Positions 1 to 64,000 of a stretch of 64,000 bases of DNA are shown piece by piece. Below the pieces are notes generated by a model. The model made no database searches. It was not told the DNA's origin and saw only the letters and a program-made list of their open reading frames with translations. A program made the translations under genes and the position numbers. The stretch is from NCBI RefSeq assembly GCF_000143845.1, contig NC_014363.1, positions 1,349,186 through 1,413,185 of the forward strand. The letters are read 5' to 3'. The stretch is from Olsenella uli DSM 7084. Its GTDB lineage: Bacteria > Actinomycetota > Coriobacteriia > Coriobacteriales > Atopobiaceae. Numbering within the stretch: the first letter of the stretch is position 1; every line of letters starts with the position of its first letter.

Positions 1-969
1 GAGGACGTTGGACGTGTAGAGCGCCAGGCCCTTCTCGTAATCCTTGCTGTACAGGTCAAAGGGCGGTTCGCTGGGGATGAAGAGCAGGGCATCGTAGCTG
101 AGGGCGCCCTCGGCATGGAAGCTAATCGTGCGGGCAGGGTCACTCCAGTCGTGGAAGGTCGACTGGTAGAACTCGTTGTAGTCCTTCTGCTCGACCTCGC
201 TCGCACGCTTCTTCCAGATGGGCGTCATGGAGTTGATGGTCTCGAGCTCCTCGTAGTCCTCGTACTGGGGCTTGTAGTCGTCGCCGGCGTCCTCGGGCTT
301 TGGTAGCTCGCGGCTCTTGGTGACCATCATCTGAATCGGATGGCGCACGTAGTTGGAGTACCTCCGCACCAGCTCCTTCAGGCCCCACTCGGAAAGGAAG
401 CGGTCCGTGTTCTCCTCGTCTGTGGACTCACGCAGGTACAGCACAACGTCAGTGCCATGGTCATCCGCCCCGTCGCGCTCGCCGGCAGCCGCCTGGCCGA
501 TGGTGTAGCCCTTCACGCCGTCCGACTCCCAGGCAGAGGCCTCGTCACTCCCCAGCGCACGGCTCACGACACGCACGCGGTCCGCGACCATGAAGGCGGA
601 GTAGAAGCCCACGCCAAACTGTCCGATGATGTCGACGTCCTCCCCCTGGCGCTCCGCATTCGCCTCCTTGAACTGCTCTGAACCGGAGTGGGCGATGGTG
701 CCCAGGTTGCGGTCAAGCTCCTCCTGGGTCATGCCGATGCCGTTGTCGCTCACGGTGATGGTGCGAGCGTCCCTGTCGAAGGAGAGGCGAATGGCAAGCG
801 AGGCCTGGTCGACCTTGAGGTCGGGGTCGGTCAGACTCGCGAAGCTCAGCTTGTCGATTGCGTCCGACGCGTTGGAGATGAGCTCGCGCAGGAAGATTTC
901 CCTGTTGGTGTAGATCGAGTTGATCATGAGGTCGAGGAGCTTCTTGCTCTCCGTCTTGAACTGCTTCAT
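1..969 (-). CDS. htpG: HSP90-family chaperone HtpG (3' end beyond the window)
   Basis: This is the N-terminal 323 residues of an ATP-dependent cytosolic chaperone; the reading frame stays open to base 1, so the middle and C-terminal dimerisation domains are cut off. The GHKL ATPase fold is clear: ELISNASDAIDKL near residue 29 (Glu29 and Asn33 are the usual catalytic and Mg ligands), DNGIGM at 75-80, and GQFGVGFYSAFMVAD near 115-130. The ATG at 967-969 opens MKQFKTESKKLLDLM, the usual HtpG start. No CIRCE or HAIR operator is evident in the upstream bases. Confidence 0.95.
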   Translation of the reverse strand, partial: MKQFKTESKKLLDLMINSIYTNREIFLRELISNASDAIDKLSFASLTDPDLKVDQASLAIRLSFDRDARTITVSDNGIGMTQEELDRNLGTIAHSGSEQFKEANAERQGEDVDIIGQFGVGFYSAFMVADRVRVVSRALGSDEASAWESDGVKGYTIGQAAAGERDGADDHGTDVVLYLRESTDEENTDRFLSEWGLKELVRRYSNYVRHPIQMMVTKSRELPKPEDAGDDYKPQYEDYEELETINSMTPIWKKRASEVEQKDYNEFYQSTFHDWSDPARTISFHAEGALSYDALLFIPSEPPFDLYSKDYEKGLALYTSNVL

Positions 970-1896
970 CGCTCTGGGACTCCCTCTCTCGTAGCCGGCA
1001 CGACAAACGCCCACGGAGCGCGAGGGCCGCAGGCGTCATCTTGAATGACAGCTATCGTTCTACCCGAGAAGGACAGACCTATTCGCCTGGCAGGAGAAAA
1101 CCTCATGCGCTGACGCTTAGATATGGTGCGGGTCACCCTCTGAGACGCAGCGCGGACATAGGACCAACCGCCCACGCGCGTAGGGCCGGCCATCCGACCC
1201 CACGTCCCGCCGGATTCCGGATCCCATGCAAGAGGGGCGAACGGCCCCATTGCCGCCCGCCCCTCATCCTCTTTGGTTCTTGGTTCTGGGAGCCCTTAAA
1301 CTCCCTGAAGGCCGCCTTCATAGAAGGGGCAGGTAGGTCAGTAGACAAACAGTCAGACGCCAAAAGCACGTAAAACCAACAGCCCCAACACTCAGCGCCT
1401 CACCGGGTGGCGCTCCAGCTCCTGCACGCCGACACCTTGCCTGCCGTCTGTCTGCCTTCGCCTGACTCTGTGGCGCCTGTGCCACTCACGGGGCCTCTGT
1501 CTCTATGGCCCACTACATGAGACGGGACGCGATGCCGGACGCGGGACGCTCGCACGCTATATCTTCGCTGTTCACTGGCACCACCTCCTAGGTCGGCCGC
1601 TTCGCTCTCACGGCCCCTTCTCCTACCTGCATCCTACCCGGGATTGGCAAGCCCATACAGACGAGACGGTCGCTTCCTCGAGCGGTCGAAAAGGAACTGC
1701 GAGCGCAGGCATGCGTGCGACGTGCATGGCATTCGCGACTACATGCATGGCGGCGCGCATGAAGCCGATCAGATGAAGCAGGGGCAGGCCTCACCACAGC
1801 GAGTGAACCGTGCTGATTGAGGAGGTCCTCATCCGCCAGGTGACGGCACAGGGGAAGACGTGTGACAGCCAGATGGAAAGCCTTAGGTAGGACCAC
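970..1896. other. Long intergenic stretch without a supported gene
   Basis: About 0.9 kb between htpG and a RelB-like gene. Several open frames occur on both strands, but all have arginine/proline-rich GC-artefact composition and none has a convincing ribosome site or a recognisable motif. I see no tRNA, rRNA or clear terminator. It may hold decayed DNA, including a lost toxin partner for the downstream antitoxin. Confidence 0.5.
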
Positions 1897-2103
1897 TTAG
1901 TTGCAGTGCGAATCCTCGACCCTCGCATGGTGAGCCTCCGGAGCAGAAATCTCGAATGGAAACGTACCCGCCCTGTTGAACGCCGCGATGAACATGCGGA
2001 TGGCGTTTGAGGGCGTCGTTCCGATCTGCTCCGTAGCCTCGAAGAACCTGTCCTTCTCGGCGGGGAGGACCTTTGCGACGACAGGCGTCATCTTGTCCTT
2101 CAC
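1897..2103 (-). CDS. RelB/DinJ-family antitoxin, apparently orphan
   Basis: A 68-residue protein with the ribbon-helix-helix layout of RelB/DinJ antitoxins: a short beta strand (TPVVAKVLPAEKDRF), then a helix-turn-helix-like segment (TPSNAIRMFIAAF) and the family-typical tail AGTFPFEI. The GTG at 2101-2103 is preferred because GAAGGGAA precedes it; a longer GTG start at 2124 is possible. RelB antitoxins repress their own operon and neutralise a RelE/YafQ mRNA interferase. The downstream frame (1588-1896) does not resemble a RelE fold, so the toxin seems lost. Confidence 0.75.
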   Translation of the reverse strand: MKDKMTPVVAKVLPAEKDRFFEATEQIGTTPSNAIRMFIAAFNRAGTFPFEISAPEAHHARVEDSHCN

Positions 2104-2244
2104 GGCATTCCCTTCGTGCTGCACTCTGCTGTGTTGGTATTACTTTGTAAGACTACGTTATACCCTGAGGACATGGTAGCAGAACAAGGGGCCCATGAGG
2201 TCGGAGGACTGCAGAAAGTCGTGCGTGATGGTCCCGATGCGCAA

Positions 2245-2270
2245 GGCTGCCGGGCAGGTGGCCGGCAGCC
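2245..2270 (-). terminator. GC-rich hairpin 3' of dCMP deaminase
   Basis: GGCTGCCGG and CCGGCAGCC form a perfect 9-bp stem with an 8-base loop, immediately after the dCMP deaminase stop. There is no clear U-tract on the minus strand, so intrinsic termination is uncertain. Confidence 0.35.
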
Positions 2271-2273
2271 CTC

Positions 2274-2756
2274 CTAGACGAGGGCGTCTTCGGGTAGCCT
2301 TACCTGGCGGTACGTGATCCCGCAGCGGTCGAAGACCGACTTCGAGACGCGGTTGCCCTCGGTTCCGTCGTACTTGTCATCCAGGTAGATGACCTCACCC
2401 ACACCGGCCTGCACCAGCGTCTTGGCGCATTCCTGGCAGGGGAACAGGGTGACGTAGACCTTCGCCCCCTGCATGTCCTTGAGCGAGCCCCGATAGTTGA
2501 GGATGGCGTTGGCCTCGGCATGGATCACATAGTTGTGCTTATCGAACAGGGGGTCCTCGGACGTGCCCCAGGGGAACTCATCGTCATCGAGCCCTGAGGG
2601 CGTGCCGTTGTAGCCGACCGACAGAATTCGGTCGTTGGTGTCAGCGATACAGGCCCCCACCTGCGTCTTGGGGTCCTTGCTCCTAAGGCTTGCCGCGATG
2701 GCGACGCGCATGAAGAACTCGTCCCACGAGATGACGTCTGACCTTTTGCCGGGCAT
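2274..2756 (-). CDS. Deoxycytidylate (dCMP) deaminase
   Basis: A 160-residue zinc enzyme converting dCMP to dUMP for thymidylate synthesis. The zinc and proton-relay motifs are intact: HAEANAI (His79, Glu81) and PCQECAK (Cys107, Cys110). The N-terminal SWDEFFMRVA and the VGYNGTPSG loop are typical of dCMP rather than cytidine deaminases. The ATG at 2754-2756 is chosen because AAGGAG lies 6 bases upstream; an in-frame GTG at 2798 lacks a ribosome site. With tdk at the far right end, it belongs to thymidine-nucleotide supply. Confidence 0.95.
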   Translation of the reverse strand: MPGKRSDVISWDEFFMRVAIAASLRSKDPKTQVGACIADTNDRILSVGYNGTPSGLDDDEFPWGTSEDPLFDKHNYVIHAEANAILNYRGSLKDMQGAKVYVTLFPCQECAKTLVQAGVGEVIYLDDKYDGTEGNRVSKSVFDRCGITYRQVRLPEDALV

Positions 2757-2982
2757 GGCGAACTCCTTGGCTGACAGGGTGACGACCGGCAGAGCCACAC
2801 CGTCGGGCGCCCCACACGAACGTCCCCCATGATAGCCAAATGATTGCAGGGACTCATATCCTCAGGCGGCACAAAGCGTCCGGATGCGCGCGTGCACGGG
2901 TGTACGGATGCACGGCAAAGACAGTTGCGCTAGGCTGGGAGCTTGTCCGCTGACGCCGGCACCCAGGGAGAGGGCACGCCAC

Positions 2983-3687
2983 ATGAGGCCAATCATCGCA
3001 GTCACGGCTCGCTTCGAGGCGAAGCTCGAGGGGCTCTGCATCCAGCACAACTACTATGAGGCCCTGACGACCTGCGGTAGCCTGCCGATCATGCTCCCCC
3101 TGACGGACGATGCGGACGAGATAGCGCGACTGCTCGACGGGGTGGACGGCGTCCTGTTGCCTGGCGGGCTCGACATCGACGCGCACTGCTACGGGGAGGA
3201 GCCCCGCCCCGCGACCGAGAGCCCCTACCTCCCTCTCGACCGCCACCAGATGGCGCTCGTGCCACAGGTCCTCGCTCGAGACCTGCCGATGCTGGGCATC
3301 TGTCGTGGCATGCAGGCCATCAACGTCGCCATGGGAGGAACGCTCTGGCAGGACCTCTGCTCGCAGCGTGCGCACACCCACGACCACCGCGTCGAGAAGG
3401 ACACGGACAGGCCGGCCCACACTGTCGACGTCGTTTCGGGCACACCTCTTGCCGAGCTTCTGAACACGGACGAGATGGGCGTGAACAGCATCCACCACCA
3501 GGCCGTACGTAAGCTCGGCAGGGGTCTCGAGCCCATGGCGTACTCGGATGACGGACTGGTCGAGGCCGTCTGGATGCCCAAGCGCCGCTTCGTGCGTGCG
3601 GTGCAGTGGCACCCCGAGCAGATGTGGCACGCCGACCAGAGACAGCGCGCCATCATCCAGCAGTTCGTCGACGCATGCCGGGGGTAG
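2983..3687 (+). CDS. Class C26 gamma-glutamyl hydrolase-like protein (PuuD-like)
   Basis: A 234-residue class I glutamine-amidotransferase-like hydrolase. The nucleophile elbow LGICRGMQAIN places Cys107, and QWHPEQ gives His210 and Glu212, completing the triad. Members hydrolyse gamma-glutamyl amides such as gamma-glutamyl-GABA; the substrate here is not identifiable. The ATG at 2983 follows GGGAGAGGG, and an upstream in-frame start at 2884 would add 33 residues that do not fit the family. It stands alone, divergent from dCMP deaminase, and ends inside a strong hairpin. Confidence 0.92.
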   Translation: MRPIIAVTARFEAKLEGLCIQHNYYEALTTCGSLPIMLPLTDDADEIARLLDGVDGVLLPGGLDIDAHCYGEEPRPATESPYLPLDRHQMALVPQVLARDLPMLGICRGMQAINVAMGGTLWQDLCSQRAHTHDHRVEKDTDRPAHTVDVVSGTPLAELLNTDEMGVNSIHHQAVRKLGRGLEPMAYSDDGLVEAVWMPKRRFVRAVQWHPEQMWHADQRQRAIIQQFVDACRG

Positions 3688-3698
3688 TCCCCCGGCAT
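3675..3698 (+). terminator. Perfect hairpin with the stop codon in its loop
   Basis: ATGCCGGGGG pairs perfectly with CCCCCGGCAT around the 4-base loop TAGT, which holds the TAG stop (3685-3687) of the hydrolase gene. A 10-bp GC stem is terminator-like, but no T-run follows. Confidence 0.5.
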
Positions 3699-4479
3699 AG
3701 TGCGGGTCAACGGGCCCGGGATGACCGCTGATTCAAATCCCTGGGTCTAAGCCCTTTTTGAAAACAGGTCATGCCCACGAGCCATGGCCCATGCACATAT
3801 TGTCAAGCACATAGCAGATCAGCCACTGCCCCTATCACTTTGCCATCTAAGTTAAGGCGTGCCGTAGAGGATCATGGCCACGATGACGTCGCCGAGGAGC
3901 TTGACACACCCGTAGCTGGCAAACGCCTAAAGGATGTTTCTGACCCACCTCTTGACCTGCGTGTCTAGCCGTTCCCTCACCCATTGGAACAGTACGGCCT
4001 CAGAGCGTATCCATTGAACGATATGCCCGCGACCCGGGCCGGCCCACCCCACCCACCAGCGGCGGAGCGGAGGGCTTGAAGCCGATGGACGGGCACGACG
4101 CGGGACGGAGCGCGCCGAAGACCGGCCCGCGTAGGAGTCCCGACGTGCCCCCACACAACCTTCCAGAGGTGTGCGCAGCCCCGTGGCACGATCCGGCCCG
4201 GCGACAAGCCCAGAGCGAAGACGGTGGCGGGTGGGGTGGAAAGGGTTCTTCTCCCCTAATTAGGACGTCTTTTGGTCGACATTCATCAGTTGCACTTCGA
4301 CTGTTTACTCTTACTCATCTGCCGTAATCCGATAGGTCAAGGGGAGCAGAAAGCCCGCCTTTCACAATCAGCACCGAAGGGAACGCATACGGCTTACCTT
4401 GCTGTACCCTGTCAAACTCTATGCGCACGAGGACGCTATCACCAGAGGTATCTTCGACTGTGTGGTAATTCCCGAAGAT
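3699..4479. other. Non-coding stretch with a decayed minus-strand reading frame
   Basis: No intact gene is supported. On the minus strand an interrupted frame runs from about 4060 to 3855: QWVRERLDTQVKRWVRNIL, a TAG at 3927-3929, then a hydrophobic tail ending LLGDVIVAMILYGTP and a TAA. This looks like the 3' end of a lost membrane or mobile-element gene. The 15-mer TGACACACCCGTAGC at 3902-3916 recurs at 9602-9616. The rest shows nothing recognisable. Confidence 0.4.
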
Positions 4480-4992
4480 CTAGTCGACGGTTTCTTGGTA
4501 GTCACGACTGTCCAAGTTACGCTCGCCACTCATTAACCCGAGCGTCCTTGACTGGTGAATCACGGGCATGTTCACGCCCGATTCGGACCTCGCCATCGAG
4601 GTTTCATAACTGCGGCATGAGGCAGATTCCTCAAGCGCATACAGTTCTTCTGCGAGCCAATCGACAGCCTCCTCGCTATCGGGCACATGCCCGATAAAGT
4701 AATCGCTGGGTTTCGGCGCTTCTTCTTTGCGAATAAACGAAGCTTTGGGTATGGCTACCTCAACGATTGCATGATGTGTGGGGGATCCACCCGAGTTCAA
4801 GAGGACTAGCACTATTCCTCCAATCCCCTTGAACGAATCTAGGAACGTGCAGTAGTCTCTCTTCTCCCTACAGGCTTCTATGAGTGATCCCCAGGCCCCA
4901 TACTTTGACTTTTCTTCGTCAAAACCGGCCAAGCTTCTTCCGTTACCATACAGCCCAATGTCGAGAGACGGCCTTGACCCCAAACCGCCCAA
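4480..4992 (-). CDS. Hypothetical protein, possibly remnant
   Basis: A 170-residue frame with balanced amino-acid composition and AT-richer codons than the flanking core genes. I recognise no family. It opens at a TTG, but the same frame reads convincingly upstream (ADDDTFYL) straight back to the TAG stop of the neighbouring minus-strand gene, so the true start may be lost or the two may once have been one gene. It sits last in a row of three minus-strand genes of foreign character (4480-6327). Confidence 0.45.
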   Translation of the reverse strand: MGGLGSRPSLDIGLYGNGRSLAGFDEEKSKYGAWGSLIEACREKRDYCTFLDSFKGIGGIVLVLLNSGGSPTHHAIVEVAIPKASFIRKEEAPKPSDYFIGHVPDSEEAVDWLAEELYALEESASCRSYETSMARSESGVNMPVIHQSRTLGLMSGERNLDSRDYQETVD

Positions 4993-5013
4993 ATAGAACG
5001 TGTCATCATCTGC

Positions 5014-5629
5014 CTAAAGCCCGAGTTCCCTCAGTTCAGCGATTACTGCGGCCCTGTCCGCCTCTTCGACTTCAACAGGTTTGTGCTGCAATGTCTTCCA
5101 TGCTGGAGAGTCCCTCCAGGCGGCAGCAATGCTCTTTTGCTGGTCCTGAAACTTAGCTATTGCTTCAAACGTTTGTTTGGACAGCCCGCCTATGGCTGCT
5201 GAACTCAGCTTCGTTACGCTGGAGACATTGCTGCTTCCTTCATCATGTCGGCGAGCCTGTGTATGCCGTGGCTTTCTTACTGGGTTTTCGGTTACCTTCT
5301 TGAATGCGCTACGCACCTTGTCGTCGAATGCTGTCGGTTTGAATATTGGGTTTGCGAGGCTCTTACGAACCAACAGACCATCGGACATAACCCCGCCGCC
5401 CCGGTCAACACTCACTAGAGAAGGTACTGGTTTCTTTGGCTTTGTCCCACCCTCCAGCTCGAGGATCAGCCTCATGAAGTCATGTGTCACTCGTTGGCGC
5501 AGCTCTTTCTCATCAGCGAAGGATGGTACATCACCGTGCTGCTGAGGCTGCTCTTTAACGTAGCGATTACCTTGAACTGCTCGGGTCTTTGGGCTGGAAC
5601 CCCTCAGGCGCCTGCCATGTATAGAGCAT
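5014..5629 (-). pseudogene. Frameshifted hypothetical gene
   Basis: The 3' part (5014-5490, 158 residues) has no ATG at its head, and its frame stays open upstream. A second frame begins with ATG at 5629 (MLYTWQAPEGFQPKDPSSS) and stops after 20 codons. Removing one base near 5572 joins them into a single smooth protein (...DPSSS-GNRYVKEQPQ...). A one-base insertion, or a sequencing error, is therefore the simplest reading. Family unknown; no membrane segment or signal peptide. Read with its neighbours as an accessory cluster. Confidence 0.5.
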
Positions 5630-5649
5630 AACCTGCTTGCCCTGGATCT

Positions 5650-6327
5650 CTACGCAAGATACATGCTTAACTCAAAATGGTTGATCCATTCAGAAACTGA
5701 CCTGCTCTCCAACCCTCGCGTATCCGTCCCATTCGCTGTTATCTGCACCCGCACAGCCTCATACCTCTCTTTATGTTCTGAGGTTTGATAACAGGCCAGC
5801 GCAGCTTCCGCCAAAACCAGGCATAGATAAACGAGGTTGATTACTATCCTCTTATCCTCTGGGTTGTTTCCTATTGGATTCCTCTTGTCCTCAGGGACAA
5901 CCGAGCAGATACATGCAGTACCAACGTCAAAGGAAACCTCACCGACTTCTATGCCACGTGGCTTCCTTCCCTCTTCGGCATATCTATCGTCAATAAGAAC
6001 GTTGCCGTTGTGGAGCAGCCGACATCTGAGTACGTAACATGCCTTTCCGTCGAAGTTGGGCATGTGCAGGGTGTCTGGGATTCGCGGTTCTGGGTTGCTC
6101 ACATCAATCCTGTCCATCTGTGGCATGCACGGTATGTGCTCGTCGTACCAAACCTCATACAAGGATCTGCTACCTTTTGACGCTCCGCTCTCTGCCTGGG
6201 AGCAGATGTCTGGCAGAGTCAGAGCTACTTCAAGAGCCGCGATGTAGCAATCAGCCATAAGCGCATGGCATATCTCTTTGACCAGCACTTCTATTGGATT
6301 CGGTTCGATATAGGGATTGGCCACCAA
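5650..6327 (-). CDS. Uncharacterised protein (possible phage-defence or accessory family)
   Basis: A 225-residue soluble protein. The pattern YIAALEVALTLPDIC, then YEVWYDEHI, then CYVLRCRLLHNGN is one I have seen in uncharacterised bacterial accessory proteins; the final R-x3-LH-x-GN element is reminiscent of HEPN-like helices, but I cannot assign a fold. It is the first gene of a three-gene minus-strand group, and the only intact one. AT-richer codons suggest horizontal acquisition. Function unknown. Confidence 0.7.
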   Translation of the reverse strand: MVANPYIEPNPIEVLVKEICHALMADCYIAALEVALTLPDICSQAESGASKGSRSLYEVWYDEHIPCMPQMDRIDVSNPEPRIPDTLHMPNFDGKACYVLRCRLLHNGNVLIDDRYAEEGRKPRGIEVGEVSFDVGTACICSVVPEDKRNPIGNNPEDKRIVINLVYLCLVLAEAALACYQTSEHKERYEAVRVQITANGTDTRGLESRSVSEWINHFELSMYLA

Positions 6328-6524
6328 TGTCGCCTTCCAATGTCGCTTTTGTCTCTCCTATAAGCCTGTGCTTCATCCTAGAATACACACTCTATTGGTT
6401 GAATACGCGATAGCGAACAGCCACGCATCGGCAAACTTCGCCTCCGTTTCCATGGACACCATGCTGAACCACCGCAGATGCTAGCTACAATTATCCACCG
6501 AAAGATATTGCATAAGGATTATTC

Positions 6525-7123
6525 ATGCCCGTACTCACCACTGACACACCCGAAGTCGCCTGCCTCATGAAGCGCAACTGGCGGCTGCGCAAGCTCATCG
6601 AGGCGGTAGGCAACCTTGAGTACGAGGTCACGGGTACCGCCTATAACCACCTCGCGCATTCGGTTATCGAGCGGATGCTTTCCATGAAGGTCGGGCATGC
6701 CATCGAGAAGGGGCTCGAGACCGCCTGCGACGGGTGCATATGCCAGGAGACGATACTCTCACTCCCCATGGAGGACATAAGGACATGCGGCATCGCTGCC
6801 CGCAAGATGCCTGAAGAGGAACTGGCCAAGCTTGTCGACATGACTGACGACGAGGTTAGGGCCTCGCTCATGCGCATACGGGGAATCGGCAAGTGGACGG
6901 TTGACATGTGCCTTATCTTCTACTTAGGCAGGTCGGATATCCTACCTGTTGAGGACGGAGCCATCCGACAGATGTTCCAGTGGCTCTACGGCGAGCCAAT
7001 CACGAACGCCAACGTACGGTAATGGTCTGCTCCCTGTGGAGGCCCTGCTCGACCACGGCGGTGAGGTACACGTACCGAGCCTTGAACACTAGATTGCTGG
7101 TTGGGAACATTGCAAATTGTTAG
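6525..7123 (+). pseudogene. DNA-3-methyladenine glycosylase (HhH-GPD, AlkA-like), frameshifted
   Basis: The frame from 6525 encodes 165 residues of a base-excision glycosylase: an HhH-GPD segment (RIRGIGKWTVDMCLIFYLG) followed by the catalytic-Asp region LPVEDGAIRQ. It stops at 7020-7022, but the +1 frame continues without interruption as VMVCSLWRPCSTTAVRYTYRALNT up to a TAG at 7121-7123, which is the expected C-terminus of the family. One base is therefore missing near 7018. Without the C-terminal helices the enzyme is probably inactive. The upstream gene cluster is on the opposite strand. Confidence 0.75.
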
Positions 7124-7356
7124 CTTTACAACTTCGACTGTGCCGATACTTGAAATAACACTTGCGACACGCACTGTTTCCAATCTGATGCCTTTGCTAG
7201 CCCTGAATGGACCTGTAGTAATGTTCAAACCTGCAACTGAAGAGCTAGAATGATTCCATGTTGCTCATTTGGAGCGAAGTGCTAATACGTGTCTCCCTGC
7301 TTCCATAGATTTAAAATTTAAAGGTTGTCCAGTCTCGCATGAACGGAGGTAACCGC

Positions 7357-8540
7357 GTGGCCTTAGATCAGCTTACCTACATTGATCTCTTCTCCGGTGC
7401 AGGCGGTCTCTCCGAGGGGCTTGAGCAAGCTGGATTTCACTCGCTTTTTGCTTCTGAGATTATCCCTAAATACGCCGAAACCTATGCGCACAATCATCCT
7501 AACGCAGAGGTCTGTATTGAAGACATTCGTTCTATTGACCCAGAAGACGTTCGAAAAAACTTGGGCTTGATGTCGGAGACCTCGATTTGGTGGCCGGCGG
7601 CCCACCTTGTCAGGGTTTTTCCATTAACGCTCCAATCAGGTTGCCAGAAGACCCTCGTAACCACCTCTTTCTTGAGTATTTGCGATTCGTTAGAGAATTT
7701 AAACCCAGAGCCATTCTAATAGAGAACGTTCCTGGTCTGGTTTCTTTTGAACACGGAAGCACTCTTCATGCCATATTGGATTCCCTCGCGAATTTAGGAT
7801 ATGAAGCAGATGTTCATATATCGGGGGCACCGTTTTACGGTGCACCTCAGATGCGGTGGCGGACTGTCATCTTGGGTCTGCGTGGTTCTATGATTCCGCA
7901 GTCAGCTTGGCCCGAGCCAACTCGACATGCCCCGATTAGGGCCAATTTCACTACAACATTCGATGGCCATCCAATCGTTAAGCGCCCCTCTCCCGCAGTC
8001 GACGCTCCTTTTACGACTGTAGGAGATGCGATTGGGGACTTGCCGCCTCTAGAGAATGGAGAGAGGGGGATTACCTGTAAAGATTATGCTTCGCCACCTC
8101 AATGCTCTTATCAGGCTGCTATGTGTGTTGGATCCGCTGGCGTTTTTAATCACGAGGCACCGCGGCTTTCGGCGGTCAATATAGAGAGACTTAAATACAT
8201 AAAGCAAGGAGGTAATTGGACGGATATCCCCATCGATCTTCTACCTAAGGGCATGCGACGAGCTCGCAGAACTGATCATACAAAACGCTATGGGCGGCCA
8301 CGGTGGGACGACCTCGCAAGCACTGTCCTTACAAAGTGTGATCCTCACTGGGGTGCTTTCTTCCACCCAGATCAAGCACGAGCGTTTACTGTACGTGAGG
8401 CCGCACGGTTTCAATCTTTTCCAGGCCACTATGTATTCCTCGGGACCCAGGCCGAGCAATATGCCGAAGTCGGAAATGCAGTTCCGCCCATGCTGGCCTG
8501 CTGCGTTGGACAATCGCTAAAGGCTGTACTGGAGGGATGA
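7357..8540 (+). CDS. DNA (cytosine-5) methyltransferase, split by an apparent -1 frameshift
   Basis: A Dcm/HhaI-type C5 methyltransferase and the modification half of a restriction-modification pair. Motif I (DLFSGAGGLSEGL) lies in the first frame; after a six-A run at 7554-7559 the protein continues in the -1 frame with LGLDVGDLDLVAGGPPCQGFS (motif IV, catalytic Cys), ENVPGL (VI), QMRWRTVILG (VIII) and EVGNAVPP (X). The first frame otherwise runs to 7719 with no family resemblance. The junction is A AAA AAC in phase, a classical slippery heptamer. The GTG at 7357 sits 6 bases after GGAGGT; an ATG at 7339 is the alternative. The stop is 3 bases before the endonuclease start. Confidence 0.85.
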
Positions 8541-8543
8541 TGC

Positions 8544-9491
8544 ATGGCCGGGACTATCGTTGATTTCTTTGGTTATAGGGCGAACGACTCAAGCAATGAG
8601 GCTCGCCTCGCAATAGTTCGTCAAGAGTGCCCCTTCATACATGATGCCTGTACAAAGATGCTTGGACGTGATGGCACTCGATCGGGTGTCTGCGCCGTAA
8701 AACAAGTATCTTCGGATCAGCGCATCATCTGCTGCCCCATTCGGCTTTATGCCGATGACTACCAGCTTCTCCGCACTATTTCAAAGATGACCTTCAACTA
8801 CGACTATGGTCTCTATGCGGGGCGAGCAACTGTCAGTCGTTCAATTCGCGAAGGTGGTGCCGTTGCTGTCTTCGACCATCGCTGGGGCGGAGAGCTACGA
8901 TTGCCAAAGAGAAATGGCGTTGGTAACTACTTTGCCGACTGGGTTCTCGCTCTTCTTGATGAGTCTGGCGTCCTGAAGGAGTTCACCTCCATTGAGGTAC
9001 AGACCATAGATACCACAGGCAGCTACTGCAATTCTCGCAATTGCCTCCTTGAGGGGCGGCCTCAGGAACAATCTACCGTTGGTCTGAACTGGGAAAACGT
9101 ATCAAAACGGATCATCCCCCAGCTTGTCTACAAAGGGCAGGTCTTACAACGCGAGGCCCTCTGTCGTTCAGGCCTATGGTTTGTTACCCCACAACCCGTT
9201 TACGACAGGATCGTGGAGCGTTTGGGAGGCATTGAGAACATGGCTTTCGGTTACGCCCCTCAGCCTGGCGCCCTTCATTTCCTACGTTATGATTACGATC
9301 ATGATGTTGTCCCTTTTGAAGGGACGCCTACTAAATTACGTGTCGTAGGCGATGACTGTTCGACCGTAGAGCAGGTGCAAGCAGTCTTTAGCAGAGTCAG
9401 GCTTCCCAAGTCTGGAGTCTATGGTGAAACTCTACGGCAGGCGCTATACGGGGACAGCGATACTTCTTACTGGGCAACGACATTAGGCTAG
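8544..9491 (+). CDS. NotI-family type II restriction endonuclease
   Basis: A 315-residue protein matching the NotI endonuclease family. The N-terminal cysteines (Cys29, Cys36, Cys50, Cys63 or 64, in CPFIHDACTK, GVCAV and ICCPIRLYAD) fit the iron-binding Cys4 site of NotI. The catalytic PD-(D/E)xK-like core is ADWVLALLD (Asp132) plus IEVQTID (Glu151, Gln153), the Glu-x-Gln variant known from NotI. The start follows GGAGGG by 7 bases, and the methyltransferase ends at 8540, so the two are one operon. The recognition site is unknown; GCGGCCGC, the NotI site, does occur here at 11675 and 29627. The endonuclease is intact although its methyltransferase is not. Confidence 0.85.
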   Translation: MAGTIVDFFGYRANDSSNEARLAIVRQECPFIHDACTKMLGRDGTRSGVCAVKQVSSDQRIICCPIRLYADDYQLLRTISKMTFNYDYGLYAGRATVSRSIREGGAVAVFDHRWGGELRLPKRNGVGNYFADWVLALLDESGVLKEFTSIEVQTIDTTGSYCNSRNCLLEGRPQEQSTVGLNWENVSKRIIPQLVYKGQVLQREALCRSGLWFVTPQPVYDRIVERLGGIENMAFGYAPQPGALHFLRYDYDHDVVPFEGTPTKLRVVGDDCSTVEQVQAVFSRVRLPKSGVYGETLRQALYGDSDTSYWATTLG

Positions 9492-9890
9492 TCGTAGCAT
9501 TCTCTGTCTCTAGGCTCTTCACGCTTGCCCTTCTAACGAAGTTGAATTTGTTGAGCTAATCATCCTCCTGAAAAGCCTTGGTCCTTACTTAACTGATCTT
9601 ATGACACACCCGTAGCCTTGTCCCATCGACAGGCTGCGGGCGCTCTTCGTTTTGCGCCCACCCGACTAGGAAGGCGGTCCTCATAGACGGTGACAGTGAT
9701 GGCAGGAAGACGCAGGACGCGGAGTTCGTAGGGCAGCAGGGCCAGCAGGCGCACGGGGACGAGGCCGGGGTGCAGGCAGCAGGCGCACCAGTCCCGCAGG
9801 AAGCGGAGAGACCGGTAGACGGCGAGGCCTCCGGCGGCCAAGTCCTGTCTCTTCGCGGGACCCGTACCGGGGACTTCTCAAAACACTTCT
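9492..9890. other. Gene-poor edge of the accessory island
   Basis: No supported gene. The second copy of the 15-mer TGACACACCCGTAGC is at 9602-9616. Open frames on both strands here have biased, GC-driven composition and match nothing I recognise. Confidence 0.4.
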
Positions 9891-9896
9891 CAGATT

Positions 9897-10389
9897 CACG
9901 CATCCTCCACAGGCATGCCAGGGAGCCCCACCGAGTACGGCATCTGCAAGCCAGGCGAGGACGGGGTGCCACCGACCCCGACAACGACCCGCGCCAGTGG
10001 CTCTGGGGGACGCTGCGCTCAGACGGCGTGCTCGAGGCCTCAGCCTCGTCGGAGGTGGAGTGGTCACGCGGGGTCACGGACCATGGGCGGGCATGCGCCC
10101 AGGCGAGGTACGCGCTCAACTCCTGCGGCGTGGCGGAGCTTGACCTGACGGGGCTGGACCCGTCGTCGCTGACCGACCTCTTCTACTGCTTCTCGACCTG
10201 CTCGGCGCTCACGACCATCTACGTGGACGCCGGCTGGGAGCTGCCAAGCGGCGCGAGCAGCTACGGGTGCTTCTACAACTGCAAGGCGCTCGTGGGAGAG
10301 AACGGAACCGCGTGGGACAGCTCGAAGACGAGCGCCACGTACATGCGGATAGACAGGGACGGGCGGGGTACATCACGGCGAAGGGCTAG
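9897..10389 (+). pseudogene. BspA-like (DUF285-type) surface or phage-tail protein remnant
   Basis: The clear portion reads WLWGTLRSDGVLEASASS, then SCGVAELDLTGLDPSS, SLTDLFYCFSTC and YGCFYNCKALVGENGTAWDSS, the repeated signature of BspA/DUF285 leucine-rich-like proteins. The expected ending (GYITAKG, stop at 10387-10389) is in a different frame from the body, and the N-terminal part is also split between two frames. So it is a decayed 3' fragment. Such domains sit at the end of tail modules in many gut actinobacterial prophages, matching the lysis remnants 0.8 kb downstream. Confidence 0.65.
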
Positions 10390-10393
10390 CGAC

Positions 10394-10816
10394 CTAGCTC
10401 CGGCCTTCTCCGTCCGGCGGCCTGACGTCCCCCGGCCTGCGCAGAGGCGGCAGGTCGGACAGGCCCAGCCGGTCGTAGGCGCCGCGCTTGCCGCTCTCGG
10501 GATGGCGGTCGAGGGCGATAACGGTGATGGAGCCCTCGTCCGGGCCGTAGACCCACCACATGCGCATGGCGCCGCTGTTCCTGTTCTCCAGGTAAGACTG
10601 CCAAACCTTCTGCCCGTAGCGCTTGGTGAGCGCCTCAATGTCGTGGGTCCTGAGGCTCGGGTGGCACGGGTTCTCGGAGAGCAGCCTCATGGCCTTGCCC
10701 CACTTGGCGTAGAGGCGCTCCTCGGCCTTGCTGGCGGTGCCCACGAGATGCTTGGCTTGAAGGTCGTTCCAGAGGCACTCCATCTCGGGGACGCCCATGC
10801 GTATCGCGAACGACAC
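10394..10816 (-). CDS. Putative RelE-like toxin of a toxin-antitoxin pair
   Basis: A 140-residue protein with a RelE-like layout: an N-terminal helical segment (PEMECLWNDLQ) followed by a beta sheet with ALTKRYGQKVWQSYLENR, AMRMWWVYG and ITVIALDRHPE. I recall similar two-gene pairs in Bacteroidota and Actinomycetota, but the assignment rests on gene order and resemblance, not a catalytic motif. The C-terminal 20 residues (RRPGDVRPPDGEGRS) look like read-through into junk, consistent with a fused end at the prophage remnant. It lies 9 bases after its partner gene and is probably co-translated. Confidence 0.6.
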   Translation of the reverse strand: MSFAIRMGVPEMECLWNDLQAKHLVGTASKAEERLYAKWGKAMRLLSENPCHPSLRTHDIEALTKRYGQKVWQSYLENRNSGAMRMWWVYGPDEGSITVIALDRHPESGKRGAYDRLGLSDLPPLRRPGDVRPPDGEGRS

Positions 10817-10825
10817 GGGCCCCTC

Positions 10826-11065
10826 CTAGAAATCGGAGAGGTCGACGGGGGCCGAGACGCGGCCGGCCCTCACGTTAGCCATCGAGACGTCCATCTGGGC
10901 CAGGACGTCTGCCGGCACACCCTCAGGCACGGCGAGCTCACGCGGCTCCAGCACGTAGCAGCCGTTGTCGAACTCCCTCACGTTGTAGTAGTCATATCGG
11001 GCCCCGCGCAGGGTGACGCGGCGCTTGCTGTCCACGCGGGCGTCGTACTCCTTGACTTCCTGCAT
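10826..11065 (-). CDS. Putative antitoxin partner
   Basis: A 79-residue protein beginning with a swapped-hairpin-like strand pattern (KEYDARVDSKRRVTLRG), acidic in the middle (REFDNGCYVLEPREL) and ending in a helical tail with APVDLSDF. This antitoxin-first order, the short gap to the toxin and the small acidic product are typical of type II modules. The DNA-binding fold would presumably autoregulate the pair, though no operator palindrome is obvious upstream. Confidence 0.6.
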   Translation of the reverse strand: MQEVKEYDARVDSKRRVTLRGARYDYYNVREFDNGCYVLEPRELAVPEGVPADVLAQMDVSMANVRAGRVSAPVDLSDF

Positions 11066-11224
11066 GTGCCCCTCCTTCGGTTGCTCACAGCTTTTATAGC
11101 TGGTATGTGGGAAATCCCATAAAGGGAATTGTAATGGCCGGCCTTGGGCACGTCAAGGGTGCTCGTGACGTGGAACGAGGATGGAAGGCGTTGGTAAGAA
11201 CATCATCGAAGGGGGTCTTCTCGC

Positions 11225-11449
11225 ATGGAGTCGGTATTGGTGGCCTTGATCGGCAGTGCCGTCACGCTGGCAGGCGTGGTGGCGAGCAACTCGCGGTCGC
11301 GGGCCGTTACGGAGCAGAAGATCGACGAGCTCACACGCCGCGTGGACAAGCACAACTGCCTCATCGAGCGCACCTACCTGCTCGAGCGGGACACAGCCCT
11401 CCTGCGCAACGATGTCGACGATCTCGAGAGGAAGGTGGGGATCAAATGA
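11225..11449 (+). CDS. Small phage lysis-cassette protein (membrane segment plus coiled coil)
   Basis: A 74-residue protein: one N-terminal membrane helix (VLVALIGSAVTLAGVVA) followed by a charged coiled coil (VTEQKIDELTRRVDKHN ... ALLRNDVDDLERKV). This layout is common just upstream of holins (XhlA-like). The ATG is preceded by AGGGGG, and the TGA overlaps the next gene's ATG (ATGA at 11446-11449), indicating translational coupling. It is the only intact gene of the lysis module. Confidence 0.65.
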   Translation: MESVLVALIGSAVTLAGVVASNSRSRAVTEQKIDELTRRVDKHNCLIERTYLLERDTALLRNDVDDLERKVGIK

Positions 11450-11622
11450 CGGAGTTCCTGACAGGCAACGAGTGGTGGTGGAGGCTGGCACGGACCGTGA
11501 CCCAGGGGGCGCTGGGCGTCGTGGCTGCGAACCTGGACTTGCTGGTGGGCACGGCGGTGGTCGATCCCGCGTGGAAGGCTTTGGTGGTCGCGCTGGTGAT
11601 GGCTGCGATGGGAGAGGTTCGG
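11446..11622 (+). pseudogene. Phage holin fragment
   Basis: MTEFLTGNEWWWRLARTV followed by two hydrophobic stretches (GALGVVAANLDLLVG and WKALVVALVMAAMG) is the start of a small phage holin. Instead of a C-terminus and stop, the frame runs directly into the endolysin, so a short deletion has fused the two genes. Holins permeabilise the membrane to release endolysin; this one is unlikely to work. Confidence 0.55.
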
Positions 11623-11961
11623 ATGGCGAAGAGTAAGCTCTGCACCTACATGCACATCACCAAGAACCATTCGAGCGGCCGCTCGGGATGTCGCGTCTGC
11701 AAGCTCACGCCGCACTACATGGCGGCGAAGTGTCCGGGTAGCAGTGCGCCGACTACTTCGCGGACACGACCCGGCAGACCTCGTCCAACCACTGCAGGCG
11801 TGAACGGCGACGTGGCCATAGGCGTGGACGAGGCAGACCGTGCCTGGACGTCCTCCTCGGCCTGGAACGACAACCGGACTATCACTATTCAATGGCACGG
11901 CGCGGCGGAAGCTCCTGCCTCCAAGCCACAGCCGTGCCGCACTGTTGGAAACTCCTGGTGA
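11623..11961 (+). pseudogene. Endolysin (N-acetylmuramoyl-L-alanine amidase) remnant
   Basis: From an ATG at 11623 with GGGAGAGG upstream the frame reads AKSKLCTYMHITKNHSSGR, an N-terminal segment typical of phage amidase endolysins. A frame jump follows (ADYFADTTRQTSSNHC lies in another frame), then VDEADRAWTSSSAWNDNR, the amidase segment, returns before the protein degrades into a short tail. At least two indels and a 3' truncation make it non-functional. Confidence 0.6.
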
Positions 11962-12240
11962 CCTTGCTGTCTTGTGAGCTTTGAACTTACCTTTCTTTCT
12001 TCTCGACCTTGAGCGCATGAGCGCCACACCCGAAAAGGAGTGTGACGCTCACCACATGAGACTCTTTGAATTCGTCCTTCCTCTTTACCCTAGGACGAAT
12101 TTTAGGACGAACAATCCCGGTTGGAGTGCTTTCTACTGTTGCGTTCCGTCACTTGACAGATACGGTATTTAATGCCTTCCACCTGCTGAAACGTTGCCTT
12201 TCGCTGCGCTCTGGCGCGGGACGTTGCCACCCCCGTCAGA
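11962..12240. other. Intergenic region with AGGACGAA inverted and direct repeats
   Basis: No gene. AATTCGTCCT (12069-12078) and AGGACGAATT (12092-12101) form a perfect 10-bp inverted repeat, and AGGACGAA recurs at 12104-12111. It sits beyond the 3' ends of both flanking genes, so it may be a terminator or the edge of the prophage remnant. Confidence 0.4.
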
Positions 12241-13854
12241 TTATTGCCGATAGTAGCTCAGGAAGTCCGCGAGGTTGGACATGGCTCCGCGCAGCGTCTC
12301 AAGGCGTGGCAGGTAGACGATGCGGAAGTAGCCCGGCGTCTGCCAGTTGAAGCCCTTCCCGTGGACGATGAGCACGTGCTTCTGACGCAAGAGGTCAAGG
12401 GCCATGCGCTCGTCGTCCTGGATGTTGAACTTGGCGGGATCGAGCCGCGGGAAGATGTAGAACGCCGCGTCGGGCTTCACCACGCTCACGCCGTCGATCT
12501 CCTTGAGCGCACTGTAGACGAACTCGCGCTGCTCGAAGACGCGACCGCCGGGAACGATGTAGTCCTTGACGGACTGGTGCCCGCCCAGGGCGGTCTGGAC
12601 GATGGACTGTGCCGGCACGTTCGAGCACAGGCGCATGTTGGAGAGCATGTTGATGCCCATCATGAGGTCACGGCCCAGGTCCTTGTTGCCCGATATCGAC
12701 ATCCAGCCAATGCGGTAGCCCGCGATCATGTGAGACTTGGAGAGCCCGTTGAACGTGATGCAGAACAGGTCCGGTGCCAGGCTCGCGATGGAGACGTGCT
12801 CCTTGCCATCCATGACCAGGCGGTCGTAGATCTCGTCCGCAAGGATTATGAGCTGGTGTTCACGGGCGATCCCGACGATCTCCTGCAGGACCTCGCGTGG
12901 GTACAGGACGCCCGTGGGGTTGTTGGGATTGATGATGACGATGGCCTTGGTGCGGTCCGTGATCTTGGAGCGGATGTCGGTCATGTCGGGAAACCAATGG
13001 GCCTGCTCGTCACAGAGATAGTGGACGGCGGTTCCGCCGGCCAGCGAGGCGCACGCGGTCCACAGCGGGTAGTCGGGACTGGGGATCAGGATCTCGTCGC
13101 CGACGTCGAGAAGGGCGTTCAGCGTGAGCTGGATGAGCTCCGACACGCCGTTGCCCGTGTAGATGTCATCCATCTGCACGTTGGGGATGCCCTTGATCTG
13201 GTCGTACTGCATGATGGCCTTGCGCGCGGAGAACAGCCCGCGGCTGGCGGAGTAGCCCTCGCATTCGGTCAGCTGGCGGCGCATGTCGGACACGACCTCG
13301 TCCGGCGTGCGAAAGCCGAACGGAGCGGGGTTGCCGATGTTGAGCTTGAGGACGTGGACGCCCTCGTCCTCCATGCGGTTTGCCTCGTCGACGACGGGAC
13401 CACGCACGTCGTACAGGACGTTGTCGAGCTTGGAGGACTTCTTGAACTCCCTCATGCGAGCACCCTTCGTCTGAGTTGCCCCGCGCGTGCTGGGCCTGGC
13501 CTTCGCGCCGAGACGGGACTTTGTATCGGCGCCAATCGTGGCGGTACTGCCATTCGGCGCACTGTCACCGACGTCGCTCGACACACCGACGGCAACCGAT
13601 GCGCCAGGGGCACCTGATGCGCCGATCGCCGCCGAGGCCTCCCCCAGAAGCCATTCCTCGCTTACGCCAAGGGCCTGAGCGAGAAACGCGAGGGTCTCCG
13701 CCCGCGGTGTGGTCTTCCCACTCACGTACTGGCTGAGCTGCGACTTTCCCAGCTTCTTGCCTTGGTCCTGCGCCAGGTGGACGAGATCGACCTGCTTGAG
13801 GCCACGCTCCCCCATCCTTTGCGCAAGGCGCTCCGAGAATGTCTGTTGCGGCAT
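12241..13854 (-). CDS. XRE helix-turn-helix fused to an alanine-type aminotransferase
   Basis: A 537-residue two-domain protein. Residues 1-70 are an XRE DNA-binding domain (FSERLAQRMGERGLKQVDL, then KSQLSQYVSGKTTPRAETL and ALGVSEEWLLG). A low-complexity Ala/Gly/Ser/Thr linker of about 60 residues follows. From about 135 onwards it is a complete fold-type I PLP aminotransferase of the AlaA/AlaT group: NPNNPTG, the ILADEIYDRL aspartate, the FNGLSKSHMIAGYRIGW lysine loop and the C-terminal arginine region. The ATG at 13854 is 7 bases from AGGAGG. It probably makes alanine from pyruvate and glutamate while sensing metabolites for transcription control (inference). AAGTTCAAT repeats lie directly upstream. 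Confidence 0.93.
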   Translation of the reverse strand: MPQQTFSERLAQRMGERGLKQVDLVHLAQDQGKKLGKSQLSQYVSGKTTPRAETLAFLAQALGVSEEWLLGEASAAIGASGAPGASVAVGVSSDVGDSAPNGSTATIGADTKSRLGAKARPSTRGATQTKGARMREFKKSSKLDNVLYDVRGPVVDEANRMEDEGVHVLKLNIGNPAPFGFRTPDEVVSDMRRQLTECEGYSASRGLFSARKAIMQYDQIKGIPNVQMDDIYTGNGVSELIQLTLNALLDVGDEILIPSPDYPLWTACASLAGGTAVHYLCDEQAHWFPDMTDIRSKITDRTKAIVIINPNNPTGVLYPREVLQEIVGIAREHQLIILADEIYDRLVMDGKEHVSIASLAPDLFCITFNGLSKSHMIAGYRIGWMSISGNKDLGRDLMMGINMLSNMRLCSNVPAQSIVQTALGGHQSVKDYIVPGGRVFEQREFVYSALKEIDGVSVVKPDAAFYIFPRLDPAKFNIQDDERMALDLLRQKHVLIVHGKGFNWQTPGYFRIVYLPRLETLRGAMSNLADFLSYYRQ

Positions 13855-13867
13855 ACCCATGCCTCCT

Positions 13868-13991
13868 AGTTCAAAGTTCAATTTTATTCAATCACCTAAA
13901 GTTCAATACTCCTTAAGTTCAATGTCACTGAAGTTCAATTTATGAGAACGAGGGTAGCACGGATGTCGAGAAGTTCAAACAGAAAGTTCAG
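13868..13991. promoter_or_regulatory. Cluster of AAGTTCAAT repeats, putative operator of the XRE-aminotransferase
   Basis: Exact AAGTTCAAT copies are at 13874, 13899, 13915 and 13931; the last three are spaced exactly 16 bp apart. Variants (AGTTCAA 13868, ATTCAAT 13886, AAGTTCAAA 13971, AAGTTCAG 13984) extend the series. They occupy the promoter region of the minus-strand fusion gene, and the first copies abut its ribosome site. Cooperative binding by the gene's own XRE domain is the obvious inference. Confidence 0.7.
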
Positions 13992-14194
13992 TTACTGACC
14001 GTGAAGCGACCAACTTCACGCCCGGCACATACTTCCCTGACGCATCCGTGGCGGCATATGCGCCCGTGAGCTGGAAGACCGCACAATGGGCACAAGGAGG
14101 CCAGGGGATCTTGTGGCTCTGATAGATTGTGCGCAACCTATATTGGACACAGTCAACGCAGTGGGCGCCTACCCTGGCAAAGTCCGCTCGTCTT

Positions 14195-14236
14195 GACAGA
14201 ACTACCTGTCCCAACGACAGAACTACCTGTCCCAAC
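14195..14236. promoter_or_regulatory. Tandem duplicated palindrome upstream of the flavin reductase
   Basis: A perfect 21-bp unit occurs twice back to back (14195-14215 and 14216-14236). Each contains the inverted repeat GACAG-N6-CTGTC. The second copy ends 22 bases before the GTG start, where a repressor or activator would act. Confidence 0.55.
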
Positions 14237-14258
14237 ATAACAAAGGAAAGGAACCACC

Positions 14259-14813
14259 GTGGAGAAGAAGAACGTCCTTATCGTCTGCGGGACCCTGCGC
14301 AAGAACGGCTACAATCTGCAGCTGGCCAACGTCATCAAGCAGCTCATCGGCAAGCGGGCTGACGTCAGCTACCTTGATTACTCCGAGCTGCCGCCCATGA
14401 ACCAGGACCTGGAGAGTCCCGAGCCTGCATCCGTTGCCGCCGTACGCGGCGCCGTCCGGGCCGCCGACGGCATCTGGTTCGTCACCCCGCAGTACAACGC
14501 ATCGTTTCCTGGGCACATCAAGAACCTGATCGACTGGCTGAGCCGCCCTCTGCCCGGCCAGGGTCGCGGCTCCGTCGTGATTACCGGTCGCAAGGTCACT
14601 GTCTCGGGTGCTGGCGGACGTACGGCAACCACGGAGATGCGCAGGGAGTTGGGTTCACTGCTAGCCTTCGTGGGTGCCGACGTCATGAGCGAACCCGAAA
14701 CCGGCATCGCGCTATCCGGCGGGTCCTGGCAGACCGGCAAGCTCAAGCTCTCGGACGATGACAGGTCAGCACTCTCCGACCAGGTCGACGCCTTCCTGGA
14801 GTTCATTGCATAG
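14259..14813 (+). CDS. NADPH-dependent FMN reductase / flavodoxin-like oxidoreductase
   Basis: A 184-residue flavodoxin-fold protein. The FMN-phosphate loop is VCGTLRKNGYNLQLA near residues 9-23, and the TPQYNASFPGHIKNLIDWLSR segment at about 75-97 matches the NADPH-dependent FMN reductase family (quinone, azo or chromate reductases). The GTG start follows AAAGGAAAGGAA; an ATG is absent there. It stands as a single gene behind the duplicated GACAG-N6-CTGTC element, suggesting specific induction, perhaps by redox or electrophile stress (inference). Confidence 0.9.
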   Translation: MEKKNVLIVCGTLRKNGYNLQLANVIKQLIGKRADVSYLDYSELPPMNQDLESPEPASVAAVRGAVRAADGIWFVTPQYNASFPGHIKNLIDWLSRPLPGQGRGSVVITGRKVTVSGAGGRTATTEMRRELGSLLAFVGADVMSEPETGIALSGGSWQTGKLKLSDDDRSALSDQVDAFLEFIA

Positions 14814-14937
14814 GCAAGGCGCCTGCATAGCGGAGCGCACGGTCAGTGGACGGGGAGCGTGACCAAACAGAACAACTGACATCTGGCGGACAAGGACGTG
14901 CGGGTCGTCAGCGGGAAACTGGCCCATACAGACGGAA

Positions 14938-14972
14938 AAGTAACAAAAGTCCCTGAGGGGCTTTTGTTACTT
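14938..14972. repeat. Long hairpin 1 (AAAAGTCCCT core)
   Basis: AAGTAACAAAAG pairs perfectly with CTTTTGTTACTT around CCC-TGA-GGG. It lies 3' of the flavin reductase and shares its inner core with the hairpin at 15007. It may serve as a terminator, but no T-run follows. Confidence 0.6.
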
Positions 14973-15006
14973 CCATATATTCGTGCAGGTAAATACCCAT
15001 AAATTA

Positions 15007-15049
15007 CCGAAAGTGCCAAAAGTCCCTCAAGGGCTTTTGGCACTTTCGG
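15007..15049. repeat. Long hairpin 2 (AAAAGTCCCT core)
   Basis: A 20-bp stem with a single T bulge (CCGAAAGTGCCAAAAG against CTTTTGGCACTTTCGG, plus CCCT/AGGG). It has the same core as hairpin 1, 35 bases away, but different outer arms that are compensated on both sides. It lies between convergent genes. Confidence 0.6.
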
Positions 15050-15195
15050 ACCTAGAGTCCGTTGCCAGAGTTCGACGCCTGTCAACCTGGTCAGCGTAAA
15101 CCGCTTTCGGACAGCCCTGCCCAAAGGCCACCGACCAGCATCTCGCAGCAGCAAAAAGATCGGGACGAGGGCAAGGCCCTCCGTCACGCGCATGA

Positions 15196-16179
15196 CTACT
15201 GCAGGTCATAGAGGTAGACGCGGGCAGTGCTGCAGTTGTAGTCGATGACCAGCTGACGGGCGTCGTCGTTGAAGGTCAGGCCTTCCGCCTCTCCGTCCTC
15301 CTCGATGTCGCCCAGCGTCAGCTCAAGCGTGGCAGTCGCGCTGCGCCCGCCATCCGCCAGCTCCACACGGTAGATGTGGTCGGGCTCTCCCACACTTGCC
15401 GACCCATTGTCAGCCGAGAGGTAGAGAGCCCCGTCGCGGCAGGTGACGCCTTGCACCGCCCGCGGGGCGCCAACCAGTCGCACCTTGCGTCGAAAGTCGC
15501 CGGACGCGAGGTCGTACTCGTAGAGGTACTGGCTGCTGATGCCATCCTCCCACGAGCAGAGCCAAAGTGACCCCATGGCGGGGTCGACCGCGACGCCCGA
15601 GCACTCCGTCTGGCCGGATGCGGCACTCACTTGGATGTCTCGCTGCAGCGTCAGTGTGTTGGCATCATAGACCGCTATGGAGAGGTCGGATGCCATGCCA
15701 TCCTCGAAGTGCTGCGCCGCCGCATAGAGCAGGCCGTCGTAGACGTCGATGTCCCCCAGGTGGTTGGCGGTGCCGCCCACATCCGCAAGGGCATCGTCGC
15801 GCTGGTCGATCTGGTCCCAGTCCGCATCGTAGCGCAGGATGGTATTGTTGTTCGTCACCCAGTACGAGCCGTTCGCATACGCGACGCCCTGATGACCGCC
15901 CACCTCGTGCATGCCTGCGTACACATAGCCCCGCGTGGGCGTCTCGCGTGCAGGCGAGATGCCACGGACGGACGTGCGGCCCAGCAACGCCAGGGCGAGA
16001 AGCGCCCCTGCCACCAGGACCGCGAGCATCTCCACCGCGACGGCGCCACCACCCTTGCTGGCGGTCGTCTGCCATGAGGGCCGCGCGCCCCTTGCCTGAC
16101 GCTCTCCCCTCGGCCCCTTCCGCTCCGCCTGCCACGAATGTCTCCCACACCACATGGATACGTCACCCCACCAGTGCAA
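15196..16179 (-). CDS. Membrane-anchored beta-propeller protein
   Basis: A 327-residue protein with a basic N-terminal tail (about 45 residues), one membrane helix (VEMLAVLVAGALLALALLG) and an exported domain of repeated blades: GVAYANGSYWVTNNNTILRY, HLGDIDVYDGLLYAA, CSGVAVDPAMGSLWLCSW and GVTCRDGALYLSADN. This resembles YncE/NHL-type propellers, which bind ligands or proteins; no catalytic residues are evident. The start at 16179 overlaps the upstream AEC transporter by 17 bp; an internal start just before the membrane helix is possible. Function unknown. Confidence 0.75.
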   Translation of the reverse strand: MHWWGDVSMWCGRHSWQAERKGPRGERQARGARPSWQTTASKGGGAVAVEMLAVLVAGALLALALLGRTSVRGISPARETPTRGYVYAGMHEVGGHQGVAYANGSYWVTNNNTILRYDADWDQIDQRDDALADVGGTANHLGDIDVYDGLLYAAAQHFEDGMASDLSIAVYDANTLTLQRDIQVSAASGQTECSGVAVDPAMGSLWLCSWEDGISSQYLYEYDLASGDFRRKVRLVGAPRAVQGVTCRDGALYLSADNGSASVGEPDHIYRVELADGGRSATATLELTLGDIEEDGEAEGLTFNDDARQLVIDYNCSTARVYLYDLQ

Positions 16180-17128
16180 GCGACTTCAGCAGCCACAGCC
16201 AGAGCGTCAGCGTCGCGGCGCAGCCAAAGGTGGTCATCATCACCACGGTCGAGGTCAGCGTGCCCTCGTGTCCCATGTTCTTGGCCATGACGAAGCAGCT
16301 CACGGTCGAGGCGGAGCCCAGCATCACCAGAAGCGCCACCAGCTGCTGGTCTCGGAAGCCCGCCCACACGGCCAGGGGCATGAAGGCGGCCACCAGCAGC
16401 ACCAGCTTGATGACGGAGGCGGCGAGCGCGGCTGGGACGTCGCCTTTGGCCCTCTCGGGACAAAACGACGCTCCCATGGCCATGAGCCCCAGCGGCGTCG
16501 CCAGGACGCCCACGTTGTGGACGGTGCTAAAGAGCAGCTCAGGGCAGGGCAGGCGCAGGAGCGACCAGGCGAACCCTGCAACGATGCCCAGTATGATGGG
16601 GTTGGTGACGATGCCGTGCCCCGCACGGCGCAGGAGCGGCACCGCCCCCGGCCGCCCGCCCCTCTCGCCGGGTGCCGTGAGCGTCAGCACCACCACGGCA
16701 ACGACGTTGTACAACGGGACGCTGCCCAAGATCATGAGCGATGCCATGCCCGCGTCACCCGTGCCGTATATGTTCTGGATGAAGGCGAGGCCCAGGATGG
16801 CCGCCGAGCTTCGGTAACTCACCTGGACGAACTCGCCACGCCGTGGCGCGTCGCGCACGAAGACGAGCGACGCCGCCGCGATCAGCACGATGCTCACGAG
16901 CGTCGTGGCAAGGCAAAACAGCACGAAGCGACCGTCCCACGCGCTGGCAAAGTCCTGGCCGGCCAGGTCCATGAACAGCAGCGTCGGCAGGGCGACCCTG
17001 AACACGAATGCGTTGAGGTAGTCGGTGAACGGCTCGTCCATGACGCCCGCACGACGCAGGAGCGTGCCAAGCAGCATGGTCAGGAATATGGGCAACGTCG
17101 CATTGACGCTGAAGACGAAATCGCTCAC
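16163..17128 (-). CDS. AEC-family (auxin efflux carrier-like) transporter
   Basis: A 321-residue, roughly ten-helix membrane protein of the AEC/MleP family. It has the paired five-helix layout, FVFRVALPTLLFMDLAG in helix 2, and the second-half helix ATPLGLMAMGASF, where the family's broken helices occur. AEC members in bacteria usually export or exchange organic acids such as malate, or amino-acid-like anions; the substrate here is unknown. It is probably co-transcribed with the propeller gene, which starts inside its 3' end. Confidence 0.88.
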   Translation of the reverse strand: MSDFVFSVNATLPIFLTMLLGTLLRRAGVMDEPFTDYLNAFVFRVALPTLLFMDLAGQDFASAWDGRFVLFCLATTLVSIVLIAAASLVFVRDAPRRGEFVQVSYRSSAAILGLAFIQNIYGTGDAGMASLMILGSVPLYNVVAVVVLTLTAPGERGGRPGAVPLLRRAGHGIVTNPIILGIVAGFAWSLLRLPCPELLFSTVHNVGVLATPLGLMAMGASFCPERAKGDVPAALAASVIKLVLLVAAFMPLAVWAGFRDQQLVALLVMLGSASTVSCFVMAKNMGHEGTLTSTVVMMTTFGCAATLTLWLWLLKSLALVG

Positions 17129-17267
17129 GGAGGACTTCCCGGATGGTCGAGGGATTGCGGACGGGACGCGGCCGAGAGGGACGCCCCTCCGCCATTGTGA
17201 CAGGCGTCCCCGTGCGAGGCGTCATCGCGCACGACGAATTAACCCAATCGCATGCTTGCGGCCTTTA

Positions 17268-17326
17268 CACATGGCTGGCACCCGCGCGAGCGCCAGCCAT
17301 GTGGATTGGGCGGGCGCGCGGGTGCC
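17268..17326 (+). promoter_or_regulatory. Two mutually exclusive hairpins upstream of ddl
   Basis: CACATGGCTGGC (17268-17279) pairs perfectly with GCCAGCCATGTG (17292-17303), while GGCACCCGCGCG (17277-17288) pairs perfectly with CGCGCGGGTGCC (17315-17326). The two 12-bp stems overlap and cannot form together. In the 349-base gap between AEC and ddl this could be an attenuator or nested divergent terminators. A better-placed promoter for ddl (TGCTACCAT near 17405) lies downstream of it. Confidence 0.4.
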
Positions 17327-17477
17327 AGATACGCCCGTGCGACTGCCCATCCGCACGACTGGTCGTCAGCACAGCCTGCCCAGCGCTGCAAGGCATCGCG
17401 TATTGCTACCATGTCTGGCGTGAGACCAACCACTGCGGCGCCTTGGGCGGCGCCCACGCATCGGAGAAGGATGTCCT

Positions 17478-18557
17478 ATGGCAGAAAGGCTCAACGTCGC
17501 GCTCCTCTTTGGGGGGACCTCGAGCGAGCACGACGTCTCGCTGCGCTCCGCCGCCAACGTGATCGACCTCCTCTCGGAACGCGTCGACCTGACGCTCGTC
17601 GGTATCACGAGGGGTGGCAGCTGGCTGCTCTATGGGGGTGACGCCACCGCCATCGCGGACGACTCCTGGCAGGGTCATGACACCACGCCGGTCTGCGCCG
17701 TGCCCGGCGATGGGGGTGGGCTTTTCGCAGTCGAGGGTGGGTCGCCCGTCCGGCTGCCCATCGACGTGGTCTTCCCCGTACTCCACGGACAGGGCGGGGA
17801 AGACGGCGTGACGCAGGGGCTCCTGGAGTCGTGCCGACTACCCTACGTGGGCTGTGGCGTACTCAGCTCGGCCCTCTGCACGGACAAGGACGCCGCCCAC
17901 CGCATAGTCGCTGCCGCAGGCATCCGCTCACCTCGCTGCGAGGTCGTGCACCCCGGCGACGGGGCCACACGCATCGCCGAGGTCGCGGCCGCCTGCGGCT
18001 ACCCCCTCTTCGTGAAGCCGGCCCGCGGGGGATCCAGCTACGGCGTCAGCAAGGTCGAGGGTCCCGAGCAGCTGGACGAGGCCCTCGGGCTTGCCTTCGG
18101 CTATGACGAAAAGGTCGCCGTCGAGGAGGCCATCGTGGGCACCGAGGTGGGCTGTGCCATCATGGGCGGCGCCGCGGGCGAGCTCGCGATGGGGCTGGTG
18201 GACGAGACGGTCGTCTCGGATGGAGGCTTCTTCCATATCCACCAGGACCACAGCGAGGGTGCGGACGCATCGACGAGAAACTCCTCGACTCGCTGTCCCG
18301 CGCTCCTCCCGCCCGAGGTCATGGAGCGCGTGCGCGAGACGGGAACGGCCGTCTGGCGCGCGCTGGGCTGCTCGGGACTCGCCCGCGTCGACCTCTTCGT
18401 GACCGAGAGGGGCGAGGTGGTCTTCAACGAGGTCAACACCATGCCCGGCCTTACCAGCTACTCGCGCTTCCCGGCCATGATGGCCGCAGCGGGTGCCGAC
18501 ATGGGGGAGGTCCTGGAGCGCCTCGTCCGCAGCGCCGCACGGACGGGCGCCCGCTAG
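17478..18557 (+). CDS. ddl: D-alanine--D-alanine ligase
   Basis: A 359-residue ATP-grasp enzyme joining two D-alanines for peptidoglycan precursors. N-terminal LLFGGTSSEHDVSLRSA, VFPVLHGQGGEDG, the ATP-grasp FVKPARGGSSYGVSKV, EVGCAIMGG, and the C-terminal RVDLFVTERGEVVFNEVNTMPGLTSYS Mg/substrate motif are intact. The ATG follows GGAGAAGG. It converges on the glycyl-radical enzyme, their ends overlapping by 4 bases. D-alanine is also the substrate of the dlt operon at 34.6 kb. Confidence 0.97.
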   Translation: MAERLNVALLFGGTSSEHDVSLRSAANVIDLLSERVDLTLVGITRGGSWLLYGGDATAIADDSWQGHDTTPVCAVPGDGGGLFAVEGGSPVRLPIDVVFPVLHGQGGEDGVTQGLLESCRLPYVGCGVLSSALCTDKDAAHRIVAAAGIRSPRCEVVHPGDGATRIAEVAAACGYPLFVKPARGGSSYGVSKVEGPEQLDEALGLAFGYDEKVAVEEAIVGTEVGCAIMGGAAGELAMGLVDETVVSDGGFFHIHQDHSEGADASTRNSSTRCPALLPPEVMERVRETGTAVWRALGCSGLARVDLFVTERGEVVFNEVNTMPGLTSYSRFPAMMAAAGADMGEVLERLVRSAARTGAR

Positions 18558-20968
18558 AGCGTCTGCTCCGTGCGGCCGATGATGTCATCCTGGGTCGCAC
18601 GGGACAGCACATTGAAGAAGGCCGAATAGCCTGCCACGCGCACGATGAGGTCCTTGTGCGCCTCAGGATGCCTCTGTGCGTCAATCAAGGTATCCCGACT
18701 CACGACGTTGTACTGGACGTGGTAGCCATGCAGGCGGTTGAAGAAGGTCTGCAGCATCAGCTCGAGCTTCTGCCTGTTCTCCTCGCGGGAGAGCATGGTG
18801 GGGGTCAGCTTCTGGTTGAGCAGCACGCCACCCGTGATCTTCTCGGTCGGAAGCTTGGAGACGGACTTGAAGACGGCCGTGGGCCCCTGCTTGTCGCAGT
18901 TGTGCGCCGGGCTGCAGCCCTCGGCTAGCGGCTCGCGGGCATGGCGCCCGTCCGGCGTGGCCATGGTTCCCATGCCCTGCCCCACGTTCGCGCTGATGGA
19001 ACTGGTCCCGGCATAGCGGATGCCCCCTATGGGGCCACGGCCGAAGCGGGTGCTGGGGTACTTTGCGACCTCCTCGATATAGGGCTCGTACGACTCGACT
19101 GCCAGGTCGTCGACATAGTCGATGTCGTTGCCGTACTTGGGGGCCTCGTCGATGAGCAGCCGCTGGACACGCTGGCCCTCGGGACTCTGAAAGTCGTCGA
19201 GGAGGGCGTCCCACAGCTGCTGGCGACCGATCTTCTCCTCCTCGAAGACGAGCTTCTTGATTGCCGCCAGGGAGTCGGCCATGTTGGCGATGCCCACCTG
19301 CAGTCCGCTGATGAAGTCGTAGACGGCGCCGCCCTCCTTGATGGTCTTGCCGCGCGCGATGCAGTCGTCCGTGAGCGCGGAGCAGAGCACGTCGGGCACG
19401 TCACGCTCCGAGGCCTTGTCGATGGCGTTCTCCACGATCACGGAGTAGCGGCACATCTCGCGGATGGTCTTGTCCCAGGCCTCGGCGAGCTCCTCGTAGC
19501 TCTCCATCTCGGTGAAGTGGCCGCAGTCCTTGGTGAAGCGCTTGCCACTCGTGAGGTCGACCCCCCCGTTCATGGTACAGAGCAGCAGGCGCGGGAAGTT
19601 GAGGTAGCTCATGCCGGTGCAGCGGTAGCCCCACTTGCCCGGCACGGCGCACTCCACGCAGCCGATGGCCGAGTAGTCGTAGGCGTCCTCCTCAGACACG
19701 CCCCAGCTGATGAAGGAGGGGATGATGACCTCGTCGTTGTTGAGGGCGGGCATGCCAAAGCCAAGCCGCATGACCTCGACGCACTCGTCCAGGAAGCGCC
19801 TGTCGATGTTGGCGTGGTAGCGCACGGTGAGGTTGGGTTGGGTGAGGCGGGTCTGTGCCACGGAGCGCAGCACCAGGAAGGAGAGCTCGTTGACGGCATC
19901 GCGCCCATCCGTGGTCTGGCCGCCGATGGTGACGTTCTGGTACATGGGCGAGCCAGCTGAGGAGAGCGTGTGTGCCTGGCTGCGGATCTTCTGCACGGTG
20001 AGGGTCTTGATCCAGAGGTTGCAGAGAAGCTCGAGCGCCTCGTCCTCGCTTATCCTGCCGCCGTCGAGGTCCGCCTTGTAGTAGGGGTACAGGTACTGGT
20101 CGAAGCGGCCGAAGGAGAGCGAGTGGCCGTTTGACTCGATCTGCAGGAGCACCTGGGAGAACCAGACGGCCTGCATGGCCTCGCGGAAGGAGGAGGCGGG
20201 CTCGTAGGGCACCTTGGCACAGATGGCGCCCATGCGCTCGAGCTCGGCCCTGCGCGCGGGATCGGACTCGCGGGACGCAAGGTCGACGGCAAGGGCAGAG
20301 TAGCGCAGGGAGAAGCGGCGGACCGCGTCGATCACGACGAGTACGGCCTTGTAGAAGGCGTACTTGTCGACGGAGTCGGGATCCGTGAGGTCGAGAGCGG
20401 CCTTGGCGCGGCGGGCGCGCTCCTCGTAGCCGCGCAGGCCCTCGCGCAGCATGCGCGCATGGTTGATGGCGAGGTGCGCGTCGCCGGCGTTGAGCTTGCC
20501 CTCCATGCCGAAGAGACCCGTCTCCATGAAGACGGAGACCTCGTCGGGGAGAAGCGCCATGCCGCGGTCGCGCAGGGTGTTGTTCTCCCAGAAGGGCGCG
20601 ATGCCGCGGATGCGCCGCTTGTCCTCGTCGGTGATGTAGAACACGTCGCCGTCGCGCTTCTCGAACGAGTCCAGCTCGTCGAGCACGAAGCCCAAGGTGT
20701 ACTCGGGGAAGACCGGCGCGTTGCAGTTCTTGGTGGCCTGGTTGCCGGCGAGGAGGGTCTTGTCCTCGATGTAGATGCTCATGTCGTCGAGGATGTGCGC
20801 GAGGGCAAGCGCGCGACGCATGACGGGGGGCTGGTTCTGCGTCTGGCGGTAGGACTCGGTGCAGAGCACGGCGCGCTCGGCGTCGACGAACGGCCGCTCG
20901 TCGAGGACCTCCTCGCGGAAGGCCCGCATGCGTGCGGTCAATGCCCCGAAGTGCTCCTTGTTCTCCAT
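18554..20968 (-). CDS. Glycyl-radical enzyme, YbiW/PflD-like
   Basis: An 804-residue oxygen-sensitive enzyme of the pyruvate formate-lyase superfamily. The catalytic thiyl site is AIGCVECAVPGKWGYRCTGM, and the C-terminal glycyl-radical loop RVAGYSAFF has Gly780. The single Cys followed by V-E (GCVE) marks the eliminating branch, not true PFL (which has Cys-Cys). Similarity is closest to E. coli YbiW/PflF, which I recall being reported to open 1,5-anhydrohexitol 6-phosphates; whether this protein shares that substrate is unproven. The activase is divergent at 21227 and a DeoR regulator follows it. Confidence 0.93.
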   Translation of the reverse strand: MENKEHFGALTARMRAFREEVLDERPFVDAERAVLCTESYRQTQNQPPVMRRALALAHILDDMSIYIEDKTLLAGNQATKNCNAPVFPEYTLGFVLDELDSFEKRDGDVFYITDEDKRRIRGIAPFWENNTLRDRGMALLPDEVSVFMETGLFGMEGKLNAGDAHLAINHARMLREGLRGYEERARRAKAALDLTDPDSVDKYAFYKAVLVVIDAVRRFSLRYSALAVDLASRESDPARRAELERMGAICAKVPYEPASSFREAMQAVWFSQVLLQIESNGHSLSFGRFDQYLYPYYKADLDGGRISEDEALELLCNLWIKTLTVQKIRSQAHTLSSAGSPMYQNVTIGGQTTDGRDAVNELSFLVLRSVAQTRLTQPNLTVRYHANIDRRFLDECVEVMRLGFGMPALNNDEVIIPSFISWGVSEEDAYDYSAIGCVECAVPGKWGYRCTGMSYLNFPRLLLCTMNGGVDLTSGKRFTKDCGHFTEMESYEELAEAWDKTIREMCRYSVIVENAIDKASERDVPDVLCSALTDDCIARGKTIKEGGAVYDFISGLQVGIANMADSLAAIKKLVFEEEKIGRQQLWDALLDDFQSPEGQRVQRLLIDEAPKYGNDIDYVDDLAVESYEPYIEEVAKYPSTRFGRGPIGGIRYAGTSSISANVGQGMGTMATPDGRHAREPLAEGCSPAHNCDKQGPTAVFKSVSKLPTEKITGGVLLNQKLTPTMLSREENRQKLELMLQTFFNRLHGYHVQYNVVSRDTLIDAQRHPEAHKDLIVRVAGYSAFFNVLSRATQDDIIGRTEQTL

Positions 20969-21006
20969 GGTCGCTACTCCTTTTTGGATTTCGTAACGAA
21001 TCCTAA

Positions 21007-21168
21007 ATACTTACGTTCGTAAGTATAGTATATCGTCGTGTCGAGATTGTCAATGAGACGTACTTTCGCCCGCACCCATCACACAGCAGTGACATCACAC
21101 CTGGTGACAGATGGTTGTCCTCCACTCGTGAGTCCCTGGAGAAAGAGCTATACTCGTAAGTAATTACT
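21007..21168. promoter_or_regulatory. CGTAAGTA palindromes between the glycyl-radical enzyme and its activase
   Basis: ATACTTACG-TT-CGTAAGTAT is a perfect 20-bp palindrome at 21007-21026, close to the enzyme's start. CGTAAGTAAT at 21155 repeats the half-site and overlaps the palindrome AGTAATTACT (21159-21168), nearer the activase. Two related sites in a divergent promoter region suggest binding by the neighbouring DeoR-family regulator. Confidence 0.6.
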
Positions 21169-21226
21169 ATTTCGTTCATAATTTTTCGACGTTCAATTTC
21201 GCCCGTCAACAACGGAGGGGGAAGGC

Positions 21227-22135
21227 ATGCAGAGCGCGACCGTGTTCAACATCCAGAAGTTCAGCCTGAACGACGGGCCCGGCATACGCACCGTCGTCTT
21301 CCTCAAGGGCTGCCCCCTGCGCTGCCTCTGGTGCTCCAACCCCGAGAGCCAGCATCGGGAGCCACAGCTCGAGTGGAAGGCAAGCGCCTGCACGGGCTGC
21401 GGCACCTGCGTTGGGTTGTGTCCCCAGGCGAGCGCCATCACCACGGTCGGTAAGCGCCACGTGGACGTGCGCAAGCTGAGGGGCGACTCCCCCGAGGCGG
21501 CAGCGGCCATCGAAGCGTGCCCCGCTCGGGCCCTCTCGTGCGTGGGCGAGACCAAGACCGTCGATGAGGTCCTCGAGACCTGCCTGCAGGACAGGTTGTT
21601 CTACGAAGATTCGGGCGGGGGCGTCACGCTGTCGGGTGGCGAGGCCCTCACCTGGCCCGAGTTCGACATCGAACTGCTCTCGCGCCTCCACGGCGAGGGC
21701 GTGGACACCTGCATCGAGACCGAGGCATATGTGCCCACGGCAACCTTCGAGGCTGTCGCGGAGCACCTGGACCACCTGCTCATCGACCTCAAGCACTGGG
21801 ACTCCTCCGCCCACGAGCGGGGGACCGGCGGTGGCAACGGGCTCGTCCTTGCCAACCTGAGAAGGGCGTTCGACATGGGCAAGGACGTGCTCGTGCGCAC
21901 GCCCGTCATCCCAGGCTTCAACGATGGCGTCGAGGACGCACGACGCATGGCACGCATCCTGCTGGACGTTGGCACGACGCGCGTGCAGCTCCTCCCCTTT
22001 CACAACTTCGGCGAAAGCAAGTACGACCTGCTGGGTTGGGAGTACCACCTACACGGGACGCAAAACCTCCACCCCGAGGACCTGGCGGAGTATGCACGGG
22101 CATACCAGGACGAGGGGGTGGAGGCGTTCTTCTAG
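21227..22135 (+). CDS. Glycyl-radical enzyme activating protein (radical SAM)
   Basis: A 302-residue radical SAM enzyme that installs the glycyl radical. GCPLRCLWCSN supplies the SAM-cluster cysteines 29, 33 and 36. A ferredoxin-like insert follows (ACTGCGTCVGLCP: Cys55, 58, 61, 65, with ACPARAL later), as in activases of eliminating enzymes rather than short PFL activases. GVTLSGGEALTWPEF and the C-terminal LLPFHNFGESKYDLL complete the family pattern. AACGGAGGGGGAAGGC precedes the ATG. It is transcribed divergently from its partner enzyme, sharing the palindromic control region. Confidence 0.95.
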   Translation: MQSATVFNIQKFSLNDGPGIRTVVFLKGCPLRCLWCSNPESQHREPQLEWKASACTGCGTCVGLCPQASAITTVGKRHVDVRKLRGDSPEAAAAIEACPARALSCVGETKTVDEVLETCLQDRLFYEDSGGGVTLSGGEALTWPEFDIELLSRLHGEGVDTCIETEAYVPTATFEAVAEHLDHLLIDLKHWDSSAHERGTGGGNGLVLANLRRAFDMGKDVLVRTPVIPGFNDGVEDARRMARILLDVGTTRVQLLPFHNFGESKYDLLGWEYHLHGTQNLHPEDLAEYARAYQDEGVEAFF

Positions 22136-22176
22136 GCTGTAGCAGCCATAGATGGGGTCCGCGAGGCCGTTGGGTG

Positions 22177-22923
22177 CTACGCCAAATCGATGGCGACCCC
22201 CAGCCCGGCGAGGCGACTGCGGTAGTCCTCGGGGATGCCCGCGTCCGTGACGAGGCGCAGGGACTTGCCATCAAGGCGCAAGGGCGACAGGCCATGGCAC
22301 CCGAACTTGTCGGACTCCGTGAGGACGACGACCTCCTCGGCGGACTCTGCCATGGCGCGCACGGCCTCCGCGCGCATCTGGTCGCCATTCGTGAAGCCGA
22401 TGCCATCGGCCCAGCCATCCACCCCGACGAAGAGGCGGTTTACCAGGAACTCGCGGGCACACATGCGTACCAGGGGGCCAACCATCACCTGCGAGTCACG
22501 CTGTGCCACGCCGCCCAGAAGGACCGTCTCGACACGGGCGCTGTCGCGGATGTAGCCGGCAATGAAGGCGCTGTTGGTGACGATGGTGACGCCCGCTTTG
22601 ACGTCGGCCAACTCCCGTGCGAGAAGGGCACAGCAGCTGCCGCTCTCGATCATTACCGTGGACCCGTCAGGCACGAGGACGGCTGCCTTGCGAGCGATCC
22701 GACGCTTCTCCTCGTAATGACGTGCCAGGCGCCCTGCCACGTCGTTGGGGTTGACGAGTAGGGCAAAGCCATGCTCGCGCTGGACGAGACCCTTGCCCTG
22801 AAGCGCGTCGAGGTCCTTTCGCATCGTGACGCTGGAGACGCCCAGCCTGTCGGCCAGCGCTGTCACCTCGATTCGTTGCTCTGCGGTCAGTATCTCGAGT
22901 ATTGCTCCATCACGCTTTGACAT
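22177..22923 (-). CDS. DeoR/GlpR-family transcriptional regulator
   Basis: A 248-residue repressor-type protein: an N-terminal winged helix (ILTAEQRIEVTALADRLGVSSVTMRKDLDAL) and a DeoR sensor domain (DGSTVMIESGSCCALLA, VTNSAFIAGYI, FVGVDGWADGIGFTNGD), which usually binds a phosphorylated sugar. It converges on the activase with a 41-base gap. Family knowledge and location suggest control of the glycyl-radical enzyme by its sugar-phosphate substrate. A tandem GGTTGGGGTTTC duplication (22996-23019) lies upstream of its start. Confidence 0.92.
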   Translation of the reverse strand: MSKRDGAILEILTAEQRIEVTALADRLGVSSVTMRKDLDALQGKGLVQREHGFALLVNPNDVAGRLARHYEEKRRIARKAAVLVPDGSTVMIESGSCCALLARELADVKAGVTIVTNSAFIAGYIRDSARVETVLLGGVAQRDSQVMVGPLVRMCAREFLVNRLFVGVDGWADGIGFTNGDQMRAEAVRAMAESAEEVVVLTESDKFGCHGLSPLRLDGKSLRLVTDAGIPEDYRSRLAGLGVAIDLA

Positions 22924-23055
22924 GGCTGCTCCTGCAAGGGCACGGCCAGACGCGGGGGCACATTCGCTGCACCAGCACCGTCCGTACCGTACCCTGGTTG
23001 GGGTTTCGGTTGGGGTTTCGAATACGGTTTCTCTCGCAAGTGTACCGCAAACCGC

Positions 23056-23943
23056 CTACCAGCTGAGCAGCTCGTAGCCGTCATCGGTGACCACGAGCTG
23101 GACCTCCCATTGGGCGGAGGGCGTCCCGTCGGCCGTACGGACGATCCAACCGTTCTCTCGATCTGTCATGATCTCAGGCCCGCCCATGTTGACCATGGGC
23201 TCGATGGTGAAGCAGAGCCCCGGCACCAGGATGGGACCCGTTCCCGCCTCGGAGACAAAGCTTACGAAGGGCTCCTCGTGGAACTCCCTGCCGATGCCAT
23301 GGCCTCCGTACTCGTGCACGACCGAGAATCCCGCGTCGCTGGCGACGCGGTTCACGGCCGCGCCCACGTCGCCCATGTGGCCCCAGGGTCGCACGGCCGC
23401 AAGGCCCGCCTGCACGGACTCGCGGCACACGTCCACCAGCCGGCGCCACTCAGGGTCAACGTCGCCGATGTGGTACATGCGACTCGAGTCGCTGAAGTAG
23501 CCGCCCTTGATGGTGGACATGTCCACGTTGATGATGTCACCGTCGCACAGCACGTCCTTCTCGTTGGGAAAGCCGTGACAGACCACGTCGTTGATCGAGG
23601 TGCATACGCTGAAGGGGTAGCCCTCGAAGTTAAGGTCAGCCGAGACGGCATCGTGTGCGGCCAGGTAGTCGTTGACCCAGCCGTCGATGTCCATGGTCGA
23701 GACGCCGGCCTGGATGTGCTCGCCCACGTAGTCGAGAATCCCCCTGTTGACCTCGGCGGAGGCCTTGATGCCCTCGATGTCGGCCGCGCTCTTGTACAGC
23801 GCTCGCGGCAGGACCTCCTCGCCCCTGCTCGCAAGCAGCTCGAGGCGCTCGTCGAACGCCCCGTGGCACTTCTTGTACTTCCTGCCGCTGCCACACCAGC
23901 ACGCGTCGTTGCGCCCGGGATTAGTCATGCCGTCGTAGCTCAC
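23056..23943 (-). CDS. map: Type I methionine aminopeptidase with N-terminal SEC-C motif
   Basis: A 295-residue metalloprotease removing initiator methionine. Metal ligands are visible in order: NVDMSTIKGGYFSDSS (two Asp), HEYGGHGIG (His), FTIEPM (Glu) and QWEVQL (Glu). Residues 11-27 form a SEC-C zinc-binding motif (Cys15, Cys17, Cys26, His27: DACWCGSGRKYKKCHG), as found in some bacterial MetAPs and in SecA, where it mediates ribosome or SecB contact. A monocistronic gene, divergent from a long repeat-rich gap. Confidence 0.94.
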   Translation of the reverse strand: MSYDGMTNPGRNDACWCGSGRKYKKCHGAFDERLELLASRGEEVLPRALYKSAADIEGIKASAEVNRGILDYVGEHIQAGVSTMDIDGWVNDYLAAHDAVSADLNFEGYPFSVCTSINDVVCHGFPNEKDVLCDGDIINVDMSTIKGGYFSDSSRMYHIGDVDPEWRRLVDVCRESVQAGLAAVRPWGHMGDVGAAVNRVASDAGFSVVHEYGGHGIGREFHEEPFVSFVSEAGTGPILVPGLCFTIEPMVNMGGPEIMTDRENGWIVRTADGTPSAQWEVQLVVTDDGYELLSW

Positions 23944-24832
23944 CAGTCACCTCGCCTCTCGTGGGCAGACCTGCCGCGTGGCAGGGCCCTGCACTCGCAT
24001 TTGCCATAACATTTGCCATAACCATGGTAGCCCCTGGCTCGCCCGTGGCAAGGTAACCCTTGGCTTACAGCATTTGGGAACAGAAGGTGGCAGAGCCTGC
24101 TGCGAGGGCGGCGAACACAAGGGCAGGGACAGGTGACGGGACCGAGGACAGCGAGACGGGTGACGGGGATGTAGGGCGTGAGCGTGTGCCGCGGCATGCC
24201 GCGGCATGTCGTGACGTGAGCGCGAAACGTAGCCTAACGTGTGGCGTAACGTGACGCGGCGTGGCATGGCGTGGCGTGGACGACAGGGAAAGTTATGTGA
24301 GTCCACGTTGACTCGTTTTCACAATTCTTTCTCTGCCATCCGTATCTGGTGTGCTGATGGATGACAGGGCAGGTATTGTGACGGTGCGAAACGTTAGCGC
24401 TCACATTTTCTCTCCTGCCATCCAGATGAGAGGCGATTGACGTTACGATCGGGATGTGTGACGAACTTCTGTGAGCATATCTCACACCTCGACTCACAGA
24501 AATTCACCTGCCATCCCACAGCGACCGTAAAGCGGACGGCAGGCGAGTTTTTGTGAATCAAATAGTGTACTAATAGAATGGCACTGCAAAAAACAGGGGA
24601 CACATGCTCCGGAGTATTCACTCCGGAGGTACGTGCTTCAGCATACTGTCCCGCAGTATCCATCGTACCCGCAACACCAGCCATACCAGCGACGCCAGTC
24701 GCGTCAACCACATCCGCAGCGCCAACCGTGTAGGCATCGTTGGACCACTTGAGCTGTAGGGTCTGCGCCACCCCGCCTCCAGATGCGCATGCTGCGCGAG
24801 GTCTAGTGGGGTCTGACGGGTAGTCCCAGGGC
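23944..24832. other. 0.9-kb non-coding region rich in repeats
   Basis: No supported gene. From 24180 to 24290 the DNA is a low-complexity run of GGCATG, CGTAACGTG and GGCGTGGCATGGCGTGG-type words. From 24319 to 24556 there are repeated TCACA...CTGCCATCC units (separate entry). At 24607-24628 CTCCGGAGT and ACTCCGGAG form a strong stem with a 4-base loop. A 51-codon open frame at 24578-24733 has no ribosome site and is not supported. Confidence 0.55.
24319..24556. repeat. Dispersed TCACA-N9-CTGCCATCC repeat family, direct and inverted
   Basis: Three direct copies of a 23-bp unit (TCACA, a pyrimidine-rich spacer, then CTGCCATCC) lie at 24319-24341, 24401-24423 and 24494-24516. Inverted partners at 24359-24381 (GGATGACAGGGCAGG...TTGTGA) and about 24538-24556 (GGCAGGCGAG...TTGTGA) make the first and third copies arms of imperfect palindromes. 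Purpose unknown: a regulator-binding array or a structured RNA are both possible. Confidence 0.55.
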
Positions 24833-25147
24833 CTACGAGACGAAGAGCCCCCTGACCACGAGCGCAGCCAGCACGAGGCCCGCCACAAGCGCCACGAACC
24901 CCACGACCACCAGGATGACGGGACGCACGACCTTTGCCTTGACGTTGAAGCGCTTGCCATCGTGGTACCACAGCCATGCGAGGTGCCCAAGGTCGGCCAC
25001 TGCCAAGACGTCACAGACCAGCGACGCGATGAGGGCGATGAACGCCGGAGAGAGGATTATGGCGCTCGCGACCTCGAACAGCACGAAAACCAGCCCCACC
25101 GCAAAGATGAGTGGCCAGAACAGCAGAACGAAGAAGACGGCGCCCAT
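24833..25147 (-). CDS. Small three-helix membrane protein
   Basis: A 104-residue hydrophobic protein with about three membrane helices: VFFVLLFWPLIFAVGLVFVLF, FIALIASLVCDVLAVADLG and a C-terminal VILVVVGFVALVAGLVLAALVV. A charged patch (YHDGKRFNVKAKVVR) sits between the last two. No family is recognised. The ATG follows GGGAGGTTGCGACC. It is divergent from the flotillin gene 160 bases away and could share its promoter region, so a role in membrane organisation is conceivable but unproven. Confidence 0.7.
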   Translation of the reverse strand: MGAVFFVLLFWPLIFAVGLVFVLFEVASAIILSPAFIALIASLVCDVLAVADLGHLAWLWYHDGKRFNVKAKVVRPVILVVVGFVALVAGLVLAALVVRGLFVS

Positions 25148-25308
25148 GGTCGCAACCTCCCGTTGTCAGGTTTCTCGGATCGTCAGGTCTCTCGGCCTTG
25201 TCCTCGACACTATACCGTAGGCCAAGGTAGCGCGGTCAACCATGCGGCATCCGCTATCATTCAGCTTGTCCCAGAAGTCATCCACGAGATGAACGAGGAG
25301 GTCCACCC

Positions 25309-26973
25309 ATGGACATCATTCGCTACGCCCTCATCGCGGCGGTGGTGATCGTCGTGCTTGTCATCATCGCCTCGGGTTACGTCAAGGCACCACCTGACCA
25401 GGCCTACATCATCTCCGGCGGTGGCAAGCGCCCACGCTACCTCATCGGCAAGTCGGGCATCCGCATCCCCTTCCTGCAGCGCGTGGACCGCCTCTCGCTC
25501 AGGATGCTCTCCGTCGACGTCAAGACCACCAAGACCATCCCCACGCTGGACTACATCAACATCATGGTCGACTCCGTGGCCGTGGTGAAGATCTCCAACA
25601 CCGACGAGGGCCTGGCAAAGGCGGCCGAGAACTTCCTCAACCGCGACTCCGACTACATCAACGCGATGGTGGTCAACGTCCTTGAGGGCAACCTGCGCGA
25701 GATCATCGGCGGCATGCGCCTGACCGAGATCATGAACGACCGCAAGACCTTCGCCGCCAAGGTGCAGGAAAACGCGATGACCGACATGCAGCGCATGGGC
25801 CTGGACATCGTCTCGTTCAACATACAGAACATCGATGACGACGGCATCGGCGTCATCGAGAACCTGGGCATCGCCAACACGGTCGCCATCCAGCAGAACG
25901 CCCAGATCTCCAAGGCCAACGCCGAGAAGGAGATCGCCGTCGCGCAGGCGGAGGCCAACAAGATCGCCAACGACGCCCGCATCGCATCAGAGACCGCCAT
26001 CGCCGAGCAGAACAACGCCCTCGCCCTGAAGCAAGCCTCGCTCAAGACCGAGGCTGACACCGCAGCCGCCAAGGCGGACGCCGCCAAGGGCATCGAGGCC
26101 CAGAGGCAGCAGAAGGCCATCAACACCGAGCAGGTCAACGCCGAGATCGCCAGGGCGGATCGCGAGGCCGAGCTCAAGTCGAAGGAGGTCTCCGTCAGGG
26201 AGCAGGAGCTTGACGCCACGGTCAGGAAGCAGGCGGATGCCGACCGCTATGCCGTCGAGCAGCGTGCCCAGGCAGACCTTGCCCAGCGCCAGCGCCAGGC
26301 GGAGGCCGAGCTCTATACCGCCCAGAAGAAGGCGGAGCAGATCAAGGCGCAGGCTGTGGCGGATGCAGAGGCAATCCGCGTACGTGGCCAGGGCGAGGCG
26401 GATGCGGTGCGTGCCAGGGGCGAGGCAGAGGCGGAGGCGGCGAAGGTCAAGGGCCTGGCCGAGGCTGAGGCGGCGAAGGCCAAGGGCCTGGCCGAGGCCG
26501 AGGCCATGGACAAGAAGGCCGAGGCCCTGCGCAAGTACGGCCAGGCGGCCCTGGCTCAGCAGATCATCGGCGTCCTGCCCGACATCATCGCCGCGGCGTC
26601 GAAGCCCATCGAGGGGATCGACGCCATCAACATCTACTCGACCGTAGGCGGCGCGGACGGCGAGGGCTCGCCGGCGGCAGGCGTGACCTCCATGGCACCC
26701 CAGTCCATCAAGGCGGCGTTCGACATGGTCAAGAGCGTGACCGGCGTCGACCTGGCCGACGTCATGCGCGCCGACACCTACGACGCCAAGGTCAACCGCA
26801 ACGTAAGCATCGACGGCGCCGCCCTGGGCAAGGTCGCGGACGCCCTGGACCGGCACGGCGAGCGGCCCGCAACGTCGCCAGACGCGTCAGGCGACGTACG
26901 GGATACGACGCCGACGACGCGGCAGGTGCAGGGGGTCCGCCCTGCGGACGCTCGGATCGAGAAGGACGACTGA
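25309..26973 (+). CDS. Flotillin-like SPFH/band-7 protein
   Basis: A 554-residue membrane-domain scaffold protein. An N-terminal membrane helix (ALIAAVVIVVLVIIASGYV) is followed by the SPFH domain (PPDQAYIISGGGKRPRYLIG ... IMVDSVAVVKISN) and a long Ala/Glu/Lys/Gln coiled coil at about 190-400 with repeated EAEAAKVKGLAEAEAAKAKGL-type units. Then comes the flotillin C-terminal region (YGQAALAQQIIGVLPDIIAAASKP). Bacterial flotillins (FloT/YuaG) organise functional membrane microdomains. It is monocistronic and ends at a strong terminator. Confidence 0.93.
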   Translation: MDIIRYALIAAVVIVVLVIIASGYVKAPPDQAYIISGGGKRPRYLIGKSGIRIPFLQRVDRLSLRMLSVDVKTTKTIPTLDYINIMVDSVAVVKISNTDEGLAKAAENFLNRDSDYINAMVVNVLEGNLREIIGGMRLTEIMNDRKTFAAKVQENAMTDMQRMGLDIVSFNIQNIDDDGIGVIENLGIANTVAIQQNAQISKANAEKEIAVAQAEANKIANDARIASETAIAEQNNALALKQASLKTEADTAAAKADAAKGIEAQRQQKAINTEQVNAEIARADREAELKSKEVSVREQELDATVRKQADADRYAVEQRAQADLAQRQRQAEAELYTAQKKAEQIKAQAVADAEAIRVRGQGEADAVRARGEAEAEAAKVKGLAEAEAAKAKGLAEAEAMDKKAEALRKYGQAALAQQIIGVLPDIIAAASKPIEGIDAINIYSTVGGADGEGSPAAGVTSMAPQSIKAAFDMVKSVTGVDLADVMRADTYDAKVNRNVSIDGAALGKVADALDRHGERPATSPDASGDVRDTTPTTRQVQGVRPADARIEKDD

Positions 26974-27059
26974 CCGCCTTCCCAAACGGTAGCCAGGTGG
27001 CAAGCCCCGGGCAGCGCGCCTGAAGCTCGCGTTGCCCGGCGAAGGGGGCGGATCACAAA

Positions 27060-27098
27060 GGGGACGGACCCACATGAGCGGTCCGTCCCCTTCTATAT
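27060..27098 (+). terminator. Terminator after the flotillin gene
   Basis: GGGGACGGACC (27060-27070) pairs with GGTCCGTCCCC (27080-27090) in a perfect 11-bp stem, followed by TTCTATAT. A second GC hairpin (CCGGGCA...TGCCCGG, 27007-27041) precedes it. Confidence 0.7.
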
Positions 27099-27165
27099 GC
27101 GTGACTCACGTGGTGCGTGACTCACGTGGCCACGGCCTCAAGTGCCAGTCGAGGTCTCTCGAGCG

Positions 27166-28518
27166 CTAGTCGAGAAGTGCCGAGCGCTCCGTAAGGTCGC
27201 TCAGGTCTGCGCCCATGTAGAGGTCCAACGGCTTGAGCGCGTCCACCGCTGCGTTACGCGCCTCCTGATAGGCCTCCGCAAGCTCCTTGTCCTGATCCGT
27301 CACCAAGAGGTCTGCGATGCCATCGATGGTAGGTACGGCATTCATGGCGGCGATGGCCTCGTCCTTGGTCGCGTTATACGTCTCGGACAACGAGTTGAAC
27401 GCGCCGGCATCCCTCGATGCCGTGGCCGTCGAGATCTGACCCAGCAGATCGGCCAGGCTCGAGCACTTGTCCACGACGGCCTGGAAGGCGGAGAGGTCGG
27501 CGTCGGGAACGGTCTCTTTGGCCGTCTTGACACCATCGGCCAGATCACGTGCACACTGCTGGGCCCGTGCGACCTGGTCCGCAAGCGTCGAGGTGTCGAT
27601 GGCGTTGATGTCGTTGCTGGCGTTGAGCGTGTCCACGACATCATTGGTGCTGTCCCAGAAGGACATGAGATCGGAATAGTAGCCGACAAGCGCGCGGCTT
27701 GCGGCATACGTGTCGCTCATGGCATCCACGACTGCCTTGCCCGTGTCGATCATGTCCCAACGCGCGTCTATCGAGGCCTGCAGCGCATCGATCGCGTTCC
27801 TGTCGCCGCCATCCAGTGCCCACTCCCGCGACTTTGCCTCGTTAAGTGCGGACTGTGCCTTGTCCAGATAACCACCCGCAGAGGAGAACACGTCCTCGGG
27901 GTCCGACGTGCTGCTCAGGGACAGGGAGGCGTAGTCGAGGCCTGTGTAGAGGTCGATCTCCACAAGCTCGCCGTCAGCGGAGACGAGGTCGGACCCCGCC
28001 GTCCCGATGCTCAGGCGGGCGGCCTGGGCCGCCTGCCCCCTCAGGGAGAAGAACGTGGCGATGGCAACCACGATGACGGCCACTGCGATGGCGATGGCCA
28101 CGACCTTCTTGTTCGCCCCCCTCTTGGCAGGCTGGGGAGCCTGAGGTGCGTCGGGGGTTGCGACGGGACGGGGAACGGGGCTTGCGGGGGCAGGCATGGC
28201 CTGCGACGTGGCGGTGGTGGGCGCAGACGGGGACCCGGGATCTGACGGGGATGCGGGCGCCGCTGGGGACGCGGATGCGGTAGAGGCCGGCACCCCCTCT
28301 GGGGGAACGGGGACACCCGAGGCCGTGGCGCCGGCTGGTGGCACCGGCGCGCCCGAGGTCCTTGCACCCTGCACGGGTGCCTCCGGCGCACCCGCACTTG
28401 GTGCCGCCTCCGCAGGCGGCACCGGCGCGGATGCTGCGTCAGGGCTGCCGGACGGCGCGGGTTCGGCAGGTCCGCCCACACTGGGCTGAATGGGGTCCTT
28501 CTCGTCTTCCGTCGCCAT
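27166..28518 (-). CDS. Single-pass membrane protein with Pro/Ala-rich cytoplasmic tail
   Basis: A 450-residue protein of unknown function. The first 120 residues are a low-complexity Pro/Ala/Gly/Ser tail starting MATEDEKDPIQPSVGG; one membrane helix follows (KKVVAIAIAVAVIVVAIATFF), and the rest is an extracytoplasmic helical domain rich in Asp, Ala and Ser. The ATG at 28518 is preceded by AAGGAGATATGCA; a longer frame to 28632 is less likely. The topology resembles PilN-less 'DUF' cell-envelope proteins common in Coriobacteriia, but I assign no role. Confidence 0.75.
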   Translation of the reverse strand: MATEDEKDPIQPSVGGPAEPAPSGSPDAASAPVPPAEAAPSAGAPEAPVQGARTSGAPVPPAGATASGVPVPPEGVPASTASASPAAPASPSDPGSPSAPTTATSQAMPAPASPVPRPVATPDAPQAPQPAKRGANKKVVAIAIAVAVIVVAIATFFSLRGQAAQAARLSIGTAGSDLVSADGELVEIDLYTGLDYASLSLSSTSDPEDVFSSAGGYLDKAQSALNEAKSREWALDGGDRNAIDALQASIDARWDMIDTGKAVVDAMSDTYAASRALVGYYSDLMSFWDSTNDVVDTLNASNDINAIDTSTLADQVARAQQCARDLADGVKTAKETVPDADLSAFQAVVDKCSSLADLLGQISTATASRDAGAFNSLSETYNATKDEAIAAMNAVPTIDGIADLLVTDQDKELAEAYQEARNAAVDALKPLDLYMGADLSDLTERSALLD

Positions 28519-28737
28519 TGCATATCTCCTTAACCGAGGGCGTGAGTGGTTGTCTGCGCGTGCAGCATGGCCCATGCATGGTCTCTCAGGGCATATGCAT
28601 AATCCTGATACGGCCACGGCCAGAAGCATCATGACACAAGATACGGCCTTCGCGCCATCGGAGTCTGCCGTAAACCCTTCTCATGAAGCCGACCCGGGTA
28701 AGCACACTGTCCTCGAGCCCAGACGGCACCGACGGCC

Positions 28738-29556
28738 TCAGGCGAGATGGAAGTGCTCGAGGCCAGTGGCGACGCCGTCACAGGAGACCGAGTCCGTGAC
28801 ATAGTCCGCAACAGCCTTCACCTTGGGAATCGCATTCCCCATCGCTATGCTTACATCGACCTCGGAGAACAGCGTGAGGTCGTTCTCGGAGTCCCCGAAG
28901 CCATACGTCGTGCCAACGTCGTCGCCAAGGCGCTCCGTCACGGCCTCTATGCCGGCCTTTTTTGTGTTGCAGGCAAGCCCGACCTCCGAGTTGCCCATCT
29001 CCAGCCGGCTCGCGACCAGCAGCGGGCCGATCTCGGGGTCAGAAACCAGGCCGTCTGCCGCGGTGGTCCGTATCACCAGCTTGTAGGCGCACCCATCCGA
29101 AATCTGCCGGACCGCCTCCGCCATCGTCTCCGGGGTCCCGAGGCGCTTGCCCAAGGCCCCGCCGCGTGCCTCAACCGCACCGTGCGCAGACTCGATCAGC
29201 ACGCCGTAGCCGCCCGCCACCAGCACCTCGTCGATGCGGTCGAGAAGGTCGGGGGGGATGGGGCAATCCCTCAGGACCTCGGCGCCAAGGGTGACGTAGG
29301 CCCCCGCGAGCGCAACCATCCCGCTGAACGGCAGGGCAGCGAGGTCAGGGTGAATGCCCTCGGGGGACCTTCCGGTACACAAGAAGGCATGGTTGCCACG
29401 GGCGACGAGGGCCCTGATAGCTTCGGCGACCCGATCGCTCGGCGTCGGCGAGAGTCCCCTCTCCCACTCTGGCATCGCATCCCGCTTGCTGGGATCCGTC
29501 CAGCCAAGCGTCCCGTCGACATCGAAGAACACCGTCGCCTTTCCTGATGATGACAT
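28738..29556 (-). CDS. Cof-type HAD-IIB phosphatase
   Basis: A 272-residue haloacid-dehalogenase hydrolase. Motif I is VFFDVDGTLGW (nucleophile Asp near residue 12, then Asp+2), motif II is FLCTGRSPEG, and the C-terminal motif IV is GFGDSENDLTLFSEVDVSIAMGNA, with the large C2b cap between them. Such enzymes dephosphorylate sugar phosphates or flavin precursors; the substrate is not predictable. The ATG at 29556 is preceded by GAGAGGGGACCC. It lies downstream of the PTS gene on the same strand, and may handle its sugar phosphate. Confidence 0.92.
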   Translation of the reverse strand: MSSSGKATVFFDVDGTLGWTDPSKRDAMPEWERGLSPTPSDRVAEAIRALVARGNHAFLCTGRSPEGIHPDLAALPFSGMVALAGAYVTLGAEVLRDCPIPPDLLDRIDEVLVAGGYGVLIESAHGAVEARGGALGKRLGTPETMAEAVRQISDGCAYKLVIRTTAADGLVSDPEIGPLLVASRLEMGNSEVGLACNTKKAGIEAVTERLGDDVGTTYGFGDSENDLTLFSEVDVSIAMGNAIPKVKAVADYVTDSVSCDGVATGLEHFHLA

Positions 29557-29700
29557 GGGTCCCCTCTCTCTTCGAGTTGTCATTATGGAGGTTAGGGCAT
29601 GCAACTCAAGGCATGCAACTCAAGAAGCGGCCGCCGAGGTCCGCAGATGGAGATGCGGGGCCCTCGGCGGCATGTTAGTTGCTGCGCGATTCGTCGCGCC

Positions 29701-31314
29701 CTACTCGTTCCCCAGGAGCTTATCGAACCGTTCGCGAACCTGCGTCACGGTAAGGCCGATGATGACCTGCATCGCCTTGCCGTTCTTGGAGACTCCCATG
29801 GTGCCGATGGACTTGAAGTCCTTGTCATCCGCCACCTTCGTCTCATCCTTGACATTGACGCGAAGGCGCGTCACGCAGTTGGTGACGTCCACGATGTTGT
29901 CAGCCCCACCGAGCAGGTCGAGGATGTTGGCGGCCAGGACCGCCTTCGGGTCGCCCTCGTCAATCGCCGGACGGTCGTCCGGGTCCTCCGAGCTGACAGA
30001 CTGCGCCATGCCGTGCGCCTTGCGGAACTCCTTCTTCGAGCCGAACTTGATCTCCTCGTCCTCCTCGCGACCGGGGGTCATGAAGTTGAACTTGAGGATG
30101 AGGAAGCGGAACACGAAGAAGTAGATTGCGGTGAACGCGAGGCCCACGGGGATGATCATGAGGTAGGTCAGGCCATGCGACGCGCCCAACGGGATGAAGT
30201 TGAACGATGACATCTCGATCAGGCCACCCGAGAAGACGCCAACTACTCCCACAAGGTTCATGCACGTCGAGAGCAGGGCCGCCAGCGCGGCATGGACGAC
30301 GAACAGGGGAGGTGCGACAAAGAGGAAGGTGAACTCGATGGGCTCGGTCACGCCGCAGAGGACGGCGGTGATGGTGATGGGGACCAGCAGCGCAAGGAGC
30401 TTCTTGCGGTTTTCCTTCCGTGCGGTCGCGTAGAAGGCCGCCGCTATGCCGGGGACGCCGAAGACCTTCGACCAGCCAGTGGCCGTGATGGCGCCCCAGG
30501 GCGCGAGGGACTTGAGGGACTCTGTCGAGGCGGCAAGATCGGGGAGGGCCCTTGCCCAGGCCGCGTAGATGCCGCCGTTGACGGCGACGTTATCGTAGTA
30601 GAACGGCGCGTACAGCAGGTGATGGAGGCCGAACGGGATGAGCAGGCGCTCGAGGAAGACGAAGATCGTGACGCCAAGCGTCCCCGCACTCATGATGAGG
30701 CCCTGGAACACATGCATGCCGACCTGGACCTTAGGCCAGACGAGGACGGCGGCGATCGCACAGGGGATCATCACGAAGAACGCGACCATATAGACGAACG
30801 TGGAACCGGAGAACACGCCGAGCCATTCGGGAAGCTCCGTATCGAAGAACCTATTGTGCAGGGCGATGACGACGCCAGAGATGAGGAGGGCGCCGACCAT
30901 GCCCATGTCGAGGGTCTTGATGCCACCGATCATGGCCAGGCCAGACGCGTTGCCGACCTCCGCGGTGAAGTCAACGCCCAGCTGCGGGCCCCATGCGCTC
31001 AGAATGGCGTTCACGAAGTAGTTGAAGGTGAGGTACGAGACGAGCACCTCCATGCAGCAGCGACCGCTCTGCTTGCGCGCGAGACCAATGGGCAGGGCAA
31101 TCGCGAACAGGAGAGGAAGCTGGTTGAACACGGTCCAGCCACCCGAGAGCACCACATTCCACACGTTGTACCAAAGGGTTCCCTCTGCAGCGATCGGACC
31201 CATGATCACCTCTGTGGTGAACAGGGTTCCCAGCCCCACAACGATGCCCGCGAAGGCGAACAGCAGGACTGGGGTGAACATCGCACCGCCAAACTTCTGG
31301 ATCTTCTGCATCAT
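29701..31314 (-). CDS. PTS sugar transporter subunit EIICB (glucose/alpha-glucoside superfamily)
   Basis: A 537-residue permease of the glucose-type PTS family. About ten membrane helices form EIIC (starting MMQKIQKFGGAMFTPVLLFAFAG; substrate loop GVTEPIEFTFLF). After a charged linker (about residues 420-455) a C-terminal EIIB domain carries the phosphocysteine in VDVTNCVTRLRVNV. The N-terminus and GVTEPIEF resemble alpha-glucoside/maltose EIICB proteins more than GlcNAc ones, but the sugar is uncertain. EIIA is not in the window. A GntR regulator is divergent with two palindromic operators between. Confidence 0.93.
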   Translation of the reverse strand: MMQKIQKFGGAMFTPVLLFAFAGIVVGLGTLFTTEVIMGPIAAEGTLWYNVWNVVLSGGWTVFNQLPLLFAIALPIGLARKQSGRCCMEVLVSYLTFNYFVNAILSAWGPQLGVDFTAEVGNASGLAMIGGIKTLDMGMVGALLISGVVIALHNRFFDTELPEWLGVFSGSTFVYMVAFFVMIPCAIAAVLVWPKVQVGMHVFQGLIMSAGTLGVTIFVFLERLLIPFGLHHLLYAPFYYDNVAVNGGIYAAWARALPDLAASTESLKSLAPWGAITATGWSKVFGVPGIAAAFYATARKENRKKLLALLVPITITAVLCGVTEPIEFTFLFVAPPLFVVHAALAALLSTCMNLVGVVGVFSGGLIEMSSFNFIPLGASHGLTYLMIIPVGLAFTAIYFFVFRFLILKFNFMTPGREEDEEIKFGSKKEFRKAHGMAQSVSSEDPDDRPAIDEGDPKAVLAANILDLLGGADNIVDVTNCVTRLRVNVKDETKVADDKDFKSIGTMGVSKNGKAMQVIIGLTVTQVRERFDKLLGNE

Positions 31315-31374
31315 TGCTCTGTCCTCTCTCTGTGCAGCCTGATGCGACCCACATGACAAAGAAGTGCTCAGATA

Positions 31375-31422
31375 ACTTGTATGAACAAGTATATCACGTA
31401 TGGGCGTAGGTTGTTTAAACAA
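31375..31422. promoter_or_regulatory. Paired palindromic operators between the PTS gene and its GntR regulator
   Basis: ACTTGT-ATGA-ACAAGT is a perfect palindrome at 31375-31390 and TTGTTTAAACAA is a perfect one at 31411-31422, 32 bp apart by centre. Both carry a TTGT/ACAA arm. They lie just upstream of the PTS start and are the natural sites for the adjacent GntR/UTRA protein. Confidence 0.65.
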
Positions 31423-31628
31423 GTTTCCGCTCTTCTGAATCCTGTTCCTCTGGTCCGATTGCGTGAGAACCTGTTGTCTTCATGTAAAGCGTTCCGTGCC
31501 TCGACCCCGAGCCCCCCAGTCCGCACAAAACCTATAGAATAAGTGGAGTTTTGAGTTTGCAATCGGCTCTGGCCCCGTGTGCATGACGTGGCCCCGTCGC
31601 CATGCTTACCAAAGGGAAGCAAATTCCG

Positions 31629-32348
31629 ATGACAAAGGCACTTTTCGAGGCAATCTACCTGGACCTGGAGAAAAAGATCAAGAACGGGGAATTCCCGTAC
31701 CAGTCCTTCATACCCTCCGAGAACGATTTGGTGGCTGCCTACTCCTGCTCTAGGAACACTGTCAGGCGCGCCCTGTCCATCCTGGCAGACGAAGGCCTCG
31801 TACAGCCCATCCACGGGAAGGGCGTTCGCGTGATCTGGCGCTCGACCGACCGGGACATCATCGGATCTCTGGAAGGCCTCTACTCGTTCGAGGAGTATGC
31901 GGAGCGCAACGGCATGGCCCCGCATACCGTAGTGCGGGAGTTCGAGCAGCTCGTATGCGGCTCGGGGCTTTCCAGGTACACGGGCTTTGCAAAGGGGTCC
32001 AAGCTCTACCGCGTGGTGAGGACCCGAAGCCTTGATGGCTTCACCTGTCAGGTGGACATCAACTACTTCCTCCGCGAGAGCATCCCCGACCTCACGCCAG
32101 AGATTGCGCAGAGCTCCGTCTACAGCTACATCGAAGAGAGGCTCAACACCAAGATCCTCACCAGCAAGCGTCAGATAACGGTCGAACTTGCAAACGAGGA
32201 TGACTTTGCGTATCTGAACCTCTCCCCCTACAACTGCGTGGCCATCATCGAGAGCCAGACCTTCAGCTCCGAGGGGCTGATGTTCGAGTTCACCCAGGTG
32301 CGTCACCACCCAGACGCATTTCGATACTGCGCCGTCTCGAGGCGTTAG
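31629..32348 (+). CDS. GntR-family (UTRA domain) transcriptional regulator
   Basis: A 239-residue HutC/TreR-type repressor: winged helix (GEFPYQSFIPSENDLVAAY, CSRNTVRRALSILADEGLV, HGKGVRV) and a C-terminal UTRA ligand domain ending MFEFTQVRHHPDAFRY. UTRA regulators sense phosphorylated sugars, so this one probably controls the divergent PTS gene in response to its product. The ATG at 31629 is preceded by AAAGGGAAG; an upstream ATG at 31602 is an alternative giving 248 residues. Confidence 0.93.
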   Translation: MTKALFEAIYLDLEKKIKNGEFPYQSFIPSENDLVAAYSCSRNTVRRALSILADEGLVQPIHGKGVRVIWRSTDRDIIGSLEGLYSFEEYAERNGMAPHTVVREFEQLVCGSGLSRYTGFAKGSKLYRVVRTRSLDGFTCQVDINYFLRESIPDLTPEIAQSSVYSYIEERLNTKILTSKRQITVELANEDDFAYLNLSPYNCVAIIESQTFSSEGLMFEFTQVRHHPDAFRYCAVSRR

Positions 32349-32358
32349 CGAAAGGCCC

Positions 32359-33747
32359 TCAGATCCTCACCTCGACCGTCAGGCGCCGCCCGTCGCAATG
32401 GGCGTTCGCGCTGCCACCGTGCGCCTCGGCGACGGCCCTCACCACGGCAAGCCCGATGCCATGCCCACCAGAGTACCTGCGTGACTCATCGGTGCGATAG
32501 AACCTCCCGAAGAGCTCGGGATGCGGACCTGCGGCCATCCCTTCGACGTCGTTGCTCACCGCCAGGCGCACATGGCCCACATCACGCTCGCGTTCCGGCG
32601 CGCCCACAGCTCGTAAACCGCCCACGCCACCCGCGTCGCCCATGCTATCGTCTGCGCCACTTGCGCCAATTGCGTCGCCCATACCGCGCCCCCCCACAGC
32701 AGACAGCTCGAAGCGCACGCTCGCGCCCTCGCATGAGTGCTTGAAGGCGTTGTCCAGAAGGATCGAGATGGTCTGCTCGACCATGGAGGCGTCGGCCAGG
32801 CAATGCACGCCCCGGGCGATGTCGCAGCTCATGGGCTTGCCCTGAGCCTGCGAGACGGACTCGAAGTCCTCCGCCAAGCCCAGCGCGACGGTCGAGACGT
32901 CCATATCGGCCAGGGAGAGCGAACGGCCCCCCTCGTCGGCCTTCGCCAAGGCGACCAGCTTGTTGGTGAGGTCCTCCAAACGCCTCGTCTGGTTGTGGAT
33001 GCTCTGCGTCCACTCGCTCTCGCCGGACTCTATCTCGATCACGTCCGTAGCCGAGCCGATGATGGAAATGGGCGTGCGCAGCTCGTGGCTCGCATCGGTC
33101 ACAAAGCGACGTTGGCGTTCCTGCGCCTCCTCCACCGGCCTCGCCGCCGAGATGGCGAACGGCACCACGATTGCGGCGAAGGCGGCCAGGCCCAGGAGTC
33201 CCATGATGACGCTCGCCCTCAAGAACGCATGGAAGTAGTTCAGGTCATCGTAGCAATAGAGGAAGATGACCATGCTCCCCTGGTCCGTGGGCACCACGCG
33301 AAAGCGGTAGTCGCCGTCGAAGCCCTCTGTCGCGCCCGAGAGGAACACGTCGCGCGCCTTAGCACGAGCCGCCGGCTCATCCACCGACGCGATGCTGCTG
33401 AGGTTGGAGTCGAGCGTCTCCCCGCCGCCATCGAAGGTCACCGTGAAGTAGCGCGCGTCATAGGGGACCTCCTGCAGGGCCTCCCAGGCTATGCCTCGCG
33501 GGAGCAGCTGCGAGTCATCGCTCACGTCGAGATTGCCCAGGGCGCCCCCTGCCTCCTCGATCAAATCGACCACGCCGTCCACACGATCACAGAGGTCATG
33601 CCAACTCAGCACGTCCATGCCTACGATGACCATCGTGAGCACCAGCGTCGTCGCGCCCATGGCCGTCGCGACCAGCTTCAGGCGCATCCTGCGGATGGTG
33701 CTCGAGGCCTGCCCGCGCAGCAGGGCCGCCAACCGCCCCCTACTCAT
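32359..33747 (-). CDS. Sensor histidine kinase, partner of the dlt-adjacent regulator
   Basis: A 462-residue membrane kinase. Two membrane helices (LVATAMGATTLVLTMVIVG and GLLGLAAFAAIVVPFAI) flank an extracellular sensor domain of about 130 residues. DASHELRTPISIIGSATDV is the H-box, then N-box LLDNAFKHS and G-box GGHGIGLAVVRAVAEAHGG. A Gly/Ala-rich insertion of about 45 residues sits inside the ATP-binding domain, between the N and G1 boxes, which is unusual. The start overlaps the response-regulator stop (ATGAGTAG), giving coupling. Location suggests it controls dlt. Confidence 0.93.
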   Translation of the reverse strand: MSRGRLAALLRGQASSTIRRMRLKLVATAMGATTLVLTMVIVGMDVLSWHDLCDRVDGVVDLIEEAGGALGNLDVSDDSQLLPRGIAWEALQEVPYDARYFTVTFDGGGETLDSNLSSIASVDEPAARAKARDVFLSGATEGFDGDYRFRVVPTDQGSMVIFLYCYDDLNYFHAFLRASVIMGLLGLAAFAAIVVPFAISAARPVEEAQERQRRFVTDASHELRTPISIIGSATDVIEIESGESEWTQSIHNQTRRLEDLTNKLVALAKADEGGRSLSLADMDVSTVALGLAEDFESVSQAQGKPMSCDIARGVHCLADASMVEQTISILLDNAFKHSCEGASVRFELSAVGGRGMGDAIGASGADDSMGDAGGVGGLRAVGAPERERDVGHVRLAVSNDVEGMAAGPHPELFGRFYRTDESRRYSGGHGIGLAVVRAVAEAHGGSANAHCDGRRLTVEVRI

Positions 33748-34426
33748 CCGCGAGCTCCAGACGGTACCCCAGCCCCCGAGCGGCGGCGATGCGCACCCGA
33801 GAGCCCACGCGCCGCAGCTTCTTACGCAGGTTGGAGACGTTCACCCACACGGCACTCTGCTCGGTGTCCGAGAGCAGGCCCCACACGTCACGACGGATCT
33901 GCTCGACCGTCGTGAGGCCATCGCCGCGCTCCACAAGAAGACGCATGATCCTGAGTTCGGTGGCCGTCAGGGAGACGGAGTCGCCACCGCAGGTCAGACG
34001 CGAGTTCTCCTCGTCCACAGCAAGGTCGCCAAACGAGGGGAGCGAGCGCACCGCCCCCGGGCTCGTCCGGGTGAGCACACGGATGCGGGCCAGCAGCTCC
34101 TTGGCCGCGAACGGCTTCACAAGATAGTCATTGGCACCGGCATCGAGCCCACACACGCGGTCGTCTATCTCGGCACGGGCCGTGAGCAGCAGCACGGGAA
34201 CCTCGTGTCCCTCCTCGCGCAGGGTGCGGAGCACCGTCAGGCCATCGACCTTGGGCATCATGATGTCCAGGATGACCAGGTCGTAGCCGTTGACGTTCAG
34301 CTTGTAGAGGGCATCCTCCCCGTCGGGGGAGGCATCCACCTCGTAGCCTGCGTGCCTGAGAATCGCCACCAGGGCCTGCGAGAGCTCCCTCTCGTCATCC
34401 GCGAGCAGCAGCCGTTTCGCTTCCAT
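33740..34426 (-). CDS. OmpR/PhoB-family response regulator
   Basis: A 228-residue regulator. The receiver domain has LLLADDE (acidic pocket), phospho-acceptor Asp in LVILDIMMPKVDGL, LLLTARAE and the KPFAAKELLAR lysine. The C-terminal winged helix ends KKLRRVGSRVRIAAARGLGYRLE. The ATG at 34426 has AGGAGGT 4 bases upstream; the much longer open frame beyond it is a shadow of dltA. It is divergent from dltA by 132 bases, the usual arrangement for regulators of D-alanylation under cationic-peptide stress (inference). Confidence 0.94.
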   Translation of the reverse strand: MEAKRLLLADDERELSQALVAILRHAGYEVDASPDGEDALYKLNVNGYDLVILDIMMPKVDGLTVLRTLREEGHEVPVLLLTARAEIDDRVCGLDAGANDYLVKPFAAKELLARIRVLTRTSPGAVRSLPSFGDLAVDEENSRLTCGGDSVSLTATELRIMRLLVERGDGLTTVEQIRRDVWGLLSDTEQSAVWVNVSNLRKKLRRVGSRVRIAAARGLGYRLELADE

Positions 34427-34558
34427 GCGTACCTCCTGTTTCCCGCAGCCATCGTAGCGCCATCGCAGGGGTTGCACGATGACGGCCCCCGACCAAAGGT
34501 TCGCTTTAGGAACGTCCCCTACCTTTGTGGCCACACGACAAAACGCGAGGAGGGGAAC

Positions 34559-36316
34559 ATGATGCGGGTAGACACGATGCGGACGAAGATCAACGTCACG
34601 GCGGGCTCCGTGGCAGACAGGCCCATGGCAGACGGTCTTGCGACGGGCGACGTCGCGGGGGGCGCGTCGCGTGGCGCAGCCAGCATGGGATGTGACGAGA
34701 GGGGCAACGGCCTGCTCGGCAAGGTCTGGTGGCACGCCATCGCACGCCCCGACACGCCGGCGTTTCGCTCCCTGGGTGAGGAGCCCACCAGCTACTCCCA
34801 GCTCTGGGACCTCTCCACGAGGCTCGTCGCGGCCATCTCCACGGCGTGCGGTGACCGCTCCCCCATCATGGTCCTGGGCCCCAAGTCCGCCCTCACCGTG
34901 GCATCCTTCCTCGCCTGCCTGCGCTCCGGCCACGCCTATGTGCCCATCGATGACGCCACGCCCGCCAAGCGCGTCAATGACATCGCCGAGCAGTTGGCGG
35001 CAGGGCGCGCGGACGCCGCACGGCCCACGGTCGTGGTCAGCGCCGACGCGAGCGCCCTCGACGCGGGCATCGACCTGACCGGCGCCATCGATGCCAAGGC
35101 CGTCTGCGATCCCACGGCCTGCGACAAGTCCCGCTCCCCTGAGTCCGTGGCGCCCACGGCACCGCAGCTCGCGGAAGGGGAGCGCTCCTCGTGGGTCTCG
35201 GGCGAGGAGACGCAGTACATCATCTTCACCTCGGGATCCACCGGACGTCCCAAGGGCATCGAGGTCAGCGCCGGGGACGTCGACAACTTCATGGGGTGGA
35301 TGGAGACCTTCCCCGTCGTGCGCGACGGCGGCAGGACCTTCCTGGACCAGGCCCCCTACTCCTTCGACCTCTCTGAGTTCGAGCTCGTGGGCGCCCTTGC
35401 CACCGGCGGCTGCCTCTACGCCCTCTCGAGAGAGGCAGCGCACGACTACGGCCTGCTCTTCCGCGAACTCGCCGACTCAAGGGCCGACGTCTGGGTCTCG
35501 ACCCCGCCGTTTGCGGACCTCTGCCTCGTCGACGGCTCGTTCGGTCACGACCTCCTCCCCCAGCTGGGCCTCTTCCTGTTCTGCGGGGACACGCTGACAC
35601 ACCGCACGGCATCGAACCTGCGCGAGCGCTTTCCCCAGGCGCGCGTCGCGAACACCTACGGCCCCACCGAGTCCACGGTCGCCGTCACCTACTGCGAGAT
35701 AGACGATGGGATGCTCGCCAACCCCTGCGCCCTGCCCGTCGGCAGACCGCGCCCCGGCACCGAGCTCCACGTCATGCGCTCCGCCGCCCCCGAGGGGGCC
35801 TTCATCGAAGAGTGCCGGGCCGGGGAGTCCGGCGAGATCGTGATCTCTGGCGACACCGTGGCCAAGGGCTACTTCAACGACGTCGAGAAGAGCGCGTTCG
35901 CCTTTGGCGAGGCCACCCTCGCTGACGGCAGGCACGTCCGCACGTTCCGCACGGGCGACATCGGACATCTGGACGAGAGCGGGATGCTGCACTACGAGGG
36001 CCGCATGGGCTCGCTCGTGAAGGTCAACGGCTTTCGCATCGAGCTGGGTGACGTCGAGAACCACCTCTCGGCGCTTGCGGGCATCAAGTGCGCCGCCGTC
36101 GTGCCCGTCATGCGCGAGGGCCGTGCCAGCGCGCTCAGGGCGTTTGTCGTCCTGGACCACGAGGACGCAGGCGCCAACGAGACGCCCCGTGCCATCCGTG
36201 AGCGCCTGGGCCGGTGCATCCCGTCCTACATGGTCCCCCGCTCGGTGAGGCTCCTCGAGAGGATGCCCCTCACCAGCAACGCAAAGATCGATCGCAAGCA
36301 GCTGATGGCAAGCTAG
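34559..36316 (+). CDS. dltA: D-alanine--poly(phosphoribitol) ligase / D-alanyl carrier ligase
   Basis: A 585-residue adenylate-forming enzyme that activates D-alanine and loads it on DltC. IIFTSGSTGRPKGIEVS (P-loop), NTYGPTESTVAVTY, FRTGDIGHLDESGMLHYEGR and VKVNGFRIELGDVE are intact, with the catalytic lysine in NAKIDRKQLM. The protein is longer than typical DltA (about 505 residues) because of a roughly 45-residue N-terminal extension and a loop of about 25 residues near 185-210. GAGGAGGGGAAC precedes ATGATG at 34559. First gene of dltABCD-X. Confidence 0.95.
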   Translation: MMRVDTMRTKINVTAGSVADRPMADGLATGDVAGGASRGAASMGCDERGNGLLGKVWWHAIARPDTPAFRSLGEEPTSYSQLWDLSTRLVAAISTACGDRSPIMVLGPKSALTVASFLACLRSGHAYVPIDDATPAKRVNDIAEQLAAGRADAARPTVVVSADASALDAGIDLTGAIDAKAVCDPTACDKSRSPESVAPTAPQLAEGERSSWVSGEETQYIIFTSGSTGRPKGIEVSAGDVDNFMGWMETFPVVRDGGRTFLDQAPYSFDLSEFELVGALATGGCLYALSREAAHDYGLLFRELADSRADVWVSTPPFADLCLVDGSFGHDLLPQLGLFLFCGDTLTHRTASNLRERFPQARVANTYGPTESTVAVTYCEIDDGMLANPCALPVGRPRPGTELHVMRSAAPEGAFIEECRAGESGEIVISGDTVAKGYFNDVEKSAFAFGEATLADGRHVRTFRTGDIGHLDESGMLHYEGRMGSLVKVNGFRIELGDVENHLSALAGIKCAAVVPVMREGRASALRAFVVLDHEDAGANETPRAIRERLGRCIPSYMVPRSVRLLERMPLTSNAKIDRKQLMAS

Positions 36317-36332
36317 GAGCGCAGAGCACCCC

Positions 36333-37499
36333 ATGTCCTTCTACTCCGACACGAGCTTCTTCGTCCTTTTGGTCCCCATCATGTGCGGGGCGGCCTTCCT
36401 GGGCCTGCGAGAGAGGCCGCTGGGGCGCTACGGTCTGGTCGTCTCGCTCCTGATGCTGGCCTGCCTCTTCTGCAAGACACCGGTCCAGGCCGCCTACGCA
36501 GCATGCTACCTCGCGGTCGCCACAGTCGGCACGCAGTGGCTCCTCCGCGATCCCAGAAGCGGCAGACGCTTTGCCGTCTCGCTCGCCTGCGTGTTGGTTC
36601 CCCTGGTGGCCTGCAAGGTGAGCGGGGCCTTCGGCGGGAACCTGTTTGGCTTCGTCGGCATCTCGTATTTGACGTTTCGGGCCGTGCAGGTGCTGATAGA
36701 GGCCCACGACGGTCTCATCGGGAGCATGCGTCCCCTGGACTACCTGTACTTCATGGCGTTCTTCCCCACCTTCGTGAGCGGTCCCATCGACCGCAGTCGC
36801 CGCTTCCAGAAGGACCTGGACAGGGTCCCCGACTCGGACGAGTACGCAGGCATGCTGGGAAGGGGCATCCTTCTGGTCATGCTCGGCATGGTCTACAAGG
36901 TGGTCCTGGCCGCCGTCGCCAAGCGCTACTACATCCCCGTCACCTGGGACAGCGTCCAGGGAGACGGGCTTTGGAAGCTTCTCATCCAGATGAAGGTCTG
37001 CTACGCCTACGGTCTCTACCTGTTCTTCGACTTCGCCGGCTACTCGCTCATGGCCCTGGGGGTAAGCTATGCCCTCGGCATCCGCACGCCGCGAAACTTT
37101 CGCGCACCCTTCCTGGCCACGAGCGTCACCGACTTCTGGAACCGTTGGCACATCACGCTCTCCACGTGGCTGCGCGACTTCGTGTTCATGCGTCTGGTGC
37201 GCACGCTGATGCGCCACAAGGTCGTGAAGGGACGCCTGCGCACCTCGCAACTGGCCCTGGTCACCGACATGCTCGTGATGGGTGCATGGCATGGCCTCAC
37301 GGCCAACTACCTTCTCTATGGCCTCTATCACGGCATCCTCCTGGCGGCCGAGCAGGGATGGGAGCGGACGGGCTTCTACAAGCGTCACCGCCACCAGACC
37401 TGGTACCGCACCTGTTCGTGGCTCGTCACGATGCAGCTCGTGTTCCTGGGCTTCGCCCTGTTCTCCGGACAGGTATCTCTTCTCGTGAAAGGAAACTGA
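36333..37499 (+). CDS. dltB: D-alanyl transfer protein DltB (MBOAT)
   Basis: A 388-residue membrane-bound O-acyltransferase that moves D-alanine from DltC across the membrane. Multiple helices are present, plus the MBOAT hallmarks FPTFVSGPIDR, TDFWNRWHITLSTWLRDFVF and the catalytic histidine in LVMGAWHGLTANYLLYGLYHG. The start is 16 bases after dltA's stop with TAGGAGCG upstream; the stop is 1 base before dltC. It should form the complex with DltC, DltD and the DltX-like peptide encoded downstream. Confidence 0.95.
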   Translation: MSFYSDTSFFVLLVPIMCGAAFLGLRERPLGRYGLVVSLLMLACLFCKTPVQAAYAACYLAVATVGTQWLLRDPRSGRRFAVSLACVLVPLVACKVSGAFGGNLFGFVGISYLTFRAVQVLIEAHDGLIGSMRPLDYLYFMAFFPTFVSGPIDRSRRFQKDLDRVPDSDEYAGMLGRGILLVMLGMVYKVVLAAVAKRYYIPVTWDSVQGDGLWKLLIQMKVCYAYGLYLFFDFAGYSLMALGVSYALGIRTPRNFRAPFLATSVTDFWNRWHITLSTWLRDFVFMRLVRTLMRHKVVKGRLRTSQLALVTDMLVMGAWHGLTANYLLYGLYHGILLAAEQGWERTGFYKRHRHQTWYRTCSWLVTMQLVFLGFALFSGQVSLLVKGN

Positions 37500-37500
37500 C

Positions 37501-37764
37501 ATGTCCACGCCCACGCTCTCGCATGAGGAGCTCACCGACCGCATCCTCGACATGCTCGTAGAGATCGCCGATGACGACGAGGTCCGGGAGCACCTTGACG
37601 ACGACCTCTTCGAGTATGGCTATCTCGATTCCATGGGTGCCGTCGAGCTGCTCCTCGCCATCGAGGACGAGCTGGGGGTCACGATCGCCCCGACCGAGGT
37701 CCCCCGCGAGGAGATGAACACCGCCAACCTCATCGTCTCCCAGGTGGAGAAGCGCCTTGCCTAG
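37501..37764 (+). CDS. dltC: D-alanyl carrier protein
   Basis: An 87-residue acyl-carrier-type protein. The phosphopantetheine serine is Ser44 in YGYLDSMGAVELLLAIEDELG. It carries D-alanyl thioester to DltB. The ribosome site GTGAAAGGAAACTGAC lies in dltB's last codons. The 3' end overlaps the dltD start by 8 bases. Confidence 0.95.
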   Translation: MSTPTLSHEELTDRILDMLVEIADDDEVREHLDDDLFEYGYLDSMGAVELLLAIEDELGVTIAPTEVPREEMNTANLIVSQVEKRLA

Positions 37765-39034
37765 CGCACGCGAGGGGACCAGGCCCCAACGCGCCCTCTC
37801 GCGCAAGGCATTCCTTGCCGCGACCGCAGGCAGCCTCGCTGCGGTGGGGGCCGGGCTCGTCGCGGCCGACCGGCTGCTGATCCCCCAGCGACTCGACGAG
37901 GTCGCAGACGGTTCGCGCCTCTACGACTACGTGGTGGACGGCACCAAGTTCGACGCCGTGGACTGGACGCTCGCCAACATGTCCGACGTGGGGCGGCTCT
38001 CGCTGGGATCGTCGGAGTTCTACATCTCCAAGAATCTCGTGGCGCAGTGCCCGCAGGCCGTCTTCGGCGAGAGCAACTGCGGCATCGACCTGACCTACAT
38101 CGGGGAGGCCTACGACCAGTCCCTCTGGCAGACCATCGCCGCAGGCGCCTACGCAAGTCGCACCAAGCGGCGGCAGTGCATGGTGTTCCTCTCACCCCAG
38201 TGGTTCTTCCGTGGGGGCGACCGTGACAACAGGTTCAGCACCAAGTTCTCCTACGAGCTGTTCCGTGCCTTCTGCCGCAACGGCGACATCCCCGACGAGC
38301 TGCACGGCTACGTGCGCAAGCGTGCCGGCGCCTTGGGCGTGGACTCGAGCCTCCTGGCGGCGGCCGACCAGGACGGCCCCCTCGACGCCATCAACGACCT
38401 GCAGCTGCACGAGGCCCAGACCGTGAGGCTGCGCACCAAGCTCCCGCAGGTCATAGCGGGTGCGCCCAGCAAGAGCGCCATCCGCATGTCCGGGACTGCC
38501 ACCGGAGAGCCCGACTGGGACGCACTCATGGAACAGGCCGACCTCGATGGTGCGGCAGCCTGCACCAACAACGAGCTGGGCGTCCACGACGACTACTGGG
38601 CCAAGAACCATATCTACAAGCCCGAGCTCGACCAGAGCTTCGACCAGGCCGACAGCGAGTATGCCGACTTCGCCTGCACGCTGGATGTCCTGCGCGTGTG
38701 CGGCATGGACGTCCTGGTGGTCATGCAGCCGATGCACGGTGCCTGGTACGACTACGTGGGCGTCCCGTCTGACGTGCGCGACGTCTGGTACGATCGGGTG
38801 CGGCGGATATGCCACGAGCACGAGGCAACCTACGCAGACTTCCACACCTGCGAGTACGAGCGCTACTTCTTCTGTGACACCGTGCACCCCGGATGGCGCG
38901 GCTGGGTGCGCATCGAGCGGGCCATCTACCACTACCTCAACGGACGGGACGACGACTTCCTGGGTGGTTGGGGCTTTGGCGACGTGACGGGCGAGGGGCT
39001 GACCACCATGCAGAACGCGCAGGTGAACCAATGA
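37757..39034 (+). CDS. dltD: D-alanyl-lipoteichoic acid biosynthesis protein DltD
   Basis: A 425-residue membrane-anchored extracellular protein that completes D-alanine transfer to teichoic acid. An N-terminal hydrophobic helix (FLAATAGSLAAVGAGLVAADRLL) is followed by the SGNH-like domain: LSLGSSEFYIS (nucleophile Ser), VFLSPQWFF and a C-terminal DTVHPGWRGW (Asp-x-x-His). It begins with TTG at 37757, inside the end of dltC, with GGAGAAG upstream; no ATG is available. Its TGA overlaps the ATG of the next small gene (ATGA). Confidence 0.93.
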   Translation: MPSAREGTRPQRALSRKAFLAATAGSLAAVGAGLVAADRLLIPQRLDEVADGSRLYDYVVDGTKFDAVDWTLANMSDVGRLSLGSSEFYISKNLVAQCPQAVFGESNCGIDLTYIGEAYDQSLWQTIAAGAYASRTKRRQCMVFLSPQWFFRGGDRDNRFSTKFSYELFRAFCRNGDIPDELHGYVRKRAGALGVDSSLLAAADQDGPLDAINDLQLHEAQTVRLRTKLPQVIAGAPSKSAIRMSGTATGEPDWDALMEQADLDGAAACTNNELGVHDDYWAKNHIYKPELDQSFDQADSEYADFACTLDVLRVCGMDVLVVMQPMHGAWYDYVGVPSDVRDVWYDRVRRICHEHEATYADFHTCEYERYFFCDTVHPGWRGWVRIERAIYHYLNGRDDDFLGGWGFGDVTGEGLTTMQNAQVNQ

Positions 39035-39243
39035 GGGTGACGAGTGGGCTACGCGAGACGAGCGTGGAGTTCACGCCGCTTGCGGATGGCAAGAGATGGC
39101 TCCTCTCCCAGGGGGAGGGGCACCCGGCCCTGGTAGTGGGCGCCTCTGTCGTTGCGGTCGTCGCGATGGCGCTGCTCCTGGCATGGTTCGTGTTCCTCTC
39201 GGGCTTCAACTCCCCCGCCGAGCTGATATACGCCGGCTTCTAG
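39031..39243 (+). CDS. DltX-like small membrane protein at the end of the dlt operon
   Basis: A 70-residue protein: about 30 cytoplasmic residues, one membrane helix (ALVVGASVVAVVAMALLLAWFVFL) and the terminal motif SPAELIYAGF. DltX peptides of other Gram-positives are about 50 residues, single-pass, and end in an aromatic motif of the type FIYNxF, whose tyrosine is implicated in D-alanine transfer through DltB. The I-Y-x-x-F ending here (Tyr67, Phe70) matches that. DltX genes usually precede dltA; here it follows dltD with start-stop overlap, and is longer. The assignment is inference from motif, topology and context. Confidence 0.75.
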   Translation: MRVTSGLRETSVEFTPLADGKRWLLSQGEGHPALVVGASVVAVVAMALLLAWFVFLSGFNSPAELIYAGF

Positions 39244-39249
39244 GGAAGG

Positions 39250-39879
39250 CTAGCTCGCATGTCGCAGGATCCGCGCGACCGTGGCGCGTAGGTCCGGCAG
39301 GACCTCCTCCGCGAACCAGGGGTTGTTGCGCATCCAAATCTGGTTGCGTGGGGACGGATGGACCAGCGGGAAGCGCGCGGGCAGGTAGCTGCGGTAATCC
39401 TGCACGACTGACGTCAGGCTGATCGACGACTTGAGGCCCAGGTAATGGTGGACCGCGTAGCTCCCGACGAGGACGGTGAGTTCGACCTGGGGCATCATCT
39501 GCAGCAGAATGGGATGCCACTTCTCGGCGAAGCCCTTGCGCGGCGGCAGGTCACCCGACTTGCCCGTACCCGGGAAGTAGAAGTCCATGGGGATGATGGC
39601 AACCTTGCTTGGATCGTAGAACGTGTCACGGTCCATGCCCAGCCACTCGCGCAGGCGATCGCCGCTCCGGTCGTTCCAGGGAACGCGTGTGTCCTGGGCA
39701 ACGCGTCCCGGAGCCTGCCCTATGATGACGATCCGCGCGCTCGCGGACGCCGAGTAGAGAGGGTCGATGCCCGCAGCCGTATAGGCCGCGTTCTGCTCGT
39801 CGTTTCGAATGTCCTCGAACACCTGGTCAAACATGGCAGGTGCGCTCTTCTCGGGTATGGTTTTCCTTGGCGTGCCCAT
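39250..39879 (-). CDS. Uracil-DNA glycosylase family protein
   Basis: A 209-residue UDG-superfamily protein. Motif A is IVIIGQAPGRVAQDTRVPWNDRSGDRL and motif B is LVHPSPRNQIWMRNNPWF, the HPS(P)xxN signature. The GQAPG form, lacking the acidic residue of family-1 enzymes, fits the broader family-4/DUF-type glycosylases active on uracil or other deaminated bases. The ATG at 39879 is 4-5 bases from GGAGGT; longer frames upstream run into a MITE-like element. Convergent with the dlt operon, 6 bases from its last stop. Confidence 0.9.
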   Translation of the reverse strand: MGTPRKTIPEKSAPAMFDQVFEDIRNDEQNAAYTAAGIDPLYSASASARIVIIGQAPGRVAQDTRVPWNDRSGDRLREWLGMDRDTFYDPSKVAIIPMDFYFPGTGKSGDLPPRKGFAEKWHPILLQMMPQVELTVLVGSYAVHHYLGLKSSISLTSVVQDYRSYLPARFPLVHPSPRNQIWMRNNPWFAEEVLPDLRATVARILRHAS

Positions 39880-39963
39880 GGAGTACCTCCGTTCGACGGT
39901 TTGTCCATCTCGGTTTGCTGCAACCAGACTGGGGCATGCGACCAAGTTGGACGCAGGCAAACC

Positions 39964-40175
39964 GGATGTAACAAATAGTGCCGTTATGTGTGTTTGGGCG
40001 AACAGGAAAAGCACCCTCACTGCAGCACAACCGACCCCTCGTGGGACATGGCAACAGCATCAGGGCATCTACCTGCTGCTTCTCAGAAGCTATGTACCCT
40101 CTTGGAAAGGAGGTCCCCCAGAGAGAGCATGCTTGGCTTCCGAAAACACACATAGCGGCACTATTTGTTACATCC
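39964..40175. mobile_element. MITE-like element with 32-bp terminal inverted repeats
   Basis: The 32-bp sequence beginning GGATGTAACAAATAGTGCCG (39964-39995) recurs inverted at 40144-40175 with one mismatch. The 148 bases between encode nothing. Size, long terminal repeats and lack of genes fit a miniature inverted-repeat element or a structured RNA. I see no clear target duplication at the ends. Confidence 0.55.
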
Positions 40176-40270
40176 AGCTCTGGGAGGTGCCCGGCACCCG
40201 CACCCGCCCATTCTAGGGCTCATCCGAGAGGCACGCGTCCACGTTTGTTCGGTGCGGCCGGGCCCATATG

Positions 40271-40987
40271 TCAGCCAGCGTCGCGAATCACGTTACGGAT
40301 GGCCTGCATGGAGAGGTCAACGGCGGCGATCTCGTCCGCACAGCGCTTGAGCTCGGCCTGCATGAGCTCGGGGTTCTCGATGGTCTTCTTGTACTTGATC
40401 TTGTGCTCGAGGGTCGCCCAGAAGTCCGTGGCGATGGTCCGCAGCTGGATCTCGACGGCGGGCAGCAGCGCAGCGGCGCCCCTGTGGAGTCGCACGATGA
40501 GGTGGAGGCTCCTATAGCCGTTCGGTTTGGGATGGGCGATGTAGTCCTTCTCGTTCAGGACCTCCACCTCGTCGCGGGAGCGGACCCAGGCGGCGGTGGC
40601 GTACACGTCGTCCACGAAGGCGCAGTTCACACGTAGGCCCACGATGTCGTTGATGCCCACGGAGAGCGCGTCGTCGAAGGTGGTGCCGCAGGACCCCTTG
40701 CGCGCGATCTTCTCCATCAGGCTCGCGGGGGACTTGACTCGCGACGTGTGATAGACCACGGGCTTCAGGTCGTCGGAGTCGCTGCGTGAGCGGGAGAACT
40801 CCTCGATGAGGTCGTCCATCTGCTGACGCGCGGCAAGGAGCGTCGCATAGCGCTCGCCGTAGTAGGCCTCGGGCGACGGTGCGGCCCCCGGCACGGGCCC
40901 TGGCGTGACCTCTGGTGCGATGCCTGGCACGGCGTGCGAGGCTGTCCCTGGCATGCGGCGTATATCATTCGTCTGACATTCCGTCAT
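40271..40987 (-). CDS. Small alarmone synthetase (RelA/SpoT-domain GTP pyrophosphokinase)
   Basis: A 238-residue single-domain (p)ppGpp synthetase with no hydrolase, TGS or ACT domains. Synthetase motifs are in order: KSPASLMEKIARKG, INDIVGLRVNCAF, IAHPKPNGYRSLHLIVRL, VEIQLRT and FWATLEHKIKYKK. It resembles YwaC/RelP-type enzymes. About 45 N-terminal residues are a Pro/Ala-rich tail. The ATG overlaps the histidine kinase's TGA (ATGA at 40984-40987) with GAAGGGGAA upstream, so it is translationally coupled to a two-component system. Confidence 0.92.
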   Translation of the reverse strand: MTECQTNDIRRMPGTASHAVPGIAPEVTPGPVPGAAPSPEAYYGERYATLLAARQQMDDLIEEFSRSRSDSDDLKPVVYHTSRVKSPASLMEKIARKGSCGTTFDDALSVGINDIVGLRVNCAFVDDVYATAAWVRSRDEVEVLNEKDYIAHPKPNGYRSLHLIVRLHRGAAALLPAVEIQLRTIATDFWATLEHKIKYKKTIENPELMQAELKRCADEIAAVDLSMQAIRNVIRDAG

Positions 40988-42237
40988 GGGCGGTTCCCCT
41001 TCCTCACGGGCAGCGGCATCGACACGGTCATGGTCACCCTGCGATGGTCGGACGAGACGGACGCGCGGGCCCTGCCCCCGTGCGCCTCCGCAACCGCACG
41101 GACCATCGCGAGACCGATGCCAAAGCCGCCGACGTGGTGGTCGCGCGACCTGTCGGACTGGTAGAAACGGTCGAACCAACGACGGACATCGGCGGGGTCG
41201 GCGTCGTCGACCGCGTTGGAGACCGAGACCTCGACTTGGCGCACATGGCGCTCGACGCGCACCGAGATGGCCGCGCCGACGGAAGAGTACTTGAGCGCGT
41301 TGTCGAGAAGGGACCCCACCATGCGCGCGAGATACTGTCGGTTTCCACGGACCCATGCGCCATCCATGCGCCCCATCTCGAGTTCGTGGCCCTCGAGGAG
41401 CGCCCGCGAGCGGAAGGAGGACACCTGCTCGCCGACCAGCTCGCCGACATCCACGACATCATCGCGCGCGATGGCGGCCGACGCGCGGGAGAGGACGATG
41501 AGGCTCTCGGTGAGCTCGCTCATGACGGCAACCTGGCGCTTGATGTCGAGCAGCCACTCGTTGTCCTCGCCGATGTCCATGGCCAGGATGTCTGCGTCGG
41601 CGGAGATGATCGAGACGGGCGTCCTGAGGTCGTGCCCGGCATCGACCACGAACTGCCGCTGAGCCACCTGCGAGCGGACGATGGGCGCAACGATGCGCCG
41701 AGAGAGCAGGGCAAAGACGAGGGTGGTGCCCACCATGACCGCAAGCGATATCCACGAGATGGCGAGCGTGCTGTAGCGTAGGGTGTCACTCTGGCTGGTC
41801 CGGTCGAGAAACGCCACGGTCATCGACCCGTCCGAGCCATGTCGGATGCGGTAGCGGTAGCCTTCTATGCTCCCGGAGTCCGGGCCGGCGCGCCGGTAGA
41901 CCTCCTGGGCAAGGCGCAGGGCCGTGTCCCCGTCCAGCAGGCCGATGCCGTCGAGGTTCACGCCGGTGACGGAACCCGAGGGGTCGATGCTGGCCACGAA
42001 GAACTGCGCGCCGAGGATGTCATTGATGCTCGCGCTACCGGTGGAGGGCAGGCTCACATAGCCGGACGGCACGCTGCCGTCGTAATCGAGGACGATGTCG
42101 AGGACGGCGTCGGCCGTCGCGTCGAGCTGCTGCCGCCTGAGGAACGTGGACGAGACGATGATGAAGGCCAGCATGACGAAGAGCGCCGCAGCGACCGACG
42201 CGGTGAGCTGTGCCCTAAGCCTGCGCTCCATCTCCAT
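40984..42237 (-). CDS. Sensor histidine kinase coupled to the alarmone synthetase
   Basis: A 417-residue membrane kinase. Two helices (LTASVAAALFVMLAFIIVSS and ISLAVMVGTTLVFALLS) enclose an extracellular sensor of about 110 residues. VVDAGHDLRTPVSIISADADI is the H-box (GHDLRTP variant), with LLDNALKYS and HVGGFGIGLAMVRAVAEAHGG following. It overlaps the response regulator by 23 bases and the synthetase by 4. The signal is unknown. Confidence 0.93.
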   Translation of the reverse strand: MEMERRLRAQLTASVAAALFVMLAFIIVSSTFLRRQQLDATADAVLDIVLDYDGSVPSGYVSLPSTGSASINDILGAQFFVASIDPSGSVTGVNLDGIGLLDGDTALRLAQEVYRRAGPDSGSIEGYRYRIRHGSDGSMTVAFLDRTSQSDTLRYSTLAISWISLAVMVGTTLVFALLSRRIVAPIVRSQVAQRQFVVDAGHDLRTPVSIISADADILAMDIGEDNEWLLDIKRQVAVMSELTESLIVLSRASAAIARDDVVDVGELVGEQVSSFRSRALLEGHELEMGRMDGAWVRGNRQYLARMVGSLLDNALKYSSVGAAISVRVERHVRQVEVSVSNAVDDADPADVRRWFDRFYQSDRSRDHHVGGFGIGLAMVRAVAEAHGGRARASVSSDHRRVTMTVSMPLPVRKGNRP

Positions 42238-42898
42238 CGGCGCTCACCAACCTCCAACCATCCCCCTCCGCCCCCTCGACGCGCAGAGACGAGCCGAGCG
42301 CCTCGAGCTTGGCGTTGAGGAGACGTGCATAGAGCTCCACCGTCCCCGACAGCGCCTCTCCGTCCCAGATGTGATCTACGAGCCAGGACGCGGCAACCGG
42401 CGTGCCACCGGCGTTCGCGAGCGCCGCCACCATGGCGGCCTCGTGAGGATCAACCCTCAGCGCCCCCCGCTCGGTCGAGAGCCGTGCCGCATCCGTCTCG
42501 ATGCAGAGGTCACCACAGCGCACGACGGAGGATGCCCCGGAGCGGGGGCGCGCGGCGGCACGCACGCGTGCCACGAGCTCGCGCGCATCGAAGGGCTTGG
42601 AGATGTAGTCGTCCGCCCCGAGGTCGAGGCCGAGGACCCTGTCGTCCACCTGGGTCTTTGCGGTAAGGAGGATGGTGGGGGTGGTGTTGCCCTCGGAGCG
42701 CATCGAGCGCAGCACCGCGAGTCCGTCCATCTCCGGCATCATGATGTCAAGGACCGCCACGTCAAAGTAGCCGTTGCACAGCATCTGAAGAGCCTCGGCA
42801 CCATCGTGCGCCACGTGGACCTCACAGTCCGAGCGGGTCAGTATCGCCGTCGTCGCGCGTGCGAGGCTCGCGTTGTCTTCCGCCAAAAGGACGCGCAT
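42215..42898 (-). CDS. OmpR-family response regulator
   Basis: A 227-residue regulator: receiver with VLLAEDN, phospho-acceptor Asp in VAVLDIMMPEMDGLAV, ILLTAKTQ and SKPFDARELVAR, then a divergent winged-helix domain (LLNAKLEALGSSLRVEGAEGDGWRL) whose usual GYG turn is replaced by GDGW. It is first in the operon with the kinase and alarmone synthetase. Confidence 0.92.
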   Translation of the reverse strand: MRVLLAEDNASLARATTAILTRSDCEVHVAHDGAEALQMLCNGYFDVAVLDIMMPEMDGLAVLRSMRSEGNTTPTILLTAKTQVDDRVLGLDLGADDYISKPFDARELVARVRAAARPRSGASSVVRCGDLCIETDAARLSTERGALRVDPHEAAMVAALANAGGTPVAASWLVDHIWDGEALSGTVELYARLLNAKLEALGSSLRVEGAEGDGWRLVSADGDGAQA

Positions 42899-43070
42899 GG
42901 AACTCCCAACGTCGGGGTACAGGGCAGGGCCAGCTCACGGCGCCCCTGGCCCTGCTTATACCCAAACGGTACGCACGTACCCTGCCGCAGCGGGACGCAA
43001 CGCCGCGACACCACAAGCTTCGGGCGCCATCACGGCGCCATCACGACGACCGCCCGCCGTCAGACACCCC

Positions 43071-44459
43071 TCACGACGACCGCGGCCTGCGCGGCAGGAC
43101 GCTGCGCCTGCAGGCACGATAGGTCACGACAAGGTAGGCGGCAAAGGCTGCCAGCACCGTGGCAAGCACGACGCCGTAGTTGACGTTGCCCCCAGGCACC
43201 CCCAAGATCTCCAGGATGCCGTCTGCCGCAATGAAGCCGGACAGGTCATGCACGGTCGCCATGGCGGAGGGCACGAGGAAGTACACGCAGACCTGGGCGA
43301 GGAGCGCCCGCGAGAGCTCGCGGTCCTCCGCCCCCAGACGTCGCAGCTCGCAGAAGGTGCCACGGCTCTTCGACACCTCGCTCATCTGTTGCAGCGCCAG
43401 CACCGCGACGGCTGACACCACGAAGGCCACGCCAAAGAACAGCACGATGTAGACGAGGGTGCCCACCATCGCCTGGAAGTCGGCGTCGCTGACCAGGGCG
43501 CTGTCGCCTCGGGGAACGGCACGTATGCCAACGGCCAGGCCCAAGGCGCAGACGCCGACGGCGAGCAGGGCACTCGCGCTGGTGAGCGCGGCACAGCTGC
43601 CTGCCACGTGGGCCTCGAGCTGACGCACCACGAAGCAGGTAAGCCCCTTCAGGTACACGCCGCGAGCACGACGGACCGCCGACGAGACGATGGACGCGCC
43701 TGCGCGGAGGAGCAGGTAGGTCCCCAGGCAGGCCAGGATGGCCACCGGGATCATGAACGCCATGAACATCTGGGCCGACCACCAGCAGATGCCATACGCG
43801 CTCCCCAGGAGCGCCAGCCCCGCCAGCAGCTCGAGCACGACCATGGCCTTCGGGCGCACGCGCGCGGCGTCGGAGACACGGCGCGCCTGCATGAGGTCCA
43901 GGAGCGACGTGCGCCTGAGCTCCGCAAGGGAGCCCAGGGCGGAGGCAACCGACACGGCCAGGAAGCTCATGGTCGCAAACCAGGCCCCCTCGGCAGACGC
44001 GACGACGACCGGCCTCCACGCGAGCCCAAAGGCCCATGAGGCGAGCGCGGCAAAGGCGGGAGAGAGGGCGACGCCGAGGGAGATGCCCACGACCAGCGCG
44101 CCTGCGGCCACCAGGGCGCACTCCATGAGCAGGACGGAGGCGACAGAGCCCCTCCCCATGCCGACGAGCTCCATCATGGCGAGCTCCGCCTTGCGACGAC
44201 GCACCAGGAAGCGGTTGGCATAGCGTGCCAAGAAGCAGAACACCACCACCGAGAAGACCCCGAGGGGTGCCACGACGTCTGCGGCCTGGGTGAAGACCTC
44301 AAGCGACACCGAGCCGGTCCCCAGCGCCAGGAGGTAGTCCCGACACGAGGCATAGGTGTAGAGCAGGCAGGAACAGAACGCGAACGTGGCGAAGTAGACC
44401 GAATAGTCATTCAGGTTGCGTCGGACGCCCCCCAGGGCAAGCTTGATTTCGAGCAACAT
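43071..44459 (-). CDS. FtsX-type ABC permease, second (extra) permease of the Bce-like cluster
   Basis: A 462-residue permease with about eight membrane helices. The N-terminal segment IKLALGGVRRNLNDYSVYFATFAF parallels that of the neighbouring large permease (FRLALGNVRKSLRDYAVYFVTL), pointing to a shared origin, but this protein lacks the large extracellular domain. VRRRKAELAMMELVGMGR is the typical FtsX cytoplasmic loop. It starts 12 bases after the large permease's stop, so it is the last gene of the operon. A heteromeric permease is possible. Confidence 0.9.
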   Translation of the reverse strand: MLLEIKLALGGVRRNLNDYSVYFATFAFCSCLLYTYASCRDYLLALGTGSVSLEVFTQAADVVAPLGVFSVVVFCFLARYANRFLVRRRKAELAMMELVGMGRGSVASVLLMECALVAAGALVVGISLGVALSPAFAALASWAFGLAWRPVVVASAEGAWFATMSFLAVSVASALGSLAELRRTSLLDLMQARRVSDAARVRPKAMVVLELLAGLALLGSAYGICWWSAQMFMAFMIPVAILACLGTYLLLRAGASIVSSAVRRARGVYLKGLTCFVVRQLEAHVAGSCAALTSASALLAVGVCALGLAVGIRAVPRGDSALVSDADFQAMVGTLVYIVLFFGVAFVVSAVAVLALQQMSEVSKSRGTFCELRRLGAEDRELSRALLAQVCVYFLVPSAMATVHDLSGFIAADGILEILGVPGGNVNYGVVLATVLAAFAAYLVVTYRACRRSVLPRRPRSS

Positions 44460-44471
44460 GGGCCCCCTCTC

Positions 44472-46565
44472 CTAACCCCTGGATCCCAGCCTACGCTGTC
44501 CTACGATCCCACGCGCCATGAGGTAGGTGACCATGAGATAGGAGCCATACACGGTCACGAAGGCGATAGCGGTGACGAGCACGGGGACAAGCCAGCTCGC
44601 CTTCCCCAGCATGGCCACGACCTTCATGACCTGCGAGAGCGCGACTGCGCTGTGCGCCAGGGCCACCAGAAGCGGCAACAGGAAGAATGCGAGCACCTGC
44701 GCGAAGAGCGAACCCATGGCCATGCCGGACGGGCAACCGAGCTCGAAGAGCAGACGATAGCTGGGCGCGGCGTCCGAGGCAGCCGAGAGCTGTTGGATGG
44801 CGAGGATGGCGGCACAGGCGATCACGAGTACGAAGCCTATGTAGATGGCCAGGTACGAGATGATGGCGGTTGTCCCACGCGAGCTCTTCTCTATCTCCGT
44901 GCGCGTGGAATAGAAAACGGCGCCCACCCCCTCCGGCTCCACGCCCAGGGCTTCCCGGACATCCTCGAAACGCCTGTCCCCCTCCTCGACCGGCACGGAG
45001 TAGTTCAGGTTCACGCAGATGGAGCTTGGCGTCACGGAGGCCACGACGTCATCGGGCACGACGCAGAAGCCATAGGAGTAGTCCGAGTTGCGTAGCGTCG
45101 CCGCAGCAGACGAGTCAACCGACGACGCGACGGGGACGAGCGTGCGCCCACCCAGCCTGAGCGGTGTTCCCGCAGACATCACGTCATCAAGGAAGTCCCC
45201 GAGCACCTCGCCCGAGGCCGTGCCACATGCCAGCAGGTAGCCACCATCGCCCAGCTGGACCTCCCCCAGGCCGCACGCACGCCGCGCGGCATTGTACTCG
45301 GAGGCCGCGACGAGGTAGAGCGAGTCGTCCTGGTAGGTCCCGGGAACCTGCCTGCCCTGTACCAATGCCCCCGAGGCGTCGGACAGCGCACCCAGGGTGA
45401 GGGCCCCGCCGCCCTCGACGTCGGCGCCATCGTAGCGCGAGACCATGACGACCTGCCGGGAGAACGAGGCGAGGTCCACGCCATGGCTCCCCAGGAACGT
45501 CTCGGCGTCCTGATGGCGCAAGCCTGCGTCCCTCCCATCCTGTCCCCCATGTGAGCGCTGGTACAGCTCGATCGAGGCATCGTAGGGCGCCCTGCGCGCG
45601 ACCTCGCCGCTCAGACCTGCGCAGATCCCCAGGCCGCCCGACACGCTCGTGATCGCCAGGAAGAGGATGAGGGACACGACGCCCATCGAGACCGACACGG
45701 TATTCACCCGGGATGAGAGCTGTCGCACCGTGAACATGTTGAGACCTCGGTAATAGCCTCCCCTGAAGGCCCGAGCCACATGGAACAGGACGCCCGACAG
45801 AGAGAGAAAGAACACGACCGTGCCCACGAAGACGATTGCCGTCGTCAGGAAGAAGCCGTTGTACTGGTCGGGACTCTCGATGGGCAGGCCGTCACGCAGC
45901 AGGCGGGCATACGCCCAGCCGATGAGGCCCACACCCAGCATGACGCCCGCAAGCGTCACGGGAAGGTTGCGAGCCCGCATCCGCTCGTTGGTGCGCGCGG
46001 CACCCATGAGTTCGACGAGCCGGACCTTGCGTAGCGTCCGCAGGTTGAAGACGAGCATCGTCAGGAACACCGCGACGAAGCAGCCCAGGGTGAAGAGGGC
46101 CGCCATCGAGGAGAAAGTGAAGGCGAAGTTGGTGACCGTGTCGTTGAACAGCGCCGCCGTCATGAAGACGAGCAGCTGTGAGAGCAGCACGCCCGCCGCC
46201 AGCCCAACCACGAACGACGCCACCGACGCCAGGAAGGTCTCGAGCACGAGGACGAGGGACACCTGGGAGCGCGTCATGCCCAGCAACTGGTAGAGGCCAA
46301 GCTCGCGCTTGCGGCGCCGAACGAGGTAGTTGTTGGCGTAGACCATGAGAAAGCCCAACACCAGCGCCAGGAACACCGTGACGAACCGCATGATCAGAGC
46401 GATTGCCTGGACCATGGAGCGGGTGTCCTCGGAGAGGAACGCCGCCTGGTCGGAGATGGTGTTGAATGCGTAGAACACGGCGACGCCCAGCGAGAGCGTG
46501 ACGAAGTAGACGGCATAGTCGCGCAACGACTTGCGCACGTTGCCGAGGGCGAGCCTAAAGAACAT
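44472..46565 (-). CDS. BceB-like ABC permease (FtsX family)
   Basis: A 697-residue permease of the peptide-resistance type. Ten predicted helices and a large extracellular domain of roughly 230 residues in the second half (from about AGLSGEVARRAPYDASIELY to GVEPEGVGAVFYSTRT) match BceB topology. VRRRKRELGLYQLLGMTRSQV is the FtsX loop. The ATG at 46565 is inside the ATPase's 3' end (11-base overlap) with GGGGAGGACAGGGAG upstream. BceAB systems free lipid II-cycle intermediates from bacitracin or lantibiotics and signal to their kinase; the target drug here is unknown. Confidence 0.92.
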   Translation of the reverse strand: MFFRLALGNVRKSLRDYAVYFVTLSLGVAVFYAFNTISDQAAFLSEDTRSMVQAIALIMRFVTVFLALVLGFLMVYANNYLVRRRKRELGLYQLLGMTRSQVSLVLVLETFLASVASFVVGLAAGVLLSQLLVFMTAALFNDTVTNFAFTFSSMAALFTLGCFVAVFLTMLVFNLRTLRKVRLVELMGAARTNERMRARNLPVTLAGVMLGVGLIGWAYARLLRDGLPIESPDQYNGFFLTTAIVFVGTVVFFLSLSGVLFHVARAFRGGYYRGLNMFTVRQLSSRVNTVSVSMGVVSLILFLAITSVSGGLGICAGLSGEVARRAPYDASIELYQRSHGGQDGRDAGLRHQDAETFLGSHGVDLASFSRQVVMVSRYDGADVEGGGALTLGALSDASGALVQGRQVPGTYQDDSLYLVAASEYNAARRACGLGEVQLGDGGYLLACGTASGEVLGDFLDDVMSAGTPLRLGGRTLVPVASSVDSSAAATLRNSDYSYGFCVVPDDVVASVTPSSICVNLNYSVPVEEGDRRFEDVREALGVEPEGVGAVFYSTRTEIEKSSRGTTAIISYLAIYIGFVLVIACAAILAIQQLSAASDAAPSYRLLFELGCPSGMAMGSLFAQVLAFFLLPLLVALAHSAVALSQVMKVVAMLGKASWLVPVLVTAIAFVTVYGSYLMVTYLMARGIVGQRRLGSRG

Positions 46566-47325
46566 CTCCCTGTCCTCCCCCGATCGTCGCGACGACGTCC
46601 ATGATCTGGTCGAAGAAGGCACTGCGGACGAGGTCCCCGCGCCTGAGCTCAGTGAAGATCCTCCCATCCTGGATGAAGAGCACGCGGCGGCAGTAGCTCG
46701 CCGCGAAGCTGTCGTGGGTGACCATGAGGATGGTCGCGTCGAGCTGCTCGTTCAGGGCATCGAAACGCTCGAGGAGGAGCTTGGAGTTCTTTGAGTCAAG
46801 GGCGCCCGTGGGCTCGTCCGCAAGAACGAGCGTGGGACTCGTCACCATGGCGCGGCAGGCGGCGACGCGCTGGCGCTGCCCACCCGAGGCCTGGTAGGGG
46901 AACTTGCCGAGAACCTCCACCACACCCAGTGCCTGGGCCATGCGCTCCACGCGCCCATCGACCTGGGCGGGATCCACGTGGGCGATGGTGAGCGGCAGGG
47001 CGATGTTCTCGCGGCAGGTCAGCGTGTCAAGCAGGTTCGAGTCCTGGAAGATGAACCCCAACTGCTCCCTGCGGAAGGCCGCAAGCTGCTTGGAGCGCAT
47101 GTGCGTCGCGTCGACGCCATCGATGAGGACGCTCCCCGCCGTCGGGCGGTCGATCGTGGCGATGCAGTTGAGCAAGGTGGTCTTGCCCGAACCCGAGGGG
47201 CCCATGATGGCGACGTACTCCCCCCTCTCGACAGAGAACGACACGCCGTCGAGCGCCCGCGTGGCGCTGCCCAGCCTCCCGCCGTAGACCTTCTCGACGT
47301 TCACGACCTCAAGGGCCTTGTTCAT
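46555..47325 (-). CDS. BceA-like ABC transporter ATP-binding protein
   Basis: A 256-residue ATPase of the MacB/BceA class. Walker A GPSGSGKTTLLN, Q-loop FIFQDSN, signature ASGGQRQRVAACRAM and Walker B LVLADEPTGALDSKNS are all present. The ATG at 47325 opens MNKALEVVNVEKVYGG; longer frames upstream belong to the small membrane peptide's shadow. Its 3' end overlaps the permease start. Confidence 0.95.
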   Translation of the reverse strand: MNKALEVVNVEKVYGGRLGSATRALDGVSFSVERGEYVAIMGPSGSGKTTLLNCIATIDRPTAGSVLIDGVDATHMRSKQLAAFRREQLGFIFQDSNLLDTLTCRENIALPLTIAHVDPAQVDGRVERMAQALGVVEVLGKFPYQASGGQRQRVAACRAMVTSPTLVLADEPTGALDSKNSKLLLERFDALNEQLDATILMVTHDSFAASYCRRVLFIQDGRIFTELRRGDLVRSAFFDQIMDVVATIGGGQGDVL

Positions 47326-47357
47326 GGCACATACCGCCTTTTCTCGTTGCGATGGGC

Positions 47358-47513
47358 TTATCGGGGGGAGACCCAGAGCAGCACCAGCATGCCGATGCCC
47401 AGGCCAAAGTAGCAGACGGACCACAGGACCCACTGCAGGGGCGTCATGTCCCCGTTGAGGCGCCTCTCGTTCGCCTCCCAGAACCGCTGGGCCGTAGGGT
47501 TCATCCTCTTCAT
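47358..47513 (-). CDS. 51-residue membrane peptide at the head of the Bce-like transporter operon
   Basis: An intact small gene below usual length cut-offs: MKRMNPTAQRFWEANERRL is a basic amphipathic start, and WVLWSVCYFGLGIGMLVLLW is a single membrane helix, ending VSPR. AGGAGGAGAC immediately precedes its ATG, and it ends 32 bases before the ATPase start, on the same strand. Probably translated as the first gene of the transporter operon. No family recognised; a small accessory subunit of the ABC complex is an attractive inference. Confidence 0.7.
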   Translation of the reverse strand: MKRMNPTAQRFWEANERRLNGDMTPLQWVLWSVCYFGLGIGMLVLLWVSPR

Positions 47514-47726
47514 GTCTCCTCCTCTGCTTCCGTCGATGGGTGCCCCCCTTGGGGCACGACCCCATCATGGACGCGGGGGGACATGGGTGCCATCGATGTG
47601 GCTTACAGATGGGTGACGGTTTCGTAAGATTGGCAAGGGCGCCTGCGGACGGGCAGAGACGGATGCCATGCCGGGGACCGACGTAGGGTCATGCGAGGCG
47701 GGCGCCGGAGGGCAGGCGTGGGGCGC

Positions 47727-48812
47727 CTACGAGGAGATCTGGTCCACGTAGTGCATGCGGTTCGTGGGAAAGGAGATGCTCACCCGCGTCCACGAGCCGC
47801 ACTCGGACGCGATGGACACGTGCAGGCCCATCTTGTCGCAGAGCCTCTTGACCAGGAAGAGTCCGATGCCCGTGGACCGCGACGAGGACCGCGAGCGGCC
47901 CCTCTCTCCCACGAACCCCTTGTCGAAGACGCGGGGGAGGTCGGCTGCGGGAATGCCCATCCCATTGTCCTCGACCTCGAGCACCACGTGCTCGCTGGCA
48001 CGCCCCACGTCGTGCCGCGTGGCCCGAAGCGTCAGCACGGCGCCACGGGCACCGGGACCCTCCGTGGGCGCGCGGTACTTCGCGGCATTCTCCACGAGCT
48101 GGCCCAGAATGAAGGCAACCCACTTGGCATCCGAGAAGACGACCAGGTCGAGGCCTTGCGCGGACACCGACACGCCCCGGTCGATGAGGCTGCGCGCATG
48201 CGTCCGCAGGGCATCACGCACGACCTGGGAAAGGGGCAGCTCTCGGACAACGTAATCCCTGTCGAGGCTGCCCGAGCGTGCGTAGTAGAGGGCCTGTTCC
48301 ACGTATCCGTCTATACGCCCCAGCTCGCGGAGCATGGCCGAGGACAGCGCGCCGGGGTTGTTGTCGGCCATGAGCCGTGCGGCCGCGATGGGAGTCTTCA
48401 CCTCGTGGACCCATGCCTCAACGAACGTGCGGTAATCGGCCCCCTCCGAACGGACGGCGTCGATGCGGGAGCGGAAGTCCTGCGCGAGGGCGTCAAAGGC
48501 CTCCCATGCCAGGCGGCCCTCGAGAAAATGAGGCTCCTCCACCAAGTCAGGCATGGACAGGGGACCTGCGGCCTCCCTGCCTTCGGGCCCCTCGCGCACG
48601 ATGTGCCTGCCGACGGAACGCCAGAACGAACGACGGGCGAAGTACGACACGAGCAACCTCGCGAGGGCGGATGCCACGAGAATGACCGTCACGAAGGCCA
48701 GCACGGAGTCACCCATGCCTGCCCCACGCAGGACGAGCTGCACCGCCAGGATGGAGGCAACCGTCACGAAGAGGGCGGCCACGTGGTCGGCCGCATAGCG
48801 GACGAGGCTCAT
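47727..48812 (-). CDS. BceS-like intramembrane-sensing histidine kinase
   Basis: A 361-residue kinase with two N-terminal helices (AALFVTVASILAVQLVL and VLAFVTVILVASALARLLV) separated by only a few residues, i.e. no extracellular sensor, as in BceS. The H-box is FVEAWVHEVKTPIAAARLM, with ENAAKY, DNGMGIP and STGIGLFLVKRLCDKMG following. The ATG overlaps the response regulator's TGA (ATGA at 48809-48812). Such kinases read the state of their BceAB transporter. Confidence 0.94.
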   Translation of the reverse strand: MSLVRYAADHVAALFVTVASILAVQLVLRGAGMGDSVLAFVTVILVASALARLLVSYFARRSFWRSVGRHIVREGPEGREAAGPLSMPDLVEEPHFLEGRLAWEAFDALAQDFRSRIDAVRSEGADYRTFVEAWVHEVKTPIAAARLMADNNPGALSSAMLRELGRIDGYVEQALYYARSGSLDRDYVVRELPLSQVVRDALRTHARSLIDRGVSVSAQGLDLVVFSDAKWVAFILGQLVENAAKYRAPTEGPGARGAVLTLRATRHDVGRASEHVVLEVEDNGMGIPAADLPRVFDKGFVGERGRSRSSSRSTGIGLFLVKRLCDKMGLHVSIASECGSWTRVSISFPTNRMHYVDQISS

Positions 48813-49477
48813 GGGCGCACCGAGTAGCCCTGGCCGCGATGGGTCACGAGGAGTTGGCCACAGCCTATCTTGGAGAGGGTCTGGCGGAGACGGTTCACGT
48901 TCACCGTCAGCGTGTTGTCGTCCACGAAGGTGTCGGAGTCCCAAAGCTCGCACATGATGGTCTCGCGGGGGACGATGACACCGGAATTGCGCATGAGCAG
49001 CGAGAGGATGCGCAGCTCGTTCTTGGTGAGCTCCACATCCCGGCCGTTCGCTAGGGCACGCGAGCGCGCAACGTCCAGCGACAGCCCCCCACAGGCGAGG
49101 GTGGACCCGGAAGCGCCGCCTACGCGACGCAGGAGTGCCTCCACATGGGCGAGGAGGACGTAGCTGCTGTAGGGCTTGGAGACGAAGTCGTCCGCGCCAA
49201 AGGTCATGCACATGACCTCGTCCATCTCCGTGCTGCGGCTCGTCACCACCATGATGGGCACACCCGAATGGGCGCGCAGCTCGCGGCACACGGTCGTGCC
49301 GTCCAGCCCCGGCAGCCCCAGGTCAAGCAGGACGAGGTCGGGCGAGGCCTCCAACACGTCCTCGACCAGGCTGTCGAACACATGAGGGGTGACCACCTCG
49401 TAGCCACTCCTACCCAAAAGCTCGCAGAGAGACGAGCGCAGGGGCGCATCGTCCTCGACCACCACTATCCTTGCCAT
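48809..49477 (-). CDS. BceR-like OmpR-family response regulator
   Basis: A 222-residue regulator: IVVVEDDAPLRSSL, phospho-acceptor Asp in LVLLDLGLPGLDGTTV, VVTSRSTEMDE, SKPYSSYVLLAH, and a winged helix with LTKNELRILSLLM and LVTHRGQGYSV. The STEMDEVMCMTFGADDF wording is typical of Bce-type regulators. The ATG at 49477 is 8 bases from GGGAGG; the track-long GTG at 49483 is too close to it. Presumably drives the promoter in the 213-base gap before the transporter genes. Confidence 0.94.
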   Translation of the reverse strand: MARIVVVEDDAPLRSSLCELLGRSGYEVVTPHVFDSLVEDVLEASPDLVLLDLGLPGLDGTTVCRELRAHSGVPIMVVTSRSTEMDEVMCMTFGADDFVSKPYSSYVLLAHVEALLRRVGGASGSTLACGGLSLDVARSRALANGRDVELTKNELRILSLLMRNSGVIVPRETIMCELWDSDTFVDDNTLTVNVNRLRQTLSKIGCGQLLVTHRGQGYSVRP

Positions 49478-49544
49478 GCGCACGGCCTCCCAATCCGCTC
49501 GCGTGAGTCCTCCTCGCCTAGGATACGACAGGGGCGCAGCGGCG

Positions 49545-50393
49545 TCATGCCGGCAGGACCGCCAGGGCTATGAGCAGCTGGGCGGCGTAGTACACCGAGA
49601 GGCTCGCGGCACGCCGGAGCGCCTTCCGTCCTCTTGTGCGCCCCGTGCCGGACGGGCGCGACGTGCCAGTCGGGTCCCCTGCGACGCACGCGGCCTTCAC
49701 GGAGGATGTGGCTCCAGCGGCCTCTGCGGGGGATGCGGCGGCCCCAAAGGCGTTCAGCGCCAGGAGCGAGTCGGACAGCAGGAACAGCAGGGCCCCGACG
49801 GCAAAGGAGAGGGCCGGCGGCGACGGCATCGCAACCGCATCCACGACGGCGAAGCCCGCCATAAGGCAGACGGTCAGGAGATAGGCCCCATAGGCGCAGC
49901 GGCGGTATCCCGTGACCGAGAGCCGTCGGGCCATCCAGCCGAGAAGGACGGCCGTCCCCGTCAGGCCCACGGACAGACCTGCCGCGGGCTGGCTGCAGCG
50001 GGGCACGAGGACGGCAAGGTAGGCGACATGACCGAGGAAGAACATCACGGCACCTTGACCGAAGAGGTGACGTCGGCGCGTGAGGACGAAGCGCAGCGCA
50101 TGGAGCACGTCGCCTGCGGCCCCCAGAAAGAGCCCCAGACACACGAGGGCAGCAGGGGCCACCGACGCACCCGACTGGGAGTCCCCTTGCGCGCATGCGG
50201 CCAGGCCCACCACGCCCAACAGCACGAACGCGGCAGACGCCAGTGCCTTGAGCACGGCGGCGGAAACGTAGGCGTGCCGCAGGTCCGCGCGGATGAAGAG
50301 CGCCTGCAGCAGACAGCCCACGATGACGGTCACAATCGCGGCGGGGGGCATGGCGGCTACGACGGGAGCTACGTCAGCGACTGCACTGGGCAC
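49545..50393 (-). CDS. YhhN-family (lysoplasmalogenase-like) membrane protein
   Basis: A 282-residue protein with about eight membrane helices. YhhN/TMEM86 features are visible: GLFLGAAGDVLHALRF, FGQGAVMFFLGHVAYLAVLV and AVGALLFLLSDSLLALNAFG with conserved acidic residues in the membrane (Asp in LGAAGD and LLSDS). Eukaryotic and some bacterial members hydrolyse lysoplasmalogen vinyl-ether bonds; activity here is unproven. A 45-residue hydrophilic insert precedes the last helix. A GTG at 50393 follows AAGGAGAA and is preferred. Confidence 0.8.
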   Translation of the reverse strand: MPSAVADVAPVVAAMPPAAIVTVIVGCLLQALFIRADLRHAYVSAAVLKALASAAFVLLGVVGLAACAQGDSQSGASVAPAALVCLGLFLGAAGDVLHALRFVLTRRRHLFGQGAVMFFLGHVAYLAVLVPRCSQPAAGLSVGLTGTAVLLGWMARRLSVTGYRRCAYGAYLLTVCLMAGFAVVDAVAMPSPPALSFAVGALLFLLSDSLLALNAFGAAASPAEAAGATSSVKAACVAGDPTGTSRPSGTGRTRGRKALRRAASLSVYYAAQLLIALAVLPA

Positions 50394-50558
50394 GTTCTTC
50401 TCCTTGGGTGATCGCTCGTGACGGGCGTGGGGCCGGGACGGGCGGGTCGTCACCACTTCCAGAGGTGGGTCGGCGACACCGCCGACGGTCCCACGGTAGC
50501 ACGTCCGCATGGTATCCGCCGGGCGTCGTCGTGTGCTCCGGCAGCCATCGTCGCGGCG

Positions 50559-50790
50559 ATGCTCAAGGGTGCGGAGAAGAGGGCAAGGGAGCTGTGCGCG
50601 ATGCAGGCAAACCTGTCCGGGAACGACAAGGACACCCTCGATGCCTATGAGCGCGACTTCATCGGCCGGTTCGCCCACAGCTCGAGCGCCATCGAGGGCC
50701 GCACCCTCTCGCCCATCGAGACCCAGCTCGTCCCCGAGAGCCGGCACGAGGTCGCGCAGCGTCCCCCTGGGAGGGGAGCAGTAGTTTCGG
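50559..50790 (+). pseudogene. Truncated Fic-family protein (N-terminal fragment)
   Basis: The frame from ATG 50559 reads MLKGAEKRARELCAMQANL, then YERDFIGRFAHSSSAIEGRTLSPIE, the inhibitory-helix region that opens class II Fic proteins ((S/T)xxxE(G/N): SSAIEGR). It then loses similarity after RHEVAQRP; the catalytic HPFxxGNGR is absent. So about 75 of the expected 250 or more residues remain. It lies directly before the degenerate tRNA, at the edge of the mobile segment. Confidence 0.65.
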
Positions 50791-50818
50791 GAGGCCACCT
50801 ATACTTTCCACGCGGCTC

Positions 50819-50892
50819 CGGGGTGTGGTGCAGCTTGGTAGCGCATCTGCTTTGGGAGAAAAGGGCCGCTAGTTTGAATCCAATTGACCGGA
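50819..50892 (+). pseudogene. Degenerate tRNA-Pro (TGG anticodon)
   Basis: The 5' half is a near-perfect bacterial tRNA-Pro: CGGGGTGTGGTGCAGC, then TTGGTAGCGCATC for the D-arm and an anticodon loop TTTGGGA with TGG at 50853-50855. The 3' side has decayed: the anticodon stem no longer closes (GAAAA instead of GCAGA), the T-loop is TTTGAATCC-like, and no CACCCCG acceptor strand follows. A partial tRNA copy of this kind is typical of an integration scar. Confidence 0.7.
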
Positions 50893-50977
50893 TTACGAAG
50901 CAGCAGGTTACAGGCCTACTTTAATTACTGAAACTTCTTGTGTAACACGAGACTGAAAAAGTCAGGCCATTGAATCG

Positions 50978-51007
50978 AAAAAGGCCGGGTCCCTGCGGCT
51001 CGGCCTT
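50978..51007 (-). terminator. Rho-independent terminator after the RelBE genes
   Basis: On the minus strand AAGGCCG...CGGCCTT forms a 7-bp GC-rich stem followed by TTTTTC. It lies 85 bases beyond the relE stop. Confidence 0.65.
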
Positions 51008-51092
51008 CAGTGTGAAGATAGATAAACGCATCATTTGGTTCGTGCGCTGGCGCCATGGCGTCCACAATGTTTGCACACGCATGGCATGGTTC

Positions 51093-51365
51093 TCATTTGT
51101 GGCGCTTGTAGACCTCGCGCCTGTGGGCCACATCGACCACGAGAACCAAGAGAACCTCGTCCTCCATGTCGCACACGATGCGGTGGTCGCCGACCCGATA
51201 GCGCCACAAGCCCGACAGGTTGTGTCTCAGGGCCCTTCCTCTTGTGCGGGGGTCTTCGAGTTTCGACACACTCTCAAGCTCGTCGAGAATCCTCGACGAG
51301 ACCGAGCGATCGAGCCGTCGCAGGGCCTTGTCGGCGGCCTTTGTGAACTTAATCCTCCAGGCCAC
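51093..51365 (-). CDS. relE: RelE-family toxin
   Basis: A 90-residue mRNA interferase of the RelE fold: AWRIKFTKAADKALRRLDR, then RALRHNLSGLWRYRVGDHRIVCDMED, and the C-terminal VVDVAHRREVYKR with the usual His/Arg/Tyr triad positions. It cleaves ribosome-bound mRNA when freed from antitoxin. The start overlaps the antitoxin's 3' end by 17 bases, so the two are co-translated. Confidence 0.92.
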   Translation of the reverse strand: MAWRIKFTKAADKALRRLDRSVSSRILDELESVSKLEDPRTRGRALRHNLSGLWRYRVGDHRIVCDMEDEVLLVLVVDVAHRREVYKRHK

Positions 51366-51585
51366 AGTGCGCCCTCACCTCATCGAGGCTGTAGGTCTCT
51401 AGCCGCCCCGCTCGATAGTCTTCGATGTCCTTGAGGATTCCGTACTCGTACTCGAGCCTGTCGATGGACTCCGCAAGGGCCTCGGTCATATAGAACGTCT
51501 TCGTGCGCCCCGTAGACTTTGCCAGCTGGTCGTACCTTGCGACCAGCTCCTTAGGCATTCTCAATGCCGCAGTCGCAGTTTCCAT
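51349..51585 (-). CDS. relB: RelB-family (ribbon-helix-helix) antitoxin
   Basis: A 78-residue antitoxin: N-terminal RHH (TAALRMPKELVARYDQLAKSTGRTKTFYMTEAL) with a toxin-wrapping acidic C-terminus (LKDIEDYRAGRLETYSLDEVRAHCGLED). The ATG at 51585 lies 5 bases from GGAGGT. The GTGTTA-N7-TAACAC operator is 28 bases upstream. Confidence 0.9.
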   Translation of the reverse strand: METATAALRMPKELVARYDQLAKSTGRTKTFYMTEALAESIDRLEYEYGILKDIEDYRAGRLETYSLDEVRAHCGLED

Positions 51586-51612
51586 CACGCACCTCCCAGT
51601 TCGTTTGTTTGC

Positions 51613-51631
51613 GTGTTATACAGTTTAACAC
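51613..51631. promoter_or_regulatory. Palindromic operator of the relBE operon
   Basis: GTGTTA-TACAGTT-TAACAC is a perfect 6-bp-arm inverted repeat overlapping a TATACAGT-like -10 region of the minus-strand relBE promoter; another TAACAC half-site follows. RelB-type antitoxins bind such sites. A run of nine G (51641-51649) lies just beyond. Confidence 0.55.
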
Positions 51632-51920
51632 ATTAACACAGGGGGGGGGTGACCGCTGTCGAGGGGTCGCGCTGACCGCTCCGTCCAACGAACGGCCGAG
51701 GGGATCTGCGAGCTCCCAGGCTTTTCTCTAGTGCAGAGTCCATTTTTCCCGCTCATGCATCACAGGTAGGTGACTCGGTGGGCCTTTCGGAGAAGTCCTC
51801 GTGATGCTTCGGGGCGCAGTCATATACGACGTCGTCGTTGGCACCTCGTCTATTAAAAATCGAAGGAGGTGAGGTGCTCTCATGTCAGCGGCGCTGGCAA
51901 GGATTGACGCCTCGCTCATC
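51632..51920. other. Intergenic gap between relBE and the XRE gene
   Basis: No gene supported. A nine-G tract is at 51641-51649. A strong ribosome-site-like word (GAAGGAGGTGAGG, 51862) precedes only a short shadow frame. Confidence 0.4.
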
Positions 51921-52250
51921 CTAGCGAGCGCCTTTCTGCCTCAGCGAGTCCAGCTCAGCGAAGCTCTCCGCCGTCTTGATCAGGGTGTCTCTGCGTCCGT
52001 CTTCGCACCTCTCGTACAGGTTCGTGAGGTATGTCTTGCGCTCAGCCAGAGCACTTACGGAGACAGGCCTCCCCACCAGCTCGTCGAGGGTCACATCGAG
52101 AACATCCGCGACGGCACAGACGTTCTCGATGCTCATGCCATTGACTCCGTATTCCCACTTTCCGTAGGTGTCGGCCTTCATCCCCAGCTTGGCAGCCATT
52201 TCCCTTGCTGTCATCCCGCGTTCTTTGCGCAAGCGCTTCAATTGCAGCAT
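51921..52250 (-). CDS. XRE-family transcriptional regulator
   Basis: A 109-residue helix-turn-helix protein: LKRLRKERGMTAREMAAKLGMKADTYGKWEYG is the DNA-binding core, followed by SIENVCAVADVLDVTLDELVGRP and a basic/acidic C-terminal helix. Typical of phage or integrated-element repressors. Its position between relBE and the terminase remnant places it in the mobile segment. Confidence 0.88.
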   Translation of the reverse strand: MLQLKRLRKERGMTAREMAAKLGMKADTYGKWEYGVNGMSIENVCAVADVLDVTLDELVGRPVSVSALAERKTYLTNLYERCEDGRRDTLIKTAESFAELDSLRQKGAR

Positions 52251-52291
52251 CTAGACTCCAAAGAATGATTTCCAATCCAAATCTTAGGGGA

Positions 52292-52462
52292 TCATCCCCG
52301 CGTGAGCGTCCTCATTGAGAGGTCGGCGATGATGTTCGCACACTGCCGCGCTGCCTCCCCTATCCGCGTCTTTGCCTTGTGCGCGTTGTGCGTCTCAAGG
52401 CGCTTGATTTCGTAGGTGATACCATCCACCGACACGTCTGCCGTATTGGAACCTGGTTTGGG
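52292..52462 (-). pseudogene. C-terminal nuclease-toxin domain fragment (CdiA_C/phage head-toxin-like)
   Basis: A 56-codon open tail: PKPGSNTADVSVDGITYEIK, then HNAHKAKTRIGEAARQCANIIADLS, ending MRTLTRG and TGA. The pattern D(V/Y)...G..YE.K......T.RI..A..Q..N.I.D matches the conserved core of contact-dependent and phage-head-linked tRNA-nuclease domains. The start is missing, and both ends lie in CRISPR-repeat-like sequence. The family call is by pattern memory. Confidence 0.45.
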
Positions 52463-52488
52463 ATCATCCCCGCGCGTGCGGGGAGCAG
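52460..52488. CRISPR. Solitary type I-E-like CRISPR repeat
   Basis: The 29 bases start GGGATCATCCCCGCG and end TGCGGGGAGCAG, carrying the classic I-E hairpin (CCCCGC...GCGGGG) of actinobacterial and enterobacterial repeats. A second, half-preserved copy (first 15 bases identical) is at 52288-52302, 172 bp upstream. No cas3/cascade genes and no regular spacing are present, so this is a relic. Confidence 0.55.
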
Positions 52489-52604
52489 CGTACGTCTCCT
52501 ACCTCAAGCAGATCCAGGCGATGTGCGGCGTGCAGGTGACCCGCGACGAGGGCGCCACCTCGGCGCTCGCGCGTCAGAGGAGGGAGTCCCCGCTGGCCAG
52601 ATAG
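52489..52604 (+). pseudogene. Phage terminase small-subunit C-terminal fragment
   Basis: The frame YVSYLKQIQAMCGVQVTRDE...RQRRESPLAR ends in TAG 9 bases before the large-subunit ATG. Position and short basic helical character fit the C-terminus of a small terminase subunit. The upstream part is replaced by the CRISPR-like repeat. Confidence 0.4.
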
Positions 52605-52613
52605 GAGGTGCGG

Positions 52614-54176
52614 ATGGCCGGGCTCGTCGGCAGGGAGGAGCCGCGCCTCTGCACGCCGCCACTGAGGGAGCTGACGCCCGACACCACGCTCGGGTTCGAC
52701 GTCATCCGCTTCGCCACGGAAACCCTGGGCATGTCCCTGCGCCCGTGGCAGAGGTGGCTCCTCATCCACGCCCTCGAGGTCGTGGGCGACTTCGGCGGGG
52801 ACTGGCACCTCCGCTTCTCGACAGTGCTCACCCTCGTGGCGAGGCAGAACGGCAAGACGGCGGTCATCGGCGTGGTCACGCTCTACTGGCTCTACATGCT
52901 CCACGCCGCGCTGGTCATCGGCATGGCGCAGGACCTCACCCGCTCGGGCGACACCTGGGACGCGGCCGTCGCGATGGTCGATGACACGCCGTCGCTCAGG
53001 GCGGAGCTCGTGCGCCCGAAGCGCGGCAACTCGGGCCGCGACCTCGTGCTCACGCACCGCAGGCACTACGTCACCAAGCCGCCGACGCGCGGGGCGGGGC
53101 GCGGGCCGTCGGCACAGCTCGTCATCATGGACGAGATGCGCGAGCAGCAGTCATGGGACGCCTGGGACGCCATGGCCGACACGACGCTGACCCAGGAGAA
53201 CGGCATCATCTGGTGCGCCTCAAACGCGGGCGACGCCCTCTCGATCGTCCTTCGCTCGAAGCGGTTCCAGGCGCTCAGGGCCATCGGAGACCCGGACGGC
53301 TGGCGCGTCTCCCAGAAGGACCTCGCGGCGCTCAACCTCCCGGAGGACGAGGCGCTCGGCCTCTTCGAGTGGAGCGCGGCCCCAGGCCGCGACGTGTGGG
53401 ACACGGAGGGGTGGCGCGAGGCCAACCCCTCGCTCGGCCACGGCCTCACGGAACGCAAGCTCCGCGCCTCCATCTCGGGCAAGACCGAGGCGGGCGCGCG
53501 CACCGAGAACCTCTGCCAGTTCGTGGGCGTGACGGAGGACCCGCCGTTCCCGGACGGCGCGTGGGAGGCGGGAACCGACGCCGCGAGCGAGATAGCGCCC
53601 GACAGCACGCTCTGGTGGGCAATCGACGTGAGCGCCAACCGCATGCACAGCTGCATCGCCGTGTGCGGCCTGCGAGCCGACCGCACCTACCACGTCGAGG
53701 TCGTGGCCTACCGCCCGGGCCTCGGCTGGGTGAGCGGCTGGCTCTCCGAGAGGGCCGACCCGGCACGCCCCATGCGCATCGCCTACCAGGGCAGGGGAGC
53801 ACCCGTCACGTCCATGGCCGACGTGTACGGACAGGTGGACGGCGTGGAGCTGGTGCCCGTGCAGGGCCCTGACGTCCCCGCCTACGCGGGCCGGTTCTGG
53901 GACGGCGTGGCGGCGCTCGACCCAGGGGGCGTCGATGGCGAGGGCAGCGACGCGGTGCCGGTGCGACACAGGCCGCAGCCCGTCCTCGACCTCGCCGCCG
54001 CCATCGCCCGCACCAGGGCGTCGGGCGACGGCGCGTGGATGTGGGACAGGAGCGGCAGTGCGGAGGACATCTCCCCGCTCGTCGCCTGCGCGACGGCGTA
54101 CGGGCTCGCCACCGCCGCGACCGCCGAGGAGCAAACCGAGAGCGCCTACGAGGAGTGCGGGCTGACCGTGCTGTAG
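52614..54176 (+). CDS. Phage terminase large subunit
   Basis: A 520-residue packaging motor. The ATPase domain has VARQNGKTAVIGV (Walker A-like, with R-Q-N-G-K-T) and LVIMDEMREQ (Walker B plus catalytic Glu). The nuclease half starts with WWAIDVSANRMHS (metal-binding Asp) and runs to DLAAAIARTRASGDGAWMWDR. Length is normal and the frame intact. The ATG at 52614 is 5 bases from AGGAGG; GTG 52608 is an alternative. No portal or capsid genes follow, so it is stranded in a prophage remnant next to the CRISPR array. Confidence 0.9.
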   Translation: MAGLVGREEPRLCTPPLRELTPDTTLGFDVIRFATETLGMSLRPWQRWLLIHALEVVGDFGGDWHLRFSTVLTLVARQNGKTAVIGVVTLYWLYMLHAALVIGMAQDLTRSGDTWDAAVAMVDDTPSLRAELVRPKRGNSGRDLVLTHRRHYVTKPPTRGAGRGPSAQLVIMDEMREQQSWDAWDAMADTTLTQENGIIWCASNAGDALSIVLRSKRFQALRAIGDPDGWRVSQKDLAALNLPEDEALGLFEWSAAPGRDVWDTEGWREANPSLGHGLTERKLRASISGKTEAGARTENLCQFVGVTEDPPFPDGAWEAGTDAASEIAPDSTLWWAIDVSANRMHSCIAVCGLRADRTYHVEVVAYRPGLGWVSGWLSERADPARPMRIAYQGRGAPVTSMADVYGQVDGVELVPVQGPDVPAYAGRFWDGVAALDPGGVDGEGSDAVPVRHRPQPVLDLAAAIARTRASGDGAWMWDRSGSAEDISPLVACATAYGLATAATAEEQTESAYEECGLTVL

Positions 54177-54212
54177 CCCACGCCGTGCCACGACACTCAC
54201 AAGAGGAAGACG

Positions 54213-54428
54213 ATGGTTACGCTCGATGACTTGGCGGCGATCGCCGCGCGGCACGACACCTCCATGAGCTGGGCGCTGCTGCGCGCGCTGCCCGCCCGTG
54301 GGGTCTCCGTGCGCCTTCCGCGCGCGAGGCGCCACGCCCACGACCACGGGCGGGCCTACGAGGTCACGACCGAGGAGGCCCTGTGGTGCATGCGCCACAA
54401 CCGTGACGTCATCGGGGCGGTGCGCTAG
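54213..54428 (+). CDS. Small phage-associated protein
   Basis: A 71-residue protein (MVTLDDLAAIAARHDTSMSW ... TTEEALWCMRHNRDVIGAVR) with two helical segments and no recognised family. It is 36 bases after the terminase on the same strand, with AAGAGGAAG upstream, and converges on the next gene, sharing 4 bases. Confidence 0.55.
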   Translation: MVTLDDLAAIAARHDTSMSWALLRALPARGVSVRLPRARRHAHDHGRAYEVTTEEALWCMRHNRDVIGAVR

Positions 54429-54601
54429 CTGCGGCGCTCCATGTCCTCGCGTATGAGCCGCTTGACGTACCCGGCCTTGTTGGGCTGGGCGTCGAGCCAT
54501 GCGAGGAGGTCGGCGTCCACCGGCATGAAGCGTATCGACACGTTCTTGGTGCTCCTCTTCTGGTACTTTGCGCTCGCCCTCTTCTGGGCCTCGGTCTGCA
54601 T
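54425..54601 (-). CDS. Small ribbon-helix-helix-like protein next to the CRISPR array
   Basis: A 58-residue protein: MQTEAQKRASAKYQKRSTKN, a beta-strand VSIRFMP, then helices DADLLAWLDAQP and AGYVKRLIREDMERR. This basic RHH-like layout is common for small plasmid or phage DNA-binding proteins. GGAAAGGAGAGGGGC precedes the ATG at 54601. It is too short for most gene callers. It ends in the overlap with the phage gene and starts 49 bases from the array's distal end. Confidence 0.65.
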   Translation of the reverse strand: MQTEAQKRASAKYQKRSTKNVSIRFMPVDADLLAWLDAQPNKAGYVKRLIREDMERRS

Positions 54602-54649
54602 GCCCCTCTCCTTTCCGTATGTGAGGAAGTGATATGATGGTGGAAGCGA

Positions 54650-56660
54650 GTTTGATTACCAGTCGAAACGACACTGCCCCAAAACGCATCGCAGACCCCG
54701 TGAGCACGTTTCGCGGTTTGATTACCAGTCAAAACGACACTGCCCCAAAACGCCTATGGGAGGACTAACGCATGGCAATTGTTTGATTACCAGTCAAAAC
54801 GACACTGCCCCAAAACGCCTATGGGAGGACTAACGCATGGCAATTGTTTGATTACCAGTCAAAACGACACTGCCCCAAAACCCTCGTCCAAACGTCGCTT
54901 CGTCCATCCGAGTTTGATTACCAGTCAAAACGACACTGCCCCAAAACACCTGGCGGAGGCCATCGCCACCGGCGGCAGTTTGATTACCAGTCAAAACGAC
55001 ACTGCCCCAAAACATGAAGGATTACACGCTTGGTGCGGGTGAAGTTTGATTACCAGTCAAAACGACACTGCCCCAAAACCCCGAGTCTGGGCTTGTCGAC
55101 AAGTCGGCGGTTTGATTACCAGTCAAAACGACACTGCCCCAAAACCGAATGCGACGCTCATGTGCGTGACTCCGAGTTTGATTACCAGTCAAAACGACAC
55201 TGCCCCAAAACCCATATCACGACACCATTCCTGACGAGAGGGTTTGATTACCAGTCAAAACGACACTGCCCCAAAACCCCGAGTCTGGGCTTGTCGACAA
55301 GTCGGCGGTTTGATTACCAGTCAAAACGACACTGCCCCAAAACCGAATGCGACGCTCATGTGCGTGACTCCGAGTTTGATTACCAGTCAAAACGACACTG
55401 CCCCAAAACACCTCTCGGAGGGTCACCGCGAGTTCGCCTGTTTGATTACCAGTCAAAACGACACTGCCCCAAAACCCATATCACGACACCATTCCTGACG
55501 AGAGGGTTTGATTACCAGTCAAAACGACACTGCCCCAAAACTGCGAGGTGGTCAGGTGCCGGGATTGCGTAGTTTGATTACCAGTCAAAACGACACTGCC
55601 CCAAAACCCCGGATTGAGCATGAGGGCGTCGGTACGGGTTTGATTACCAGTCAAAACGACACTGCCCCAAAACCCGTCCGTCTTCATCCCACGGCTCTCG
55701 AGGTTTGATTACCAGTCAAAACGACACTGCCCCAAAACTCGCGCGGCGGATGATGGAGTCGGCTATGCGTTTGATTACCAGTCAAAACGACACTGCCCCA
55801 AAACGCTAACAGATATTATCTGTAAACAGATGGGGTTTGATTACCAGTCAAAACGACACTGCCCCAAAACCCATGGAAGTACCTCCCATTGTCAAGAGAG
55901 TTTGATTACCAGTCAAAACGACACTGCCCCAAAACTCCCCTATATCCCGAAGTCGAAGGGGACCGGTTTGATTACCAGTCAAAACGACACTGCCCCAAAA
56001 CCGCGAAGCCTAGCAGGCGTCTGGTCGATGCGTTTGATTACCAGTCAAAACGACACTGCCCCAAAACTGATATACGAATCGATGGTCGAGGCCGCAGGTT
56101 TGATTACCAGTCAAAACGACACTGCCCCAAAACCTTGCCCTTGGTGTTGACGCGAATGACGTGGTTTGATTACCAGTCAAAACGACACTGCCCCAAAACT
56201 CGTTGCCGCGAGGGTAATCAGGAAGTTCAGTTTGATTACCAGTCAAAACGACACTGCCCCAAAACGCCGCGCTGCTGCGCCACCTCGTCCACCTTGTTTG
56301 ATTACCAGTCAAAACGACACTGCCCCAAAACAAAGGTCCGCCTTGCCAAGGCTAGACATCGGTTTGATTACCAGTCAAAACGACACTGCCCCAAAACTGC
56401 GATATTAGACAGGAGGTGAGGTGATGGTTTGATTACCAGTCAAAACGACACTGCCCCAAAACAGGAATGTCACCCATCTTATCCATCTCGGAGTTTGATT
56501 ACCAGTCAAAACGACACTGCCCCAAAACCGTTGAAGCTCCTGCCCGACGCCGCCGCGAGTTTGATTACCAGTCAAAACGACACTGCCCCAAAACCGCGAT
56601 ATAATTCCTATCATCCCCTGCGTGGTTTGATTACCAGTCAAAACGACACTGCCCCAAAAC
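54650..56660 (-). CRISPR. Type II-A CRISPR array, 31 repeats and 30 spacers
   Basis: The 36-bp repeat reads GTTTGATTACCAGTC...CACTGCCCCAAAAC on the plus strand, with spacers of 29-30 bp (period 65-66). Thirty repeats look identical; the one at 54650-54685 carries an A-to-G change. The anti-repeat of the tracrRNA shows that crRNAs are read from the minus strand (repeat 5' GTTTTGGGGCAGTGTCG...), so the csn2 side is leader-proximal and the variant repeat is at the old, distal end. Spacers 2 and 3 are identical, and spacers 7-9 recur as 10, 11 and 13. I see no match of any spacer to the rest of the window. Confidence 0.98.
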
Positions 56661-56714
56661 ATTGGAGCAAAATCCCCTCTGCAAGAGACGGCCCTTTCGA
56701 CTAGCACCTGTTAC
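56661..56714 (-). promoter_or_regulatory. Very short CRISPR leader region
   Basis: Only 54 bases separate the csn2 stop from the first (newest) repeat. Read on the minus strand they end ...GATTTTGCTCCAAT directly before GTTTTGGGG. No clear -35/-10 pair is visible, so array transcription may start inside csn2 or come from the cas operon. Confidence 0.5.
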
Positions 56715-57395
56715 TCAGTGTTCGATAAAGTCCAGGTCAATAACCCTTTTACTCTCGTAATCATAGACTACATCATCCATCCATTTCTCAAGAAGAAGTA
56801 CTGGGACGTTCGTGAAAAAGACGTGCTCGAAGAACATTCCCAATCCCCTTTCCGTCAGAAATGTCTTGAGATTTACAAACACGATGCACTGAGTAACGCC
56901 TGCGTCAAGAGATAACGAAAGAAAATCCATGCAACTATCAAGGATCGACTGCTGTGAAGTACGATTAACACCAAAACCAAACGCTTTAACAAACCTTTGT
57001 ATGTCCCATTCTATTTCAAAATCATACTCAGCATGCATTGTCATACCCAAAGACATGTACTTAGAGACAATATCAGCCGCCGACCGATCTATGGAGGTTC
57101 GCAGCTCTTCATCCTCTAACAGCGCAGTCTGGAATCTCTTTATCACAGCCCCAAGCAAAGGCTTACTATTCCACGGTAGCTCTAAGGGACTCTCAATGAA
57201 GATAAGCGCATCCTTTGGCGAGAGCTCCTCTTCATCATTCCAAAGTGTATAGGGCTCAGGTGCTTGTCTTCCCTGGCCTTCCTTCAAGGAGAGACATATG
57301 CGTGAGAATAGCTCGGCGTTTGTAACCTCCAATGTCGTGACCCTACCAGGTTGAATGTCTAGGGGGTCATCAAGACCAGAGAACGACAGCCTCAT
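56715..57395 (-). CDS. csn2: Type II-A CRISPR adaptation protein Csn2
   Basis: A 226-residue protein of Csn2 length and layout: MRLSFSGLDDPLDIQPGRVTTLEVTN start, PLELPWNSKPLLGAVIKRFQ in the middle and LSLDAGVTQCIVFVNLKTFLTE before the C-terminal helices. Csn2 tetramers encircle DNA ends during spacer acquisition with Cas1-Cas2 and Cas9. Its presence makes the locus subtype II-A. The start overlaps the cas2 stop by 4 bases. Codons are AT-richer than the core genome. Confidence 0.9.
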   Translation of the reverse strand: MRLSFSGLDDPLDIQPGRVTTLEVTNAELFSRICLSLKEGQGRQAPEPYTLWNDEEELSPKDALIFIESPLELPWNSKPLLGAVIKRFQTALLEDEELRTSIDRSAADIVSKYMSLGMTMHAEYDFEIEWDIQRFVKAFGFGVNRTSQQSILDSCMDFLSLSLDAGVTQCIVFVNLKTFLTERGLGMFFEHVFFTNVPVLLLEKWMDDVVYDYESKRVIDLDFIEH

Positions 57396-57727
57396 ATGAT
57401 CAGAAGCTCTTCCATGGTATCCACCTCGTCATATACGCTCCGGTTGCCCGTTATGTACTCCATGGTGGCAAATTGGCTCTCGGTCACTTTGAGTATCTGG
57501 ACCAAGCCACTGGATGGACGGTTCTTCCTCAGCCGCATCACTGCGGCGCCGGCAGTTCCATCGTTTGTAACGAGTTTCGCATAAACAGACTCCTGAAGCA
57601 TCAAGTATCCATCGTGAAGAAGATACTTGCGAAAGAGACGATACTCCCTACGTTGTGCAGCAGTATCGATCGGCAAATCAAAAAAGACGATCAGCCTCAT
57701 GTAACGTATCCTCGCCTCCATGGTCAT
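57392..57727 (-). CDS. cas2: CRISPR-associated endonuclease Cas2
   Basis: A 111-residue ferredoxin-fold protein with the family start YMRLIVFFDLPIDTAAQRREYRLFRKYLLHDGYLMLQESVYAKL; the Asp in FFDLP is the metal-site residue. A shorter start at the internal ATG (MRLIVFF) is equally plausible. Bridges two Cas1 dimers in the integrase. Overlaps cas1 and csn2 by 4 bases each. Confidence 0.94.
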   Translation of the reverse strand: MTMEARIRYMRLIVFFDLPIDTAAQRREYRLFRKYLLHDGYLMLQESVYAKLVTNDGTAGAAVMRLRKNRPSSGLVQILKVTESQFATMEYITGNRSVYDEVDTMEELLII

Positions 57728-58620
57728 ACGATATCGAAGGGCTCTATCTCACCCACCGCCAAACGCCTGCAAAGTGCGTTGAGACAATCCTGGACATAGA
57801 GCGAAATGACCGAACTGACCTTATACTTTCCATCGCGATAGCAAATGCTCACATTGAGCACATCAGCAAGGAGGCGTCTTGTTTCCTTCGTAAAGTCGAC
57901 CTCAACGTTATCAAAGACAAGCCGATCAACGATAGGTCGAAAAGGCTCCATGAGATCACAGGCGAGATTAAATTGATTATATTCGCTTCTATGGCAGATG
58001 CCAAGCGGTGTAAGGTAGCCGCGGGATACGATTTCACGACTCACAGCAGAAAGAATGACTGCGTATCCGTAGTTCAAAGCGGCGTTTATGGGGCAGTCAA
58101 TGTCGCGCGAAAAACCATTGCCGAAAAGTACGGGGAAGTAGAGCCGTGCGGCAGCAGCTTCGCGATTGGTGGTATCCCCCGACCTAACCTCATCCACCAT
58201 CCCTTGGAGCTGATCTGAAAACCCCTCTCGTCCCCGCAGTTCAAGCAGCCTCGCCTGGTGAGAGATCTTATCTTTCACCACATGCTGCCATACGCGCTTC
58301 TTGGACGGTTCGCTCCATTCAAGTTGCTCTGCAATACGTTTGCTCGTGTTGTGAGCACCATAGAGTGGCAAATACTGCCCTATTGGGTTGCACTTCTCGT
58401 CTGACACGACGAAAGAAATCTTTGCCTTGGCCAATTCGGAGAGCAGATAGGCACTAATGAATGCCCGTGTTGACTGAAGAGTAACGGAAGAGATTTCCGA
58501 AAGGTGTACCTTCACTATCTCGTCCTCCTTGCGGACAACAAGATAGCCTCCCTTATAGGTGCACTTGCAGGGACTTTCTATAAGAATGTTCCTAAAGCCC
58601 AATGCGAGTCCGCCTCTCAA
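57724..58620 (-). CDS. cas1: CRISPR-associated integrase Cas1 (type II)
   Basis: A 298-residue integrase. The type II-A pattern is plain: GFRNILIESPCKCTYKGGYLVV, LSEISSVTLQSTRAFIS, YLPLYGAHNTSKRIAEQLEWSE, REAAAARLYFPVLFGNGFSRD (catalytic Glu in the AA-R segment), INAALNYGYAVILSAVSREIVSRG, and FNLACDLMEPFRPIVD with the His/Asp metal residues around it. The start overlaps the 3' end of cas9 by 29 bases; an internal start is possible. Confidence 0.96.
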   Translation of the reverse strand: MRGGLALGFRNILIESPCKCTYKGGYLVVRKEDEIVKVHLSEISSVTLQSTRAFISAYLLSELAKAKISFVVSDEKCNPIGQYLPLYGAHNTSKRIAEQLEWSEPSKKRVWQHVVKDKISHQARLLELRGREGFSDQLQGMVDEVRSGDTTNREAAAARLYFPVLFGNGFSRDIDCPINAALNYGYAVILSAVSREIVSRGYLTPLGICHRSEYNQFNLACDLMEPFRPIVDRLVFDNVEVDFTKETRRLLADVLNVSICYRDGKYKVSSVISLYVQDCLNALCRRLAVGEIEPFDIV

Positions 58621-61600
58621 ACATGCCTGTCACGGACTGGTCGATGAGGACAAAGCTGCTAGCAGGATTATTCAACTTTGCATTGAAGTCGAACTTCATC
58701 TGGGCAGCATGCTTTGCTCCCCCAACTAAGCTCAAGTCAACCGAATTACTCTTAGCCCTAATCCTGTCCAGAATGCTGATAAGGATTTTAGATTTATCGT
58801 CGGAAGAGATCATATAAAAGTTTTGAGAAAGTTTGTCGAGCTTTAACTGGGAAAATAAAAGGGCGCACCTATCAGAGCCCCTCCGCTTCAAGTTGTCAAA
58901 GAAACTATCTTGAGCATTGCCAATTTTATCGATAGCGCTAGGATCTGCTCCATTGATGCACTTGGCACAGGTACTTATTATCTTCATCTCATCTAGCGAA
59001 AAAGCGAGTTCAGTTGCGTTGGTTACTGCATCTGCAGCAGTTACCAACAGCCTGCAGTTATCTACTTCAATCAGCTGCTTTTTCATTATCTTGCGAACCA
59101 TGCGAACATGTTCAAGATTCTCTTGGAGAGCTAGACGAGAAACGTATTCTTCCAGCCTTTTCTGATTGGCCATTCGAGCAGCAATGGATGTCGGGATTCC
59201 TATGAACCTGAGTACTCTTTCTCCCGACGAGACGTCACTCGCTTCATAAATAAGAAAGTATGAGTAAAGCAGGTCGGAGTAGCCACCATACAGATTTGGG
59301 TCAAGCCCTTGCTTCAGAGGTATCTCATGCTTATGCTTGCCCTTAGGAGAATATATTGTCTCTCCCCAATAGCGGCCACCATATCGTGTATCTCCCTCCA
59401 CGGGCATACGGCTTATAAAGCACTGGCGACAGTTAAGCACGCGACGGATCCCCTCGACCTCAGCCTTAGCATCCCAATCGTCCTTGAATATCTCGCCTGT
59501 CTCCTCATCAAAACCCGAGCTAAGGAAGCTGTTAACGATAAAGCCCTGCGTATGTGCAAGACAGTGAGACTTCTTATACTCCCGCGCCTGCATACGAGCA
59601 TAGTCGCGCATGATGCGCGCAAGCCCAATGGGATTGTCATAGACGCTGGGATGACGCTTCTGGATGAAGAGGCCGATACGACAGGCAAGGAAAGCGTCGT
59701 GCGCATGGTGGAAATCATTGGCCTCACGGCATTTGACTAGACCAGCTGCTTCACGCAAATCATGCGAGATGCCAGCCTTCACCGGCACGATCCGCGTGTT
59801 TGGATACCTCGCCTCAAACAGTGTCTGAACAAGCTTGACCATCTGGCTGGTCTCGACGATCTGCCGCGCGACAAACCCCTTCATGGCCTTATCATCAATA
59901 TGGTTGCGGAAGAGATTCCTGAACTTCTTGTCGCCCACCAGCTTTGCGTCATGCAGCATACGCCAGTATCCGCCCATCTTCTGCCTGATAGAGGAATCGA
60001 TAAGCAACGCGTCCGTCTTATGCTGGTTCTCCTCGCGGTACACGAGCACCTTGTTCTCGAAGCTGTCATCCTTTATGTACGAGCGTGGAATGATGTGATC
60101 AACCTCGTATTTTCCAGTATGTAGCTCCTCAATCTTGATTGGACGCCCTGAGTACATGCACTTACCCCGTTGCATGAAGTACAACGAGAGCCGTTCGTCC
60201 ATATCCCCCGGTGCTTTTTCGCACAGTTCTTTCCAAAGCGATGGATCATCTTTCTTAAATTTTTCGAGGGCGCTCTTGATTGCGTCATAGCGTCTCTTGG
60301 TGCGCTTGCCTTTCTTGCGTGGATCATCCTCCTCACGTGTCACCTCAATGAAGATGTTGGTGGGCTCTTTCCTCGCAATAGAGGCGATCTCATCCACAAT
60401 GCGTACAGCCTGGTTGATACTTCTCCGAATCGCAGGAGACCCAGGTAGGTCATTTACATCCATAAGGCCATTATTGTGCTCGCGGAAATAATCCCTGTTG
60501 AGGCCATCAATAGCCTTCTGGAAGCCAAGGTCCTCGTCACGGAGCACTTCCATAAAGACCATCGTGCGAGAACGTTGGCCATTGTTCGGATTCCCCTCAC
60601 GCAGCACATCCATAATCGACTTGCGACCAGTATCCGTATTGACCTTAATGTCCGTGAGGAGTCTCTTCGATAGCCGTCCCCAGCCCGTAAAGCGTTTCTT
60701 GCAGATGACCTTTATCTGCTCGGAGGTCAGCCTATCACCACCGTATGCTTCCTCGATCTTCCGCTTGAGAATGTCCCTATCCTCAAATAGCGTGCTCCAA
60801 AGGATGATCTGCTCGATCATCGTATAGTCGGCCTCGTCCAGCCCGTCAGTTTTGAATACGTCCTTACAGAAGAAGATATACGAGCCGAGCTTTGACTCAA
60901 ACCCATGCTCTCCCTGTCCTCCGCGCACACGAGCACCTGTAAAATTGTATTTGCGCTCCAACCAATCGGAGACCTTATTGTATGTGACGGAACGAGTTCT
61001 TCTGAACAAGTCGCACATGATGCGCTCGCGTTGGGCGGCGTCAAAACGACGCTCATCGTCCCCATCAACCGTCCAATGCGCACCGTTAAATTCGTTGAGA
61101 GCACAGAATTCCTCATAGAGCAGAGAGCACTTGGGGAGGACGGGCTCCCCCTGGAGGTAGGTGCAGTCACCCGTCATGCGCATTATGAAGTCTTCGGCAC
61201 TCTTATCGCGATCGATGATCTCTTCCCAGTTCCATGGGGTGATGACAGCATGCTCCATACCATCCTTGCGTGATGACCATGCAAAGCGCTCTTTACCGTC
61301 ATGGCCAATCGCGGCATTTTTCCTGGTAAGCGGCCCCACATAATAGGGAATCCTGAAGGACACGAGCGACTCAATCTTGTCTTCTTCAGACAGGAGGAAG
61401 GGATAGTGTTTCCCCTGGTTTTCGAGGATGGTATGCAACTCCTCTAGATGAAGCTGGTAGTAGATGCTCCCGTTATCGCTCGTCTTGAGCCTGCGAAGAA
61501 ACTTCTGCTCGCCAAAGGCTACCATCATCTCTTGGTAACGCTCATCCTGCAGCGCATCCGTTCCCTTGAAGAGTTCCTTGACTGACTTCTGGAAGTCATC

Positions 61601-62791
61601 ATAGTTCGCCTTTGTGGTACCAAGGTTATATCGGGTATACCCCCGCGCCTCGTCTACGACGTAGTCGCTTGACCCCGCATATGTCTCACCACGGAAAAAT
61701 AAGTCGTATTTCTGTGGCGCATATGTACGTGTAAGCTCCTTGAGCAGTCTCAAGTCTCTTCCGTACTGCTTGTACTTGGCAACCATGTTGGCCGAGATGG
61801 TCTGGCCTGATGGATCTGCATAAGAAAGGAGCTCCTGCAAGATGTAGGCTGAGTACAACTTGCAAAGCGCCTGGAACAATTCTCCACTATCATCAGGACA
61901 GGATTCACGAACGGCCTCGACATCTTCGTCAGACGACAAATAAATGTATGATGTCTTCTCAGCAGGAAACTCACCGAAGATGTTCTTCATCTCCACCTTG
62001 AGTCCGACGATTGCCTTAGCGATTGCCTCGTTACACTGCTTGCTCTGCTTTGCGTCCCCACAATCGACACCAGTTAGCTTGGCAATCTCCTTTGCCTGGT
62101 CGCTGCGCCCTTTCTCGCCATCAGCCAGCACATTGAGAATGGCCTCGTCGATAGCACCATCATCTTCCTCGCCTTTCCAAGCGCACTCATAGTCACGCTC
62201 CGAACACCAATCGTTCAAAGCCAGTCGCAGACTCTTCACCGCCTGAGCAGGATTTGCATCACGAGAACTCAGACTCTTGTTGTTCTCACGCAGGAAGTTG
62301 CCCCTATGCTTCACGATGTTATGAGTAGCAAGATAGATGAGACGAATGTCGGCTTTCTCGTCCGTTTCCATCAGCCATTTGCGTAGGTGGTAAATGGTAG
62401 GAAAGCGCTTGTAATAATCCACTTCGTTGAAGTCTGAGTCATTGAAGATGGGCCATGTGTAATCCGCATGTCCCTTTTCCCTATCTCCCACATACAGGCG
62501 CGATTGTCTAAGCCTGCAAAAGAACTCTGAGTCAACCTTGCTGACCTCATCTTGGAAGAGACTCTGTAGAAGGTCGAGCCGCCAACGCCTGCGAACATAA
62601 CGACGCCGTTGGCTGCGGTGTATACGCGCCCCTGCAGCAGTTTGCGCTGCGTCGAAAAGCCTGCTACCCAGAGTGGGCTTGCCCTTGAAGTGCGCGATGG
62701 CCCCAGCTTTATCTGTAACTGCCCATCCAACGGAGTTGGTGCCCATGTCCAGACCGATGTTGTACTCGTCTGTAGTATTGCGAAGATTCAT
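58592..62791 (-). CDS. cas9: CRISPR-associated endonuclease Cas9 (type II-A)
   Basis: A 1399-residue RNA-guided nuclease, in the II-A size class. RuvC-I is YNIGLDMGTNSVGWAV (Asp15); the arginine-rich bridge helix is RIHRSQRRRYVRRRWR (about 56-71); RuvC-II has NIFIEVTREED (Glu816); the HNH domain has YEVDHIIPRSY (His899); RuvC-III has HHAHDAFLA (Asp1032). All catalytic residues are present and the frame is unbroken, so it should be active. The C-terminal PAM-interacting region (from about 1100) cannot be read for PAM choice. The ATG is followed on the opposite strand by the tracrRNA promoter region. Confidence 0.98.
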   Translation of the reverse strand: MNLRNTTDEYNIGLDMGTNSVGWAVTDKAGAIAHFKGKPTLGSRLFDAAQTAAGARIHRSQRRRYVRRRWRLDLLQSLFQDEVSKVDSEFFCRLRQSRLYVGDREKGHADYTWPIFNDSDFNEVDYYKRFPTIYHLRKWLMETDEKADIRLIYLATHNIVKHRGNFLRENNKSLSSRDANPAQAVKSLRLALNDWCSERDYECAWKGEEDDGAIDEAILNVLADGEKGRSDQAKEIAKLTGVDCGDAKQSKQCNEAIAKAIVGLKVEMKNIFGEFPAEKTSYIYLSSDEDVEAVRESCPDDSGELFQALCKLYSAYILQELLSYADPSGQTISANMVAKYKQYGRDLRLLKELTRTYAPQKYDLFFRGETYAGSSDYVVDEARGYTRYNLGTTKANYDDFQKSVKELFKGTDALQDERYQEMMVAFGEQKFLRRLKTSDNGSIYYQLHLEELHTILENQGKHYPFLLSEEDKIESLVSFRIPYYVGPLTRKNAAIGHDGKERFAWSSRKDGMEHAVITPWNWEEIIDRDKSAEDFIMRMTGDCTYLQGEPVLPKCSLLYEEFCALNEFNGAHWTVDGDDERRFDAAQRERIMCDLFRRTRSVTYNKVSDWLERKYNFTGARVRGGQGEHGFESKLGSYIFFCKDVFKTDGLDEADYTMIEQIILWSTLFEDRDILKRKIEEAYGGDRLTSEQIKVICKKRFTGWGRLSKRLLTDIKVNTDTGRKSIMDVLREGNPNNGQRSRTMVFMEVLRDEDLGFQKAIDGLNRDYFREHNNGLMDVNDLPGSPAIRRSINQAVRIVDEIASIARKEPTNIFIEVTREEDDPRKKGKRTKRRYDAIKSALEKFKKDDPSLWKELCEKAPGDMDERLSLYFMQRGKCMYSGRPIKIEELHTGKYEVDHIIPRSYIKDDSFENKVLVYREENQHKTDALLIDSSIRQKMGGYWRMLHDAKLVGDKKFRNLFRNHIDDKAMKGFVARQIVETSQMVKLVQTLFEARYPNTRIVPVKAGISHDLREAAGLVKCREANDFHHAHDAFLACRIGLFIQKRHPSVYDNPIGLARIMRDYARMQAREYKKSHCLAHTQGFIVNSFLSSGFDEETGEIFKDDWDAKAEVEGIRRVLNCRQCFISRMPVEGDTRYGGRYWGETIYSPKGKHKHEIPLKQGLDPNLYGGYSDLLYSYFLIYEASDVSSGERVLRFIGIPTSIAARMANQKRLEEYVSRLALQENLEHVRMVRKIMKKQLIEVDNCRLLVTAADAVTNATELAFSLDEMKIISTCAKCINGADPSAIDKIGNAQDSFFDNLKRRGSDRCALLFSQLKLDKLSQNFYMISSDDKSKILISILDRIRAKSNSVDLSLVGGAKHAAQMKFDFNAKLNNPASSFVLIDQSVTGMFERRTRIGL

Positions 62792-62828
62792 GCGCTTCCC
62801 TTTCTCCGTGTGGTGCTACACTGTCCTC

Positions 62829-62916
62829 GTTCTGAATTACCAGTCAGAACGATACTGCGAGTCAAAATACGGCTTAGCCATACCTGCCCTTTTTGGGCAC
62901 CGCGTAGGCGGTTTTT
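62829..62916 (+). ncRNA. tracrRNA
   Basis: An anti-repeat at about 62833-62869 (GAATTACCAGTCAGAACG...) pairs with the minus-strand repeat: a GUUUUG/CAAAAU lower stem, a GGG against GAGU bulge, then 23 continuous upper-stem pairs including two G-U. Three downstream structures follow: GGC-TTA-GCC (62871-62879), TGCCC-TTTTT-GGGCA (62885-62899) and CCGC-GTAG-GCGG with TTTTT (62900-62916), the last an intrinsic terminator. An extended -10 (TGCTACACT, 62814-62822) sits upstream; the exact 5' end is estimated. Confidence 0.88.
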
Positions 62917-62926
62917 GACTGGCACG

Positions 62927-62962
62927 GCCCTTCCTGGAAAAAGCTTCAGGAAGGGCTCTTGT
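62927..62962 (+). terminator. Strong hairpin after the tracrRNA
   Basis: GCCCTTCCTG (62927-62936) pairs perfectly with CAGGAAGGGC (62947-62956), followed by TCTTGTTT. It acts as a second terminator for tracrRNA or as an extra 3' hairpin if transcription reads through. Confidence 0.6.
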
Positions 62963-63349
62963 TTAATCTAGCACTAGGTGCAGACGCGAATGATAAGGTA
63001 TCGACCAGAATAGCAATACCCTGCTCTGTGGATTATGGCTTACCAACGCGATCAGCCTCCTCTTATGGGGACTCTCCCAAAAGGACTCCTCTCCCAGCAC
63101 TGAGGCGAGCATATCGAAGGCACCGGACATTAATTCACCCCGATCCGCCCCAATCCCCGCATGGCGACACCGTGACAAAGGGGCCACCTTGCCCATAGAA
63201 TTGGGTCTCGGTGGCGTTTGGGGCCCCACCCGGCTCCCCAGACCCGTCACCCAACCCCGACGTGCCAAGCTCGATGCCCCAAAGCCCGGCACCCGGGGTC
63301 CGACACGCTTGCACGGCGACCTGCCGACCCTGATGGAGGCCCTTCTCAT
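62963..63349. other. Intergenic region upstream of tdk
   Basis: About 390 bases with no supported gene; open frames here are shadows of GC-rich DNA. The right half (63130-63330) is CCCC/GGGG-rich with short imperfect palindromes, marking the return from the CRISPR locus to core DNA. Confidence 0.45.
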
Positions 63350-64000
63350 ATGGCAAAGCTGTACTACATCCACGGAGCTATGAACTGCGGGAAGTCGACC
63401 AACCTCTTGCAGGTGGCCCATAACTACGAGGAACGCGGGATGCGCGTGCTGCTCATGAAGCCCTCGACCGACACCAAGGGGGACGCCAGCATCATGAGCC
63501 GGCTCGGTGTCACGCGCAGGGTCGACGTCCTCATACGACCGGGCGACAGGATGGGCGACCTCGTGGCTCCACATCTCGCCCACGTGGGGTGCGTCCTCAT
63601 AGACGAGGCGCAGTTCCTCACCCCACGCCAGGCGGAGGAGCTGCACGAGCTGGTGCACACGCGCCACGTCCCCTGCATGTGCTACGGCCTCAAGATCGAC
63701 TTCCGCGCCGCAGGCTTCCCTGGTTCGTCGCGCCTGCTGGAGCTTGCCGACGAGATACGCGAACTGCGCACGATCTGCCAGTGCGGGCGCAGGGCGACCA
63801 TGAACCTGCGTCTGGTGAACGGCGTCGCCACCTTTAGCGGAAGCCAGGTCGAGGTGGACGACCAGGGCGACATCAGATACGTGTCAGTCTGCGGGGACTG
63901 CTTCTACAAGATCAGAAACGGCGAGATGCGCTATGACTATGGTGAGGCGATGGGCAAGGCGAGCCCAACCGACGTGACGGATCCAGACGATCCCGCATAG
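63350..64000 (+). CDS. tdk: Thymidine kinase (type II)
   Basis: A 216-residue enzyme phosphorylating thymidine. P-loop GAMNCGKSTNLLQ at residues 9-21, lid region with RVDVLIRPGD, VLIDEAQFL Walker-B-like segment, the substrate loop YGLKIDFRAAGFPGS, and the zinc site C-x-C (CQCGRRA) with C-G-D-C (VCGDCF). The ATG follows GGAGG; the longer open frame upstream is not family-like. The TAG is the last codon of the window, so the gene is complete. Confidence 0.96.
   Translation: MAKLYYIHGAMNCGKSTNLLQVAHNYEERGMRVLLMKPSTDTKGDASIMSRLGVTRRVDVLIRPGDRMGDLVAPHLAHVGCVLIDEAQFLTPRQAEELHELVHTRHVPCMCYGLKIDFRAAGFPGSSRLLELADEIRELRTICQCGRRATMNLRLVNGVATFSGSQVEVDDQGDIRYVSVCGDCFYKIRNGEMRYDYGEAMGKASPTDVTDPDDPA

Follow-up and report, generated by a model that had tools for sequence, protein, structure and literature searches.

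An alanine transaminase fused to an XRE domain in Olsenella uli and its relatives, with a predicted role in regulating its own gene

BirA and PutA are trigger enzymes that carry their own helix-turn-helix, so that a single polypeptide works as a metabolic enzyme and also regulates genes of the pathway to which it belongs. In the MocR, GabR and PdxR regulators, a helix-turn-helix is tethered to a class I aminotransferase fold, direct and inverted operator boxes are spaced so as to face the same side of the DNA, and autoregulation is common (PMC5320631). The free alanine transaminase AlaA depends for catalysis and substrate choice on Tyr15, Arg18, Tyr68, Tyr129, Tyr210, Lys240, Tyr333 and Arg378, and its N-terminal arm reaches into the active site and plugs it, bringing in Tyr15 and Arg18 (PMC4094517). 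The gene of the regulator AerR has an internal start with a ribosome-binding site within its coding region, from which long and short isoforms arise; AerR itself is a B12-based photoreceptor that works through CrtJ, and production of the short form also involves an offset promoter (PMC6199135).

The stretch of DNA analysed here, a window of 64,000 nucleotides from the Olsenella uli DSM 7084 genome, encodes a protein that shares features with all of these systems and differs from each. Similar to the MocR, GabR and PdxR regulators, it has a helix-turn-helix and a class I aminotransferase fold connected by a flexible linker, and its putative operator boxes tend to one face of the DNA. However, the heads of those regulators are GntR winged helices, while the head here is an XRE domain, so the fusion is not a MocR. 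Its enzyme part is moreover an AlaA ortholog with every catalytic residue, its nearest relative is free AlaA, inverted site pairs were found at no gene other than its own, and the fusions keep an internal start. E. coli AlaA (PDB 4cvq, PMC4094517) equals the enzyme part of the fusion in length, shows 58% identity to it by structural match and shares every catalytic and plug residue, but possesses neither a DNA-binding domain nor an operator array. AerR is the closest precedent that we found for two isoforms made through an internal start in a regulator gene, although the short form here would be a complete enzyme. XRE-AlaA can be read, like BirA and PutA, as enzyme and regulator in one polypeptide, with a different enzyme, a different DNA-binding domain and a predicted isoform free of XRE that comes from the internal start. 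A full-text search of open-licence papers found no description of an XRE-AlaA fusion.

The xre-alaA gene lies on the minus strand (window positions 12241-13854) and was delimited by its open reading frame, Pfam, the alignment to AlaA and its orthologs. A single reading frame starting with ATG (13854 to 12241) encodes a full-length product of 537 aa, preceded by the Shine-Dalgarno sequence AGGAGG at 13862-13867 (minus strand). An in-frame ATG at 13860 was rejected as the preferred start, being too near this AGGAGG. Residues 1-74 (13633-13854, minus strand) form the XRE helix-turn-helix domain, which matches Pfam HTH_3 above the cut-off (E 1.8e-7) and is modelled with a pLDDT of about 95. The model places helices at residues 6-17, 21-30, 37-45, 52-62 and 66-70, the five helices of an HTH_3-type domain. 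In Pfam the N-terminal domain matches XRE models only and therefore lacks the GntR winged helix of MocR, which bears out the original prediction that the architecture is a different one. Residues 75-131 (13462-13632, minus strand) correspond to a tether that is predicted to be disordered, with pLDDT below 50 over residues 74-131; in orthologs it spans 11-92 aa and its sequence is unalignable.

The enzyme follows the tether in the predicted structure, and the best matches listed by a fold search with the full model were all aminotransferases. Pfam identified the enzyme part as a class I aminotransferase (Aminotran_1_2, E 3.3e-51), and over residues 134-537 its alignment with E. coli AlaA 4cvq is free of gaps (E 1.4e-161). 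The presence of an XRE domain and a full AlaA-type aminotransferase in one frame was thus confirmed. The numbering offset from E. coli AlaA to the fusion is a constant 133, so that Y15, R18, Y68, Y129, Y210, K240, Y333 and R378 of AlaA correspond to Y148, R151, Y201, Y262, Y343, K373, Y466 and R511, with K373 as the PLP lysine. All eight residues are invariant across 25 aligned fusions, as are the plug residues. Because every catalytic residue of AlaA is retained in these 25 fusions, the enzyme part looks competent as an AlaA-type alanine transaminase.

Just upstream of the gene we found an array of putative operator sites (13867-13992, minus strand), identified by a scan for exact and degenerate motifs and by conservation in orthologs. 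It comprises six exact GTTCAA cores, which read TTGAAC on the gene strand (plus-strand starts 13869, 13876, 13901, 13917, 13933 and 13973), and two degenerate copies (13887 and 13986), in agreement with the at least eight sites originally proposed. The 64-kb window contains four exact copies of AAGTTCAAT, where 0.18 would be expected, and all four lie within 13874-13939. Three sites are exactly 16 bp apart, as had been noted. A candidate extended -10, TGCTACCCT, is located at 13951-13959 (minus strand) with sites on both sides, a layout of -10 and sites that is conserved. The distal TTGAAC (13978-13973), 16 nt upstream of this candidate, could serve as a -35-like hexamer. We infer the position of the candidate promoter from conservation, since a generic strict sigma-70 scan of this promoter region found no promoter.

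Orthologous fusions were present in most relatives of the same order and also in Clostridia, and the consensus site of these loci is AAATTGAACTT. The original prediction had named in advance the absence of the repeats upstream of orthologous fusions as the outcome that would speak against it; the survey of related genomes instead found AATTGAAC upstream of 61 of the 63 fused loci in Coriobacteriia and Clostridia, a set that includes one truncated contig without upstream DNA, versus 0 of 60 upstream regions of unfused alaA. Near-matches to the site upstream of fusions numbered 235, compared with 8.9 in dinucleotide shuffles. Because fused and unfused upstream regions differ in this way, the comparison indicates a genuine and conserved array that goes together with the XRE domain. 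An extended -10 (TGNTANNNT) was found in 45 loci, in 39 of which sites flank it on both sides, and on the downstream side of the -10 the sites continue across the 5′ leader as far as the Shine-Dalgarno sequence. The start-proximal site has one orientation in 57 of 62 loci. It usually lies 10-30 nt before the start and touches the Shine-Dalgarno sequence (in the window, 13862-13882), and orientation is fixed there and not elsewhere.

Two groups of loci merit separate mention. One Clostridia genome possesses two XRE-AlaA copies, L064 (G447:C184) and L141 (G447:C149), both with TTGAAC sites upstream. In a Collinsella genome recorded as Collinsella intestinalis (L052 and L083), a run of N interrupts the XRE region, and operator sites and a partial XRE domain are present.

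The sites occur in both orientations and at many distances, which cluster near 11-13, 19-23, 31-33, 41-44 and 51-54 bp. Phasing was measured from site centres, with an offset scan, in 56 representatives whose upstream regions are less than 70% identical. At a period of 10.5 bp, R was 0.319 over 388 site pairs, and none of 3000 random site jitters was as strong (maximum 0.172). The 10.5-bp phasing was present separately in Coriobacteriia and in Clostridia, held for each orientation pair and was stronger for better-matching sites. Since the distances between sites are phased at 10.5 bp, the sites tend, as far as their sequence positions indicate, to share one face of the DNA helix. The 16-bp step seen in the window was rejected as a general rule: only 3 of 113 pairs of same-strand neighbours are 16 bp apart, two of them in the window. 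Sixteen bp corresponds to 1.5 helical turns and is out of phase, so the steps of the window are an exception to the ortholog pattern, in which spacing is variable but helically phased.

Further arrays, a search for which had also been proposed, were looked for in whole genomes. In the 2.05-Mb genome the 16-bp tandem site pair had no second occurrence, even when 3 mismatches were allowed. Across 60 whole genomes of relatives, inverted pairs of the form AGTTCAAT-N(0-30)-ATTGAACT were detected at nine loci, all of them at the promoter of the fusion, and the reversed control pair was absent from the same 60 genomes. As every inverted pair falls at this promoter, the pattern favours an autoregulator that serves its own gene alone, while single sites or other pair forms may exist elsewhere. 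A regulon beyond the own gene was considered and rejected, the direct-repeat pairs found elsewhere mostly resembling coding-sequence or A+T-rich background (very many of them in one genome, G018). By comparative evidence, the fusion thus has the conserved operator at a pathway gene that is typical of trigger enzymes, the pathway gene here being its own.

At the junction of tether and enzyme, an in-frame ATG or GTG was present in 61 of the 63 fusions, in 56 of these 61 exactly at the start of free AlaA and in the remainder one or two codons away. In the window this codon is Met134, from which free AlaA is predicted as a second product (12241-13455, minus strand) on the basis of start codon conservation and nucleotide-level selection. 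The Shine-Dalgarno-like AAGGGTG before it (13461-13467, minus strand) is a weak copy, with -3.9 kcal/mol. Over the orthologs, pairing with the 16S tail before the internal start has a mean of -7.15 kcal/mol. The 939 remaining internal ATGs in these genes give -1.77 kcal/mol (p 3e-30), and the true start codons of unfused alaA give -6.46 kcal/mol. The Shine-Dalgarno core occurs in all three reading frames, and the residues that it encodes vary (RST, KG, KE, EA, GG, GD). Synonymous sequences drawn with the codon usage of each gene gave -3.89 +/- 0.23 against an observed -7.32, which none of 150 reached, and of the 38 arginine codons at the internal Shine-Dalgarno sequence 24 are AGG, versus 5.5% in the enzyme part. 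The internal start codon and its Shine-Dalgarno sequence thus bear the mark of nucleotide-level selection. Because this Shine-Dalgarno sequence persists in all frames and beyond the synonymous null while the tether is unalignable, these data indicate that selection acts on the RNA and not on the protein.

Since a conserved start codon with a nucleotide-selected Shine-Dalgarno sequence sits at the junction, the gene probably makes two proteins, the XRE-AlaA autoregulator and free AlaA. The predicted short product is not universal among fusions, because in four loci (L009, L019, L080 and L144) either the internal start or its Shine-Dalgarno sequence is missing and several Lactococcus fusions possess the start codon with little or no Shine-Dalgarno sequence.

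The XRE domain was lost in two members of the fused clade, L014 from the family of the window organism and L081 from the Lachnospiraceae, and both kept the enzyme. The operator array is absent in both: in L081 no core was found in 700 bp, and L014 has one isolated core 331 nt upstream. The tree of the enzyme domain requires three changes for the window-type fusion, consistent with a single gain and the two losses just described. Lactococcus harbours a different XRE domain on AlaA, nested among free streptococcal AlaA in the tree, and the palindrome CTAACGTTAG was present in 10 of 10 Lactococcus fused loci versus 0 of 99 unfused loci. Two rumen Clostridia (L097 and L100) carry a third type of XRE domain on AlaA, with AGTTTAAACTTT-type repeats around the promoter. 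Because Lactococcus and the rumen Clostridia combine other XRE domains with other repeats, the XRE-AlaA design probably arose on at least three separate occasions, with a distinct promoter repeat in each case. In the Lactococcus-type fusions L109 and L171-L180, a further CTAACG half-site accompanies CTAACGTTAG and overlaps the -10 and Shine-Dalgarno region.

An AlaA with an XRE head that regulates itself is strongly supported by this comparative genomic evidence, because the sites are conserved and overlap the promoter, no other inverted-pair target was found, the array is lost together with the XRE domain, and the design was probably invented repeatedly and independently. This part of the original prediction, a trigger enzyme that acts on its own gene, therefore stands; repression would be the sign of the regulation, possibly with the proposed pyruvate/alanine/PLP state as signal, and the single protein that had been assumed is probably to be replaced by two, as the internal start predicts an XRE-free AlaA. 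It is likely that the locus is a one-gene feedback module in which XRE-AlaA represses its own promoter and the internal start also yields free AlaA. In the proposed mechanism, dimers of full-length AlaA would present two XRE heads on disordered tethers, and these heads would bind AAATTGAACTT sites on one helix face, on either side of the -10 and within the 5′ leader, so that the promoter would be repressed. The flexible tether would account for the tolerance of both orientations and many distances, and the stiffness of DNA over short ranges for the helical phasing. Because the tether attaches to the N-terminal arm that forms the active-site plug, the ligand state might reach the DNA-binding heads, and occupancy of the active site or its PLP/PMP state (alanine, glutamate, pyruvate) would most likely tune DNA binding. 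The internal start would supply free enzyme from the same mRNA, and mixed dimers of long and short chains would carry fewer DNA-binding heads, which would set the feedback gain. We lean, with some reserve, towards the complete scheme, in which XRE-AlaA represses through helically phased sites, a selected internal start makes free AlaA, mixed dimers set the feedback gain, and AlaA acquired different XRE domains on at least three occasions, a new repeat arising with each. The copy in the window counts against the feedback module, being atypical in its steps of 1.5 turns and its weak internal Shine-Dalgarno sequence, and so do the negative strict sigma-70 scan and the fusions that have no internal start or a poor Shine-Dalgarno sequence before it.

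Other explanations were considered. The autoregulator could be the single product, with the internal ATG and Shine-Dalgarno sequence as a relic of a captured free alaA gene. That the internal start lies exactly where free AlaA begins and that a few fusions have none would suit a relic, but a Shine-Dalgarno sequence kept across two phyla, in a tether that is otherwise unalignable, and coded by differing residues in three frames with rare AGG codons, far above the synonymous null, makes this unlikely. The full-length protein might also activate its own gene, or be a sensor whose enzyme activity is incidental, given that sites also occur upstream of the -10, where activators bind, and vary in orientation and distance. 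We regard this as distinctly improbable: the sites continue downstream of the -10 through the leader to the Shine-Dalgarno sequence, a placement that suits a repressor, the active site has all its residues and does not vary, and two lineages retained the enzyme after losing the XRE domain.

It is very doubtful that the repeats work at the level of the mRNA leader, or are bound by another regulator, while the XRE domain has a different role. The sites do reach into the 5′ leader up to the Shine-Dalgarno sequence, and the start-proximal one has its preferred orientation, but as a whole they occur in both orientations and follow the turns of the helix. The array, moreover, disappears along with the XRE domain, fusions that carry a different XRE domain show different repeats, and no other promoter in the 60 genomes carries the inverted pairs.

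The genes around the fusion in the window are not common to other fused loci, most of which were available with only 1.5 kb of flank. A D-alanine--D-alanine ligase (Ddl, Pfam Dala_Dala_lig) is located at 17478-18557 (plus strand), 3.6 kb from the alanine transaminase, a proximity not seen in other fused loci. It is followed by a pyruvate formate-lyase-like glycyl radical enzyme (18554-20968, minus strand), whose glycine radical domain is intact by Pfam. On the other side, the window contains a C-5 cytosine DNA methyltransferase (7587-9491, plus strand) and then an unmatched ORF of 315 aa. The region from about 9500 to 12000 has overlapping ORFs without clear genes and may represent the remains of a mobile element.

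The fusion would represent a second route, apart from that of MocR, from an aminotransferase to a transcription factor, apparently with the enzyme kept active. Enzyme-regulator fusions of this kind probably evolved repeatedly, each with its own promoter repeat. In many gut bacteria, one gene appears to encode both an enzyme and the switch that controls it, and this arrangement may explain the control of alanine synthesis in Coriobacteriia and some Clostridia.
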